DNA of 64,000 nucleotides from NCBI GenBank assembly GCA_015146655.1, contig VKHL01000140.1, positions 1-64,000 of the forward strand, in the 5' to 3' direction. Each line of letters opens with the position of its first letter. Within the stretch, counting starts at the first letter, position 1. A program made the position numbers and the translations under genes. The stretch comes from Ochromonas danica. Its lineage: Eukaryota; Sar; Chrysophyceae; Chromulinales; Chromulinaceae. The notes below the pieces were generated by a model. It made no database searches. It was not told the DNA's origin and saw nothing but the letters and a program-made list of their open reading frames with translations. Positions 1 through 64,000 of this stretch are shown here, piece by piece.

Positions 1-1
1 A

Positions 2-340
2 AAGCGTGGCAAAGAAACGATGCTCGAAGTAGACGGCCTGTTGCGGAACTCAATTGTGCTGGTGCTCAATGAGGCCAAGGCGTCTGCCACGGCGATGGAC
101 GTCGAGGGTGGATACAATTTCGATAAGAAAGTCACGGGGCTGCGCGAGCGAGTGACCTTGATGAAGAAGTACATCGCTGACAGCAGCATCACCACTGAGC
201 CCCCAGAGGTGATGGACGTGCTAAGAGAGTTCAAGGCCAAGGAGGCCATTCCCGTGCTGTCGACGTATCATCCCAGCACCGATGCGTGTCGCAGGCACAA
301 CATATTTTGCTTGATGCCACAAGGACCCGGAGGACTTTAA
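2..340 (+). CDS. 3' end of an unrecognised protein gene (5' truncated by window edge)
   Basis: An open frame runs in from the left edge and ends at a TAA at 338-340; an internal ATG lies at 20 but the frame is open before it. The visible 113 residues are soluble and mostly helical, rich in Glu, Lys and Leu, and end in a Pro-Gly-rich tail. I recognise no domain. The codons are noticeably more G+C-rich than those of the genes to the right, which could reflect high expression or foreign origin, but the fragment is too short to judge. It converges with the minus-strand gene whose stop lies 47 bp away. Confidence 0.5.
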   Translation, partial: KRGKETMLEVDGLLRNSIVLVLNEAKASATAMDVEGGYNFDKKVTGLRERVTLMKKYIADSSITTEPPEVMDVLREFKAKEAIPVLSTYHPSTDACRRHNIFCLMPQGPGGL

Positions 341-386
341 TTAACACTGACTATGTATTATGTAACTATGTATGCAATAAATACTA

Positions 387-1385
387 TTAATATGTTACAA
401 AGCAATCGGAAAAAGCTATTATACGTGGAGCTAGTTGCCTTGAAATAGCATGAATTAAATAAGTATTGCTAGCAATACTACAGATGGACAAAGAAGCAAA
501 ACTTGATGGTAGTTGAACAGGAGACCAGCTATCACTACCACTACCACCACCTCTATTATCATCGCCATCAGTCACTGGACTGTGTAATGAATGAACAATC
601 AGCTGGTCGATGGCTTGGGCAAGCCAAGGCCTTGGCCGCACGAGATATCGAAGAAATTGGGAAATCCAAGTCAATTTCATCCCACTTGTAAAAGATGGGA
701 ACAGCGGAGGCTCATTGTGAATATTCATTATTTCATTGTTATAATTGGGCATGTAGGTTCCATCCCAGAAACTGGAAGAAAGATCCCAAGAATCATAACA
801 TAGTTTACACTTTGCCTTGGGGTGGTTAGGAAAACACTCTTTCAAGATGATGACAGGCTCATCTCGAAGAGGATATCGATCAAAGAGTGTATCTTCCATG
901 TAGACAGGTGCATTGGCAAGCAAGTCGAAGGGTATCTCACAATGTGTAGTGGGGAGGAAATAACAACTCCAAACCGATCCTGCACATCCTGGATGCCTCC
1001 ATTTGACCAGCTTTGGAGACTGACCTTCTATACTCAGGACCAAAATACGATCAAGACAAATAGCATAACGAAATATAGCAGAAATGATCAACATCATAGA
1101 CCCCAGACCATGCAATCCAGAAGGAACCTCATAGACAAGGTACTTGGCCGTGGCACAAGTACGAGGTAAGGGACGACCATCAAGTCCAGCCTTCAGATTA
1201 TTAGAGTGAGTCAACGGAGGGTTCTGCCAGTTATAGATCTTCTCTTGCATATCTTGTGTGTATTCACACCAAATAGGTTCACCACAAACCTCTGTATCAT
1301 AAGTCATCCCAAAGACTGGGCGCTTCAACCAAGTAGAGATGTTAAATGTCTTGGCATCATAGCTCTTATGAGAAGATATATCCAT
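387..1385 (-). CDS. Fucosyltransferase-like protein, N-terminal half only (possibly truncated)
   Basis: A single open frame ending in TAA at 387-389. In-frame ATGs lie at 1385 and 1508; I take 1385 because 1444-1508 seems to be used by the last exon of the upstream gene in another frame. The diagnostic stretch is a Ser-Gly-Leu-His-Gly-Leu-Gly-Ser segment followed by a hydrophobic helix ending in Asp-Arg-Ile-Leu-Val-Leu. This resembles the nucleotide-sugar-binding start of GT-B fucosyltransferase-like proteins common in protists. A Cys-Tyr-Phe-Leu-Pro-x-x-x-Cys stretch follows. The second half of such enzymes, with the His-Val-Arg donor-binding region, is missing, and a convergent gene leaves no room for it. 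It may be a shortened paralogue or a decaying gene. The fold assignment is tentative. Confidence 0.5.
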   Translation of the reverse strand: MDISSHKSYDAKTFNISTWLKRPVFGMTYDTEVCGEPIWCEYTQDMQEKIYNWQNPPLTHSNNLKAGLDGRPLPRTCATAKYLVYEVPSGLHGLGSMMLIISAIFRYAICLDRILVLSIEGQSPKLVKWRHPGCAGSVWSCYFLPTTHCEIPFDLLANAPVYMEDTLFDRYPLRDEPVIILKECFPNHPKAKCKLCYDSWDLSSSFWDGTYMPNYNNEIMNIHNEPPLFPSFTSGMKLTWISQFLRYLVRPRPWLAQAIDQLIVHSLHSPVTDGDDNRGGGSGSDSWSPVQLPSSFASLSICSIASNTYLIHAISRQLAPRIIAFSDCFVTY

Positions 1386-1443
1386 GATATAGAGTAGGTT
1401 TTGAAGGAGGAGAGGTGGGAAGGCAGTGGAATGGAAGAAGTGT

Positions 1444-2389
1444 TTAGTGTTGTTCTTCGAGATCGGAATCCGGGGCCAGGCCAATGTCAACCAAGAAGGC
1501 CTTCTCATTCAGAACAGCAGACATAGGGGCAATAGGTGCTCTACTAGCAAGGTCGCTAACATAGATTCATCCAGACATTCAAGAAAGCAGAAGATCAGCT
1601 TTTATATCTCACAGTCTCATAGTAGCTCTACTAGATAGATGTAGTGTTAGTTTTGTAGTTTTGGTCTAACCTGGAGGGTGCGAATGTCTCTTGATCTCCA
1701 CAGTTAGGGTCTCCTTTACGAGTGCCTAAAACAAAGGCTCCTGCTGATCCTGCAGCATGTATTTCCAAGTGTTGTTTCAGTCCTTGTACGATACCATTAT
1801 GATAGCGTGTAATGTTAAGACCATAGGCAGTCTCCGCCTTGCCAATGTGAGTGAGCACCTCGTCGAACTCATCTTCATTGACAAAGTAGACTAATTTAGC
1901 TTCATGAACACTTGCCTTATCGTGAGAGTACTTGGCATAGACTGCACGTAGCAGATGCATAATGACGTCAGCATCTTTACCACCATTGTATGAGCTGAAG
2001 ACCTTGTCAGGGCCATACAGACGAAGTGAGTCAGTTAAGACGTCTAGAGCATGGTTGACATGCTTGCTAATATAACTATCATTACACTTTCTTAAGGTAT
2101 GATAGAACTGTAAAGAGTCATGATGACTGTAGAAAGAGTCTTCTGACATTGTTCGTATCATCATCAGCAATGGGAAAGAAGAAGAAGAAGATGATGATGG
2201 TTGTCGTTCTAATGGACAAGATTCACTAGGAGAATGGGGGAGAAAACACTTAAAGAGAGATCTTGAATTAGGTCTATAGGCCCTCCAAGCACAGTCCAGG
2301 CACAACAGACATCCAAATCCCCAACGAGCCAGATCTCCAGAGTTAGCAATGAATGGCAGTGGTAAAGAGAAATTGTCGGAAGAATGCAT
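1444..2389 (-). CDS. FAD synthase-like (PAPS-reductase fold) protein, C-terminus shortened
   Basis: The protein carries a Ser-Tyr-Asn-Gly-Gly-Lys-Asp P-loop and, further on, a Leu-Gly-Thr-Arg-Lys-Gly-Asp-Pro-Asn-Cys motif. Both are typical of the adenylyltransferase domain of FAD synthase (FLAD1/FAD1), which makes FAD from FMN and ATP. Start choices are ATG 2387-2389, which overlaps the divergent RNase Z start in a shared ATGCAT, or the double ATG at 2159-2164. The latter leaves room for a promoter and gives 201 residues, so I prefer it. Exon 1 appears to end at 1671 and a GT-AG intron 1556-1670 leads to exon 2 (1444-1555). Unspliced, the frame stops at 1631. In both versions the usual C-terminal part, with the Asn-Pro-Ile-Leu-Asp-Trp and Tyr-Thr-Ser-Leu-Gly regions, is absent. 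Activity is therefore doubtful. Confidence 0.6.
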
Positions 2390-2413
2390 TCTGCTGGTCC
2401 TTGTGGTTGGGGT

Positions 2414-4384
2414 ATGAGATCATTGCTTATCTTGATTTTCACTTTCTCTTTTATGACCATGTTTCGACCAGCAACATCTTATCTAACACAGGTAGTGATT
2501 AGTAATAAATCACCCTTTTCCAATCAAATACGAGGAAATCTACTTGGCAGAACAACAACCACAATCACAACAAGAATCACAACCTCTTCTTTCATGCGAT
2601 ATGCTGTTCTACGATTACACAGTAGTAGTAGCAGAGGAAAGAAGGAGGAGGATGCGATAGAAGAAGAGGATCTTTCTCATCATACAGTAACAGAATTAAA
2701 ACAGAAAATCAAATCATTGGGAGGGAAAATAGGAAATCTTAATAAAGCAGGATTAATCGAAGCTTATAAGAATCTTCTTCTCTTACAAAAGCAACAAGAT
2801 GATCAACAGCAACAGCAGCAGCAATCACACTCTCAGCAGAATGTTCACATCCCTACCGTGCAACCTGTTGGTGTTGCCACCACTCCTTTTTCTAGTGTTG
2901 TTACTAGTGCTACAGCTACTACTACTGCAGATGGTGCTTCTTCATTGTGGAAAAAGGCAGAATCAGTTCTTACCGCAGCCACGAATGAAGTCTCTGTGAA
3001 TCAAAGAAATATGATCGGACGCAATGCTGCCAGTTGTTTGGGTCAGGATGCCTTACCCATTGCTTCAGTAGATCGTGTCTTAGCACCACCATCACTATCC
3101 AATGGTAATATGAGTAGTGAAAATGGTACGGAGAAAGCAGCTCGTTATCCATATGGCGAAAATCGTGATCGTCGATTAGATAGTCAAATGGGGGATATGG
3201 AACTCACATTTCTTGGTACAGCATCGTGTTTGCCGACCTTAACTCGTGGAGTTAGTTGTACTATGATGCGATATAATGGAGATTGTTGGATGTTTGACTG
3301 TGGTGAGGCAACTCAAGTACAAGTACAATGTTCTCGAGTCAAACCTTCCCGTGTAAAGAAGATCTTCATTACACATCTTCATGGTGATCATCTCTTTGGA
3401 TTGCCTGGTATCTTATGTCTTTTAGGAAGATCTACCATTGCTGAACGTGGGATGCAAGAACAAGAAGGAGAGACACTACCACCTATTGATATCTATGGAC
3501 CAGAAGGTATTCGTAACTATATTCGAGCATCTATGCAGCTAACATACAGTAAGATCACCATCCCTTATCGTGTGCATGAGTTAAAGAATATACCATATCT
3601 ACATTATGGTCGACCACCTAGTTTGAATAAACTTCATACTCGTTTGGATCCTTCTTATGGAGAGAGACATGGTGGCAGAGATATCTACCCTGATCAAAAG
3701 GGTATCTATCATGTGGTAGATAATGAAGGAGAACTCTCTGTCAAAGCTGCACCATTACAACATTCAGTACCGTGTATTGGTTATTCTATCACTGAGAATG
3801 ATCGTCTTGGTTCTTTGAAAGTGGATGTGATTAAAGATGTTGTTGAAAGAAATCGTGAAGCATTAGGAAAGTTGCCAGAATGCAAAGGAAATTATCTCAA
3901 AATCTTCGCACATTTGAAAACCATTCCCTTGGATGCTTCCTATACCTTCCCTGATGGTACAAGGGTTGCTTCATCAGATGTTAATTTCCCGCCACGCAAA
4001 GGTAGGCGTGTGGTCATTTTAGGAGATACTTGTAATCCTGAACCTATGGGATCTATATCAACGGAAGCAGACGTCCTCGTTCATGAGGCCACGAATGCAT
4101 GGTTCCCATATGAAAAGACTGGATTTGCAACGTATAGTCAGGCTGAACGAGATACTTTTATTCATGGTCATTCCACACCTGAAATGGCTGGGAAATTCGC
4201 TCGTCAGATCAAAGCGAAAAGGCTTATTCTAACGCACTTCTCACCTCGTTACAGTGGTGATAGTTCTTTGGCATCCATGCAAACTATGTGGCAGATCGAA
4301 GATATGGCTCGTCGTACATGTCAACTTCGTGAGGAGAATAGCATTATTGCAGCCTGGGACTACATGATTTATTTCGTGAGATAA
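2414..4384 (+). CDS. Ribonuclease Z (tRNA 3'-end processing endonuclease)
   Basis: Metallo-beta-lactamase-fold tRNase Z that removes 3' trailers from pre-tRNA. The catalytic domain starts near 3195 with Thr-Phe-Leu-Gly-Thr. It holds the Thr-His-Leu-His-Gly-Asp-His zinc motif near residue 320, a Gly-Asp-Thr motif, a His-Glu-Ala-Thr stretch and a terminal Thr-His-Phe-Ser-Pro-Arg-Tyr. It is the short (ELAC1-like) catalytic form, but has about 250 extra N-terminal residues: a hydrophobic leader (residues 1-17), a Ser/Thr-rich stretch, a SAP/Rho-N-like helical segment and a poly-Gln run. No intron is needed. ATG 2384 is in frame 10 codons upstream, but starting at 2414 puts the leader at the very N-terminus. 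The leader followed by Ala-Thr-Ser-Tyr resembles a bipartite plastid signal, so organellar targeting is plausible. Confidence 0.9.
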   Translation: MRSLLILIFTFSFMTMFRPATSYLTQVVISNKSPFSNQIRGNLLGRTTTTITTRITTSSFMRYAVLRLHSSSSRGKKEEDAIEEEDLSHHTVTELKQKIKSLGGKIGNLNKAGLIEAYKNLLLLQKQQDDQQQQQQQSHSQQNVHIPTVQPVGVATTPFSSVVTSATATTTADGASSLWKKAESVLTAATNEVSVNQRNMIGRNAASCLGQDALPIASVDRVLAPPSLSNGNMSSENGTEKAARYPYGENRDRRLDSQMGDMELTFLGTASCLPTLTRGVSCTMMRYNGDCWMFDCGEATQVQVQCSRVKPSRVKKIFITHLHGDHLFGLPGILCLLGRSTIAERGMQEQEGETLPPIDIYGPEGIRNYIRASMQLTYSKITIPYRVHELKNIPYLHYGRPPSLNKLHTRLDPSYGERHGGRDIYPDQKGIYHVVDNEGELSVKAAPLQHSVPCIGYSITENDRLGSLKVDVIKDVVERNREALGKLPECKGNYLKIFAHLKTIPLDASYTFPDGTRVASSDVNFPPRKGRRVVILGDTCNPEPMGSISTEADVLVHEATNAWFPYEKTGFATYSQAERDTFIHGHSTPEMAGKFARQIKAKRLILTHFSPRYSGDSSLASMQTMWQIEDMARRTCQLREENSIIAAWDYMIYFVR

Positions 4385-4550
4385 GGTACATATGCAGTAG
4401 TAGTTGGTATTGTGACACAGCAGCCAAAAAAATAGATTCATCGTGTAGAGTGAAAAGAGAGGAATTATTGTAAATAGACTAATTTTCAATCTCTCTGCAT
4501 GTTCTTTGACTACTTTGCTACTTTTCTTTAGTTAATTTTTTATGTGGACC

Positions 4551-5605
4551 TTATGAAGTCCGCATCAAGATGATGTGAGCATTTGGTTTGTAAGAACAGG
4601 TTGCCCACCCACCAGTTCTGCCAGCAATTCTCTCTTGCCAGAGAAAGCTTAGGAGCTTACCTGGACATTAATGGAAGAATTAAATCGCGTATCTTTTGTG
4701 AAGAACTGAAGCATAACGCGTTCTTTCCGTGCTATACATACAGAAGACAGAAGAAGAATGAGTTGAAAATGTCTATATCAGATGAAGAGGGAGTCTTCTT
4801 ACATTATCAGTTAAATTCGGATCTGCTCCAGCATCTAGTAGAATTTGGACGATTGTTGGACTGTTGATTTCAACAGCAAGCATTAAAGGTGTGAATCCAT
4901 CCTATTCCACATTATTCCAAGATAACTGAACTGCCAAACGCAACTTCAGCATAAAACAGTTCAACTTACATTGCATGGAAGGTCGACACAAGCACCAGAG
5001 CCTATTAAAGCCTCTATTATGTCTTTATCTTGTCGATGAATCGCCATCCAAAGAGGAGATTCCCCAGCAGAGTTTCGTTGATCCACATAGGCACCATGAC
5101 GGAGCAACAGCTTGACAGTATCCAAATCACCATTTTCACAAGCTTTAATCAATGCTGAATCATTCCGCTATCAATTTAGTTTTCACAAGATAGAGGATTG
5201 AATAAGAACAAGAACAAGGTCAAAAACAAGAAACCATACCGAAGTTGTTTGGTTGACATTTGCTCCACCCAAAAGAAGTTCACGAGCAACATGGAAATGT
5301 TTATTCTTCACTGAAATGACCAAAGGACTTACTCCATACTATTCATAATTCAGAGAGAATGAGTGATTAGGAGTAGGAACATCAACAGAACAATTTACTC
5401 TTACCCGATCAGGAAGATTAGGATCAGCGGCATTAGTAAGTAGGAGTCGTACTATTTCCACATGTCCATTACAAGATGCCCCCCAGAGAGGAGTTCCTCC
5501 TGTATAGATGTTCTCAATATCCACCATATCTAGAGTAGCTGACTTGATTATGTTTGACTTCTTGCGGAAGCTATCAAGCTCAAGGAGAGAGGCCGTTCGT
5601 TCCAT
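4551..5605 (-). CDS. Small ankyrin-repeat protein, six exons
   Basis: Spliced by eye from exons 5405-5605, 5240-5338, 4970-5167, 4803-4901, 4661-4731 and 4551-4617; phases agree and give 244 residues. It has about six ankyrin repeats, visible as Gly-Gly-Thr-Pro-Leu-Trp, Gly-Glu-Ser-Pro-Leu-Trp and Gly-Phe-Thr-Pro-Leu-Met turns with Val-x-x-Leu-Leu helices. Introns 1-4 fall between codons and exons 2, 3 and 4 encode 33, 66 and 33 residues: one, two and one repeat. The tail after the repeats is short and unrelated. ATG 5605 follows an open stretch with no earlier ATG seen. It is divergent from the prefoldin gene, with only 97 bp between start codons. Function unknown; ankyrin stacks bind other proteins. 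Confidence 0.8.
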
Positions 5606-5702
5606 GGAAGTTTGTGTGGAATCGTGTGTGGAAAGCAATGGAGGACGAGATGATGGCAGAAATATTGACCTGGTCGATTTGACTACTATTAATAGCTAGA
5701 AA
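5606..5702. promoter_or_regulatory. 97-bp divergent promoter between ankyrin protein and prefoldin 6
   Basis: Only 97 bp separate the two divergent start codons, so the spacer must hold both 5' leaders and both transcription starts. No TATA box or named element is evident. Confidence 0.4.
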
Positions 5703-6228
5703 ATGTCCAAAGCTACTGTCATTGATGATAAGCTTAAGGTTTATAGCAGTCTTCAGACAGGTTTATTCTCCTTCTTGTCCTTATCATCGTCTTACTTTCT
5801 CATCCATTCCTTTCCATCTCTGAATAACAGACATGCAGAATTTAATCGTACAAAAGCAGCAACTACTTAGTCAGCTTAATGAAAACTCTCTTGTGAAGGG
5901 GGTAAGCTATCTACTCTGTTCACTGTCAAAATGGTCGTCTCACTCACTATTTCATATGTCTTTCTCACAGGAACTTGATCTTCTTCCAGAAGATGGACAA
6001 GTCTACAAATTAGTAGGCCCTGTGTTGATGTCTGTGGAATTGAATGAGTCAAGAGCCAATGTTGAGAAGAGGCTTCAGCTCATCGAAGGAGAGATGAAGA
6101 AGATCGACACTACCATCACTGCGAAGCAAACCGAGCAGAAGGCGCTGGGTGATGAAATTGCTAAACTACAGCAAGAGATGCAAATGGAGGCTGCTAAAGC
6201 CGCCAAGCAAGTGGCTGGTTTAGCTTAG
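5703..6228 (+). CDS. PFDN6: Prefoldin subunit 6 (beta-type)
   Basis: Subunit of the hexameric prefoldin chaperone, which passes unfolded actin and tubulin to the chaperonin CCT. Exons 5703-5760, 5831-5901 and 5971-6228 splice in phase to 128 residues, the usual length for this subunit. The central Gln-Val-Tyr-Lys-Leu-Val-Gly-Pro-Val-Leu motif, which forms the beta-hairpin of beta-type prefoldins, is intact and is flanked by N- and C-terminal coiled coils. An apparent start at 5833 is an internal Met of exon 2. Introns are 70 and 69 nt. Confidence 0.93.
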
Positions 6229-6330
6229 AACAGTCCATGTAAATAATAAAGAAAGGGCTTTATTTCCAACCATTTGATGACTTCTGCATGAGAATTACAT
6301 TCTTACCATGTAGCAAACAAAACTATCCTA

Positions 6331-7938
<1,608 letters not shown>

Positions 7939-8313
7939 GATAAATTTCTATATATAAAGAAACAGTGAACACAAACAGAGAGAGAGAGTGTATGTGTGTA
8001 TGAATAAGAAGAGTAACAAGGTAGTTTAGTGAAATGAGAAGATGATAAGAGATCCTTCTCGATTGACGACTACTTTTGCTTTTCTTTTTGTTTGTTGTGG
8101 CGGTGGCTGCTGGACGTGCAGCAGTTTTACTGTGTGCACTGTCTCCACAGAAACAGTTTATCAGAACGTTTTCTGCTGAAAAGAGGGAGGACTCAAACCT
8201 CCCTTTTCACAGTTATAAGTGATCTTTTTGGTGTTTTTGATCCCCACTTCACCAAGTGGGATGATGATGATGATGATGATCATAATCTCTTTTTCATAAC
8301 AGGATTGAAAGAA
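7939..8313. promoter_or_regulatory. Divergent intergenic region, reptin / HID1
   Basis: 375 bp between divergent start codons. It contains an AG/TG-rich simple stretch near 7975-8005 and a GAT-triplet run at about 8260-8282. No ATG-initiated gene is seen; the open frame entering HID1 from 8092 uses TTG and is most likely 5' leader or intron. Confidence 0.35.
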
Positions 8314-10698
8314 ATGGGAGGTGCGAATAGTAAGTCAACTTTTGCAAGATTAGTGAAATCATTATCTGAAAAAGATATTGATGGTGTTGATCATGAATTT
8401 TGGGATGAATTATGGCGAACTGTTCTCACACCACAGGAGATCTTTGAGATTATTTCACCTGATGATGTACGCATGCTAATTGAACAACGTCCAACTAATA
8501 TTAAAACTGTCTTTACACAAGCTGTTGCACAACTTTATCAATTGGTTGAAACACCTTATCCTGTATATTTTGAACAAGCATTAAATTGTATGCGTGTTCT
8601 TGCAAGAATCCTCCCTTTCCTTCTAGAAACCGATTCTAAAGTGATCTGGGAATTATTATGGAATAAGCGTATTGTTAACTCTACTCAACCTGCTGCATCA
8701 GATGAGGCAGAAGCCAAGCAGATGACGTCAGGCAGAGAAATGCAAGAGTCCGAACCTTTGGCTGTCATCCTGGTCAACACTCTCTTCCATCTCATGTTCC
8801 TACCTGACCTTACCGTAGAAGATCCTAATGAAGAGTTCACGGAAGGAGATGTGGAAACACCAGCTTTTAAAGCTGCTTTAATGTGGGCACCAGGTGTGGG
8901 TTCTGTTGAAAAGACAGTGGTCAGCTCCACACAATTCGATGCTAATCGCATTGATGTTTTGAGATTAATGATAGCTTGTTTTAGTGATTCTTTATACCAG
9001 TCATCAGAACGCTATGATCCTTGTGCTAGTATGTGGTTGGAGGTTGCTACTTCTGTAGATGCGCCATATGCAGAGATAGTCTTCTATTCTCTCATGAATA
9101 CTGTGTTGGGTTATGATCCTGTTGGTTGGGGCATTCCATATGGTAATCTGATTGCTACGGACTCTGCTAAGCATGTTATGGAACATGCCATACAAGCTCT
9201 GATTATCCTTCTCGATTATGGTCATCCCATACGCCATGATGCCACGATCACGCCAAACCTGCCGTATGTTGACGTACATGATACACAAGCACAAGGGTTT
9301 AATATTTTCCGCAAGTATCTAGGTCAAATCGAGGCACCTGATCAGTTAAATTTTATCTATCGTGGCTTCGTACGTCTATTGAATAATGTGCATGAAGCTG
9401 AAGCGTCCTACCTGCCACACTCAGTTACACGTATCACAATCGAGCAGGAGCTTCTTGTTCTTTTTTGGAAATGCTTAGAAGAAATTCCTAAATTTTTGCC
9501 GTACATTTTGAAGCATTGTGATGTCACAGAGATGGTTGTGCCCATCTGCTATCTCATGTTGGCTGGTAGAAAAGATCCTGCAAAGATTGGACTACTCTAT
9601 CTCTGTACATTTACCTTATTGAAGCTATCTGGTGAGCGTAATTTTGGTGTGGCATTGAACAAACACTATCAGCTACGTCTGCCAGTGGATGTGCCGCTAT
9701 TCTCTGGTAATCATGCTGACTTATTGGTCATTGTTCTTCACAAAATGATTGTCTCGGGAATCGACAAACTATCGGCTCTTTACTCATGCTTCTTGACTAT
9801 AATATGCAATATCTCACCCTATTGTAAGAGTTTGTGTTCTGTTGCGGCGGTGAAGTTGGTGAACCTCTTCCAGCTCTTTGTCTCGCCTCATTTCCTTTAT
9901 GCTTCTTCTGGCAACCATGTCTATATTGGTCTTCTCTTGGAGACTTTTAACAATATTGTGCAATATCAGTTCGAAGGGAATGGAAATTTGATCTTTGCGA
10001 TTATTCGCAAGAAAGAGCTCTTTGAAGGTTTGGCAGGGCTGACTCTGCCAGTGGCGATCAAAACTGCTCGTGAACGAGACCACCATAAGTCTCCCACCAC
10101 AAGCAGTCAAAATCACAAGCAGGATGCTAATTTGAAAGTCAAAGTGGAAGAGAAAAGTCTGGTTCCTCCCGATGTCCAGCCTACTTCTTTCATCTCCACC
10201 CAGCATGTGGAACGTCGCCTGAACAATGAAGGGGAGGTACTAGAAGTACATACTGCTGAGGCAGATGCACGGACTCCGATGACACCAAACGGAACAATGA
10301 GTACTGTGGAGGAAGAGGAAAGCAAGTCCCCCGTGGCAAATGGTGCACCCGATGCACCAAGTCGTTTCGTCCCCACCGAAGCCTGGCTTGCTTCGGTGAA
10401 GGCTGATCTACCATTGAATACGATCATGCGCCTTCTCAAGAATATTGTGCCTCAAATCGAAGAGTTGTCGCAGAAGCAAGTGGTGGATGAAAAGCTGGTG
10501 GTTGACTTCTTGCGCAGCACCACGATGGTGGGATTGCTGCCTGTGCCCCACCCAATTGTCATTCGTAAGTACCAGCCAAATCGATTCACGTGCTTATGGT
10601 TTACAGCGTTCCTTTGGGGAGTAATCTTTACGCACAATCAAACGGTACCACTATTTGATGGGAAGAAAGTGAAGCTCTTCGTAGTGCAACAAGTTTAA
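8314..10698 (+). CDS. HID1: HID1 family protein (Golgi/dense-core vesicle trafficking)
   Basis: 794 residues in a single exon, close to the 788 of the animal protein. It begins Met-Gly-Gly-Ala-Asn-Ser-Lys, a good N-myristoylation signal that matches the myristoylated Met-Gly start of HID1. This decides for ATG 8314 over any upstream start. Family landmarks include an N-terminal Phe-Trp-Asp-Glu-Leu-Trp stretch and a C-terminal Gly-Leu-Leu-Pro-Val-Pro-His-Pro-Ile with Ile-Arg-Lys-Tyr-Gln, then Val-Lys-Leu-Phe near the end. A low-complexity hydrophilic linker lies around residues 590-690. In animals HID1 sits on trans-Golgi membranes and is needed for secretory granule sorting; a general trafficking role is inferred here. 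Confidence 0.9.
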   Translation: MGGANSKSTFARLVKSLSEKDIDGVDHEFWDELWRTVLTPQEIFEIISPDDVRMLIEQRPTNIKTVFTQAVAQLYQLVETPYPVYFEQALNCMRVLARILPFLLETDSKVIWELLWNKRIVNSTQPAASDEAEAKQMTSGREMQESEPLAVILVNTLFHLMFLPDLTVEDPNEEFTEGDVETPAFKAALMWAPGVGSVEKTVVSSTQFDANRIDVLRLMIACFSDSLYQSSERYDPCASMWLEVATSVDAPYAEIVFYSLMNTVLGYDPVGWGIPYGNLIATDSAKHVMEHAIQALIILLDYGHPIRHDATITPNLPYVDVHDTQAQGFNIFRKYLGQIEAPDQLNFIYRGFVRLLNNVHEAEASYLPHSVTRITIEQELLVLFWKCLEEIPKFLPYILKHCDVTEMVVPICYLMLAGRKDPAKIGLLYLCTFTLLKLSGERNFGVALNKHYQLRLPVDVPLFSGNHADLLVIVLHKMIVSGIDKLSALYSCFLTIICNISPYCKSLCSVAAVKLVNLFQLFVSPHFLYASSGNHVYIGLLLETFNNIVQYQFEGNGNLIFAIIRKKELFEGLAGLTLPVAIKTARERDHHKSPTTSSQNHKQDANLKVKVEEKSLVPPDVQPTSFISTQHVERRLNNEGEVLEVHTAEADARTPMTPNGTMSTVEEEESKSPVANGAPDAPSRFVPTEAWLASVKADLPLNTIMRLLKNIVPQIEELSQKQVVDEKLVVDFLRSTTMVGLLPVPHPIVIRKYQPNRFTCLWFTAFLWGVIFTHNQTVPLFDGKKVKLFVVQQV

Positions 10699-11117
10699 CA
10701 AGTTGTTTCATTTCTTTCTCCTTCCCTCATTTTCTTCTTCATTTTGATAGTTCTTCTGCCTTAAGCTAGTGTAAAGTGTTCTTAAACATTGTTGTCACCT
10801 GCAATCCTGATTGGATTTGACTGCCAGAGTTACTTTTTACCATCACCAGAAGAAACATCTTCTCCAGCACTATTGTTAACGTATCAAAAGCTAATCCCCA
10901 CAACAATCGACAACGAAATCATCAAATCAGAAAACACTCCAAAACAGCTTGTGTTGGTTGAAACGCGTTTTCTTGTTCGAATTCAAACCCCACCCAGCCA
11001 ACACAAAAGAGGCCAAACCAATAGCCTACACAGACATCATCACTTCTCTTTGAAATTGCTCGTTATTTTGAGTGGGGTTTATCGTTATTTTTTCGTTAGA
11101 ATAATTTGTTATTAGCC
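10699..11117. other. Intergenic region HID1-FEN1
   Basis: 419 bp between same-strand genes. An open frame at 10789-11115 starts with TTG, has biased composition and no domain, so I do not call it. I expect the HID1 3' UTR and the FEN1 promoter here; no clear motif is visible. Confidence 0.3.
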
Positions 11118-12597
11118 ATGGGAATTCAAGGATTGATGAAGCTAATTTCTGAGGAATGTCCTGGTGCTGTCAAAGAGCATGAGGTGAGTGAGATAATTAA
11201 TTCCTCCTGACATCTCCTCATTTGCTAATCCTCTTTAAACCCCTATCTCTTAGCTGACTAACTTCACAGGTCGCAAAGTTGCTATTGATGCCTCCATGGC
11301 GATGTATCAGTTCCTCATCGCCGTGCGCTCAGGTCCAGCAGGGGGAGGTGCTGCAGCCATGTTGATGAATGAAGCAGGAGAGATTACCTCTCATATACAA
11401 GGCATGTTCAATCGAACTATTAAGATGATGACAAGTGGTTTGCGTCCTGTCTATGTTTTCGATGGTAAACCACCCGAGTTAAAGGGAGGAGAATTAGCCA
11501 AACGTTTAGCACGACGAGCTAAAGCAGAAGCAGATCTTGCTGAAGCAAAAGCTGCTGAGGCTACAGAAGATGTTGATCGATTTTCACGTCGATTGGTGAA
11601 AGTCACTCGTCAGCATAATGAAGAATGCCAAGAATTGCTCAGGTTGATGGGTGTTCCTTACTTCATAGCCCCTTGTGAAGCTGAAGCACAATGTGCTGAA
11701 TTAGCACGAAAAGGGAAAGTATATGCTACTGCAACAGAAGATATGGATGCTTTAACTTTTCAATCTCCTAAATTATTGCGAAAACTCACATTTTCTCAAA
11801 GCTCGAAAGAAAAGCAACCCATTTTAGAGATTGATTTCTCTGTCGTACTAGCAGGGCTTGGCCTTACGTATGAACAATTTGTAGACCTCTGTATTCTGTG
11901 TGGATGTGACTATTGCTCTACAATCAAGGGAATCGGACCAAAGACTGCGCTGAAGCTGATTAAACAGCATCACAGCCTTGAGAAGATAATATCTGCTCTA
12001 CAGAGTGAGAAGAAGTATGATATTCCCGCGGACTGGTTTGAACAGCGTGTAAGAAAGACAAAACCTGGTGAGCCTATTGCTGACGATAACAATGAAGAAG
12101 AAGATCTTCCCGGGGATGTCGAAGAATCAGCTGAAGAAGGTGAAAAAGAAACTAAACAACAAGAACCAAAGGAAGAAACGGAACAAGTTCAAGAAGAGGA
12201 AGGATTGGTCACTACATGTGAATCAGAAACAGTTAAGGAAGATGTTGTCAATGATGAACCTGGGAATGAAGAGGATTTTGAAGTTGTTCCTCCTCTTTAT
12301 GTTCAAGCTCGGCGCTTATTCACTCACTGTGAAGTTATGCCAGCAGATAGCGTGGAGTTGAAATGGGCTGATCCCGATGAGACAGGTTTGACAACCTTCC
12401 TTGTGGATCGAATGGGTTTCAATCCTGAGCGTGTGGTGAATGCCATCAAAAGACTTAAAGAAGCTCTTCAGCAGAAATCACAGAAGCGAATGGATAGTTT
12501 CTTTCAACCACAGCCTAGCAGCAATCCTTCAGCTGGGGCAAAGAGAAAGGCGCCTGAACCAGCCAAAGGAAGCAAAGCAAAAGCAAAGAAGAAGTAG
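11118..12597 (+). CDS. FEN1: Flap endonuclease 1
   Basis: Structure-specific nuclease that removes 5' flaps during Okazaki-fragment maturation and base-excision repair. Exon 1 (11118-11183) gives the canonical Met-Gly-Ile-Gln-Gly-Leu start; a 70-nt intron leads to exon 2 (11254-12597). The Gly-Ile-Gln-Gly N-terminus, Asp-Ala-Ser metal ligand, Glu-Ala-Glu-Ala-Gln-Cys cluster, Cys-Gly-Cys-Asp-Tyr-Cys motif and helix-hairpin-helix (Gly-Ile-Gly-Pro-Lys) are intact. A C-terminal PIP box (Gln-Lys-Arg-Met-Asp-Ser-Phe-Phe) for PCNA and a basic tail follow. At 469 residues it is about 90 longer than the human enzyme, because of a Glu-rich insert of about 75 residues encoded near 12075-12290, between the HhH region and the C-terminal part of the nuclease core. 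Confidence 0.95.
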
Positions 12598-12858
12598 AAA
12601 TTGAATGTCGTGTACCGACAATGACTGTGCTTGTCATTTGGTAATGTGGTTTGATGAAAATTGTAAATGCAAGGGCGAGCTGGTTGTTCCTATTATTTTA
12701 CCATCTTTGAAGGATTTGAAGGATAACCTCTTCTTTACAGAAGTCTTATTCTAACCATCAAGACTTATCAATAATCACAGAATAGCTTAGCGCTGTATTG
12801 GGCTGTCAAGAAGGCCTTCTTCACTGTATTCACTACTGGTGATCTGGTCTAGTCTAGT

Positions 12859-13588
12859 CTAGTCTATCTCAGGGTTAATCTTATTGAAGACCTCGGAAGG
12901 GTAGTTAGTGAAGAGACTGTATTGATAGACCAGGTGTGGAATACTGGGACGGAATCTTGTAGCTCTGGCCTGAAAGAGCTCTTCTAACAAGGGCTCGTTC
13001 TCAATCACAGTCGTTAAAATGACCTTTCCTAAAGGTAATCCTAGACATCACATGGCATCGCATCATTGTTCCGAGTCAGTCAATCAGTCAGTCAGGTAGC
13101 AACTGGTCGCTTGTACAATTCCTCACCACTAACAGGGTCTTGACCTTTCTTGAGGAGGTAGTGAGCACTAGCTGCATAGAGTCTCCATACATCTTCAGTG
13201 ATGAAAGGGGGATCAATGACAAGAAGATCAAAGGTATCTTTCAGGTTAACTGGGATCTTTTCAGTTTCATGAAAGTCAAAGAAGACAAAGTGTGGGTCAC
13301 TCTCCCATTGTCTGTCATACTATCAGATATCAATAATATAGAGAGGATTAGAACCAAGGTGACGCATAGGATCATCAGAACTAGACTCACCTCGAATAGG
13401 TACGATTGTTCTCTTACTGAAGGTGGTAAAGAGAAATATAATGATGGAGTTGACAAAAAGGCTATCCTGCCATTGACATTACTCACTTCTTCTACTATCT
13501 TCTCTATAGTCTTTGTAGAATACCAATACTGATTGAAATCTCCATTTTCTTTGTTGATATCAAACATGTTGAAAATTGATGATGGCAT
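12859..13588 (-). CDS. EEF1AKMT1-like protein lysine methyltransferase
   Basis: Spliced from exons 13391-13588, 13127-13319 and 12859-13040 (introns 71 and 86 nt, phases consistent) to 190 residues. Hallmarks are Gln-Tyr-Trp-Tyr-Ser near the N-terminus (Gln-Phe-Trp-Tyr-Ser in the family), an Ile-Ala-Phe-Leu-Ser-Thr-Pro-Ser stretch, and the catalytic Asp-Pro-Pro-Phe in Val-Ile-Asp-Pro-Pro-Phe-Ile-Thr. The family (N6AMT2/EFM5) trimethylates a lysine of elongation factor 1A with S-adenosylmethionine. The protein lacks about 25 N-terminal residues of its animal relatives, so a further 5' exon is possible. It converges with FEN1, with about 260 bp between stop codons. Confidence 0.8.
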
Positions 13589-13608
13589 GCTCCAACAAAC
13601 AAAATTGA

Positions 13609-13696
13609 TCTTATTAAGTTAATCCATCCATCTTATTAAGTTAATCTTATGGTTAAGTTAATCTTATGGTTAAGTTAATCTTATGGTTAAGTTAAA
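13609..13696. repeat. 17-bp tandem repeat in divergent promoter region
   Basis: About three full copies and partial copies of a 17-bp unit, TAAGTTAATCTTATGGT, preceded by two degenerate copies. It sits between the divergent methyltransferase and kinase genes, within their presumed promoters. Confidence 0.8.
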
Positions 13697-13874
13697 GTCG
13701 ACAAGCAGTCAACTTAAGAGGAGCTTTGGAGCCGTTTTGCGGCTGAGGCTGGAAGCAAAATTTGTTGCTGTTGTTGTTGGTCTATGGATGACCAGACCAG
13801 AGCAGTGAGTCTTCTTGTTAGCCCCATCTCTCCATATAGAATCAAATTTGATAGAAAGAAGGTTAGAATCAATC

Positions 13875-16063
13875 ATGTCCAAAATTGAAAAGTTACGTGG
13901 ACGACTTGCAAGTATTCATCAAGATCGTGAAGAATTTGAACGACAAAAGAAAGCCTTAGAAGATCAGATGCGTCAAGGCAGAAAGAATATGGATAAAATA
14001 CAGAAAGGATTGAAGAATAATGTGATATTAAATGACCCTCAAATATTAGAGTCTGCCATGGATATGAGCAATAGTCCCAAACGGTTAAGTCGTCGGGATA
14101 TGAAGAGTTTTGTAGCGGCAGGTGCAGCTGCTTCTATGAATAATGTTTTACTTAATGAGATGAGTGGTGGATTATTACAAGTACAGATTATTATTCCAAG
14201 TGGTCCTCGTATCTCTGATTGGTGTTTTACTGGTCCACTGGATAGTGCTCCTCCTATTGTGAAGACACGAGCTATGTATGAGAATGTACGATTATTAGGC
14301 CGTGGTGCTTTTGGAGAAGTTAATCTGGTCAAGAATATAGAAGATAACAAGCTGTAAGTTGATTCCTTGTTTTAGGTGTTTTGGCTGATAGAAAGAAAGC
14401 TGACGAATTGTCTGTTGTTGTTGTTGTTGTTGTTGTTGTTTGTTGTTTGTTATTATAGGTTCGCTATTAAAACAATCTTCTGCTCGAAAGATCGGGATCT
14501 GGATCCAGTTCTTAGAGAGATTCGCTTCTTGCGTGCTTGTCGTCATCCATGTATCATTGATGTGCACGACTCCTTCATCACCACCAATCCCAGGTGAGCG
14601 TGCTCAGCATAGTCCTTTTGATATCATCTTTGATGAGCTCTCCCAATTTTATAGAGTGGTTCACATTGTCATGCACTACTGCGAATCGGGTAGTCTGGCT
14701 AGTGTGATTTCATCTGCCAAGAAGACGAAGACCTTCATTGCTGAAGCGCAAATTCTCAAGTGGGTGGTTCAGCTCACTCTGGCTCTTCATTTCTTACACG
14801 AACGGAACGTATTGCATCGTGATTTGAAGCCTATGAATGTTATGCTCACTGAAGGTGGTGATCTTGTAAAACTCGCGGATTTTGGTTTGGCCATGAATTT
14901 GGAAGATTCCGACGAACAAGCCAACAACGATGAGGTGAAATGAATCTTGTACACAATGGTTCCTTTCAACAGTGCTGATCTGATCGCTTGTATTATTCTG
15001 ACAGGCTGGAACCCCTTACTACACAGCTCCTGAGATGATTCAGCGTGAGAATTACTCCTATCCAGCGGATTGCTGGTCATTTGGAATTATCATCTATCAA
15101 CTCATGGCATTGGAGAGACCGTTTGAAGGCAATTCTACCGCTGAGCTAGTCCGTGCGATTCTTACTCTCGAGCCAGCAGCACTTCCTCCTCATTACTCGG
15201 AGGAGCTCAAGTGAGTGACCTTTCTTTGATTTTGGTTCAATTTTCAATCATTTTCTCATTATTTCAATCATTTGCTGGTGAATAGAAATATCTGTAAATC
15301 CTTATTAGAGAAGAATCAGAATCAGCGACTCACTATGCGCACGCTGCTTTGTGATCCGCTCGTCTTCCCGAAGGTCGCGAACTTCCCTCAAGTCTATCGT
15401 CCCAAGAATCTTGAGGAGCGCATTCGACGAAGCCATTTAAGGCTCTTAGAACAGCAAATTGAGATGGTTCAACGAGCTCGTCGAGCTTCTACTTTGGCTC
15501 ATCAGTCTTCCACTCGATCAAAGTCTGAACTTTCCCTCTCGAGCGGCAACATGACCCCTCAAGCGATTACCAGCACAGTGTTGCCTGTGACTGTTGAAGA
15601 AGCCATATTAGAAAAAGATGAACCTGTTCATCCTATCCGTGAGATTGATTTGGAGTTGCAAGGAATGGTTATAACTGGGACACATTTGCATAACTCCGAA
15701 GCACATGTCTCCGAGGCTGAGAGAGCATTTGTGAGAGTGAATAGCCTGACTGGCGAAGAGGTGCACCATCATGCCACAGATGCTCAACACAATGCTGGTC
15801 ATGCCCGTCATCCTGTAGCATCTATTACTCCGAAACGTGCAGCGTCTGGTCATCCTGGGGAAGGGGAAGATGCTGGCGTTGCAGATATTCTACTTTTATC
15901 TGAAGAATTGGTGAAGCAACGTGAGTCGCAAGCTGCCATGGAGAAGAGTCCCAAGGGAGGAAGAGTGGGCTCTGAGATTGCCCGTGCAATCCACCATGAT
16001 CATGTTATTGAAACGATGTTGGCTTCTCCTAGTGCTGCTGCTCCTGCGGTTAGTGAGTCTTAA
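13875..16063 (+). CDS. NEK-like serine/threonine protein kinase with N-terminal coiled coil
   Basis: Five exons (13875-14353, 14459-14593, 14655-14934, 15005-15210, 15286-16063) join in phase to 625 residues. Residues 1-60 form a coiled coil. The kinase domain (about 135-440) shows Gly-Arg-Gly-Ala-Phe-Gly-Glu-Val, Ala-Ile-Lys, His-Arg-Asp-Leu-Lys-Pro-Met-Asn, Asp-Phe-Gly and Gly-Thr-Pro-Tyr-Tyr-Thr-Ala-Pro-Glu. All catalytic residues are present. The activation segment and overall shape fit NIMA-related (NEK) kinases best; family assignment is moderate. The C-terminal 200 residues begin with a charged helix, then become low-complexity. A TTG-triplet run lies in intron 1 (about 14411-14450). 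ATG 13875 is the first in frame. NEKs act in mitosis, centrosomes and cilia. Confidence 0.85.
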
Positions 16064-16108
16064 CACTTCTCTCGTGTGTTGAAACATTATCAGATGGTGT
16101 CGATATTT
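16055..16108 (+). repeat. 54-bp dispersed repeat, copy 1 (spans kinase stop codon)
   Basis: This 54-bp segment covers the last two sense codons and TAA of the kinase gene and part of its 3' UTR. It recurs at 20631-20684 with one mismatch. Confidence 0.9.
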
Positions 16109-16596
16109 CTTCGAGTGTGTCAATGTGAGTACAGTACGATCCACATCCTGGTGTTTCTATTATATTCATAGTGGTTGAGATGTGAATGGAAGTTAGTAGA
16201 ACAGTTTATGTTGTGAAGCCATGATGCATTCCTTTGATTGATTCAGAAGCATGAGAGAATATTGTTTTGTTTGTGTATGCTCGCTCATTAACGATTGTAT
16301 ATATAATTATACCACTTTATTAGTCTAAGAAAACTCGGAAAATATCTATGGAATGACCGTGGAATCAGCCACAGGTGCGAGCGAGTTAACGGTTAACTTG
16401 TCGGGATGTGAAGTTAAGCCCAGTTCGAATGTTTGAATTTCATTTGTGGGGCTGGTTTTGTGGGCATTGACAACGAGTTGGTCGCTAATTGTCCATTCAC
16501 TATCGCTGTTCACATTATTGCTAATATTTATCTCAAACAATCCTATTCCAATCATAATAGCATATAGTGTCAACAAAAGATCATCACGTGGTGGCA
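16064..16596. other. Intergenic region, kinase - CAF-1 large subunit
   Basis: 533 bp between same-strand genes. Apart from the 54-bp repeat at its left end I see AT-rich sequence with no gene. A GTG in frame with CAF-1 at 16567 is not preferred over ATG 16597. Confidence 0.3.
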
Positions 16597-19500
16597 ATGA
16601 GCGAGAATATTAATTCATCACAATTTCGTCAGGAAGTGACAGCTCTCACTGATCTGCCACAGCCCTCTGCTTCCAATAACAATACCAACACCAATAATAA
16701 TAACATATCTGCTACAAGCACTCCGACAGCTTCATCGACCCCGTTCCACCTTGACATGCCTTCTGACCCTGAGATCTCCTCCTTTTACATCTCCCCCACC
16801 AGTACCACGACCCACTCCCTTGCTGATCTGCTGCCTGCCTCTCAAACTGAGACCACTGCTAGCAAAACGAACTCGAAGAAGAGTGGAGATATCATTGACT
16901 CCCTCACCAAGAGGTTGCCATTCCTACAGAATGGTGCCTCCAGAAGTGGCGATGGTGAGAGTGCGGGCAGTGGAGGTGCGGGAAGAAGTGTGAACTCCTC
17001 CCCTCAAGATAGCCTAAAAGGTACTCTCATTAGTGCCAGTAGCGAAGGAGAGGGCGGGGAGGGTAGTGGCTTTGCGGGTATTGCAGATGAAGCCTTGCAG
17101 TCTTTCCTTGCAGAGGAAGAGAAAGGTCAGGAGAAGTCCGAGGCCATGGAAGAAGAGGAGGCAAGACAAGAAGAACTGACTACTCAATCACCTTCTCGTA
17201 CTCCTAGCCGAACCTCCCAGACCAACAAGAAGGCCAAGGCAAGCAAGAAGAAAGAGTCGAAAGGCAAACAAAACAGCACAGAAAAGAAGAGAAAATCTTC
17301 GAATAAGAAGAGAAAGAGAAACAGCTTTAGTGACAGCGAGGAAGACGAGCTATCAGATGAAGAGGATGAGGAAGAAGACTTTGTAATGGAGGTGAGTCAT
17401 AATGAAGTCTCAGTCAACAACAACAACGACAAAGAAGACACAGAACAAGTTGTTGACGAGAAAACAAACAAAAATGATGATGATGATGAAGAGAACGACA
17501 ACAATGATCATGATGACGACGACGATGATGATGATGATGACGAGGAAGAGGAGGGAGAGACTGGGTATAAGCGTATCAATGTCTTCGAAGATGTGATTCG
17601 CTCAACTTTCGTGGAAGCGGATGGAGTGCGTCGCTCTTGTAGACAACGCAAAGCCTCCGCCGTCTTTGACCCTACACCAGTCTCAATGGTCACCAGGAAG
17701 TCTTCATCTGGACCTAAGCAACCTAAAGCTAGGACTACTGAAAGCTATTGGCCTGATGCCGCCTCTGAAGCTGCTGCTATCCTGGCAGAGGAAGAAGAAG
17801 GATGGTATCGTCATTCTCGTGGTAAAGGAACGAAGTCAAAGAAGGAAGTTGGAGTGGAAGATAGCAATCTTTTAGAACAGATCATATTGCTTCCCACTGA
17901 CTTGCAAACACGTGCACAGAAGCTGATTGATCGTGGACAGGTTTTCCTGCAAGACCTTCAACAAATGGAGAGGTAGGCTAGAATCATAATAACCCACCCA
18001 CGGCACAAACCATTTGTTTTGACTAATAGTTTTATGTGAATGTTTGTGTGTGTCAGTTGTGTTGATCTGAAAGATCGTGAACAGGAAGTGGATGACATCA
18101 TTCAAGCATTGCTTTTCCTGTCTCAGAATCCTCATTGCAGTCAATATGCATTACCTATGCGAGGCATCACTGTGGAGGGTAGCTCCACTCTCTCCTACCT
18201 CACTTCCAAGAAGAAGGTATCTGCGAGTTTGGAAGAGCAAAAGGAGATGGTAAATGACCTAATCAAATGTCTTTTGACTCGATTGATTCAAGGACAAGAA
18301 TGTGATTTGATGACATTAACGAAGAAGATCATGGAAGTGCTTCGTGATCATCTTCTCCTTCCTTTACAAGATATCATCGAGAAGCAACAATTACAATCAC
18401 AATCACATCAGAATGACACTGACTCTTCCATTGCCAAGACTGTAAAAGAAGCGGTAGAACAATTTCAATCAGAAGAAGTGGTGAGTGAGGAAGTGAAAAT
18501 CTTGTCCTTGCGCACAGCCTATGGATACAAACAGCGCACAGTCTTCTATCATTCCAATACCTATCCTTACGTCTTATGGAGATGGGAGGTGATGAATTCC
18601 TCTCTCTATCACTACTTTGACTATTGGCTCATCTGTAATCATCATCGTGCTGTGGTGGAGGAGTCTGTGGATAATAATGGAGAGGAGGAGGAGAAGAAGA
18701 AGAAAGATGAGAAAGCAGAAGTAATGGTGGTGGCAACAGAAGAGGAAGATCAGGAAGTTGTTATCGTGAGTGTGACTACTAAAGGCAATGAGAACAACAG
18801 TGTCTCTGTCACTCCCATCCCTACAACTACTACTACTACCACTACCACTACCACTACCACTCCTGCATCTGTTACTGATGGTCAACAAGAAGATACTTCT
18901 TCCTCCTATCTAAAAGTCGATTTGAATCAATTACCAGCCAATGCCTCGACATTCTCCATAACTTCTGAGAAGAAGAGTGAGTTACCTTTCTATCTTGATG
19001 ACCGTACAACTCTAGCAGAAAAGGTTAGCTCGCTTCGCCAGTTACATGGCCAAGTGAAAGAAGTGCGTGCAGTGCGAGGAAAGATAGGCAAGGTACTGTC
19101 TAATGTCTACAAGATCATCGATGTTATCGTGGAGACTGCCACTGCCAATGGTGTGCTCGCTATCAATTCCTCTTCTTGTGCTGTCCCAACTGCTCCAGTG
19201 GCGGAAGGAGTTGAAACAGAGTCAACACATTCTCCGAATACCGCCACAGGCACCGCCACTGCCACTGCCATTGTTAATACCAACTCAACTGATCTCTGGC
19301 CAACTATTTCCCCCAAAATCGTTGCATTCGAAGAGAAGTTGAGTAAATGTATTGTAGAAGTTGACAAAATGAAAGAGAAACGTAAAGAAATGGAGAAGAA
19401 GCGTCAAACTAAAATGGAACAAGAACAAGTCAAACGACAACAAGCACAACGACTTGCAGCAGAACGAGAAGCTAAAGAGAGAGAAAAGGAAAGTAAAGCA

Positions 19501-20511
19501 CGTGAACAGAAAGAGAAAGAAGAATCTAAACTAGCCAAGCAAAGGAGTTTCTTCAAGACTTTCTTGGTGGCCAAGGAGAAAGACTCTTCATCATCTTCGT
19601 TATCCTCTACTGGAATGAATAACAATAACAATAGTGGCAATGGTGTAGATGGAGAGCGAGGAGGAGAGAAAGTGGAAGTTGTGGATATTGTGGAAGAGGA
19701 AGAGAAGTTGGATCGTCTTGTTCGTCTCATTCAATCATCATCCTGGACATGGGGGAATGCTACTAATAATGATAGTCCATCCAATAATCATCGTCCTAAG
19801 AAGCGTTGGGTGAAGAAGAAGAAGCCACGCTTTGTCACCTTGCCAGTCGCTGTCACTGTTGACCTTACCAGCGCTGCTGCTCCAACTGAAGGATGTAATC
19901 TACTTCAGAAGGACAGTCAGTATACAGAGACTCGATTAAAGACCTTCCGCAATCGTCAAATCACTCTTTCTTTCCATGAAAATCATCGTCCGGCCTATGT
20001 GGGTACATATCAAAAGACGAGTACCATCATCAACGGGAGACGTCCACTGGCTAGAGACCCTTCCGTTCTCATCTATGATTACGACTCTGAGGCCGAGTAT
20101 GTCTCCGAGGATGAGGTGAGCGACGCGGAGAGTCTCAATGATGATGCATGTAGTGTAGAGAATGAAGGAGGCAATGCAGCAGGGGATGAGTTGGAATATG
20201 ATGGATTCTTTGTCAAGGATGGTGAAGAAGATGGAGGAGAGGCCATGGATGATGGAGAAGAGAAAGAAGGAATGGTCAACTATTCTCTCCAAGAAGAACG
20301 CTGTGGTCCTTATTATATCATCAATGATACTCCCATCCCTAAACATCCGTCTGGACAGTCTTGGATGGGGGTGTATATTGGGACGACTGCAAGTCGATCC
20401 TATCAACCAAAGGTAGAAGACGGAATGCTGGTGGGTTTGCAGCGTTGTATTGGAGGACAAGAAGAGGACGCCATGAAACTTGCTGCATATGGTGCTGTTC
20501 TCTATGTTTAG
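16597..20511 (+). CDS. Chromatin assembly factor 1 large subunit (p150/CHAF1A-like)
   Basis: Two exons (16597-17972 and 18057-20511; intron 84 nt, phase 2) give 1276 residues. The N-terminal half is Ser/Thr-rich, then Lys-rich and acidic with an Asp run around 17510-17545. In the second exon a long Glu/Lys/Arg helix (about 19366-19540) matches the KER DNA-binding region. A conserved block follows, with Phe-His-Glu-Asn-His-Arg-Pro-Ala-Tyr-Val-Gly-Thr and Leu-Ile-Tyr-Asp-Tyr-Asp-Ser-Glu-Ala-Glu, then an acidic tract. This order is that of CAF-1 p150, which deposits H3-H4 behind the replication fork. FEN1 and CAF-1 both use PCNA, but their proximity is probably chance. Thr and Asp triplet runs could vary in length. 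Confidence 0.85.
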
Positions 20512-21087
20512 TCTATAATGCAACCTTTATAATGAGAAGGAGATATGAATTGAATTGATTTGACTGTTGTGTAATTTAATGTTATCAATGATGATGTAAT
20601 GGTTATTCTCCTTGTCTTGCTTTCCATAGCGAGTCTTAACACTTCTCTCGAGTGTTGAAACATTATCAGATGGTGTCGATATTTTAGGGTTTCATTTTGG
20701 AACAGACAATTATGAATTTGGCAGACAAAGAGTATCAGAAGTCGATACCCTCTCTGTCAAATCTCATAGTATGTGATACTATTCGGCGAAATCCGTTAAA
20801 TTGCGTGTTGAATAGCAGCTTTAATTAAATTAGTCTATCTTTATTTAGACTTGAAATTCTCCATTCTTTATTTAAATGTCTGAGGTCCAACTTACCTATC
20901 ACAGTAAGATATAAAGAACTACATGACATGATCTCAAAAGTAAAGCACATCCAGAGGCCAGAGAAGAAACCGTGAACCTCACTGGGTCCACAAAGGTTTA
21001 TAACAACAATACAGAACTAGGATTATACAGAAAACCTAGTTATACCAAAATCCAAGAGATAACAACATCGCTGTCCTATAATGAGGC
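20512..21087. other. Intergenic region between convergent CAF-1 and sedolisin genes
   Basis: 576 bp of mostly AT-rich sequence between two stop codons. It holds the second copy of the 54-bp repeat (20631-20684). No gene is supported. Confidence 0.3.
20631..20684 (+). repeat. 54-bp dispersed repeat, copy 2
   Basis: Matches 16055-16108 at 53 of 54 positions. It lies about 120 bp downstream of the CAF-1 stop and is unrelated to the flanking sequence, so it looks like a captured fragment of the kinase 3' end. Confidence 0.9.
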
Positions 21088-23297
21088 TTACAAACGGTTG
21101 TCTTGGATGTAGATTGGTTGCGTGATGCTGGGTTGCATAACATTAGAGGTGGTATAAGTTGATTGAATAGGAGTACCAACCACAACAGCTGGAGTAGGTT
21201 GACTAGGGGGAGGACTATAAGAAATCATGGTATAGAACCAGTAAGCAATCATGCTCACAAATGCCACGCCAACGATCACACCAATCACAATTCCAGCAAT
21301 GGCACCAGCAGATAGTCCAGATGAGCTGCTATCATCATCATCATCCGTAGGTGTGTATGGTGTAGCGACCGAAAATATCGCCGAAAAGTCTGGATAAAAG
21401 ATAGATCCCCAACCAGTGACAGGATCCCAACCAGATGCCGTATAGAAGCCAGTCGAGCAACATGGAGCATTCCCATTGTCGTTCTGGCTGCAACACAAAT
21501 TATCTCCAGAAACGATATCATTGAATGAAGCATTGTATTGGTTGCCCAGGCCCTGGGTGTTATTGATGCCAACACTGTAAAGCGTGGGGTTGATGAAGCC
21601 AATAGAGCTGAGATTCTTTTCAAGACGAGCAGCGTTCACAAGAGATACTAAAGCAGCCATAACCGGAGCAGAACAAGATGTTCCATACACTCCTCCGGTT
21701 TTACCATTAACCACGATCTGATAATTCACTCCAATAAGAGCGATATCAGGGTAACCTCTTCCAGTGCCGTAGCCAGCGACTGGCTGGGTGGTAACAGAGG
21801 CAAAATATTGAGTGATGGCTTCTCTTTGCCAACTTGGAACGCTGTAATAGTTCGAAAATCCTCCTCCAGTTGTGATCACTCCGCCGAGGTCAGACTGACA
21901 AGTAATTTCAGCAGATCCACTCTCAGGTCCCATGGTAGCACCCACAGCAGTAACCCAAGGACTTGTGGCAGGGAAAGAAGGAGTATAACCGACGGTGCTC
22001 CCCTGGTAAGAGTAAAAAGTAGATCAATGGTCGGACTTAGCCATGCACGACGTGTAAGACCCTTACCTCCCCAGCACACAAACATTGATTATCATCCTTG
22101 CTGTTGGCACCATCATCTCCTGAAGAAACTGTCACTGTCACACCCATGGAAGCTAAAATGGCGGCTTCTTCGTCGAACTGGTTCAAGGTACTGGCAGAAG
22201 ATTGCGACTCGTCAGAACCCCAGGAGATCGAGTTCGACTTCGGAGGATTTGCTTCGTTCGCAACATCTGTGATCCACCTATTATTTACACATTATTGCAT
22301 AAACGCAGGTCTGGAAAATTGCACACTGAAAAAAAGCTTACGCCACAAAAGGGTCAGTATTGGTGGAGTCCGAAACCCACCAATAGATCGAGGAAGTCAC
22401 TTGAGCCACACCCATAATGTACTGAATGTCCAGATTACCTTCCAAACAATTGATAACTTTGCCATCGCAGTAAGATGTCGTGTGTTGCCCAATGGAATAC
22501 GCACTTTGCTCGGTGAGATCATAGTTCTCTTGAAAAGTGGCCAGGTCAGAGGGGTTAAAATATTCATTACTCGTCTCAAAAACCGATTGGTTCAAAGCAG
22601 CGTTGCCAATATTGCTAGAGATCTGATAGTAGCTATTCAAGAAGGAAACAGTGACCTGCCCAGAAGAGGTGGATGTCATACGACTGCCTCGCAATGGTCT
22701 CACAATTAACTTGGTTTTAGCAGCTCCGGATGGAGACCGGAATTTCTTCTTCAACACTGGCGGCACTTGCACCGTATAAAAGATAGTGGCAACATCTTGG
22801 ACGAGCTGGCTTGGTATTGAGTAGTCCAGCGCTCGGTGAACTGTTCGCTGGTGATGACGATCGTCAAAGACGTGGAAATGGGTATTGAGTGCTTTCTCCC
22901 AGACATGGATAGGCGCTTGGGCCGTAATATAGTCCCATCTGCGTGATACCGAAGTCACAGAGATATTTCTGTGGGACTGAATCCAAGCTTGGACGCGATC
23001 ATGGCCCTCCTTGTTCACGACCAACTCGTCCACTTCCTCAGTTCGCAGCCACTGTTGGTAGAGTGGGCTACCAGGGGTAGCTCGTTCGATAGCAAGATCT
23101 TTCAGTTTCTGCATGTTCTTTTTACGCACAGCGATGACAACCTCGTGAACGGTGTCAGGATCGGCACGCCCTTGTTGAACGAAAGTCTTCCGTGGAACAT
23201 GCTTTTCCATGAGAGAAAACTCACGAGCGAAGCAAAAGCTTACAAAGAGGATGACCAAAACCGCCACGAGGCGAACAAGCGAGAAATTTGGCCTCAT
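21088..23297 (-). CDS. Sedolisin (S53) serine-carboxyl peptidase with C-terminal membrane anchor
   Basis: Exons 22342-23297, 22067-22277 and 21088-22002 (introns 64 nt each) join in phase to 693 residues. The start at 23297 gives a signal peptide (residues 1-24); no earlier ATG is in frame. A pro-kumamolisin domain follows, then the catalytic domain with Glu-Gly-Asn-Leu-Asp (Glu and Asp of the triad), Ser-Ser-Gly-Asp-Asp-Gly (oxyanion Asp) and Tyr-Gly-Thr-Ser-Cys-Ser-Ala-Pro (nucleophile Ser). After an Asp/Ser linker a Gly/Ile/Val-rich transmembrane helix (about 21236-21310) and a Pro-rich tail end the protein. Sedolisins are acid proteases of lysosomes or the cell exterior. The anchor is unusual and resembles that of the surface protein at 24.9-30.9 kb. 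Confidence 0.9.
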
Positions 23298-23412
23298 TAT
23301 TCTTGGATGAACCGATTCTGAACAAGATGGACCTCGCTGTCTGAGAGTGTCGGCGAAGAGGGAAAGGTCCGAATCAACAACTTCTAAATAACAAAGATGC
23401 AAAGAACCACAT

Positions 23413-23483
23413 GTGCCAATGGTGTAGTGGTAACATGTAACCCTTCCAAGGTTGAGCTGGGGGTTCGATTCCCCCTTGGCGCA
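23413..23483 (+). tRNA. tRNA-Gly (anticodon TCC)
   Basis: A complete cloverleaf: acceptor stem GTGCCAA/TTGGCGC (one G-U pair), anticodon stem TAACC/GGTTG around loop CTTCCAA with anticodon TCC, and T arm GGGGG-TTCGATT-CCCCC. Discriminator A at 23483, no intron. The internal A and B boxes are present and a TTTT run follows at 23487-23490 as a possible Pol III terminator. Confidence 0.93.
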
Positions 23484-23510
23484 AACTTTTGCATTTTCAC
23501 TTTCTAGACT

Positions 23511-24717
23511 GCTCGAAATTCATGCCCCTTCCAAATTGACCCAAAAAGCAACGTGTTTTTGCGACTTTTAGATGCGTTTCTTAATTTAAATATACACTAT
23601 TTAGAGTTTCACAACTGACTTTTTCGTCAGAATCGATCTTATCGGGGAAAATACTCCAAAATAGCTATGATTCATAGCAAATAGCTCTACCATTGCAATG
23701 CAAAGTGTGCTTGTTATGTAAAAGGTACAGTTTACTTTAGGGAACTACCAATTATCGCGTGTTGGGCATCCTTTCCAGCCCGAGAATGGCGTTGCAGTTC
23801 AGGTTTTCCCACATTCATTTGAATACAAGCATGGAAAACGACTAACTGTAGGCTTACCTTCGCTAGAAATTATAGCACATACATTGACCTGCCTCTGGAG
23901 TTGCGCTCTTGCCTCTTTTTGTGCATTGGCGTCAGCTGTTTGACCTGCTTAGCGCAGCGCTTCCTTGCGTTTGACCTCTGCTCTCTCTTTGATGGCTTTG
24001 CGCATGCCTGACACGCTTGCCATAACACATGCTGCTGATTTATCGCCTTAGATGATGTTATGACAATACAACAACATGATTTATTGCTGTTTTCACATCT
24101 CGTTTTGCTTGATACCGACGACTGTTTTTGATGTGAGGTTTAAGTACAACAACAGGAACAATCTCTATAATTAGTCTCCTTTCATTAAATTTATCAACAT
24201 GCTTGATTGCAAACACATTTCTTCCTTCGTCAAGTGCTTGCTTTTCACGCTTCTCATGAGTCCTTACGCCGATCCAAGAGAATTGGACGATCTATCCTCC
24301 TTCTGAAGCTCTTCTTTAAGCTCCAACATGTATTCACCCTTTAGACTGCATTTGCGTTCAGATTGCTTCTTCTCCAACTTGATTTGATGGGAGGAGGCGT
24401 CTCCTTTGTCATGTTCATCAAGCATTTTTCAGTAATGCACGGAAAAGATCGCAAAATCCAAGCTTGTGCTTCTTAGCATCAGCCTCTACTGCTAATCCAT
24501 CGTCATAAATAGATCTCAAAGCCTCTTCCATTGAAAATGTGATGAATCATAGCTATTTTGGAGTGTTTTGCCCGATAAGATCGATTCTGACGAAAAAGTC
24601 AGTTGTGAAACTCTAAATAGTGTTATATTTAAATTAAGAAACGCATCTAAAAGTCGCAAAAACACGTTCTTTTTGGGCTAGGGGGCATTTAATTTGGAAG
24701 GGGCATGAATTTCGAGC
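23511..24717. mobile_element. Decayed DNA transposon or large MITE with ~165-175-bp terminal inverted repeats
   Basis: The left arm (23511-23674) and right arm (24542-24717) are inverted copies at roughly 90% identity, starting GCTCGAAATTCATGCCCC and ending in its complement. The right arm carries about 12 extra bases. The 870-bp interior shows charged, coiled-coil-like but interrupted coding traces on the minus strand, and no intact transposase. A 15-bp direct repeat, CTTTTGCATTTTCAC, lies just outside both ends (23486-23500 and 24726-24740). The insertion sits directly 3' of the tRNA-Gly gene. Long inverted repeats fit Mutator-like or other TIR elements; the superfamily is not determined. 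Confidence 0.8.
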
Positions 24718-24725
24718 GGTGCCAG

Positions 24726-24775
24726 CTTTTGCATTTTCACTTTTGCATTTTCGCTTTTGCATTTTCGCTTTTGCT
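24726..24775. repeat. Short tandem repeat (TTTTGCATTTTCGC unit)
   Basis: About three copies of a 14-bp unit next to the right end of the inverted-repeat element. The first copy matches the sequence outside the left end. Confidence 0.7.
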
Positions 24776-24902
24776 GAACACTGAAACGCGAAATTCGAAA
24801 CTCCCAAAATATGAAAATTTGGTCTCTGTGGAGCGGAGAGTGGCTGGGGAGTGATCTTTTTCAATTCCGCTGGACAACATTATTCAATTGTCCTTTGATA
24901 TC

Positions 24903-27900
24903 ATGCAGTTGCATGACCGTCCTTCCGACATGGAGGAGTCCAACGAAAAGACTCCTTTAAATGTTGCAAAGGATGCTTCTTACCATCCATTTGTAAAAAT
25001 TTCTCCGCGGATCCTTACCTTCAAGAGATTTTCTTTTCTGGTGGGTGTGGTGCTGTTGATCACCCTGCTGGATATCTTGGTGTTTTTTCTTGGCTCGAAG
25101 ACACCAGGAGTTGATCATGCGGAGGTGAGTTTTAACAGTGAGCATGCAGATGTGCAGCTCGTAGCTTCAGGCCCAGTGAGCAAGTCTTCTTACCTGGCCT
25201 CTTTCGATACCTCTGGCGGCTACTGCGAGTACTCTTATCATCGCTGGAACGAGTCGGAGATTCGCTTTGGCGGAAGGGTCGATTTCTCCCTTCCTTCAGA
25301 TCGAAACGCTGCCAATGCTTACTACCTGGTGGTCCAGGCCAAAGACACCAACTACGCCACTTTGCGCAGATTGGTGCAAGATATCCGCAAGCACCAGACG
25401 CACGATTCGGTGGTCAAGCTGAACTGTGCCATCGGTTTATCTGCGACATTGTATGGTACTGTTCCTCTCAGTTATACGTATGTACTGAAAACGGATTTGG
25501 ATCTGGCAGATTACGTATCTTCCGTTGAGGACTCCGCGAAGAATAAGTACTTCGAGGGAAATGTGTTTGGTAAGAATATCGCAGACCTTCTGAAAGTCGA
25601 CAAGTTGCGTACAGATCATGTCGATATCTCCTTCTTTATATCGTTGACTCGTCATGTGAAGCCGTCCTATCCCTTTCGCTCTTTCCTCCTTCATGTGCCG
25701 GAAATCAGCTACTCGTTTGCACTTGTGGATCGCTCAGATGAGAAAAAGAGCTACTTTACTGTCTCAAGCCAAAGCTTGACGGTGGATCTAATGCAAAGTC
25801 CTCAGAAAGTTTCGCTGGAGGTTTCATTGTCCTGCTCACCTGTGGCTGTGTATGAGGGTCAAGATGTGCTGACGTCTACCTCAAGAGGACAATGCAACTT
25901 GTTGTCTCCATTGGATGTTCTGGGATTCCGTCGCGAGATTGCGAAGAATGCATTCGTGAATATGACGACCAAGTCTAACAGTCCTTCTTTCTTTTCCAAG
26001 TACCTGGGAGAAAGTCATTACATTCGCTCTGTCGAAGATGATGGCAGCATTCCGTGGCAAAGAAAAATTGTCAAACAGTTTGGCAGGGTCGACAATGCTG
26101 TGGTTCCCATTGCTTCTTCCGCCCAATCACACAAACCTTTGCTGCAGTTAATGTCCGAAATCAACAATCAAAATCCTTGCCTCATTCTGGACACAGATGG
26201 CAGTGCATTATCCCAAACGTGCTTCTACTCTAAGGCCAATGTTTTCTCCTTCTATGTGGAAACCTACGACGATGAAGGGTACCGAGGACACATCGAGTCG
26301 ACAACGCAATGGGGGAGTGGGTCGATGCCCATGAACGAGTTCCACCTCACGAATTCCTCTGGCTTCTGGGTTGAGTCGGGGTTTTTCGGAGACGATCGTA
26401 GTGGTGATGTGGCGTTTGGTGGGTTGGTCTTTTCCGAAGCTGCGGGCAGTCTGGTAGCATCGGTGGGTTGGAACAATACCCAAGGATCCAAGTTCTATGA
26501 GAAGCTGGAGACCGGATGGCACGTGAAGCCTGTAGATGAGACGAGCTACTATTATCTACAGTCCCAGACAATGTTAGAAGGAGTGGACCCAATTCTTGTA
26601 CTTGGGAACCTGTCGTATGGAAGCGATCAGTACGATCTTCGAACGTTGGTCCACACTGGTCCCAGCGAGCTCAATGTGTCCTCTAGTGATGTCGAAGGCG
26701 ATGATTTATTTGTGGGCGTTCGCGGTGCGTATGGAGGAGATGCACTGGACTGGCACTTCACCGTGAATCCTGCTGTTTTGGTGGTTAACCAGGAAAAGCA
26801 AGGGGAGATTGAGTTGCTTCTGGCATTTGATGGTCATACCAACGGCTTCCTCCTGTCTCGCGTCAATGTGAGCAACGGTGAGGATGAGATTGTTTTGCAA
26901 TCTGCGATAGGCTCAATGTGGCAAACAGAGTCTTCTTGGAGTGAACAAGGAGAAACTCTGTTCTACTACCTGTTCGATATGAACGAAACGAATTGGAATG
27001 TTACAGGAGGTCTTTCCTATGCTGATCATCACTACCGCGCTTTTGTAGCGGAGAATGATTTGGGTTTGAAGAACGATGAGCTTTGGGCAGAGGCGCAAGG
27101 AGGTTACGGGGGCGATTGGTATGAATGGTAAGCAAGCGAGAGAAGTTGAGTTGCTTCGCTGTAACACAGATGAATGAATGCATGAATGAATTGCTTGACG
27201 GTGTGTAGGTGGGCAGATGTGAGTGAATCAGAGTTGATTCTTTTGAATACAACGATTGGATTTGCTCAGGGCCGCTTGAACTATGCGGTCCCGGCTGGCG
27301 GTGGCTTGGGGACGATTTCATCAACGGGTTCGCTTGAAGACAGTGCTTATAATCAGCTGTACAATGGTAATAATACGCTCCAGTGGGGAAGTTCTTCGAG
27401 TTGGCAAGAAGCGGGCGAAGTGAAGGTTGAGAGTTGCGGAAGTGTGGATGGAGGTGAAGGGTTGACTTGGAACGCAACGTCTTCTCTAAGCTATGGTGAT
27501 CATTACTATATTCTTCAAGTGGTGGAGAGGGATTTGTTTACCGATGAAGCAGATGCAGATAACCTGGACATGTGGGGGGAAGGGAAGTATGGAGGCGACT
27601 GGGATCACTGGTAAGTGTTTATGCATTGCTATTACTTAATTCTGTGTATGTGATGTTTAGTACATTAATGGAAACGCATCTGTTTCATCACCAGGTGGGT
27701 GACTCTAACGGATGCTGAGCTGATCGTCACCAATTCTTCTGTGGGTACCGCTGCTGGAGCTCTTACCTTCGACATGGCTAGCTCGGGTGTAAGTGGTTTG
27801 GTGACATATGAAGCAGCGGCGAACTCTTCCTCGACACCGGAGATGTCTATTTCCGGTGACTTCGAGTGGTCTAGTTCGTCCACATGGACTTCGGCGGGAA

Positions 27901-30900
27901 GCATCTCTGCCGATAACGTGCTGTATTTGAGGGATGTGATTTCCTGGAACTCGAGTGGCGTGTTTTATTATGGAGGTAACCGATACGGGGTATATGTAAG
28001 GGAGGCTCCACTGGGCGAAGTCGATCCTACCTTTGTGGCTGAGGCATACGGAGGGTATGGCGGCGATCAGTATGATTGGTGGGGTTCGGTGGACAAGTCC
28101 CTGTTGATGGCACAGTCTGAAGTGGTTGGATATGCAACGGGTCGAGTTTATTATGTTATTCCAGCATCAGTTTTGTCTGGATCGATAGGCTACAGATTAA
28201 ATGTGAACGATGCTTCTTCGATGGTACTGGCCTCAACATCTTTGTTGAACTGGGGCAGCGTGGAGGATAACTGGCAAGCAGCGGGTGAAGGCGATGTCAC
28301 TGTATCGCTGTTTGTATTGGACACTGCAAACTTTAACCTCACCGGCCACTTCGATTATGGTGATAACGGCTACTTCGTTCAAGTATTGGAACTGCCTTTC
28401 ACCAGTTCAAGTACTAATGCTACTTCAGAGTGGAACGAGAACCTTCTGGCTGAAGCATGGGGTGGTTACGGTGGCGATCTGAATAACTGGTGAGTTTATC
28501 TCCTACTTGTGTGTATTTCTCGCTTCCGTATTGGTTTTTGACTTGTTTGTTGAATATGGTGTAGGTGGTTGGAAGTGTCGAAAAGCGTATTGGTGGTTAA
28601 CGAGCTTCTAGTGGGCACGGCGGTCGGTCAGCTGACTTATCAAGTCCCGGTTGATGGAGAAACGGGTCAAATAGCCATCACTGTAATAGTGAATGATGAT
28701 GTGGAATCGATTGCCTTCTCGAATGAAGGCTCATTATCGTGGGTTAGTCCAAGTTCGGACTGGGAAGAAAGTGGAAGTATCGTGATTTCAGATGTGATGT
28801 CGATCCCTCTTTACTCGCTATACACGAATCTGACAGCGTCGGCGAAGTACTCCCTCCCCAACTACGTATTGGAAGTGGACCTGTTGAACTGGAACGAGCA
28901 AGAAAGCAGTGGAGGAGGAGTTGACGGTGTCTACATGGACTTGTCCGCTGTTGGTCGTTATGGAGGAGATCTGTATGATTGGTGGGCGACAGTGGACAAC
29001 TCTTCTTTGGTGGTAGACAGCGCCTTACTGGGGACTGCAGTGGGGCAAGTGAGTTGTGCAGTGCTGGCTGATGGCTCAGCTGCAAATATGGCGTACGTAG
29101 CTAATGCCTTCGACAGCGATAAGAACAGTGTGTTGGAAAGCACGAGTTCTTTATCTTGGTCTCCATCCACCCCTTCTAACTCTAACTGGCAAGACGGAGG
29201 GGCCATTTCTTTGTCTTCGTTGTTGTGGCTTCCTCAGAGCCCCGTCCTGAGCTGGAATGCGACGGGCAAATTCCAATTCGGCGACAACCAGTTCTCCCTT
29301 TACGTCTCTGAGCAGGATTATGAAGGAGTGAATGTCACCGAAGAAGATGAACATCTCTCTATGGTCATCTTGGGGACTTACGATGTAGTTGGTCCTTCTG
29401 AGTGGATGTTTTATGTCGCAGAGGCTGTTTTGTATGTCGAACAAGATCTGTATTTGAATGCACAAGCCATTCTGGAAGTTGATGTGCACGATGCTGGCAA
29501 GGCGGGTTTACTTTTGTTCAATGGAGTTAACTACGACAATATCACTACAGCAGAGCATGACTACAGCTTGGAAGGCAAAGAAGCGTTGTCAGCGATGCGT
29601 AGGCTGGGTAAAGACAAGACGCGCGTTTCTTCTGAAGAGCTAGCCTTTGGTGTGAATGGCTCGACAATTTGGACGTCGAATGTTGTGTTGTGGGATGGCA
29701 CCTCTTCTATCGATTCTGAAGGCAGTGGCAGTGGCAATGTATTTGGAACATTGTACAGCGACACATATTGGGATGCTTCATCTTTATTCAACCTGGTAAC
29801 CTCCTTCAATCTTTCATTGCCTCAGCAAACCGCCGAGTTCGTGGTTGAAGAAACCCTTCAAGGCGTGCGTGGTTTACTCTTTTACAGTAAAGCAGCGTAC
29901 GACGTGTCCATTGGCATGCTGACGGCGATCACGACTGATATATATTATGAAGACAATCTGCTTTTGGCTATATCTGCAGGGTGGAACTATGGCGTACAAG
30001 GTGTCAATGCAACTACAGCGGCACCTTCCACAGCTCCTTCGCTCTCTCCCACAGTCGTCCCAACTTTGACACCCACCGCGTTGCCAACTGTTGTCCCTTC
30101 TATGGTACCCTCGCTATCTCCAACTGTGGTTGCAACTTTGAGTCCTACACTGAAGCCATCGTATGCTCCCACTTCATACGTCCAGGAACAGCTTCAGTTC
30201 TCTTCAAATATCACTTTGCAGGGAGTGCAGTTGGTTGGAGGCACATTGGATAGTGCTTCCCAGCAAGCTCTTATCTATACCACAGCTGAAACGATGAATA
30301 TCAGTGCAAACTATGTTCATTACCTGGGTTGTAACTCGGCCCCTACCAATGTTTCAGCTGCCTTTCTTCGTCACCGTGCCGGCAGTTTGTCCCTGACAGA
30401 TAATGGTGGCAGCTCGGTGGTGGCGTCTATGCAGGTTCAAGTTCCATTGGATTCATCCGCAAGTGCCACAACTGTCTATGCTTCACTGACAGGTTCTTTG
30501 AATACTGCAGTGACATCTGGAGCCTACACAACTTCTCTACAGTTGCAAGCACAATCGTTAGGTTCGACTCAATTGACCTCTGCGAGTGCTACATCGGTAT
30601 CGAATTCAGGTATGACGGTGATAGTACCAGATAACGATAACGATGATGATGGGGGGTCATCTGGTCTGTCCACTGGTGCTTTGGTAGGCATTATTATTGG
30701 TAGTGTGGTGGGAGCAGTGTTGATTGCATGTGGTGTTTACTTCATCTATTCCAAGAGATCTTCAGGAACTCCTGCGGCTACCAATCCACCAGTAGCGGTC
30801 GCAGAGCCGGCTGGGACTAGTTTTGATAATCCGCTTACTCGTGGTATCGAGAAGAAGGATGCTGTTCCTTCCGCGCCGTCAAAAGCTTCTCAGAGCTTAG

Positions 30901-30935
30901 AACACGACAAGGATTCGCAAATCGAACTTCCTTAA
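24903..30935 (+). CDS. Modular cell-surface protein with tandem YGGD/WW modules and PT-rich stalk
   Basis: Four exons (24903-27127, 27209-27610, 27695-28489, 28565-30935) join in phase to 1930 residues. A transmembrane segment near residues 47-67 may act as signal anchor. From about residue 600, six to seven modules of about 130-140 residues follow. Each ends with Tyr-Gly-Gly-Asp-x-x-x-Trp and the next opens with Trp, has a Gly-x-Ala-x-Gly-x-Leu-x-Tyr strand, a Ser-Ser-x-Trp turn and a Tyr-Gly-Asp-Asn-x-Tyr strand. The last is degenerate. A PTxxPSxxPT stalk (about 1622-1680), a 160-residue membrane-proximal domain, an Asp-rich spacer, a Gly/Ile/Val transmembrane helix and a short cytoplasmic tail complete it. 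Many Asn-x-Ser/Thr sites suggest an extracellular face. I recognise no known fold; beta-sandwich modules are a guess. Confidence 0.85.
30162..30759 (+). repeat. 598-bp near-identical duplication, copy 1 (inside surface-protein gene)
   Basis: Encodes the membrane-proximal domain and transmembrane helix of the surface protein. By eye it is identical to 32075-32672, while the sequences on both sides are only loosely similar. Confidence 0.9.
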
Positions 30936-31895
30936 TCCTGCGCATAAAACCGACAAGTTGTTTTGGTCGTCAATTATATTGTCGTTTGCATTCAAAAACA
31001 AAAACAAAAATACGTCTATTACTATATGCCTAGAATTCTGTTATTCTTAGAATTTTTAGTTGCTGTTATGAGTGAAGAATATCAGAAAGAAATTTTACAA
31101 GATAAGTGGACTATTCAACATCCGAATATTGCCAAATGCTAACTTAAGTCATTATTGTTGAATCCCTTTATGCTATTGTTATAATTGATTTCACATACAA
31201 AGATATTGCCATGAAACATATTTTTTAAGATGTCAGATCATAAAGAAAGATATCCGAGCATTTCGATAACGGTATTGGGAGGCATATATCATCTAAATTA
31301 ATATGAAGATCAGTATCTGCTGAGTCCAAGATCGTGTGCTTCAACCATCATGGTTCGAGATGCATAGACTAACACAATATAGGTCATGCAGTTTGCTTCA
31401 TGTTTCTCCTTCAATGACTCAGCACCTTCTTCTGCCGAGCATAAGCTTAAATCACAAGTGGCCTAACCGAAGAATAGTACACTTGAGGCTGACTCAAGAT
31501 TTCATGTATTTCATGAGTCTTAGAACTAAAGTTTACGAGAACATCAAAGAGACCGAAAATTGATAGCAACCAAGCTCCAAGATGGCTTTGAAAAGCTTAA
31601 GGACAAGAAATAGTACTCAACCAATAACATTAATAGTACCTCTAGACTCGTGTCTACAGCAACAGAGTAAACACCAGCAACAACAAAGAGAATCGCGTTT
31701 TAAACAAAAAGCCCAATTCCCATCCAGAAATCCAGAAATCTGAAATTTCCATACAGCAAACACCAAAGTCGTAGAACATGTTAACATCTAGTGTCAACAT
31801 GTTAACATCCATGCAGTCTTGCCTTAAGCCTTGCAAGGCTATTTCGTATCCCATTTAAAACTATTGTAGCCATACTCACAACTGAAGTTGCTCGC
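30936..31895. other. AT-rich spacer before the truncated paralogue
   Basis: 960 bp without a supported gene. Short open frames begin with non-ATG codons or lack domains. It may contain decayed upstream parts of the paralogue, but I could not align them. Confidence 0.3.
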
Positions 31896-32719
31896 ATGAA
31901 TTTAAAACGAACGCGCCAGAGCCCATCCCTCACCCCCCAATCTCCGCCAACTGTCTACCCAACAGTTCTTCCTTCCATGTCACCCTCGCTCTTCCCCACA
32001 GTGGTTCCAACTTTGACACCCACCACTTCACCAAAAGTTGTTCCTTCGGCTCTGCCAACCGTCCATCCTACACTTATGCTCCCACTTCATACGTCCAGGA
32101 ACAGCTTCAGTTCTCTTCAAATATCACTTTGCAGGGAGTGCAGTTGGTTGGAGGCACATTGGATAGTGCTTCCCAGCAAGCTCTTATCTATACCACAGCT
32201 GAAACGATGAATATCAGTGCAAACTATGTTCATTACCTGGGTTGTAACTCGGCCCCTACCAATGTTTCAGCTGCCTTTCTTCGTCACCGTGCCGGCAGTT
32301 TGTCCCTGACAGATAATGGTGGCAGCTCGGTGGTGGCGTCTATGCAGGTTCAAGTTCCATTGGATTCATCCGCAAGTGCCACAACTGTCTATGCTTCACT
32401 GACAGGTTCTTTGAATACTGCAGTGACATCTGGAGCCTACACAACTTCTCTACAGTTGCAAGCACAATCGTTAGGTTCGACTCAATTGACCTCTGCGAGT
32501 GCTACATCGGTATCGAATTCAGGTATGACGGTGATAGTACCAGATAACGATAACGATGATGATGGGGGGTCATCTGGTCTGTCCACTGGTGCTTTGGTAG
32601 GCATTATTATTGGTAGTGTGGTGGGAGCAGTGTTGATTGCATGTGGTGTTTACTTCATCTATTCCAAGAGATGTTGCAGAACTTCTAGGACTACCAATCG
32701 TGTTGCTGTGGAATTTTGA
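31896..32719 (+). pseudogene. Truncated paralogue of the surface-protein C-terminus
   Basis: It starts abruptly with a PT-rich stalk diverged from that of the upstream gene, then the membrane-proximal domain and transmembrane helix identical to it, then a short different tail ending in TGA at 32717-32719. At the stalk/domain junction it is about 10 bases shorter than the intact gene, so the stalk and the domain lie in different frames. There is no signal peptide and no YGGD module. It is most simply a gene fragment; an expressed short form from a start near 32129 cannot be excluded. Confidence 0.75.
32075..32672 (+). repeat. 598-bp near-identical duplication, copy 2
   Basis: Partner of 30162-30759, in the same orientation 1913 bp downstream, with exactly the same length. 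Identity ends sharply at both sides. Confidence 0.9.
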
Positions 32720-33249
32720 CGCGATAGTTTTCGTTAATCCACAAGATAATGTCAAATGGAGGGTCATCTGGCTTCTCTTCTGATGTTTTGGTTGGTAGGC
32801 AGCGTTACGGGTTTGCTTTAGTAGTTTTATTTTGTTTTAAAGTGACCAGGATTCTCGGTCTTGAGCTATTTTGAGAGTGTGATGTTCAAATCTGACATTG
32901 TTAGACCAATCATATCCTCAAATGCTAATTTAATATTGAATGTTTATTTTTATTAGCAAATACCTGCTTCATGATTCAGAATAGCGATGAGAATGCTCTG
33001 ATTGGCAACTCTGTTAGTGTATGATAGACGCTGAAGAGTAGTGTGATTGTTTGATGTTTCGTTAACTTAGGTAGTTTAGTGTAGCAGGCTAGCAGTCTAG
33101 TCTTGCAGTGATGTGACGTTGTGCACTGTTGTTCACACATCGTCATTACCTTCAGTCGTCTCCATATCTAAATTAATTGAGGCTCACTGAAGCAGATCCT
33201 TTGGATCGACATCGACTTAAACGGTGATTACCTTGTGGTGTTCTGTTGT
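32720..33249. other. Intergenic region before the TPR-IQ-LRR gene
   Basis: 530 bp, AT-rich, with no gene seen. It likely holds the promoter of the following gene. Confidence 0.3.
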
Positions 33250-36200
33250 ATGGGGTGTCCTAGCTCTAAATCTCTAAATCTGTGTATCTGGAGGTCTGAG
33301 ATCACGAAACGCTTGACACGAAGCTGGTGTCATTGCCTGTTGGATTTCATTTCATTCATTCAATGCTTTTTAGGTCATGGGAAAGACATGAGCAACAGAA
33401 GGTATTCTAGTTCACGGTTGCGATGGTATCTAGGCGGCTATGGTATCGTTGTGACAAGAATTCGTAAAGACCTTCGTAATGCCTATACAGACGATGGAGT
33501 ACTAAGGAGTCACTGGAAAGAGGAGGTTAAAGCCTATCCTAGATTACTCTGGAGACTAGGTCATAACCTTTACATGAGTGGAAGTGTGCGAGAATCTATT
33601 GACGTGTTGGAGAGATTGTGTCTTTTGTTTGGAGAGGCTCAGGGTAGTCATAGTCATCACGGTAGTAGTGGTGGTAATGGTCATGATAGCAGTGCTATTA
33701 ATAGCGGGGTAGCTACCAATTCTGCAGCTAGTACAATCCCTAATAACACCAGCACAATCACCACCGCCAGCAAAGCTACTGCTACAACCATCACAACCAC
33801 AAACAAGAAGAAAGCTCAACATCATAAGGAAATTAGCCCAACACCATCAGCGCCAAGTCACCCCATTGAAGCAAATAAAACTGAGATCCAAGGGATGGAT
33901 GAGATGAAGGCTTCAATGTATCGAGTTCATCAAACCATTGCACAAGGCTATTTGGCTCTTTTTCTAAATAGCAAAGAACATTCTCATTTAGAACGATCTT
34001 CCCTACACTATCAGTTAGCTGTTGATCATCTTCAAGCTAATTTGATGGCTATGTTTCATCTTCCTTCAATGCTTATGGAATATGCGAGAGTGTTGGAGTA
34101 TTCGGGTTCTTTCCAGGCAGCAATGGATGTCTACAGTCAGATTTTAACCAAGTTCCCTAATTTTCAAGGATATTTTGATGCATTTTATCGTACAGCTGTA
34201 GTTGGTGTTCATTTAGCTGGGTTAGCCAAGGCAGAAGAAGAGAAAAGGGAAACTTATGATAAATGTATCGACATCTTGCAGTTCTTGTTGGAGGCTGTGC
34301 CTAGTAGTATTAACTCTGTTCATATCATTGCGCTGTATCTTCGCGTTTTAGAAGCTTCTCATGATGCTGGAACGAGATTTAGAGCGAATAATGTAGTCGG
34401 ACCACTATTTACAGCATGTAAATCTGCATCTATTCCTGGGACGGAAGATGTCACCGATGTCAAGATTTGGTCTGCCAAGCACGAAAGTTGGTATCTCTTG
34501 GCTAGATATATCGAATCTTTTCATGAGTATATCGTTGCAGACCAAGTCTATAAAAAGTATTTGGAGATACTAAAGAGATCAACACGTGGTGGGAAAGACC
34601 TCTCCTACTTTCTAGACGTCAGCAAGTGTCTTATCCTTGCTCATCATTTTGCTGCTGTTTATAATTTCACTGAAGCTATCCGTTATGCGGAAATTGGTTT
34701 ACAAATTGATCGATATAATGCAGAAATACGACAATGGCTAGTTGATCATAATGTCCAATATCAAAACAGTATTTCTCATGAGACAGAGGCTATCAATCGT
34801 ATTAAAAATATTTGGAAAGGTCGTGTTTGGCAACTTGGCTTTGTTGATCGTTTACGAAGGAATATTGTCAAGGAGAATGTGGCACGCCTAGAGGGTAATT
34901 ATTATGACTTAGAAGCCAGAGAGAAGCTGGCATATTATGCTAAACGTCAGTTCCGACCTATCTTCTTCCATGAAGAGCAATGTGTGGTAGCTATCCAGCG
35001 CTGGTATCGTGTGATGCGACGACAGCGAATATGGACAGATGCACAACGTCAACATTATGGTAATCGAGCCAATGAACTTCTTCAAAAGCTTGTCAAGCAT
35101 TATTATACCCCTGAGTTACGAGATAGTATTATACTATTAGCACAACATAAATTTATCCCAAAGAAACATCCTATTCTCGCATGTGCTAATAGATTGAAGA
35201 GCGAAAATCATGCATTCAATATTCTATTTCGTGCATTACGTGTCTTCTCTTTCAAGAGGAAAGTATCTTTTCGCATTGCAGAAAGGCGTCGTGCTGAACA
35301 AATGCGATATCTTCATAACGTTATTCTTGTGCAAACTATAATGAGGAAGTATGTTGCTAAAATGAGATATCGACATTTCCTTGCCACATTCCACAAGGAA
35401 ATAGAAGCAGCAACTCGTATTCAACGCTATTATCGTAAGAAGAAACTTTCTTGGAAGTTTGTTGTCTTTCGACTGCTATATGTTGAATATAAGAGAAGAT
35501 CGAGAGCCATGAAGCTTTTGAAGAAGAAGTTGCCTGCTTTATTACAAGCATTTCGAAAGCGACGACAACTTGGTTTTAAAGAGCTTGAAAGACAAAAGCA
35601 AAGACGGAATGAAAGGTATCGCATGGATTGCCATGTTTGCAATTGGTTGGTTGATTGATTGTTTTCATCTCTACTTGGATGTTCTTTGCAATAGACTTCG
35701 ACGAATGGAATCAGGAACATTGAAAGTTACAGCTGCTGTTCGTATTCAACGCTTCTATGCAGCTTGTCGATTTAGATGGAAATTGTCATTAGCAGTGAAG
35801 AAGCTTCGACTTCGACAAGGTGTGGAATATTGTCCTTACTATCGAGGCAAACTTGAATCCTATCTAAAGCATCAAGAGTCAATCTGTTATAGAAATCCAG
35901 GTGTTGATAGAAATTCGGCCAATTTTCAATCTCTCTTGTCACAGGAAAGTGTCATCTGTGATGAAACTATGGATGCCTTTGACTTTATGATGTTGGGACT
36001 TGTATTAAGACATCCACAGTGTTGTATTCGAACGATCATTCTGCACGATGTTACTCTTTTCAAAGACGAGGTTCACTTTGTTCTTCCACAACGTGTTGAT
36101 CCTATTGCCAAGCGATTGGATGATTCCTCCAAATTAGCTCGAAGGCAATCGAATACGAGGGAGGATGGTCTGGGAACTTCTTTGCGTGATCGAATACAGA

Positions 36201-37330
36201 AAGAAGTTTCTTCCAGGCCTAATAATCAATATTCTTCTAATGTGACCGAAGGAAATGAGATGACTCGAGTCAAAACTACTCTCTCCCCAGCTGATCAAAG
36301 CAAAGTGAGTTTCTTCGAAGGTTTGACCAAATGCCTCTCTATTAAGTCAATCTTTATTATTGGCGGCAGGTTTCATCGTCAAAGCCTTGAGAATGTTTTC
36401 AAAATTGTTCAACTAGACAATGCACGAATCCAAGAGATTCTAATCCAAGATGTCAATCAATTCAATTTCGATGAGATTGCAAAGCAATTTCTGAAATCAG
36501 TAGCTGCACCTTCTTTAGATGAAAGCAGTCGTTCTCTTAAACCAGATAGTAGAACTAGCATTATGTCTGTCAATCAAAAGGAAAATGATCGAAAAGAGGA
36601 GGCGCCGAATCCGGGAACTGCTACAATTATCTGCCAATCAGCCAAGCTTTTATTACTAGACTATTTCAACTATTCCATCCCAGGCATTGAGAAGCTCTGT
36701 CTTCATCATTGCAAGCTAAGTGACGAGAATGTGTCTCTCATAGCAGAAGCTCTGGAAGTCAACTCGTCATTGCAAAAGTTGCATCTTTCTGTCAATTTGA
36801 TTACAGACAAGGGGTTCACTAGCTTGTTTCGAGCTATGCTTAAGAACAAGAATAGTCGATTGCATCTGCTAGACTTGTCATTCAATCTGATTCAATGTCA
36901 ACATGAAGAAATGCTGACTCTGTTGGCATCTTATCGCATGGAAATGCACAGAAACTTAGAGTTGAACAAGTGGATATTAACTTTGGACTTCAGCCACAAT
37001 CAGATTGTTAAAGGATTTGATGTCATCGACCATGCAGTGGACTGTCACATGTTTCCACAGCTTAGCATTATCTACAGCCCTAATAACGAGCACCAGCAAG
37101 TCAACATGCCCGATTCACCCCAACAGCAAGCAAGCACCAAATCATCATCCGCTTCTATTTCAAAAGGTGAACAGAAGAAGACTTCCACCCTTCCGCCTCT
37201 CAGAATAGGTAGTCATGAGCGGAAGTTCTTGAAGCAAAAGCAAAGCAAAAGAAACTCTCGGAGTGTGGAGAAGTATCAACCAAGCGATCATTCTTGGTTG
37301 TTACCTTCGAGATCGTTCTCTGATCGATAG
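33250..37330 (+). CDS. TPR - IQ motif - leucine-rich repeat protein
   Basis: Proposed exons 33250-33283, 33374-35615 and 35695-37330 join in phase to 1303 residues; the first intron is optional because the frame stays open, and ATG 33388 is an alternative. The start Met-Gly-Cys-Pro-Ser-Ser-Lys is a candidate myristoylation plus palmitoylation signal. Residues up to about 500 are TPR-like helical pairs with a low-complexity Ser/Thr/Gly insert. At least four IQ-type calmodulin-binding helices follow (for example Ala-Ile-Gln-Arg-Trp-Tyr-Arg-Val and Val-Arg-Ile-Gln-Arg-Phe-Tyr). Next comes a Cys-Pro-Tyr-Tyr...Cys stretch, then four to five leucine-rich repeats of the RNase-inhibitor type. The C-terminus is basic and Ser-rich. 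Such combinations occur in axonemal or centriolar proteins; the function here is unknown. Confidence 0.8.
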
Positions 37331-37685
37331 ACTATCTAGGGTCATATAACCTTTTCAAATGTAGATAATGTATGTAGTGTCTTATTAGTTATTCCTTGTT
37401 AGTGTGATTTTGTTGGATTGATTAAATTGTGTGTAAATAGTAATGACTCTAACAAGCTATCACTCTGTTGCTGCTTTGTGAATGATTGTCTATGTATTAC
37501 TATTCAGAGTTTTACGCTGTTCTTCTATTTTAAGAGGATGAACTTTGATTCTGATCTATACCAGCAGACTTTACAACATCTATGTTTACATGTGCATGGA
37601 GCGTTTCACAGTTAACTTAAGAGGAGATCACCCTCTTCAACGAATTAGTCTAATTTAATTCAGATTCTACTGGAAATCAATTAGC
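37331..37685. other. Intergenic region, TPR-IQ-LRR gene - coiled-coil gene
   Basis: 355 bp between same-strand genes. It contains TAACTTAAGAGGAG at 37613-37626, nearly the same as a motif at 13711-13723 upstream of the kinase. No gene seen. Confidence 0.3.
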
Positions 37686-40600
37686 ATGAATCCACGAGAA
37701 AGAAAAGAATCATCCAAGAAGGTTCTTTTCTCTCTCTAGTTAACATGCCTCCACTCATCATCTAATCCCATTGCCATTGTTGACTGCTCTGTAGAAGTTG
37801 ACGGAGACTCTCCAACTCTCCATCCAAGAGATTGCCAAAGCCAAAAGAAAGCTCAAAAAGATCCAAAAGCTTTGTCGTAAAGTCGATGAAGCACTAGAAA
37901 TTCAAGAAACAAGTCTTCTCTTACAGGAAGAAGATCATGTCGAAGGTAAACCACCAAAACAAGATGACGACGTTGTTGCTATTGTTTTCGTTCAGTTGAT
38001 TGATTGGAACTCATCGAATGTGATGTGATGACAGTGCGTCCATTACTCGACTCTCTTGAGAATACTTTGAAGTCTTCTCATCGTAGTTCTCAGATTAATC
38101 AAGCACGACATGAGGTGAGCATGTCATCGCCATCAGATTCAACACATTCCCTGCTGTCAGCATTATCACACAGAACTCTTCTCCTTGATTTCATGCTCTT
38201 GATAATATCTTTTACTGGATGACTTCATCTTAGAAAACTTGTACAGCATTGGATGACTTGGTTTCTAAAATTCGTGGCCAGGAGGGTGAGGTGAGCGAGC
38301 AGATCGAGAAGATGAAAGCGAAAGCGTATGAATGGCAAGCAAGTAATATCATTCTCCAACAAGGATGTCGACAAGCTGCTTTACAAGCTCATGTACATCA
38401 TCTTAGTTGGAATCAAACTGTACCAATTCTCAATACTTGGTTAAATACGGAAGGACAATTACAACGTTCTATTTATGCAAGTGCTTGGATTTTTGGATTA
38501 CAAACAGAACTTAGTGCTCACAATGATATTAAGAAATTATTGCAGGATTTTGAAGAGATGCATTACAATAGAATGACTGAGATTCCTGTCTCACAACTTC
38601 CCTCTTTAAAACAACTACAAGAACAAAGACAAGGTCGTTCCGAAGCTTTTGATCAATTGCATTGGCGACTATTAAAACAGCTTCGTCTCATGGCGAAACA
38701 GTGTGATTACTTACAACTTGAGATTGAAAGTCGAGAACATATCAGGTATACCTCTCTTGCATCAATGAAATGACAGATTGTACAACTGATGAAATGAGTG
38801 CATGGATCTCTCCAGAGCACGTCTCAAGGCATTGACTATGGAACTACACAGTGCCTTGGAAGAGGATTGCCAGGATGCATTGGCTCAGGCATTGGCGGAG
38901 ACGGATCGTTCTTTAGACCAAGTGCTCAAAGCAGTCACTGCATTGCCATCACTTGAACGACAGGAATTCATTTCAAACGGCTTAGGCACTTCTGCGACTA
39001 TTTGCCCCAATTCCTTGGAAAGGAATAATCTCAATCCATCTGAACCTATTACTTCGAATATTGCTGTTGAATTGAATGGTCGACAAGAAGCTTCTATAAT
39101 GTCCAGTCTTAGTGATGAAGAAGATGAAGAAGATGCGGCAGTATCCACTTCGATCTCTTATGTTGGTACCAAATACTTAAGTCCCAAGCATTTAGAAATA
39201 TTCCGTCCACAAAGTGCTCAGGAAGAAATCTGTCAAGACCAGATTACGAAACTATTGAACAGACCATCAGCACCTGTACGAACAAAGAAGACATTGAAAA
39301 TTCAAACAAGAGACTTTCCACGTAATGTTGATCGTATTCATATCCGTCTCAAGAGTTTTCATGATTCTGTGAAGAAAGTGAATATTGATGATGTGCCATT
39401 TGAAGGTGATTTGAAAGATGGAACAAATGATGGGTTTGGAATGAAATCTCGTCCAAATGATGGCAAGGATCCTCTAAGTGAGCTCTTAGCATGTAAGAAA
39501 GCCTTGCGTCGCATGCAAAGCTGTTCTGCCCGTGCAGCTTGTTCGGCAATTAATACGGTTAGATTTTCAAATTATGTCTTCTTTCTCTTTCTCTTGCTTG
39601 AATGGGTATTGTGATGCTCTCTTGTGCAGACAAATCGTCGCTTGATATTGGCCGACACCAGAGGAAGTGCTGACCAAACTGGAAGATTGCAAAATGAGGA
39701 TGAACATCTGCGAGGGCCACTCGCTGCCACGTATTCATCAAGTCGTCAAGAATTGGAGCATTGGATGGAACAATCCCTGCTTGATAAGTACAAGGTACAG
39801 TAGATAACCTTCCCCATGCATCTGCTCTGCCTTGTTCTAATCACTCGATGCTTTTCCTCGATCAGCTGGCAATGAATCTCTTGAACACAGAGCTTGCTAA
39901 GCATGATTGGCCTGCTCATTTCATTCCGACTTTTCACATGGATGGTATTCACAAGCACACTTCTAAAGCTCATCATACTGACGGTGGTGATAGACAAGGG
40001 GAAAACCAAAAACAAAAAGGCGGTACAGAAGGTTCGAGAGAAGAAAGGCGTCATGATGAGATAATGCGTCAACGAGATCGTCCTTTCAACTTGCAACTGA
40101 TGTCTCCAGTGGAAGGTATTGCTCAGATTGACAATGTTAGCCGATTGTTGTTGTGAATGACCTTTCTCTTTGTGTTTAGAGCAAGACATGATCCTCAGCG
40201 ATCTTCCCACAACTCCTCTAGCAATGAGTGAGCAATTAGTACGAGAAAATAATGAAGAGATCTTATTACGAATCAACAAGATGATGAGTGAAGATGAGTA
40301 TGTTAGTAATGCGCTAAAGAAGCAATTGATGTTGAATCGTCAAGCTGTGGAGAAAGAAATATCTCCAGAAGATCAACTCGAAGATGAGGTTGTGCTTTCA
40401 GAGAAGCTAACGATTGAGGTTATCATGGATGGTGACAACTTCTATGTCACTTTTGATGTCAAACCAAGCCAACGAGAAGTCTCTTTAAATGCACGCAAAT
40501 ATCTTCAAAGGTAAACAGTCCTGTTTGTACTTTCACGTCATGAACTAACTGACCGTAACTTAACCTATGTAATCCAATGTGTTGTGTTGTGGATCAGGAA

Positions 40601-41102
40601 TATATACAAGGAGTGTACCATGCAGATCCCCTTTGCCTTATTCTGTGATGTGACAGGATCCCATGAAGATGTTATCCAACAACAATTACTCAACGATCGT
40701 TACAAGTTTTTCCAACAAGTTAAAGGTAGCTTCCATGTTGAACGTCTCCCTCCACAATTTTATGATATGATGGAGCAGAAAGTCTTGGAGAATGAAAAAC
40801 CAGAGACTTTGTTCACTATTGCAGAGATCGAATCCATGCTTTCCACAGCGATTGATCCCAACGCAGGTGGCAAGAACTTCCCTCATCCACATGTTCTCAA
40901 AGTCTTTACCTTGCGGTCCAAAAGTGGAGGTATTTGATACTTGATGTGATTATATTACTTCTTGCTCCCTGTTGTGTTTTGATCATTTTGTGCTTGACTT
41001 TGTTTAGTTCTTTTGAAGTTCACTTTTCCTGTCAAACACATTATTCCTGAATCCCAACGAGGAAGTATCATCCAACCTTTGCCACTGCCAACCATAAACT
41101 AA
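37686..41102 (+). CDS. Ten-exon coiled-coil protein of unknown function
   Basis: Exons 37686-37721, 37795-37945, 38035-38114, 38234-38745, 38816-39557, 39630-39794, 39866-40115, 40180-40510, 40598-40929 and 41008-41102 join in phase to 897 residues. Introns are about 64-119 nt. The first half is Gln/Glu/Lys-rich coiled coil with a Trp-containing helical block (exon 4). An acidic Ser-rich linker follows, and the C-terminal 250 residues look globular, with beta-strands (a Val-Ile-Met-Asp-Gly-Asp stretch) and a Pro-rich end. No domain is recognised. This is the most intron-rich gene in the window. ATG 37686 is supported by a 36-nt first exon whose splice restores the frame. Confidence 0.75.
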
Positions 41103-42187
41103 AAGCAAGAAGGTAGAAGATAGCAATGCGATCTAAAATTTGAATGATCGTTCCTGTGACAAAACTGTCTCCTTTAACACCCTTCTACAAATCAATGTCA
41201 TTGCCAATACCGTCTCTCCATTTTCGTCCTTCTTCGAGCAGACACCTTTTTCAAGACCACAGCACTTGGGGGCACGAGAAAAAGGTGGAAAGACCGTTTG
41301 GACCCATGCGAACCCTTTTCCAGTCCTTGACTTCTCCTTGGGCTGAAAGCTGGCCACGGCAAGAGTACTTGATGAAAATTGCTTATGCTGATGTGAATCT
41401 TATTGTTAAATAATATGGCAACGTTGCAGGACTTAACTCTCTTTTGTTAAAAAGTTATTCCAAATTCACTTTGGGTTTTTGCTAGGGGTTCACCCTCAAT
41501 GCTCAATTGAGTTAGTTTAATCTAGGTTGATACTTTCCATTTATGTCCTGTTGCTTTTCTCTACTACTGTTGCAAATCTCTTGCAAACTCTACTAATTAG
41601 TTGATATAATGTGCATTCTTGTTGATACACTGTAGTCAGATTGGTGCTACTGTATAGTCAGCTTTTCTCCGGCCTTGGTCTGTAAGAAAATGAATTTGAG
41701 CGATAAAAGAACTTTTTATGGGATACAGATAGCAGTCAATTTAGACCGCTGAAAATCTGCTGGGATATCCCAATGTAATTTCTTCCTGCCACAATTATGT
41801 TGGTAAAGCTGGCAGTATTACTACCTAGACTACCAATAAAGTCAATCCCTTTTCAGGTCAGTGAAAGTAACAACCAAATTGCGGAATGAGATTACTTATC
41901 TCTTAATCCTTACTTATCAAGAATGCGGTGCTCATTGAGCCAGCACACGATCACAGCAGTCATTTATCACATACTGCAGGTAAGAAAATACAATACATAA
42001 CTATACATAGCATTGCCCTAATAATGCACAGAGAAGACACAATCTAACATTCCACATGCTTCATGTTGCGGTTAATTAAAGAGAAAAGCGCGATTGGATC
42101 CTAAAAGAAAAGACAGAGGGCATATGCCTTATTTCATTCACATTGTTGCTTTATAGTGGAGTATAATCATACCCACGATTCTTCTTC
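41103..42187. other. Long spacer between convergent coiled-coil and BTB genes
   Basis: 1085 bp with no supported gene. Overlapping open frames near 41133-41413 on both strands lack domains and are not called. The remainder is AT-rich and non-repetitive by eye. Confidence 0.3.
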
Positions 42188-42904
42188 TCAAAAACTACCT
42201 TGCTCATCATCACTGTTGCTATAATGAATCGGAGGAAGTGAATCTGCGCCCCGAAATTTGGCGAAGACTCTATCGATTAGGTTCCCTAATTTATGAAATT
42301 CAAAGTCTACTAAATTTCGATGCATTTTACAAACAAAATCAACAATCATATCATTGAAATCTTCATTCATTATTTTTCCTTCCATGAAGTCAGTATATTG
42401 ATTAATAGTTTCGACTTTTAAATACAGCTTCATGGCTGTTACAACGCGTTTTGTCAGGTTAGGCACTTGGTAGTAGTCTGCCAAAGTGTATAAATCAAAG
42501 CAAAGATGGAGGGAATCAATTGCCAAAGAACTAGTGTATAGATATGTCAGAAATTCATTAAAGGCACTGAGGCCGATGGAATGAGTAACTTCTAAGCGAT
42601 CACGTTTTTGTTCTGTCCATGATCCATCGAACATTGTTTTGAAATAGCCGGAGGAAACATAGAGAACAATCTTATGCACTTTAAATTCTTGGACTTCGCC
42701 ATTTCCTTCATAAACCAGAGTAAAGTCACTAAACTTTTTACTTTCTAGAGCAGTATAAAATTTGCTTTTAGTGGCGGCACTTTTAGAAGGGTCACCGGAT
42801 ATTTCACGCCTGCCAGATTGTTTAGCAGGATTATATTGATGTTGTTGACCAGGAGGATGTGGAAATGCAGGATGTGGTCCAGGAAATGGAGGTGGAAAAT
42901 TCAT
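42188..42904 (-). CDS. BTB/POZ domain protein
   Basis: Single exon of 238 residues starting at ATG 42904, with no earlier ATG in frame. A Pro/His/Gly-rich N-terminal segment of about 50 residues precedes a BTB domain. The domain has Phe-Ser-Asp-Phe-Thr-Leu-Val, Phe-Lys-Val-His-Lys-Ile-Val-Leu, Ser-Gly-Tyr-Phe-Lys-Thr-Met-Phe and Phe-Leu-Thr-Tyr-Leu-Tyr-Thr. A BACK-like helical tail and an acidic C-terminus follow. BTB proteins dimerise and often serve as Cullin-3 adaptors; the substrate partner is not evident. Confidence 0.85.
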   Translation of the reverse strand: MNFPPPFPGPHPAFPHPPGQQHQYNPAKQSGRREISGDPSKSAATKSKFYTALESKKFSDFTLVYEGNGEVQEFKVHKIVLYVSSGYFKTMFDGSWTEQKRDRLEVTHSIGLSAFNEFLTYLYTSSLAIDSLHLCFDLYTLADYYQVPNLTKRVVTAMKLYLKVETINQYTDFMEGKIMNEDFNDMIVDFVCKMHRNLVDFEFHKLGNLIDRVFAKFRGADSLPPIHYSNSDDEQGSF

Positions 42905-43118
42905 GTTGTCAAATTCAATTTTTCTTTCTTGTGGACACAAAGTTGCGACTCTTCGTCTTGTGAGATTGATTTGGATTTCCTTTGTGAGATGGATTTGTCG
43001 GCTGTGGCTGTGGCTGTGGCTGTGGCTGTGGCTGTGGCTCTGCTGGCGTTGCTTGTGGAGGGGGGAAACTCGCCCGTTAACTTAATATGGGGTCGAGGGC
43101 TAAGGTTTTGAAAACCCT

Positions 43119-43195
43119 GATTTTCCCAGATAAAACTCTTCTTTGAAGAAGGGAAAAATGCGCGTTTTCAAAGAAGAGTTTTATCTACGAAAATC
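43119..43195. repeat. Hairpin: 20-bp perfect inverted repeat
   Basis: Arms 43128-43147 and 43167-43186 (AGATAAAACTCTTCTTTGAA and its complement) flank a 19-nt loop, and a further imperfect 9-bp match extends each arm. It is too long to be a chance stem, but has no T run to suggest a terminator. Confidence 0.85.
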
Positions 43196-43206
43196 TAAGC
43201 TGTGTT

Positions 43207-43234
43207 ACGGTTAGGGCCAGGGTTAGGGTTAGAC
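43207..43234. repeat. Short interstitial telomere-like repeat (TTAGGG)
   Basis: Three to four GGTTAGGG/CAGGGTTAGGG-type units directly beside the hairpin. Confidence 0.6.
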
Positions 43235-43268
43235 TAATCTCTACGACATTGTTTAAAATACTTAAACA

Positions 43269-43415
43269 AGAATAGAATGACGCGGGAGATTTTCTTCTTT
43301 TGGTCTCGATCTTGTTCTAGACCGAAAGATACTTGCGAAAACATCGCCTGGGTTAGATTTCTGATTTCTCCTCTCAAAGGGAATCAATCAAAACCTCCCC
43401 ACGTCATTCTATTCT
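43269..43415. mobile_element. MITE-like 147-bp element with imperfect ~25-bp terminal inverted repeats
   Basis: The left end AGAATAGAATGACGCGGGAG is matched in reverse complement at the right end with a few changes. There is no coding capacity. Small size and inverted ends fit a miniature inverted-repeat transposable element. No clear target duplication was found. Confidence 0.5.
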
Positions 43416-43587
43416 CCACGAAATGCTACTGCAACTGAGCAGCCGAAAATAATAAATCTGAAGAAGAAGAGAAACAAAAAGCTCGCTCCATACGTTACAC
43501 AGCAGAGCATTACATTCTTTTAATCCATTTGAAAACACTGTATCATATATGGACATAAACTTAATTATAAACAATCGCTTCTTTCAT

Positions 43588-46500
43588 CTAAAGAAGACCT
43601 AATAATGGATCTGACTCTGTCAAGATGGCTTGTGCAGCTTCCCCAGAGAGTGAGATATGCTTATGCAGTTCCTTCGTTGGCAAGGAAATAGGCAATTTGC
43701 CTTGTTGCGCTAGAGCGACATCAGGTGGTAAACGAATCTTGAAGCGAAGAACGGCACTTTTCCCCGCCAGATATGTTCGCCCAGGTCGATGAGAAGGCGA
43801 TCTCGTCATTGGAGAAGAAGAGGATTGTGTAGTTGTCATTCTTTGATCCGTCTTCCTGACAGGTGACATGGAGCCCATCACATTGCCTTTGAATGATGTC
43901 CCCAACAGGTTGTCATTGGCATCGAGAGTTGAGGATTTCCTTCGAGAATCAAGTAAATCCATGCGTTTGAGTAGATTGATAAAAGGGCCAGGTATACGAT
44001 GTCCTTCACCTTCACGCTCAATTTTATCTCTCCATTGACGAGGATAGTTTCTTTTGATTGCCTGTTTGATGAGTTGCCGTTCCTCTAATAGCCTCTTGAT
44101 TATGTCTTCATCTTCACCATCATTACTGAAGCGATGGATTCGATCAGCTAAATCATCCAACTGACAGCTCCAGACACGATAGATAAAGACAAGTGCTTCG
44201 TCAATATTGATTGATTTGCTTCCATCTGTGTCGAGAACATGAAATGCCTGATAGACCAACTTCTTGTCAACAGTATTTCCCAACACTAATCGCAACAAAC
44301 TACAGAACTCTGAGACAGATACATCACCTGATCCATTACTATCAAAGCTTGAAAAGATTTCCTTGACAGTAAACTGAGCCTTTCTCAACGTATCACATAA
44401 TCTATAGAGAATTTTCGTGAGAGCGCCAATCGGTTGTGTGGAGTCTGTAAGATCAACTGTCTGCACACCTTCGCGTTGCTCAAACTCGCTGAGATCTCCA
44501 AAGAAGCTCTTGAACTCATTCAAATCAATATCTCCACTGCGCTTGTAGTCTAACTTTGTCCACATCGAATCGAATTGACTCCATTCCATCTGCACACGAA
44601 GTAAGCTCTCCAGTCCACCATGTAGTTTTAATCGAGTTAGTTTGCTATTACCTCCAAGCCAATGAGCATCATTGTTCTGCTGATTGACAAGGGCTTCGAA
44701 GATGAGAGCTACTCGATCTTTTGGTTGGTCAGATTGCTCCATGGATAGGAAGGGTGGAGGTGGAGTAGTCAAAGCAGGTAGTGTCATATCAACTACCGCG
44801 TCATCGAGCTCTTCCTTCCCTTCTTCTTCTATTAAATCCTCATAAGGAGGAGGCTCCACTTCTTCAAGCTGCTCTTCTAGCTTCATATCGTCATCTTCAC
44901 CCAATACAGCATCATATGGTGGAGGATCGTTGTCTTCAGGATAGGGTTCATCCGTGTTGAAGGAAGTGTTGGAATGTCTGGATCGAGTCAGAAGTCTGTC
45001 TCTCACCAAGAGATCTTCATCCTGCATTAGTTGACGCTTTGCATTGATTTCTTCAACTTCAAGCAACCAAGAAGAGACTTTAAACATGGCTCCTTTGACA
45101 ATAGCTAAGACTTCATCACTCGACGCATTGATCGGCACTTTTCGAATCACAGCATCCATTGGTGTGACCTCTTTGGCAATCAACTTGGACATTGTCTTCT
45201 GATAACTTCGTGATCCTTCTTTATCTTTCTTCTCTTGTTCTGACCAAAGGTCTTCTAATTCAGATCGTGGCTTACCAGTATATTCAAAACTCCAAGTGCT
45301 ATTCTTCTTATTAATGGCTGCTTGCTTTTTCTTTTCTTCTCGTCTAGTTTGTGCCATTAAACTTTCCAATTGAGTTCTTTTCAATGCAGCATTACTTTCA
45401 ACAATATCTCCAAAGATAGTCTTGGGCGGAGGAAGTTTTCGAGGTCGAGCTTTCACCGTTTCTTTGGCTTGCTTTTGTTTCTTTTCTTCTTCTTTGGCTT
45501 CTTCCAATCTTTTCCTTTTCTCTTCTTCTTGTTTAACCCTTTCTTCACGTTTCTTACGAACAAAGTCATCATAACGTTCTTGTTGACTTTTTAATGCTTC
45601 AATACCTGCGAGTAACTTCTTGAAATGTAATTCATCTGTCACATGGAAGTGCTTATCAATGACTTCTTTGTCAACATATCTCAGTAGCATTGGTCCATCA
45701 ATGGATGCTTTAACAAAAGAATCTAGATAGTATGGTAACTCCACTTGATATGCTAACCAATTCTGGGCATGAATAGTCTTCCATTTCTTGATATTCTTAG
45801 GTAATTGTACCTGAGCTAGTGTATCCATAGTTGTTAATGATAATGTATTGGTTTTATCAGCTTCTCGTTGATTGGCTGACAAAGTTCTGGCCATCTTGTC
45901 CAGAGCAGATTTTAGGTCTTTATTTTGCTTTTGTAATGCTTCCATCATCTCTTTTCGATCATTTGATAACTCCTGTTATATTGTATTTAGAAGATTAGTT
46001 TCCAATTTAGTCAAAAAATGCAAGCATTCATTGATATCATATCATACCTGTAAGATCTCTTTTCGAAACTCTGTTTCTAATTTAGCTACCTCTGTTTTGA
46101 CCATTGCCTTTTGATCCTTTGCGCTGAGATTAGCGGATGGATTGGTTGATATGGGCTCTGCAATGGTTGACTTCTGTGTCCATTCTTCAATGACTGCTTT
46201 GTCAGTTGTAAATCGCAATCGTAAAGAAATCTTCCCCGAGAGATTTCCTTTATTATGTAGAGGATGCTGTACATCCTGCCATGCACCTTGACCATCAACA
46301 ACCATCCCCAATGGAATAGTTGCTTCACCTAATATCTGCTCACCAGTTAATCCAGGAGAAACAACTTGAACTTTCAATCCCTGCCTTTGTAGATGTGCAG
46401 CTACAATACCATTCAATTCCCATTTCAAATTCCACTTCGCATTCGAGCCAGCAGCTTTGTTAATGGGGGTCACTTTGTTCCATGATTGAACATTTATCTT

Positions 46501-49500
46501 CACTGCCACATCTTGTTTGGTGATCCAATTCGTGGTCGATAGATCAGATACTTCACAATCTGCAATTTGTAATTGACCAATCACATTAGCAAAATTAGCT
46601 TGTGTTGTATCTTGATCACTTTTAATGGCCGGCGCAGTAGGAATAGGTGAAGTTGCAATCTTGATATCTAGCCTTCCACAAGACCGTCCTCTACCATCCT
46701 TGAGTTGAACAGGATAAATAGTAGCTTTTTCATTGATAGCAGATCCCATTTTACGCATAGATATGTCTCCTTTAGCTAACAGTCCATCAGATGTCAACGA
46801 GTTCTTATCCATCACTGTCACCTTCAAACGCTTGAACTTGAACAGATCTTTTGTAATCAAGAACTCAATATCCAAAGGCTCCCAACAAATGTCACGATTG
46901 ACATTCGAGCTAACACCAGTGCGAGCAATTAGATCTGGACAATCCTCGACTTGTAAAACTACATAGGGGTCTGGTTTTTGATCTAATAGTCCAGTGCCAG
47001 AAGCTTTGATATCAACGATTGTCATTCCCAGCACTTTCACCAGTGCGTGTTCCAGAGTTACAACAGATTCCGGCAATGCTTCAGACAATGCACCAGGTTC
47101 ACTCTTTGACAGAAGAACAGTGATTACTCCTTCTCCAACTATTGCACCATTTTGATCAGAAATAGGGAATGGAATTTCTGTTCTCTCTCCAAATCGTGTG
47201 CATGCACTTCGCACAGAGATATTGCTCTTCCCGAGCAAGACATCTCGTCGACCAGCATTTTCATCATGGAAGCTGATTTTTAATTCTGAAGAGCGTAGAA
47301 TCTCTTCATTTACCTCAGCTGATAACTGTAGATTAGGCCATAGAGGATTACTTCCGGCATTGTTTAGAGTTGGAGTAGTTTCTTTCCAAGCTCCTAACTC
47401 CAATTTGGCAAATGGATCCTATAAGAAAGCAAAGTTATTCTTGATATCTGGATAGATTCAAATAGATAGACAACACTTTACCTGCTTGCCGATAATCTCA
47501 GTATTCTTCAAACCTTTCGCTTTCAATGCAAGGATTTGGAGGGTCCCCACTTTGAAATCTTTGGGAAGACCAAGATCTACAATCACTTTGTCTTGACGCT
47601 TTTCCAATTGACCTCGAAGCGCGATCTCTCCAACCGTCTTACCCTTTGAACCAAGTAATGTTGCGGTCACATTGACGTCTGATCCCAATTTCGCGGCAAA
47701 CTTGATAATCTTGGCCTTCACCGACCCCAACTTCCGATCGGAAGTAACTTGATTAGAATCCATGATATCTATGGCCACATCTCCAGTACGAGCAGTTTGA
47801 TTGTCAACAGGAAATTCGAAATCAAGATTATCCCAATTAGGATTTCCACCTCGATTGTTGAGAACTGATGTTTTCTTGACAATACCATTGACAGCAAGAA
47901 TAGCAAAGGGATCGACTTTACCTAGACCAAGGAACTCACTGGAAGCCATTCCAAATACGGATATCTGCTTTATTCGCAAGATCCCCTCTACAAAGTCATC
48001 TGGGATTCCAACGGACTGCTGAGGAATTGATAGTTGACAATGTATCTTTATTTTGCCACTGACAGCATTTTTGGAATCATAGACAAGAATTGGCAACACT
48101 AACTCTTTATCTAGATAATTCGTACATTTCACTAGTGAGACTTTTCCTGATCCAATTAATGCATTAGCACGGGTTGTATTCTCATCGAACACAGATAACG
48201 TCAGCTCGGACGACTCTACCATATTACGATACAAGTCGATTTGATAAGGCAAATTATCCCAACAAGCTTGACTTCCAGCGTTTTCTTGAGTGAAGGTCTT
48301 AGCTTGCCATTGATCCCCAAGAGACAGAACAACAAATGGATCCTGTTTCCCTAATACTTCAGTATTTTTCAATTTGAATGCTTCTATTTTTGTAATAGAA
48401 AGAACACCGTATTGGAAAGTCTCAGGCAACTGATAGACTTTGTCCGCTTCATCCCGTTCTAGTTTAACCAGAATCTCAATATTCCCAGCAGCTTTATTCT
48501 TCGAATCAAGTAAGTCACCTCGTAAGATAATTTCAGAATCAATACTCTTTGCAGCTCTAATCACTTTCGTCGCACCTTTTCCTATTAACTCGTCTTTGAC
48601 GGTTCCTTTACAAAACACAGAAATATTCAAAAGTCCTTTCATCAAATCTTCCGCTTTTATGGGGATAGACATATCAAGCGAGTTCCAACTACAATCTGTC
48701 CCTCCATTCTCAATCACTAACGTTCGGCTCTTCCAATCAGCAAAGGAAAGCTCACAATAAGGGTCCTGCACATTTCCCAATGCACCACCAAAAAGGGAGG
48801 TATTCTTCAATCCGTGTGTTGATATTCGCACAATATCTAACCAACCCGAAATGAAATCGGAAGGGACAACTATCTTTTCGTCAAGTCTTAGCTCTTCCTC
48901 TACGGACGGAGGTGGGACGACAAGCTTCATGAATAGGAGCACTCTGCCAGCTTGATCTCCAGTTTGAGTGAATAGCTTGATAGGAAACTGATATTCATGA
49001 TCTAACTCATTGCATCGTCGAAGCATAAATTTACCCTTCCCGATTAAACGATCTCCAGTATTATTTTGATCCCATGCTTCTACCATAACCTCTTCACTTG
49101 AAAGAGATGTAATAGAAATAATCGTCTTCAACGCAAGATTATCAAACACTACATCATCACCCCCATTTACTTTCACTGGTGTTTTCTCTTTCCAGCTGCC
49201 CATATTTAATATTATAAATGGATCTTGCTTTCCAATCCATTCCGTATTCTTCAAACTGTATGTTGCAATACGAAATACATGCAGTTGTACTTCGGTCATG
49301 CCTTGAGGAAAACGCGGTGCAGCTGATTCTTCTATCTTGTAAGCGCAAGCTCTAATTTCAATTTCACCAGAACGCTTGCCCTTCTGATCAGTCAGCGGCT
49401 GAGACAAAATAATCTCCTTGCCTGCTGATACCGCCAACCTCTTCAAAGAGAACTTAGTTTTGCCAATGATAACATTGTTCCTCATTGTATTCTTATCATA

Positions 49501-52500
49501 AACCACAACATCAAGGCTTTCATTGACCAGCTCCTCGGTAGATGTTTCTGTTTTGAAAGTCAAGGCATTCCAAACAACTTCCGAGCCTGCATTTGATAAC
49601 GGGGCTGTTTGATCCTCCCAACCAACAAATGATAAAGAAACAAAAGGATCAGCCTTGCCAATCCACTCCTTGTTGACCAAATTCTTAAGACATACCGAAG
49701 AGATTTGTAACTCCGCTAATTTAAAATCTATTCTATTGTCGATGTCCTCATTGGTAGGGACCTTAGATTGCTTCTGATCTGCAGGAAAGACAACCAGATC
49801 AATCTCAACTACACCAGCAGCTTTCTGGGTTTTATTATGAAGTAATGTACAAGTGAGGGTTGTAACTTTTCCCATTTTTGAGCCTGCGAGGAGCAAATCA
49901 GAGATATCTGCGGACGCTTTGGGAACATCTCGATCAAACAAAGTTACTTTTAGGGGTTGGAGAAGAGTATCAACTTTCATGATTGGTGATTCCATCTCCA
50001 AAGACGTCCACTTCGGAGATTTGCCTTTCCCTTCTGATGTTACATCAGCCCAATCAGCAAAGGAAAGTCCGATTTTACATGCTGGAGCGCTAATCATATT
50101 GCCTGCAGCGACATCTTTGCAAACAATATTATTGACTTTCAAGAAAATTTCTGGAACATTAGTTGGCAAAGCAAGTTTCGACGGCTCGATATTGGGAACA
50201 AGAGAAGCGAATATGGTTATTCTGCCTCTGACATCTCCTTTTGGGCCCAGAACATTCTGACTGATGGAAGAAATCTTATCACATTCCGAGCAACATTTTC
50301 GTATATCAATTGTTCCTGACCCTATAAGACTATCACCTCTGATCGTATTATCATCAAATATAGTTGCAATTAAACGATCATTTATCAAACCATCCTTTGT
50401 GACTGGAATTTGGATATTAATGTCATTCCAATCACAATCTCCACCTGCATTATTGAGTGTCGCTGTCCTGCTTTTCCAGTCTTTCAATGCTAAGCTGACA
50501 TATGGGTCCTGCTTACCAAGCCACTCAGTATTCTTGAGACCATTAACAGTGATTCGCTTAATAACAAAATTGCCAGTCGAAAACGATTCCGGAAGAATTG
50601 GCTCTCTATCCCGTTGCTGCTTTGTTGCTTCATCTACCAACATCACGAACAAAACTAGTCTACCCGCTGCAGCACCCTTTTTCGCTATATCTATCGTGAT
50701 AATAGCCTCTTGTCCAATCTTATTAAAGCATTGCTTCAGATCACATGTTCCTGCACCAATACTACTTTTCCCCAGCATTCCACTTGTGCATAGTTCAGCC
50801 CACAAGGTAGTTGTGGGTAATTCGCTCCCTAAGACCGGAAGAGCACAATCTAAGTTATCAATCACCGGTTGTTTTGTGGATCCCAAATCAACCACTGGAG
50901 AAGTGAACTCCCAGGCGGATGAACGAAGATTGACAAGGATGTTCTTGCCTTCAATGCCAGAAACATCTTGAGCTCTAATTCGCATAATCCTTAACTCTCC
51001 ACGCTTGAAAGATTCAGGCAACTTTAACTCTTCCATCTTGTTAGCCAACGGCATGAGCCTTAGCGATATTACGACACGACCAGATTCCTTTCCCTTGTCA
51101 TTCTTCAACTGGATTGGTAACATTTGGTCTTGATCTGCAACATTCATTAGGGATGCCAATGATATAGTGCCTTTACCGATGGGTTTATCGCTGAGCATCG
51201 AGTTCCTGTCCATAACAACAACTTCCAACTGCTCGAACTCCAAGATATCTCGCGTAACATCAAACGTTCTACCTAAATTATCAAACACAACATTTGAACC
51301 TCCTTCCTCAATAGCTTCTGTTTTGAACTGAGACGTTCCCAAACGCAAAACAACGTAAGGATCATTCTTTCCACCCAAGGCTTCGACATTATCAAGATTT
51401 TCACATGCAATCCGCGAAACAAGGAGGGAACCAGCCTGAAATATCGACTGTGCACCCCCTGGTTTGCTATTACCGCCTGGAAAGGCGTTCGCTGTCGCTG
51501 CAGATAAACTCTCTCCATCACGTACTGGATAGATCTCAACCGATATTGTTGCCTCACCTACGCCCTTCCCCTTATTATTGTCTTCCAACAGTGCCACCTT
51601 GAATGTTACCACACCGCTTTGCATGCTCTTGATCTGATCGGCGGTAAGTGTTAAGCTGCCTTTGCCGATCAACGTGTGTGCCTTCATATTGTTGTGATCA
51701 TAGGCTTGAACCTGCCATGATAACCCTGACAGCTCCTTCGCAGTTGTCGGCATCATAGCCTTCGCGTCATTCGACTCATAGCTCCACTCTGCATGCTTAT
51801 CCGAGTTATCGATATAGGCCGTTACAAGCTTCCACTTCGACCCCACTGCGATGTCCAGAAACAGATCGTTCTTATCGAACATCATCGTCTCGACGTTCTT
51901 CGTCACGTCGACGACAGCTTTACGAATATGCAATGTGATCGGATCTTCAGATAAGGTGCTCGCAGATTGTGTTGATGAGGATGGGGGATCTGTTGAAGCA
52001 GGTTCAGCACTGCCTTTCACTATCCCGCTCGCTGCTTGTTGTGGTGGTGTTGCTGAAAATGGCCTGCACTCAACCGATATTGTTGCCTCGCCTACGCTCT
52101 TCTTACCATCTTCCAACAGTGCCACCTTGAATGTTACCACACCGCTTTGCATGCTCTTGATCTGATCGGCGGTAAGTGTTAAGCTGCCTTTGCCGATCAA
52201 CGTGTGTGCCTTCATATTGTTGTGATCATAGGCTTGAACCTGCCATGATAACCCTGACAGCTCCTTCGCAGTTGTCGGCATCATAGCCTTCGCGTCATTC
52301 GACTCATAGCTCCACTCTGCATGCTTATCCGAGTTATCGATATAGGCCGTTACAAGCTTCCACTTCGACCCCACTGCGATGTCCAGAAACAGATCGTTCT
52401 TATCGAACATCATCGTCTCGACGTTCTTCGTCACGTCGACGACAGCTTTACGAATATGCAATGTGATCGGATCTTCAGATAAGGTGCTCGCAGATTGTGT

Positions 52501-55092
52501 TGATGAGGATGGGGGATCTGTTGAAGCAGGTTCAGCACTGCCTTTCACTATCCCGCTCGCTGCTTGTTGTGGTGGTGTTGCTGAAAATGGCCTGCACTCA
52601 ACCGATATTGTTGCCTCGCCTACGCTCTTCTTACCATCTTCCAACAGTGCCACCTTGAATGTTACCACACCGCTTTGCATGCTCTTGATCTGATCGGCGG
52701 TAAGTGTTAAGCTGCCTTTGCCGATCAACGTGTGTGCCTTCATATTGTTGTGATCATAGGCTTGAACCTGCCATGATAACCCTGACAGCTCCTTCGCAGT
52801 TGTCGGCATCATAGCCTTCGCGTCATTCGACTCATAGCTCCACTCTGCATGCTTATCCGAGTTATCGATATAGGCCGTTACAAGCTTCCACTTCGACCCC
52901 ACTGCGATGTCCAGAAACAGATCGTTCTTATCGAACATCATCGTCTCGACGTTCTTCGTCACGTCGACGACAGCTTTACGAATATGCAATGTGATCGGAT
53001 CTTCAGATAAGGTGCTCGCAGATTGTGTTGATGAGGATGGGGGATCTGTTGAAGCAGGTTCAGCACTGCCTTTCACTATCCCGCTCGCTGCTTGTTGTGG
53101 TGGTGTTGCTGAAAATGGCCTGCACTCAACCGATATTGTTGCCTCGCCTACGCCCTTCCCCTTATTATTGCCTTCCAACAGTGCCACCTTGAATGTTACC
53201 ACACCGCTTTGCATGCTCTTGATCTGATCGGCGGTAAGTGTTAAGCTGCCTTTGCCGATCAACGTGTGTGCCTTCATATTGTTGTGATCATAGGCTTGAA
53301 CCTGCCATGATAACCCTGACAGCTCCTTCGCAGTTGTCGGCATCATAGCCTTCGCGTCATTCGACTCATAGCTCCACTCTGCATGCTTATCCGAGTTATC
53401 GATATAGGCCGTTACAAGCTTCCACTTCGACCCCACTGCGATGTCCAGAAACAGATCGTTCTTATCGAACATCATCGTCTCGACGTTCTTCGTCACGTCG
53501 ACGACAGCTTTACGAATATGCAATGTGATCGGATCATCAGATAAGGTGCTCGCAGATTGTGCTGATGAGGGTAGGGGATCTGTTGAAGCAGGTTCAGCAC
53601 TGCCTTTCACCTTCCTACTAGCAGTTTCTTTCTGGAGATCATTATCTTGTTCGCTTTCGGAGGGTTTCGTACCTTCTTTTATCGACGATTTGGATTCTGC
53701 ATTTTCCTTCGCGTTTGCAGGTATGAACTGCGAAGGTTGTGCAGCCACGGTTGCTGGAACTGACACAGATGGGGTAGCTGAAAATGGCCTGCACTCAACC
53801 GATATTGTTGCCTCACCTACGCCCTTCCCCTTATTATTGTCTTCCAACAGTGCCACCTTGAATGTTACCACACCGCTTTGCATGCTCTTGATCTGATCGG
53901 CGGTAAGTGTTAAGCTGCCTTTGCCGATCAACGTGTGTGCCTTCATATTGTTGTGATCATAGGCTTGAACCTGCCATGATAACCCTGACAGCTCCTTCGC
54001 AGTTGTCGGCATCATAGCCTTCGCGTCATTCGACTCATAGCTCCACTCTGCATGCTTATCCGAGTTATCGATATAGGCCGTTACAAGCTTCCACTTCGAC
54101 CCCACTGCGATGTCCAGAAACAGATCGTTCTTATCGAACATCATCGTCTCGACGTTCTTCGTCACGTCGACGACAGCTTTACGAATATGCAATGTGATCG
54201 GATCATCTTTTAAATCAGCTAGCAGGGTTAATTGGGGAGGTGCTGTTATAGATTCTGATGGGGGTGTCGAAACAGATAAAGCCTTCTTTGATTCCGTTGT
54301 AGCTTCTGGTTTAGTTGATGCCTGTGTGGTTTGCGATTCATTTTTCTTGGCCGTCTCTGATTCATTGCCCAACTTACTTCCAGCACCTTGAGAGCCTTCT
54401 GCATTCATCGACACAGCAGAGGAACTCGGAATTGCACTGGGAGGAGGTGCAGTTTCTTTGCTCGATGTCCTCGATGGCTCCTTCGCTGGTTCTGCAGGTA
54501 CAGCAGGAGTTGAACTCTCTTTTGAAACGACGACTGATTCAGAAGCAACCTTATCAGCCTTCGTTGCACTTAAAGCAGGCCCACTTTCGCCCTTCGTAGC
54601 AGTAACATTTGAGATATTGCTTGCCGTAGACGTGGTGGTAGTGGCAGGAGAGACGGATTTACACTCAACCGATATTGTTGCCTCGCCTACGCCCTTCCCC
54701 TTATTATTGCCTTCCAACAGTGCCACCTTGAATGTTACCACACCGCTTTGCATGCTCTTGATCTGATCGGCGGTAAGTGTTAAGCTGCCTTTGCCGATCA
54801 ACGTGTGTGCCTTCATATTGTTGTGATCATAGGCTTGAACCTGCCATGATAACCCTGACAGCTCCTTCGCAGTTGTCGGCATCATAGCCTTCGCGTCATT
54901 CGACTCATAGCTCCACTCTGCATGCTTATCCGAGTTATCGATATAGGCCGTTACAAGCTTCCACTTCGACCCCACTGCGATGTCCAGAAACAGATCGTTC
55001 TTATCGAACATCATCGTCTCGACGTTCTTCGTCACGTCGACGACAGCTTTACGAATATGCAATGTGATCGGATCATCAGGAGAATTGCTCAT
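43588..55092 (-). CDS. Giant multi-C2 domain protein with SAM-like domain and EF-hands (3788 aa)
   Basis: Exons 47482-55092, 46048-47418 and 43588-45972 (introns 63 and 75 nt) join exactly in frame to 3788 residues. From the N-terminus there are six nearly identical C2-like domains of about 135 residues separated by Ser/Thr/Ala/Pro linkers. About twelve diverged C2-like domains follow, most opening with Leu-Lys-Asn-Thr-Glu-x-x-Gly-Lys-Gln-Asp-Pro-Phe/Tyr. Then come a coiled coil, a SAM-like domain (near 45650-45800), a Lys/Glu-rich helix, an acidic Pro-rich linker and two or three EF-hands (for example Asp-Ser-Asn-Gly-Ser-Gly-Asp). A Ser-rich basic tail ends the protein. Several C2 domains keep Asp-Pro and Asp-x-Asn calcium-loop residues, whereas the six N-terminal copies lack the Asp-Pro. 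No transmembrane segment is seen. A calcium-dependent membrane or cytoskeletal scaffold is likely. I know no standard family with this order. Confidence 0.88.
51536..55080 (-). repeat. Six near-identical ~410-bp coding repeats (C2-like array)
   Basis: An anchor site within the unit recurs at 51851, 52379, 52907, 53441, 54110 and 54980, giving spacings of 528, 528, 534, 669 and 870 bp. The domain-coding part is almost invariant at DNA level, including third codon positions. Length differences lie in the linkers, and the last three units also share the linker. The main variation is a short Gly-Asn-Asn-Lys-Gly-Lys versus Asp-Gly-Lys-Lys-Ser segment near the domain end. Confidence 0.93.
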
Positions 55093-55379
55093 TTCTATTT
55101 TGAGTCTAGCCTATTAACATCATCAGGTTAATTTTTGACATCAAGAGAACCCAGAGAAGAAACGGTGCCCAGAGTTCCATGGAAATTCCACATGGAATTC
55201 AACGGGACGGAATCCGGGGAATGTTTGGGTTGGTGTTTGATTGTACAGTACTGCGCAGATCTTTGTTAGTACTTTATATTACAATGCATTTATTTAATTG
55301 CTAACATCTATCGCATATTTAGCTTTATGATCAGATCTTAGGGTAATTTCCACACACAACGAGTTCTACCGGTAGTCAA

Positions 55380-58300
55380 TTAGAACGATGTGTTACTCCA
55401 ATCTTGCATGGAGTTTTCGGTCTCTTGGACCAATCCATCTCTTTCCCTCATTTCTCGAAAACTTTGCCATTTCTTTCTTTTGGCGAGGTAAAGATCAGGT
55501 TCGCTATACTTTTGAAGCCTAAGAATTCGCATGTAGAGGGTAATGGTTTTGACAGCCTCGATGACAGAGGCAGGCAGGTGAGGCTTAAAAGCTGCTGTGA
55601 TCCTGCCATGCCCTGAAGCTATGCTCACATGCAAAGGTGTCAATCCTGCTTCATCTTCTGTTGTTAAATGTGCTCCAATAAGGTTAATCCACAGCAGCGC
55701 GAGCTCGGTCAGCCCCCTTCGGCAGATTACATGCAGCAATGTCTCTCCATTTGCCAATAAGTTGGAAGTCAAAGATGATATCGAAACCAAGTAATCAACC
55801 GATTCTTCATCTCTTGCTCCTCGCTTATTGTTGGACTGAACGAGATAATTGAAAAGGATGCATAGATGGCCCTCTGTAGCAAGTCCTCGACAAACTCCCT
55901 TGACCAATACCTCTCGGCAACTAACTTTATCAAGAGGACGGTAGTAGCCAAGTAAGCTAACATCATTGGCTATATCAAAAACCACCTTTAATGCCTTTTC
56001 TGTATGACTGCATTGAACTAACTGATCTAATTGGAGGTTGGAAGAACTTTGACACAAACTGCCAGACAGAAGTGTGAACCATAAGGCTGCTCTCAACGAA
56101 TTTCCTTCCAGCTTTTCACCATCACGCCCTTGTTCCTTCTTACCCAAACTCTCCTTTTCTTCGACCAATGCATTCCTAATTCCACTATCAAGAGCTTCCA
56201 AAATATCCCCAAATCCATATACACACGCCATTGCTATGAGTGTTAACAGTTGTTTAACGTGTGGTGCGGTTGTTTCAGCTTGATTTGTTGCAGCCAAATC
56301 CGCAGCTTGATAGAGGACACTTTTCGGAAAGAACTTGTCAAATAGCATTTCCACCAAGCAACCATCGCCTGACCTGGCAGCTAACTCAATTGCATTGAAC
56401 CCTTCACCAAAGTTGATTTCTTCAACAGATTGATATTCTACAGAAGCTACTTGAAAGTGATTTTGAATGGGACAGGATTTCCAGAACGATCCGTCTTTTC
56501 TCAGAGATGGTGGCAAGGTTGTACTAGATGATAGGCCAAGGCAGACGACATCCTGAACAAGTGATTGACGAAGATGTGTTGATGATATGAACAAAACCTT
56601 GGCTGGTATAGGAGGAAGAAAACGATGAAGATCATCTTGAATCTTGCCATGAGATATCCAAAACACATCTTCCAGTTCTGGAAGAAGTAAATGATTTTGT
56701 AAAGTCCATCTTTTAGAAAAGATATTGCGAGAGAGAAGATGCTTTTGAAGAAGATTCAAAACCTCATTCCCGTGGGCCTCAACCAATTGCTGACATTTGT
56801 TGTGACAACTCCCCAATTTCGACGCCAGCCCCAGCATAGCTAGCCAGTGCACACTGAATCTCATGTCTACTGTCTCTGAAGTAGTCAGCGCAGGATGCTG
56901 GCTATCAATATTACATCTATGATAAATGCTTGAAAGTAAAGGCCAGGCTTCTTTCAAAACAACAAGATCTAAACAACTTAGAGAGTCACAACGAGGAGAA
57001 AAGACGGGAAAATCTTGAGTGAGAAGGAGTTGAATGCACTCTGTGTAATTCTGGCGAACTGCATTCAGCTCGCTGATAGAGAGAACAACATTTCTCGCAG
57101 AGGGCATTGCGAGTAACGTATGAAAGATCAAAGTCTTATGAAGTGTCATTTTGGTTGATTCCAGTAACATTGTCTCATCGACTTTTTCGTAAGGTCGAAA
57201 TAAAGCCTTGAGTAACTTTGAATCACCTCTCAGAGCAGCCATTTCAACTAGACTGAGAGGAGAAGATTTATTCAAGGAGGAGTTTACTGAATATCCCAGT
57301 TGTACTAACAACGTCGCACATGCAGTTCGTTCATGATCATTTACCTTACCTTTGCGACCATTTATTTTGCCCTCCCATTCAAAATCAACAAGAGTAAGCA
57401 ATGGCTGAGCATGAGTGCTGTAATCTCCATTAGATATTGACTCTTTGGCACTTCTCAATAGAAGTGAGATATCTTCTTGTAATGAGCCTGTCGAACCTTT
57501 TAACAGTAAGCCATATATAGCACAAAGCAGCCAATAGAGTCTACTGGCGGTGAGAAGTGCGCTATATAGAGATTTCTCTCCATTCAACATCATTTGCTCC
57601 CTTCTAGATAGTTGTAACTTCGTTTCCGTGACGAATAATTGATCTCCAGGAAGCTCTTCAATACTCTCAAATACATTGTACAGATGCTTGAGCTCCTCAC
57701 TTGTTGGTGTCAATGTAACACCTTCTCTCAAATCATTAATAGTTTGCTGCCAAGCACTGTCCTTTTCACTTTTCGACCTGGAGGAATATCCCTCTTTTGA
57801 CTCTTCGAAACACGGAGAAATACCATCAAAGTATTTGCGAAATCGTTTGTATTTCTCTTTTATAACAGGTGAGTCAACAGGATGAAGAAAATCGTCGACG
57901 TAAAATGCTTGCAACATAGTTAAAAGCTCAGCACAAGTGTCAGACGAATCATTTAGGCGAGCAAAAGATGTTGCTGACCAACCCGCATTTGAAGAGGTTG
58001 GAGATATTAGAGGCGACGGCTTGTTTGGAGAGGGTGGGACAACTAAACCGGATGGAACAAGATTATGAGATCCACTTTGAGCTTGTATGGTCATTCGACA
58101 AACAACCTCACTGAGGCTGGGATGACCAAGATCAAGCAATAACGAAGCTAACCCTTGTGCGATCACTTGGCGTAATTTGTTTAACCTCTCACTATACATA
58201 GAATTGAACCGAAAGAAAAGACGCAGCTGATCAGCTGAAAGACCATCCATAATGGCAATGCGCTGATGCATTCCAACAGAAGGTTTTGCGGGCCCTACCA

Positions 58301-61300
58301 CTTGGCCATCCCCAGAACTGTGCTTGTATACTGCTTTCCCTTGTAATGCTGACAATAGTCGTCTTTTCTCTCCCAGCAAGAATGAATAATCCTGCTGTTC
58401 TCTGTAGAGAGGATGAGGTTTATTTTGGAAATACTTGGCTCGAACCTCCTCAATAGTGGAAGACGATGACGGTGACGAAGGAAGCATTGTTTCTTGAGTC
58501 ACTACCAGCAAAGTACGAGCTAAACAAAGAGCACGGGCAAGGTCTAAAATAAGATAGGCTGTGTCCAGAGCACAAGTCAGACCCTTTCGATCAACGGTAC
58601 GCATCCCACCACTCCCCAAAAGCGTAGAAGGAAGAGCACCAGCATACACACTGGCAGCTAACTCCGTTTCAATCACTTGAAGAAGATCATATTGCTGATC
58701 TCTACTCATCCAGTCCAAGTTTGTTTGATACTTGTAGACATCATAGCTTTCCAACAAAGGTCGTAACGCAGGATTCTCCGATGATTTCAAATTATCTATC
58801 TTCTTATTTGCAACGACTACCTTGGACTTGCAGCACTTCTTCAGATATTGTGATACACTCAAACCAGAACTACCTAATGAAACACAAGTCATCCACAAGC
58901 AGTGCCACGAGAGAAATCCATCAATGGCCGCTGAGGGAAGATGTTGCTTGTTGGTCTTTGCCTTATATTGATCTCCATGTTTTTGATCAGACAAGCTCAG
59001 ACGCAATCGAAAGAAACCACAAATTATCTGCTTCAGTTGCGCATGGCTATACTTGGAGATATTCTGACATAGAAGAAGAGCGTCGCCCGCTTGAGTAGCT
59101 CCACCTAACTTCTCCGAGGTATCATCAACATCCCTCGATTCTCCTTTAACTTCATCAGATCCCTGTTCCCTCATACTCCCTTTCGGTGAAGGAGTACCAC
59201 TCATTAATTCTAGCTTTCCCTCTTCTTGTGACTTTTGTTCATCCTCTTTAGTTGAAGGGCAGCAAAGAGATGAAAATGGCATGTTGAGCAAAGAAAGAAC
59301 TTGTCTCGCACGAACAAAGACATCAAGTTTGCTGTAAGCTTCTGCCATAGAATATTGAAGAAAATAACTGATGTTTTCATTCATTATCATTGGATTCTTT
59401 TTCATCCACTTTGGCTGAATTCGCGCCTCTGTCAGTAGATTGTAGATATACTGGGAATATTGTAGAATCAGATTAAGCAAGATCATGGGATCTGTCAGAT
59501 CGACCTCAGATTTCTCTTTGCGAATTATGATTTGACTTAAAATCTCTTGAAAAGACAAGAATCTACTTGTCCCGAGGAAAACTTCTGAGGTTAGATGATA
59601 CTCTCTGGCTTTTCCTAGCAGATCGATACGGTGGTGAGGGGATTTACGAAGACTTGCCAACGCATCTTTGTATTTACACAGAACAATACCATCAATATCA
59701 AAGAGATAAGTTGTTGAGAAAAGCTGCTCTTGGATGGAATTCCTTGTAATGAGATACTCATAAAGACCATCAATCTTCTTGTCTTTAGGCCGTAACACAA
59801 CCAAATCACCACCATAACTGTTCTGTACTTCACATTTTCCTTCTGATTGAAGATAAGCTACAGCTTGTTTCAAAATTTGATTAGAAAAGCGATAATATCG
59901 TTTCTTCAGCATGTACAATATGGGGGGATAACCATTCTCATCTAAGGAAAAGGACATTCTGGCAGCAATGGACATCACTCCATTCTCAGCTTGTGATCGG
60001 TTTTGGAATGGAAGGAATATTGCTTCTTGAAATAACAAGACTTCCAATAAATCCATGTAATCTTGTTCCTCAAGAAGATCACTGCTTTCTTTTCTTACCA
60101 AGACATGCATTATACAGTGTATTAGATGATAATGCAGGTTCAATTGAATAGATGGCAATGCCCGAACAAGATTATTTACATTATTGACAATTTTATTGAC
60201 AAAAATATAGTTTCCATCCATCATTCTAATACGCATATCTCTAGAGAGATTGATTTGACTCATAGTTGATAGATTTGTTTTGGTATCATAATGAGACTGG
60301 GAATGACCTGCAACAGTCTTCTTCATGATATGATGTCCATAGGCTGCCATAAACCGATTAAGATTATTGTAGAAATTGCCATTATCACTTGTTTTACTAT
60401 TGTTATACAAAGTGGAGTGCCAATAGGAGGACACTAGGCAAGTAGTGGCAGTGTAGAAGAGTGACTGCATTCTGCTCATTTGTTTCTGTGGCTTTATGAT
60501 AGATCCGACATCAGATATTTTAGCACTTTTATCAAGCGAGCTTAAAATAGACGGAATGAAAAAGGTATGATAAATATTTTCAATACTATTTATAAACCCT
60601 AAGGCAATATCATAGAGTTGACAATTCTCCACTAGACGAACGAAACTAAGTAAAGGGATAGTAAATAAAGGAAAGGTTGAACAAAAAGAGGTAAGAAAAT
60701 CATAATGGCGATGATAAAGAGCAAAATGAACCGGTGTGATTAGCTCGATAGTCTCTACGCCCTCCTCTAAAATCTCTTTCCAATGCATTGGATGGTTTTG
60801 AAGATAGCCACCCCAACAAGTCCCATAGTAATCATCTTGCAATAGATTACTTTGGTATCTCTTCAAGATATCTGAATAATCTTCAAATGCATGATTCTTT
60901 ATGACAAGACTGCCGAAATGTGACATGAAATTATAATTAACATGATATTCATCAACCGAAGGCATCACGACACCACCACTGGCTGGCACCACCAAATCAT
61001 GTCGATTACTAAAACCTCCATTACTCTCGCTTTTCGAATCATTGCCATCGGTAGTGATGTTATGGCTGCTCATATCTGAGGAGGTATTGTAAATAGTACT
61101 GGCCTGATTGTAAGCAGAATACAAGGTCAAGATATTCTTCGCTGCTCGATAACATCGCATCGCTGAGAGAGGTAAGAGATAACGCAATAAACTCTCTCTG
61201 ATTCTACTATGCATTGCATAGAGATTGTTGCCAGAAGAATGCATATGAGAGAAAAGGAAGCGATTGGCATCTATTAATTTGCAAACGATATCCTCCAGCA

Positions 61301-64000
61301 TGATGGCGTAGCTATTACTCTTCTCACTTTGCTCATAACTTGCCACATGAATAGCAGTTTTCTCATTTGCTTGTGACTTCCACTGGAAATCAACCATACT
61401 ATTAAATGACAAACCCAAGAAGAACGAAGAATAGCGAAAGTGTTCCAAACGTGAGATCGATTGACTAATAGTTTTGTAACCTTCTTGTCCAACCACAATT
61501 CCTTCCAAAAACGATGACAGTAGATTGTACGACATATCAGGAGGAGAGTTGAAGTAGTCATAATACCGCACATACTCAATATCATGGTATGCTGCAAGGG
61601 CGACTAACCAATCCCGATATAACATGTTAGATCTAATACTTTGAAACCAACTGCTTGATGATAATTTCTCTTCAACGGTAGATTCAATCCTCACACGATT
61701 TGGTTCTACTGTACGTTGACAAGAATCTTGGAACAGTTTGTCCTCTTCTTCGTATTCGTACCATAGTCTTCCTTCTTCTACAATCAATTTAAGAAATTGA
61801 TCAAATACTGTATAAACATATGATATGGAGTTCTCTCCTTCATAAATATTCTGCTTTGTGATCTTATCAGCTTTTTTCCCGCCATCTCCTTTCGACTGGA
61901 AGGTAGCCAACAAATGAGGATCTTGAACACAATGTCGAAGGTATTGCCACTGCTCTCTAGATAACCCTCTATCCATGGCATATGGGTCCATTTCATTCCC
62001 ACTAAATGGTCTCTTACGAAGTTGCAAAAGTTTCTCCATGGCAGCAGTAAATGTAGCTTTGTTCTTCATTATACCTGTAATAAGCTTTTCAAAAGCTCTC
62101 CATGTTAAGGATTCAGTCTCTCCATCAATTCGCTTCCTTCCACCCTTTCCATCTTCAACAACATCGAACAAGGTTATCATAGCATAACCCAACTTTTGCC
62201 ACGCCAAAGAAGGAATGAATTTATCACTACCACGAATGATTCTCCTACAAATAGCAGTTCACACAATTCGATGGCACGATGAAAACTACCGAGGAATGAA
62301 GAATCTAATATTTCATACCTGAGACCCACTCGCAAATCGTAACTTCGAAGCTTTAGCACGTCATTCATCTCTACCCACTGTCTAGCCAAGCATTGATTGG
62401 CAAGAAAACTATCATAACAACGATCATTCGAATTAACTAGAAACTTGATCAATACACTGGTAGCAAACGTATTATCAATACGCGCTAACAACTGAGTTTG
62501 AAGCTTAGAGCTCAGAAAGTTGTTCTGCTTTGCGGTTCGTTCAACAAACAAGTCGATGGAATGTGGGCGATGACCTAGATGCCACTGCAATGAGTCCTTG
62601 AACGAATGGAGATGAATGCCTTGTAAAAAGAATGACAAGATATCAAGATGCAGTGCTTTTTTCCGGCGATTGCTGAAGAATCTACGGTAAGAAGTGTGAT
62701 CTACATTATCAGTGTTGCTCTTGTGGGATGATGGTAATGGCGGCAAGGGATCCATGTTGCATGGAATACCCTCACGACAAAGCCATTTCTCTCGTAAATT
62801 GGCAAGAAAGTAATCAAACACACTGGGATGGCCTTTCACTACAGGAAGATGGCAGTCTAAGTAAGAGTAAAGCCAGCTACATAAACAAATAACAAGCTCA
62901 CCTCTCATAAAACATAAACGAGAAAACTCTTCCACGCCCAAACCTTCTCTGAGTGCTTCCAAACAGCCCAGTTGATCGTGAATAGCAGCTTGCAAGATAG
63001 CCATTCGATAATTGGCTTTTAATATGTTAGTCTCAAAGTGTATGCAATTCATAGATACGAACTTCAGCAATACCTTCAAACAGAGCTTATTTCCCAAGAC
63101 AGCGGCTAATGAAAGCAATGAAAAGTCCTCTATTATTTCGCGAATTGTAGCATCAGATGACAAAAAGGCAAAATGTTGTTTCATGAAGTCTTCCAAAGAA
63201 AAAGCAGATCCATCCTTCGAATCCAACTGACTTTTGGTCGACAAAGATTGGTTGGCTTTGGAAGCACTACCAGGCGCTTGCGCTTGCCTCTTGGTTGGAG
63301 ATCGATTAAAAGCATTGATGCGACTGATAACACGCTCAACATCAAAGGCCGTCTCTCCAACCTTGTCAACTTGCGTCACCAAAGGAAACACAAAATCCAC
63401 CGGAAGCTTCTTAAGCATGGCATTCAAAATGCGGTCTTCCTCTTGAAATACGGCCAAATATAAACATAATTTCCAAGGGATAAAATCAACGGCTGGAAGC
63501 GGAAAGTGAGAAGAAGATAACGAGGAATGGGTGTTGTCCTCACAATCCAGAAGAAGAGAAACGTGATCGATAGCCCACCAAACAGCAGTTGAATTATGAG
63601 CATAGATGCCCGAAATAACCATGACTGAGTATATTTCCCAATGTAACTGCTTTGGAAAACTTGTGTAAATGGGTTGACAACACTTAAGAAGTTCCAGCAG
63701 TTGATGGTAGAAATGATTCTGTCGACTTCGGATACACCGAACCAAAGCATCTAACAGCACCGGGTAATCCTGCATTGCACTATCACGTGATATTGAATTC
63801 TTCATCCATTCACAGACAGCATAGCCCAGATCTCGATTAGGGAAAAGTAGGCAAATTGCTAATCCACTGCAAAAACGATGATAACTGCAGTTGGCAAAGA
63901 GATACCGACAATCTTCTAGTGGTAACAAGAACTTGATAGTGTGACTAACTTGGCGAAAATCAATCTCCGATTTTTGAGAAAAGGTTGCTAATGTATGCAG
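55380..64000 (-). CDS. Giant helical-repeat protein with ankyrin repeats (5' end beyond window)
   Basis: Exon 62319 to the right edge and exon 55380-62244 join across a 74-nt intron (62245-62318) in frame. The frame is still open at 64000, so the visible 2848 residues are a minimum. A Met near 63928 would be a TTG and is not a start. Most of the protein is alpha-helical solenoid without a signature I recognise. Scattered ankyrin-like units appear (Ala-Ala-Leu-Arg-Gly-Asp-Ser-Lys-Leu-Leu, Glu-Leu-Ala-Ala-Arg-Ser-Gly-Asp), and two clear ankyrin repeats lie near the C-terminus (Gly-Glu-Thr-Leu-Leu-His and Gly-Leu-Thr-Pro-Leu-His). No membrane segment is obvious. It ends 287 bp upstream of the multi-C2 gene on the same strand. 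Confidence 0.8.

What the first reader, a model, noticed from the sequence alone, without database searches (positions are those of the whole stretch)
43588..55092. An unusual 3788-residue Ca2+-type scaffold: ~18 C2-like domains, SAM and EF-hands in one chain
Three exons splice without any phase conflict into one protein. It combines six identical-looking and about twelve diverged C2-like domains with a coiled coil, a SAM-like domain and EF-hands. Known multi-C2 proteins (ferlins, synaptotagmin-like proteins, MCTPs) have 2-8 C2 domains and membrane anchors; this one has far more and no membrane segment. It could be a long calcium-responsive tether or a cortical/flagellar scaffold.
Basis: partly seen in the sequence, partly recalled or inferred. 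Interest (0 to 1): 0.78.

Follow-up and report, generated by a model that had tools for sequence, protein, structure and literature searches.

The report
Giant eighteen-C2-domain calcium-type scaffold protein
A probably photosynthetic, flagellated microbe carries one very long gene whose protein strings eighteen C2-type modules (six sharing an identical DNA stretch) ahead of coiled-coil, SAM-like and EF-hand parts with no membrane anchor seen, so it looks like an unusually long soluble calcium and membrane tether.

Summary
Three minus-strand exons (47482-55092, 46048-47418, 43588-45972) join through two phase-0 GT-AG introns into a 3788-residue frame. An own-sequence profile finds 18 C2-like units. 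Twelve are diverged with short linkers. Six N-terminal ones share 364 identical nucleotides, silent sites included, with linkers of 37-149 residues between them. Pfam C2 misses the six-fold unit, but a profile of the other twelve finds it (46.8 bits; best of 1000 shuffles 10.5), and its model (pLDDT 91) matches solved C2 domains. EF-hands are clear. SAM is just under Pfam's cut-off, with support from a relative in the genome. No membrane segment was seen. Ferlin membership is not met. Fourteen of 18 units keep Asp/Asn at three Ca2+-loop positions. Two of the three closest C2s in the genome lie in 'C2 then EF-hands' frames, so this may be an inflated relative of an ordinary design. I take it as a soluble, avidity-based Ca2+/lipid tether or scaffold; the flagellar reading is possible but untested. 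No eukaryote collection could be searched for relatives.

The parts
47482..55092 (-). exon 1 (2537 codons): six identical-type and nine diverged C2 units plus the first part of the 16th unit
   Evidence: open frame and ATG at 55092; own-profile hits
47419..47481 (-). intron 1, 63 nt, GT-AG, phase 0, inside the 16th C2 unit
   Evidence: C2 profile runs across it
46048..47418 (-). exon 2 (457 codons): rest of the 16th C2 unit, 17th and 18th units, start of the helical coil
45973..46047 (-). intron 2, 75 nt, GT-AG, phase 0
43588..45972 (-). exon 3 (794 codons and stop): helical coil, SAM-like domain, helical coil, EF-hands, low-complexity tail
54682..55080 (-). C2 unit 1, residues 5-137 (identical type)
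53812..54210 (-). C2 unit 2, residues 295-427 (identical type)
53143..53541 (-). C2 unit 3, residues 518-650 (identical type)
52615..53007 (-). C2 unit 4, residues 696-826 (identical type)
52087..52479 (-). C2 unit 5, residues 872-1002 (identical type)
51553..51951 (-). C2 unit 6, residues 1048-1180 (identical type; structure modelled on 51523-51957)
47482..51453 (-). exon-1 portion of the diverged C2 block (units 7-15 and the start of 16, residues 1214-2537; linkers 7-18 residues)
46231..47418 (-). exon-2 portion of the diverged C2 block (rest of unit 16, units 17 and 18, residues 2538-2933)
45589..45786 (-). SAM-like domain, exon-3 residues 63-128
   Evidence: SAM_1 21.4 bits, E 3.2e-4, under the cut-off of 23; relative on C14
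44173..44583 (-). EF-hand region, about exon-3 residues 464-600
   Evidence: EF-hand_1 three stretches, E 4.5e-14; calmodulin and troponin C matches

Best explanation
One intact gene encodes a soluble 3788-residue scaffold with three zones. (1) A flexible N-terminal zone has six near-identical C2 units on long linkers. (2) A compact block has twelve diverged C2 units with short linkers. (3) The C-terminal part is helical coil, SAM-like domain, helical coil and EF-hands. Most likely the many individually weak, Ca2+- and lipid-responsive C2 units act together by avidity to hold two membranes, or a membrane and the cytoskeleton, while the coil/SAM part self-associates and the EF-hands give a second Ca2+ input. 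The zone of six arose by very recent tandem amplification or gene conversion. Shown by sequence or model: gene structure, C2 folds, EF-hands, identity of the copies, no membrane segment seen. Inferred: splicing at intron 2, linker flexibility, Ca2+ and lipid binding, oligomerisation, tethering.
For: Frame and splice sites; 18 own-profile units; each of the 12 diverged units is recovered by a profile of the other 11 (32.6 to 137.3 bits) and the six-fold unit by a profile of the 12 (46.8 bits); model of the six-fold unit pLDDT 91.2, pTM 0.85, with 154 PDB matches at E<=0.001, the 50 rows seen being nearly all named as C2 domains or proteins that I know to hold one; profile matches to myoferlin, synaptotagmin, rabphilin and cPLA2 C2 domains; Asp/Asn at three Ca2+-loop positions in 14 of 18 units (the meaning of these positions is recalled); EF-hands; linkers; two of the three nearest C2s in the genome sit in frames where EF-hands follow C2.
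Against: No transcript or protein evidence. Intron 2 rests on splice signals and frame only. No relative outside the genome was found to test conservation (collections of viruses and prokaryotes only). Four of 18 units have lost at least one of the three positions, and the third is Asn rather than Asp in all 14 that keep them. Unit net charges run from -5 to +3, the six-fold type -2 to -4, which does not favour binding of acidic lipids without Ca2+. The exon-3 model is poor (pLDDT 43.9). The EF-hand part is not specially close to that of the C2-EF frames. The nearest C2 by whole-exon search (C137) has no EF-hand link that I tested.
Confidence: 0.5

Rival explanations
1. A flagellar or basal-body scaffold: the C2 block works mainly as a protein-protein or microtubule-membrane ruler at the flagellum, with Ca2+ input from EF-hands.
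For: The genome has a Radial_spoke match (177 bits), so the organism is probably flagellate; fold match 7 is a chain of an entry titled 'Ciliary tip central pair' and CEP120 C2C is at ranks 32, 34 and 47; passages of PMC11642885 describe a Tetrahymena ciliary-tip C2 protein and suggest that it may bridge microtubules and membrane (that this is the matched chain is my inference); C2 units with lost Ca2+ positions fit structural use.
Against: These matches are no better than those to Itchy, ferlin, E-Syt and other C2 domains; no flagellum-specific domain was seen.
Confidence: 0.2
2. A rigid structural rod: C2 folds are reused as beta-sandwich spacers, without Ca2+ or lipid binding, as immunoglobulin folds are in titin (comparison recalled).
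For: Twelve units with 7-18 residue linkers; 4 of 18 units lack at least one Ca2+-loop position; unit charges of -5 to +3.
Against: 14 of 18 units keep the three loop positions although the diverged units are only 15-25% identical to the six-fold unit; the six freshly copied units all keep them.
Confidence: 0.2
3. Two or three neighbouring genes rather than one: the coil/SAM/EF part (exon 3) is separate from the C2 array.
For: Stop codons follow in frame soon after both exon ends; no transcripts were available.
Against: Both introns have GT-AG ends, phase 0 and low G+C; intron 1 lies inside a C2 motif and the profile crosses it; exon 3 opens directly with predicted helix, as the end of exon 2 would continue.
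Confidence: 0.06
4. The number of identical copies is an assembly artefact.
For: 364 identical nt in six copies and two 528-nt spacings are hard to assemble.
Against: Linkers after copies 1, 2 and 6 differ in length and sequence from those after copies 3-5, which anchors several copies, though linker 2 shares both its ends with them; the whole stays in frame; another gene of the genome shows 8 identical repeats, though that could share the same weakness.
Confidence: 0.08

Closest known systems
Ferlins (myoferlin, dysferlin, otoferlin)
   Same: Many C2 domains in one cytosolic chain; best profile match of the C2 units in the PDB is myoferlin; proposed membrane tethering by several C2 domains (passages of PMC12264198).
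   Different: Ferlins have 5-7, up to eight, C2 domains, FerI/FerB and a C-terminal membrane anchor (passages of PMC2923515 and PMC12264198); no Fer family and no anchor was seen here.
Extended synaptotagmins and MCTPs
   Same: Tandem C2 domains used as tethers (recalled); the units match E-Syt and MCTP2 domains.
   Different: Few C2 domains, SMP or C-terminal membrane regions (recalled); no such Pfam family at E<=1 and no membrane segment here.
C2-then-EF-hand frames of the same genome (contigs C12 and C1)
   Same: C2 domain(s) followed by EF-hands; two of the three nearest C2s to this array by whole-exon search, and the two best outside matches of the diverged-unit profile among the fetched frames.
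   Different: One Pfam C2 (C12) or two in adjacent frames (C1; that these form one gene is inferred), a proline-rich front, no SAM hit, and EF-hands not specially similar.
Zebrafish pclob (Piccolo with 16 zinc fingers)
   Same: One module of a long scaffold multiplied within a gene; the author proposes unequal crossing-over (passages of PMC3484663).
   Different: Zinc fingers on separate, diverged exons; here C2 units within one exon, identical over 364 nt.

Membership tests
C2 domain superfamily | C2 profile match (12 diverged units) | tested here: met
   Pfam C2, 7 stretches in exon 1 and 3 in exon 2; 9 of 13 units scanned singly at E<=1 (the 13 include two of the identical type, the first of them with no match); leave-one-out 12 of 12. 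So not every unit reaches Pfam alone.
C2 domain superfamily | C2 fold of the six identical-type units | tested here: met
   Pfam: 0 families, but profile of the 12 siblings 46.8 bits, model pLDDT 91.2, PDB fold matches with query TM-scores of 0.46-0.72. The alignment used for the model held sibling C2 units.
C2 domain superfamily | Ca2+-binding loop residues | tested here: inconclusive
   three positions Asp/Asn in 14 of 18 units, the third Asn in all 14; binding untested; ligand positions recalled
Ferlin | 5-8 tandem C2 domains | tested here: not met
   18 units; range from passages of PMC2923515 and PMC12264198
Ferlin | FerI and FerB | tested here: not met
   no Fer family among Pfam hits at E<=1
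Ferlin | C-terminal transmembrane segment | tested here: not met
   best 19-residue hydropathy mean 1.54, at residue 2656, not at the C-terminus
E-Syt / MCTP / synaptotagmin | membrane anchor (and SMP domain in E-Syt) | tested here: not met
   defining features recalled
SAM domain | SAM profile above Pfam cut-off | tested here: inconclusive
   21.4 bits against 23; 34% identical, E 2.0e-6, to a stretch in a frame with SAM_1 57.9 bits
EF-hand | EF-hand profile above cut-off | tested here: met
   EF-hand_1 51.3 bits against 25.4, 3 stretches

The most novel reading that the evidence does not exclude
A new kind of giant soluble 'C2 fibre': a long chain of 18 C2 units, with a fast-changing array of near-identical flexible C2 heads and a SAM/EF-hand base, whose reach and Ca2+ sensitivity are tuned by copy-number change of one C2 module.
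Probability: 0.22. Interest if true: 0.7.

Novelty: new variant of a known kind. Interest (0 to 1): 0.47.

Why it matters
In the paper passages seen here the largest number of C2 domains given for one chain was eight (ferlins), and those proteins are membrane anchored. An 18-unit soluble chain with six units sharing an identical 364-nt stretch would extend what C2 domains are known to be used for, and offers a natural experiment in how copy number of a weak lipid-binding module changes avidity. It also shows that a curated profile can miss a C2 module (the six-fold unit) that a family-internal profile and a structure model find.

Tried and rejected
Structure of exon 3 from its single sequence: mean pLDDT 43.9, not usable for SAM or EF-hands. 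Relatives elsewhere: viral contigs with exon 3 and with 47482-51459, and genome contigs with 47482-51459, gave 32, 1 and 24 pattern matches and no relative; these collections are of viruses and prokaryotes. Paper searches for proteins with many C2 domains, or for C2 with SAM and EF-hand, listed ferlins, otoferlin and unrelated work. One search listed only 20 of 44 papers, so its count terms were repeated (with one added): one paper, on Siglec-1, whose '16 C2 domains' are, as I recall, immunoglobulin-type. Only listings and abstract starts were seen, except passages of PMC2923515, PMC11642885, PMC12264198 and PMC3484663. Ferlin membership was considered and rejected. Weak off-target hits (Hsp33, GTP-bdg_N, FlgA, colicin Z, LolB, XopAW) were set aside: they have no stretch passing on its own or lie far under the curated cut-off (GTP-bdg_N is 0.5 bits over its cut-off with no stretch passing; XopAW, 28.1 bits against 120, lies on the EF-hands). 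The domain tree (midpoint rooted) has low support at many nodes: 12 of the 13 window units in it group together (0.81) but unit 18 falls outside. It used one of the six identical-type copies, and 11 outside C2 domains that passed a profile filter, from 9 of 14 loci scanned. The 5749-codon frame on C85 was checked as a relative: it has at least three Pfam C2 matches of its own, so this is not the only giant frame with several C2 domains in the genome, but they score only 3.7 bits with the own profile and stand with GAF, so I did not take it as a relative.
Full report
WHAT IS THERE. On the minus strand three stop-free exons, 47482-55092, 46048-47418 and 43588-45972, join through GT-AG introns of 63 and 75 nt, both phase 0, into an 11367-nt frame of 3788 codons plus stop. 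The first ATG is at 55092; the open frame begins only 18 nt further up. The longest stop-free run in 60 mononucleotide shuffles of the window was 283 codons, against 2550 in the first exon, so the frame is not chance. The first intron cuts a C2 unit after GKQ; the next exon starts with DPF, and GKQDPF or GKQDPY recurs in three other units. A C2 profile search of the genome aligned straight across that intron. The second intron is supported by splice signals, phase and low G+C (0.25), not by homology.

C2 UNITS. Pfam C2 gives 7 stretches in exon 1 and 3 in exon 2. A profile seeded with four units of the protein and iterated on it gives 18 units, each at a domain E of 5.8e-32 or better (these E-values are inflated because the members trained the profile). 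The honest test is leave-one-out: each of the 12 diverged units is found by a profile of the other 11, with 32.6 to 137.3 bits, and the six-fold unit by a profile of the 12 with 46.8 bits, E 3.5e-13, while the best of 1000 shuffles of it has 10.5 bits. Its AlphaFold2 model, made with an alignment of 13 units of the protein, has mean pLDDT 91.2 and pTM 0.85 and is all beta apart from two short helices. Foldseek gives 154 PDB matches at E<=0.001; the 50 rows shown start with C2 domains of Itchy, dysferlin, plant and trypanosome E-Syt and myoferlin, with query TM-scores of 0.46-0.72. A few rows (for example 9nw3_3A and 4xoh_C) are not named as C2 in the output.

TWO ZONES. The linkers after units 1-6 have 149, 82, 37, 37, 37 and 25 residues, the first five visibly rich in Ser, Thr, Ala and Pro; those between units 7 and 18 have 7 to 18 (counted from 8 residues past each profile match). 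Over 364 nt, third codon positions included, the six copies do not differ at all; a DNA search of the genome found these six and no others (counts are lower bounds). Some pairs share longer tracts: 411 nt for copies 2 and 6, 418 for 1 and 3, and 517 to 1045 among copies 4-6, which lie in tandem. The linkers after copies 3-5 read alike; linker 2 shares both its ends with them but has a different middle, and linkers 1 and 6 differ. That pattern calls for very recent amplification or ongoing conversion. It is not unique in this genome: contig C41 has a 2624-codon frame with eight exact EF-hand repeats of 330 nt (only exact copies were counted).

CALCIUM. In loop 1 the Asp of the DP[YF]-like motif and in loop 3 a D-x-N pattern are present together in 14 of 18 units (the six copies and units 7, 9, 11, 12, 14, 15, 16, 17); units 8, 10, 13 and 18 miss at least one (13 rows; the other four copies and unit 16 read). 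That these are Ca2+ ligand positions is recalled knowledge, as is the canonical set of five acidic ligands. Because the pattern holds fewer acids than that set, I expect weak or partial Ca2+ binding.

C-TERMINAL PART. Exon 3 starts with a predicted helix (block pLDDT 72-81 for the first 30 residues), has another with block pLDDT 73-86 over residues 141-170, and a poor model elsewhere. SAM_1 scores 21.4 bits, under its cut-off of 23. A stretch on contig C14 that is 34% identical there, E 2.0e-6, lies in a frame that scores 57.9 bits for SAM_1, so the SAM assignment is likely. EF-hand_1 has three stretches, E 4.5e-14, with calmodulin and troponin C the best solved relatives. No stretch is hydrophobic enough for a membrane segment.

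ORGANISM. The genome (31.19 Mb, 337 contigs) holds 47 light-harvesting matches; one of them, searched in the PDB, is nearest to chains named LHCI, XLH, VCPI and fucoxanthin chlorophyll protein (the organisms are not named in the output). It has a Radial_spoke match of 177 bits and a silicon-transporter match of 46.1 bits, over the cut-off of 26.8 (one control genome also gave a match, under the cut-off). A photosynthetic flagellate, probably a stramenopile, fits; the ribosomal RNA search did not complete.

RELATIVES. By whole-exon search the nearest C2 domains elsewhere in the genome lie on C137, C12 and C1, in this order; with the diverged-unit profile the order among the fetched frames is C12, C1, C137. 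C12 has one C2 followed by six EF-hand_1 stretches; C1 has a C2 in one frame and, in the next, a C2 followed by EF-hands (one gene by inference). The C12 domain aligns to several units of the array at E 3e-9 and weaker. In a small tree 12 of the 13 window units used form one group with support 0.81 and a C1 domain is next to it, unit 18 falls elsewhere, and inner nodes are weak. EF-hands of C12 and C1 are not specially close to those here. My reading, inferred, is that the array grew mostly by copying within the gene from a C2 of this kind. Against uniqueness: a 5749-codon frame on C85 has at least three C2 matches of another sort.

FUNCTION. I commit to a soluble Ca2+/lipid tether that works by avidity, with a self-associating coil/SAM base and an EF-hand sensor (0.5). 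A flagellar scaffold and a purely structural rod stand at 0.2 each. Ferlins are the best comparison in action but not in membership: C2 number (5-7, up to 8), FerI, FerB and a C-terminal anchor mark that family (passages of PMC2923515 and PMC12264198), and number, Fer domains and anchor were tested here and not met.

NOVELTY. Nine paper searches listed no protein with this many C2 domains or this combination that I could see; they cover open-licence PubMed Central only, most listings were cut, and no protein database of eukaryotes could be searched, so relatives may well be annotated there. I call it a new variant of a known kind.

Noticed in passing
own genome contig C41:69786-77657 (-) (L033, L034): 2624-codon frame with eight exact 110-residue EF-hand repeats, 0 differences over 330 nt each; the neighbouring frame C41:77620-78861 reads to me as a coiled coil with an RPGRIP1-like C2 (name recalled, not tested).
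   Followed up: partly
own genome contig C85:37145-54391 (-) (L026-L028): 5749-codon uninterrupted frame with at least three C2 matches and GAF.
   Followed up: partly
own genome contigs C12:286245-288671 and C1:388521-392239 (L036, L037): Proline-rich front, C2 domain(s), then EF-hands: a shorter C2-EF design whose C2s are among the nearest to the window array.
   Followed up: partly
own genome contig C224:8673-16382: Four light-harvesting matches of the same score at a spacing of 2407 nt, perhaps another recent tandem array.
   Followed up: no
window 55380-62258 (-): 2292-codon frame with ankyrin repeats near its end, directly upstream of the giant gene, 287 nt before its ATG.
   Followed up: no
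window 42188-43081 (-): BTB/POZ frame downstream (63.2 bits) with a perfect GGCTGT repeat at 43000-43039.
   Followed up: no
window 13636-13695: 3.5 perfect copies of a 17-nt unit.
   Followed up: no
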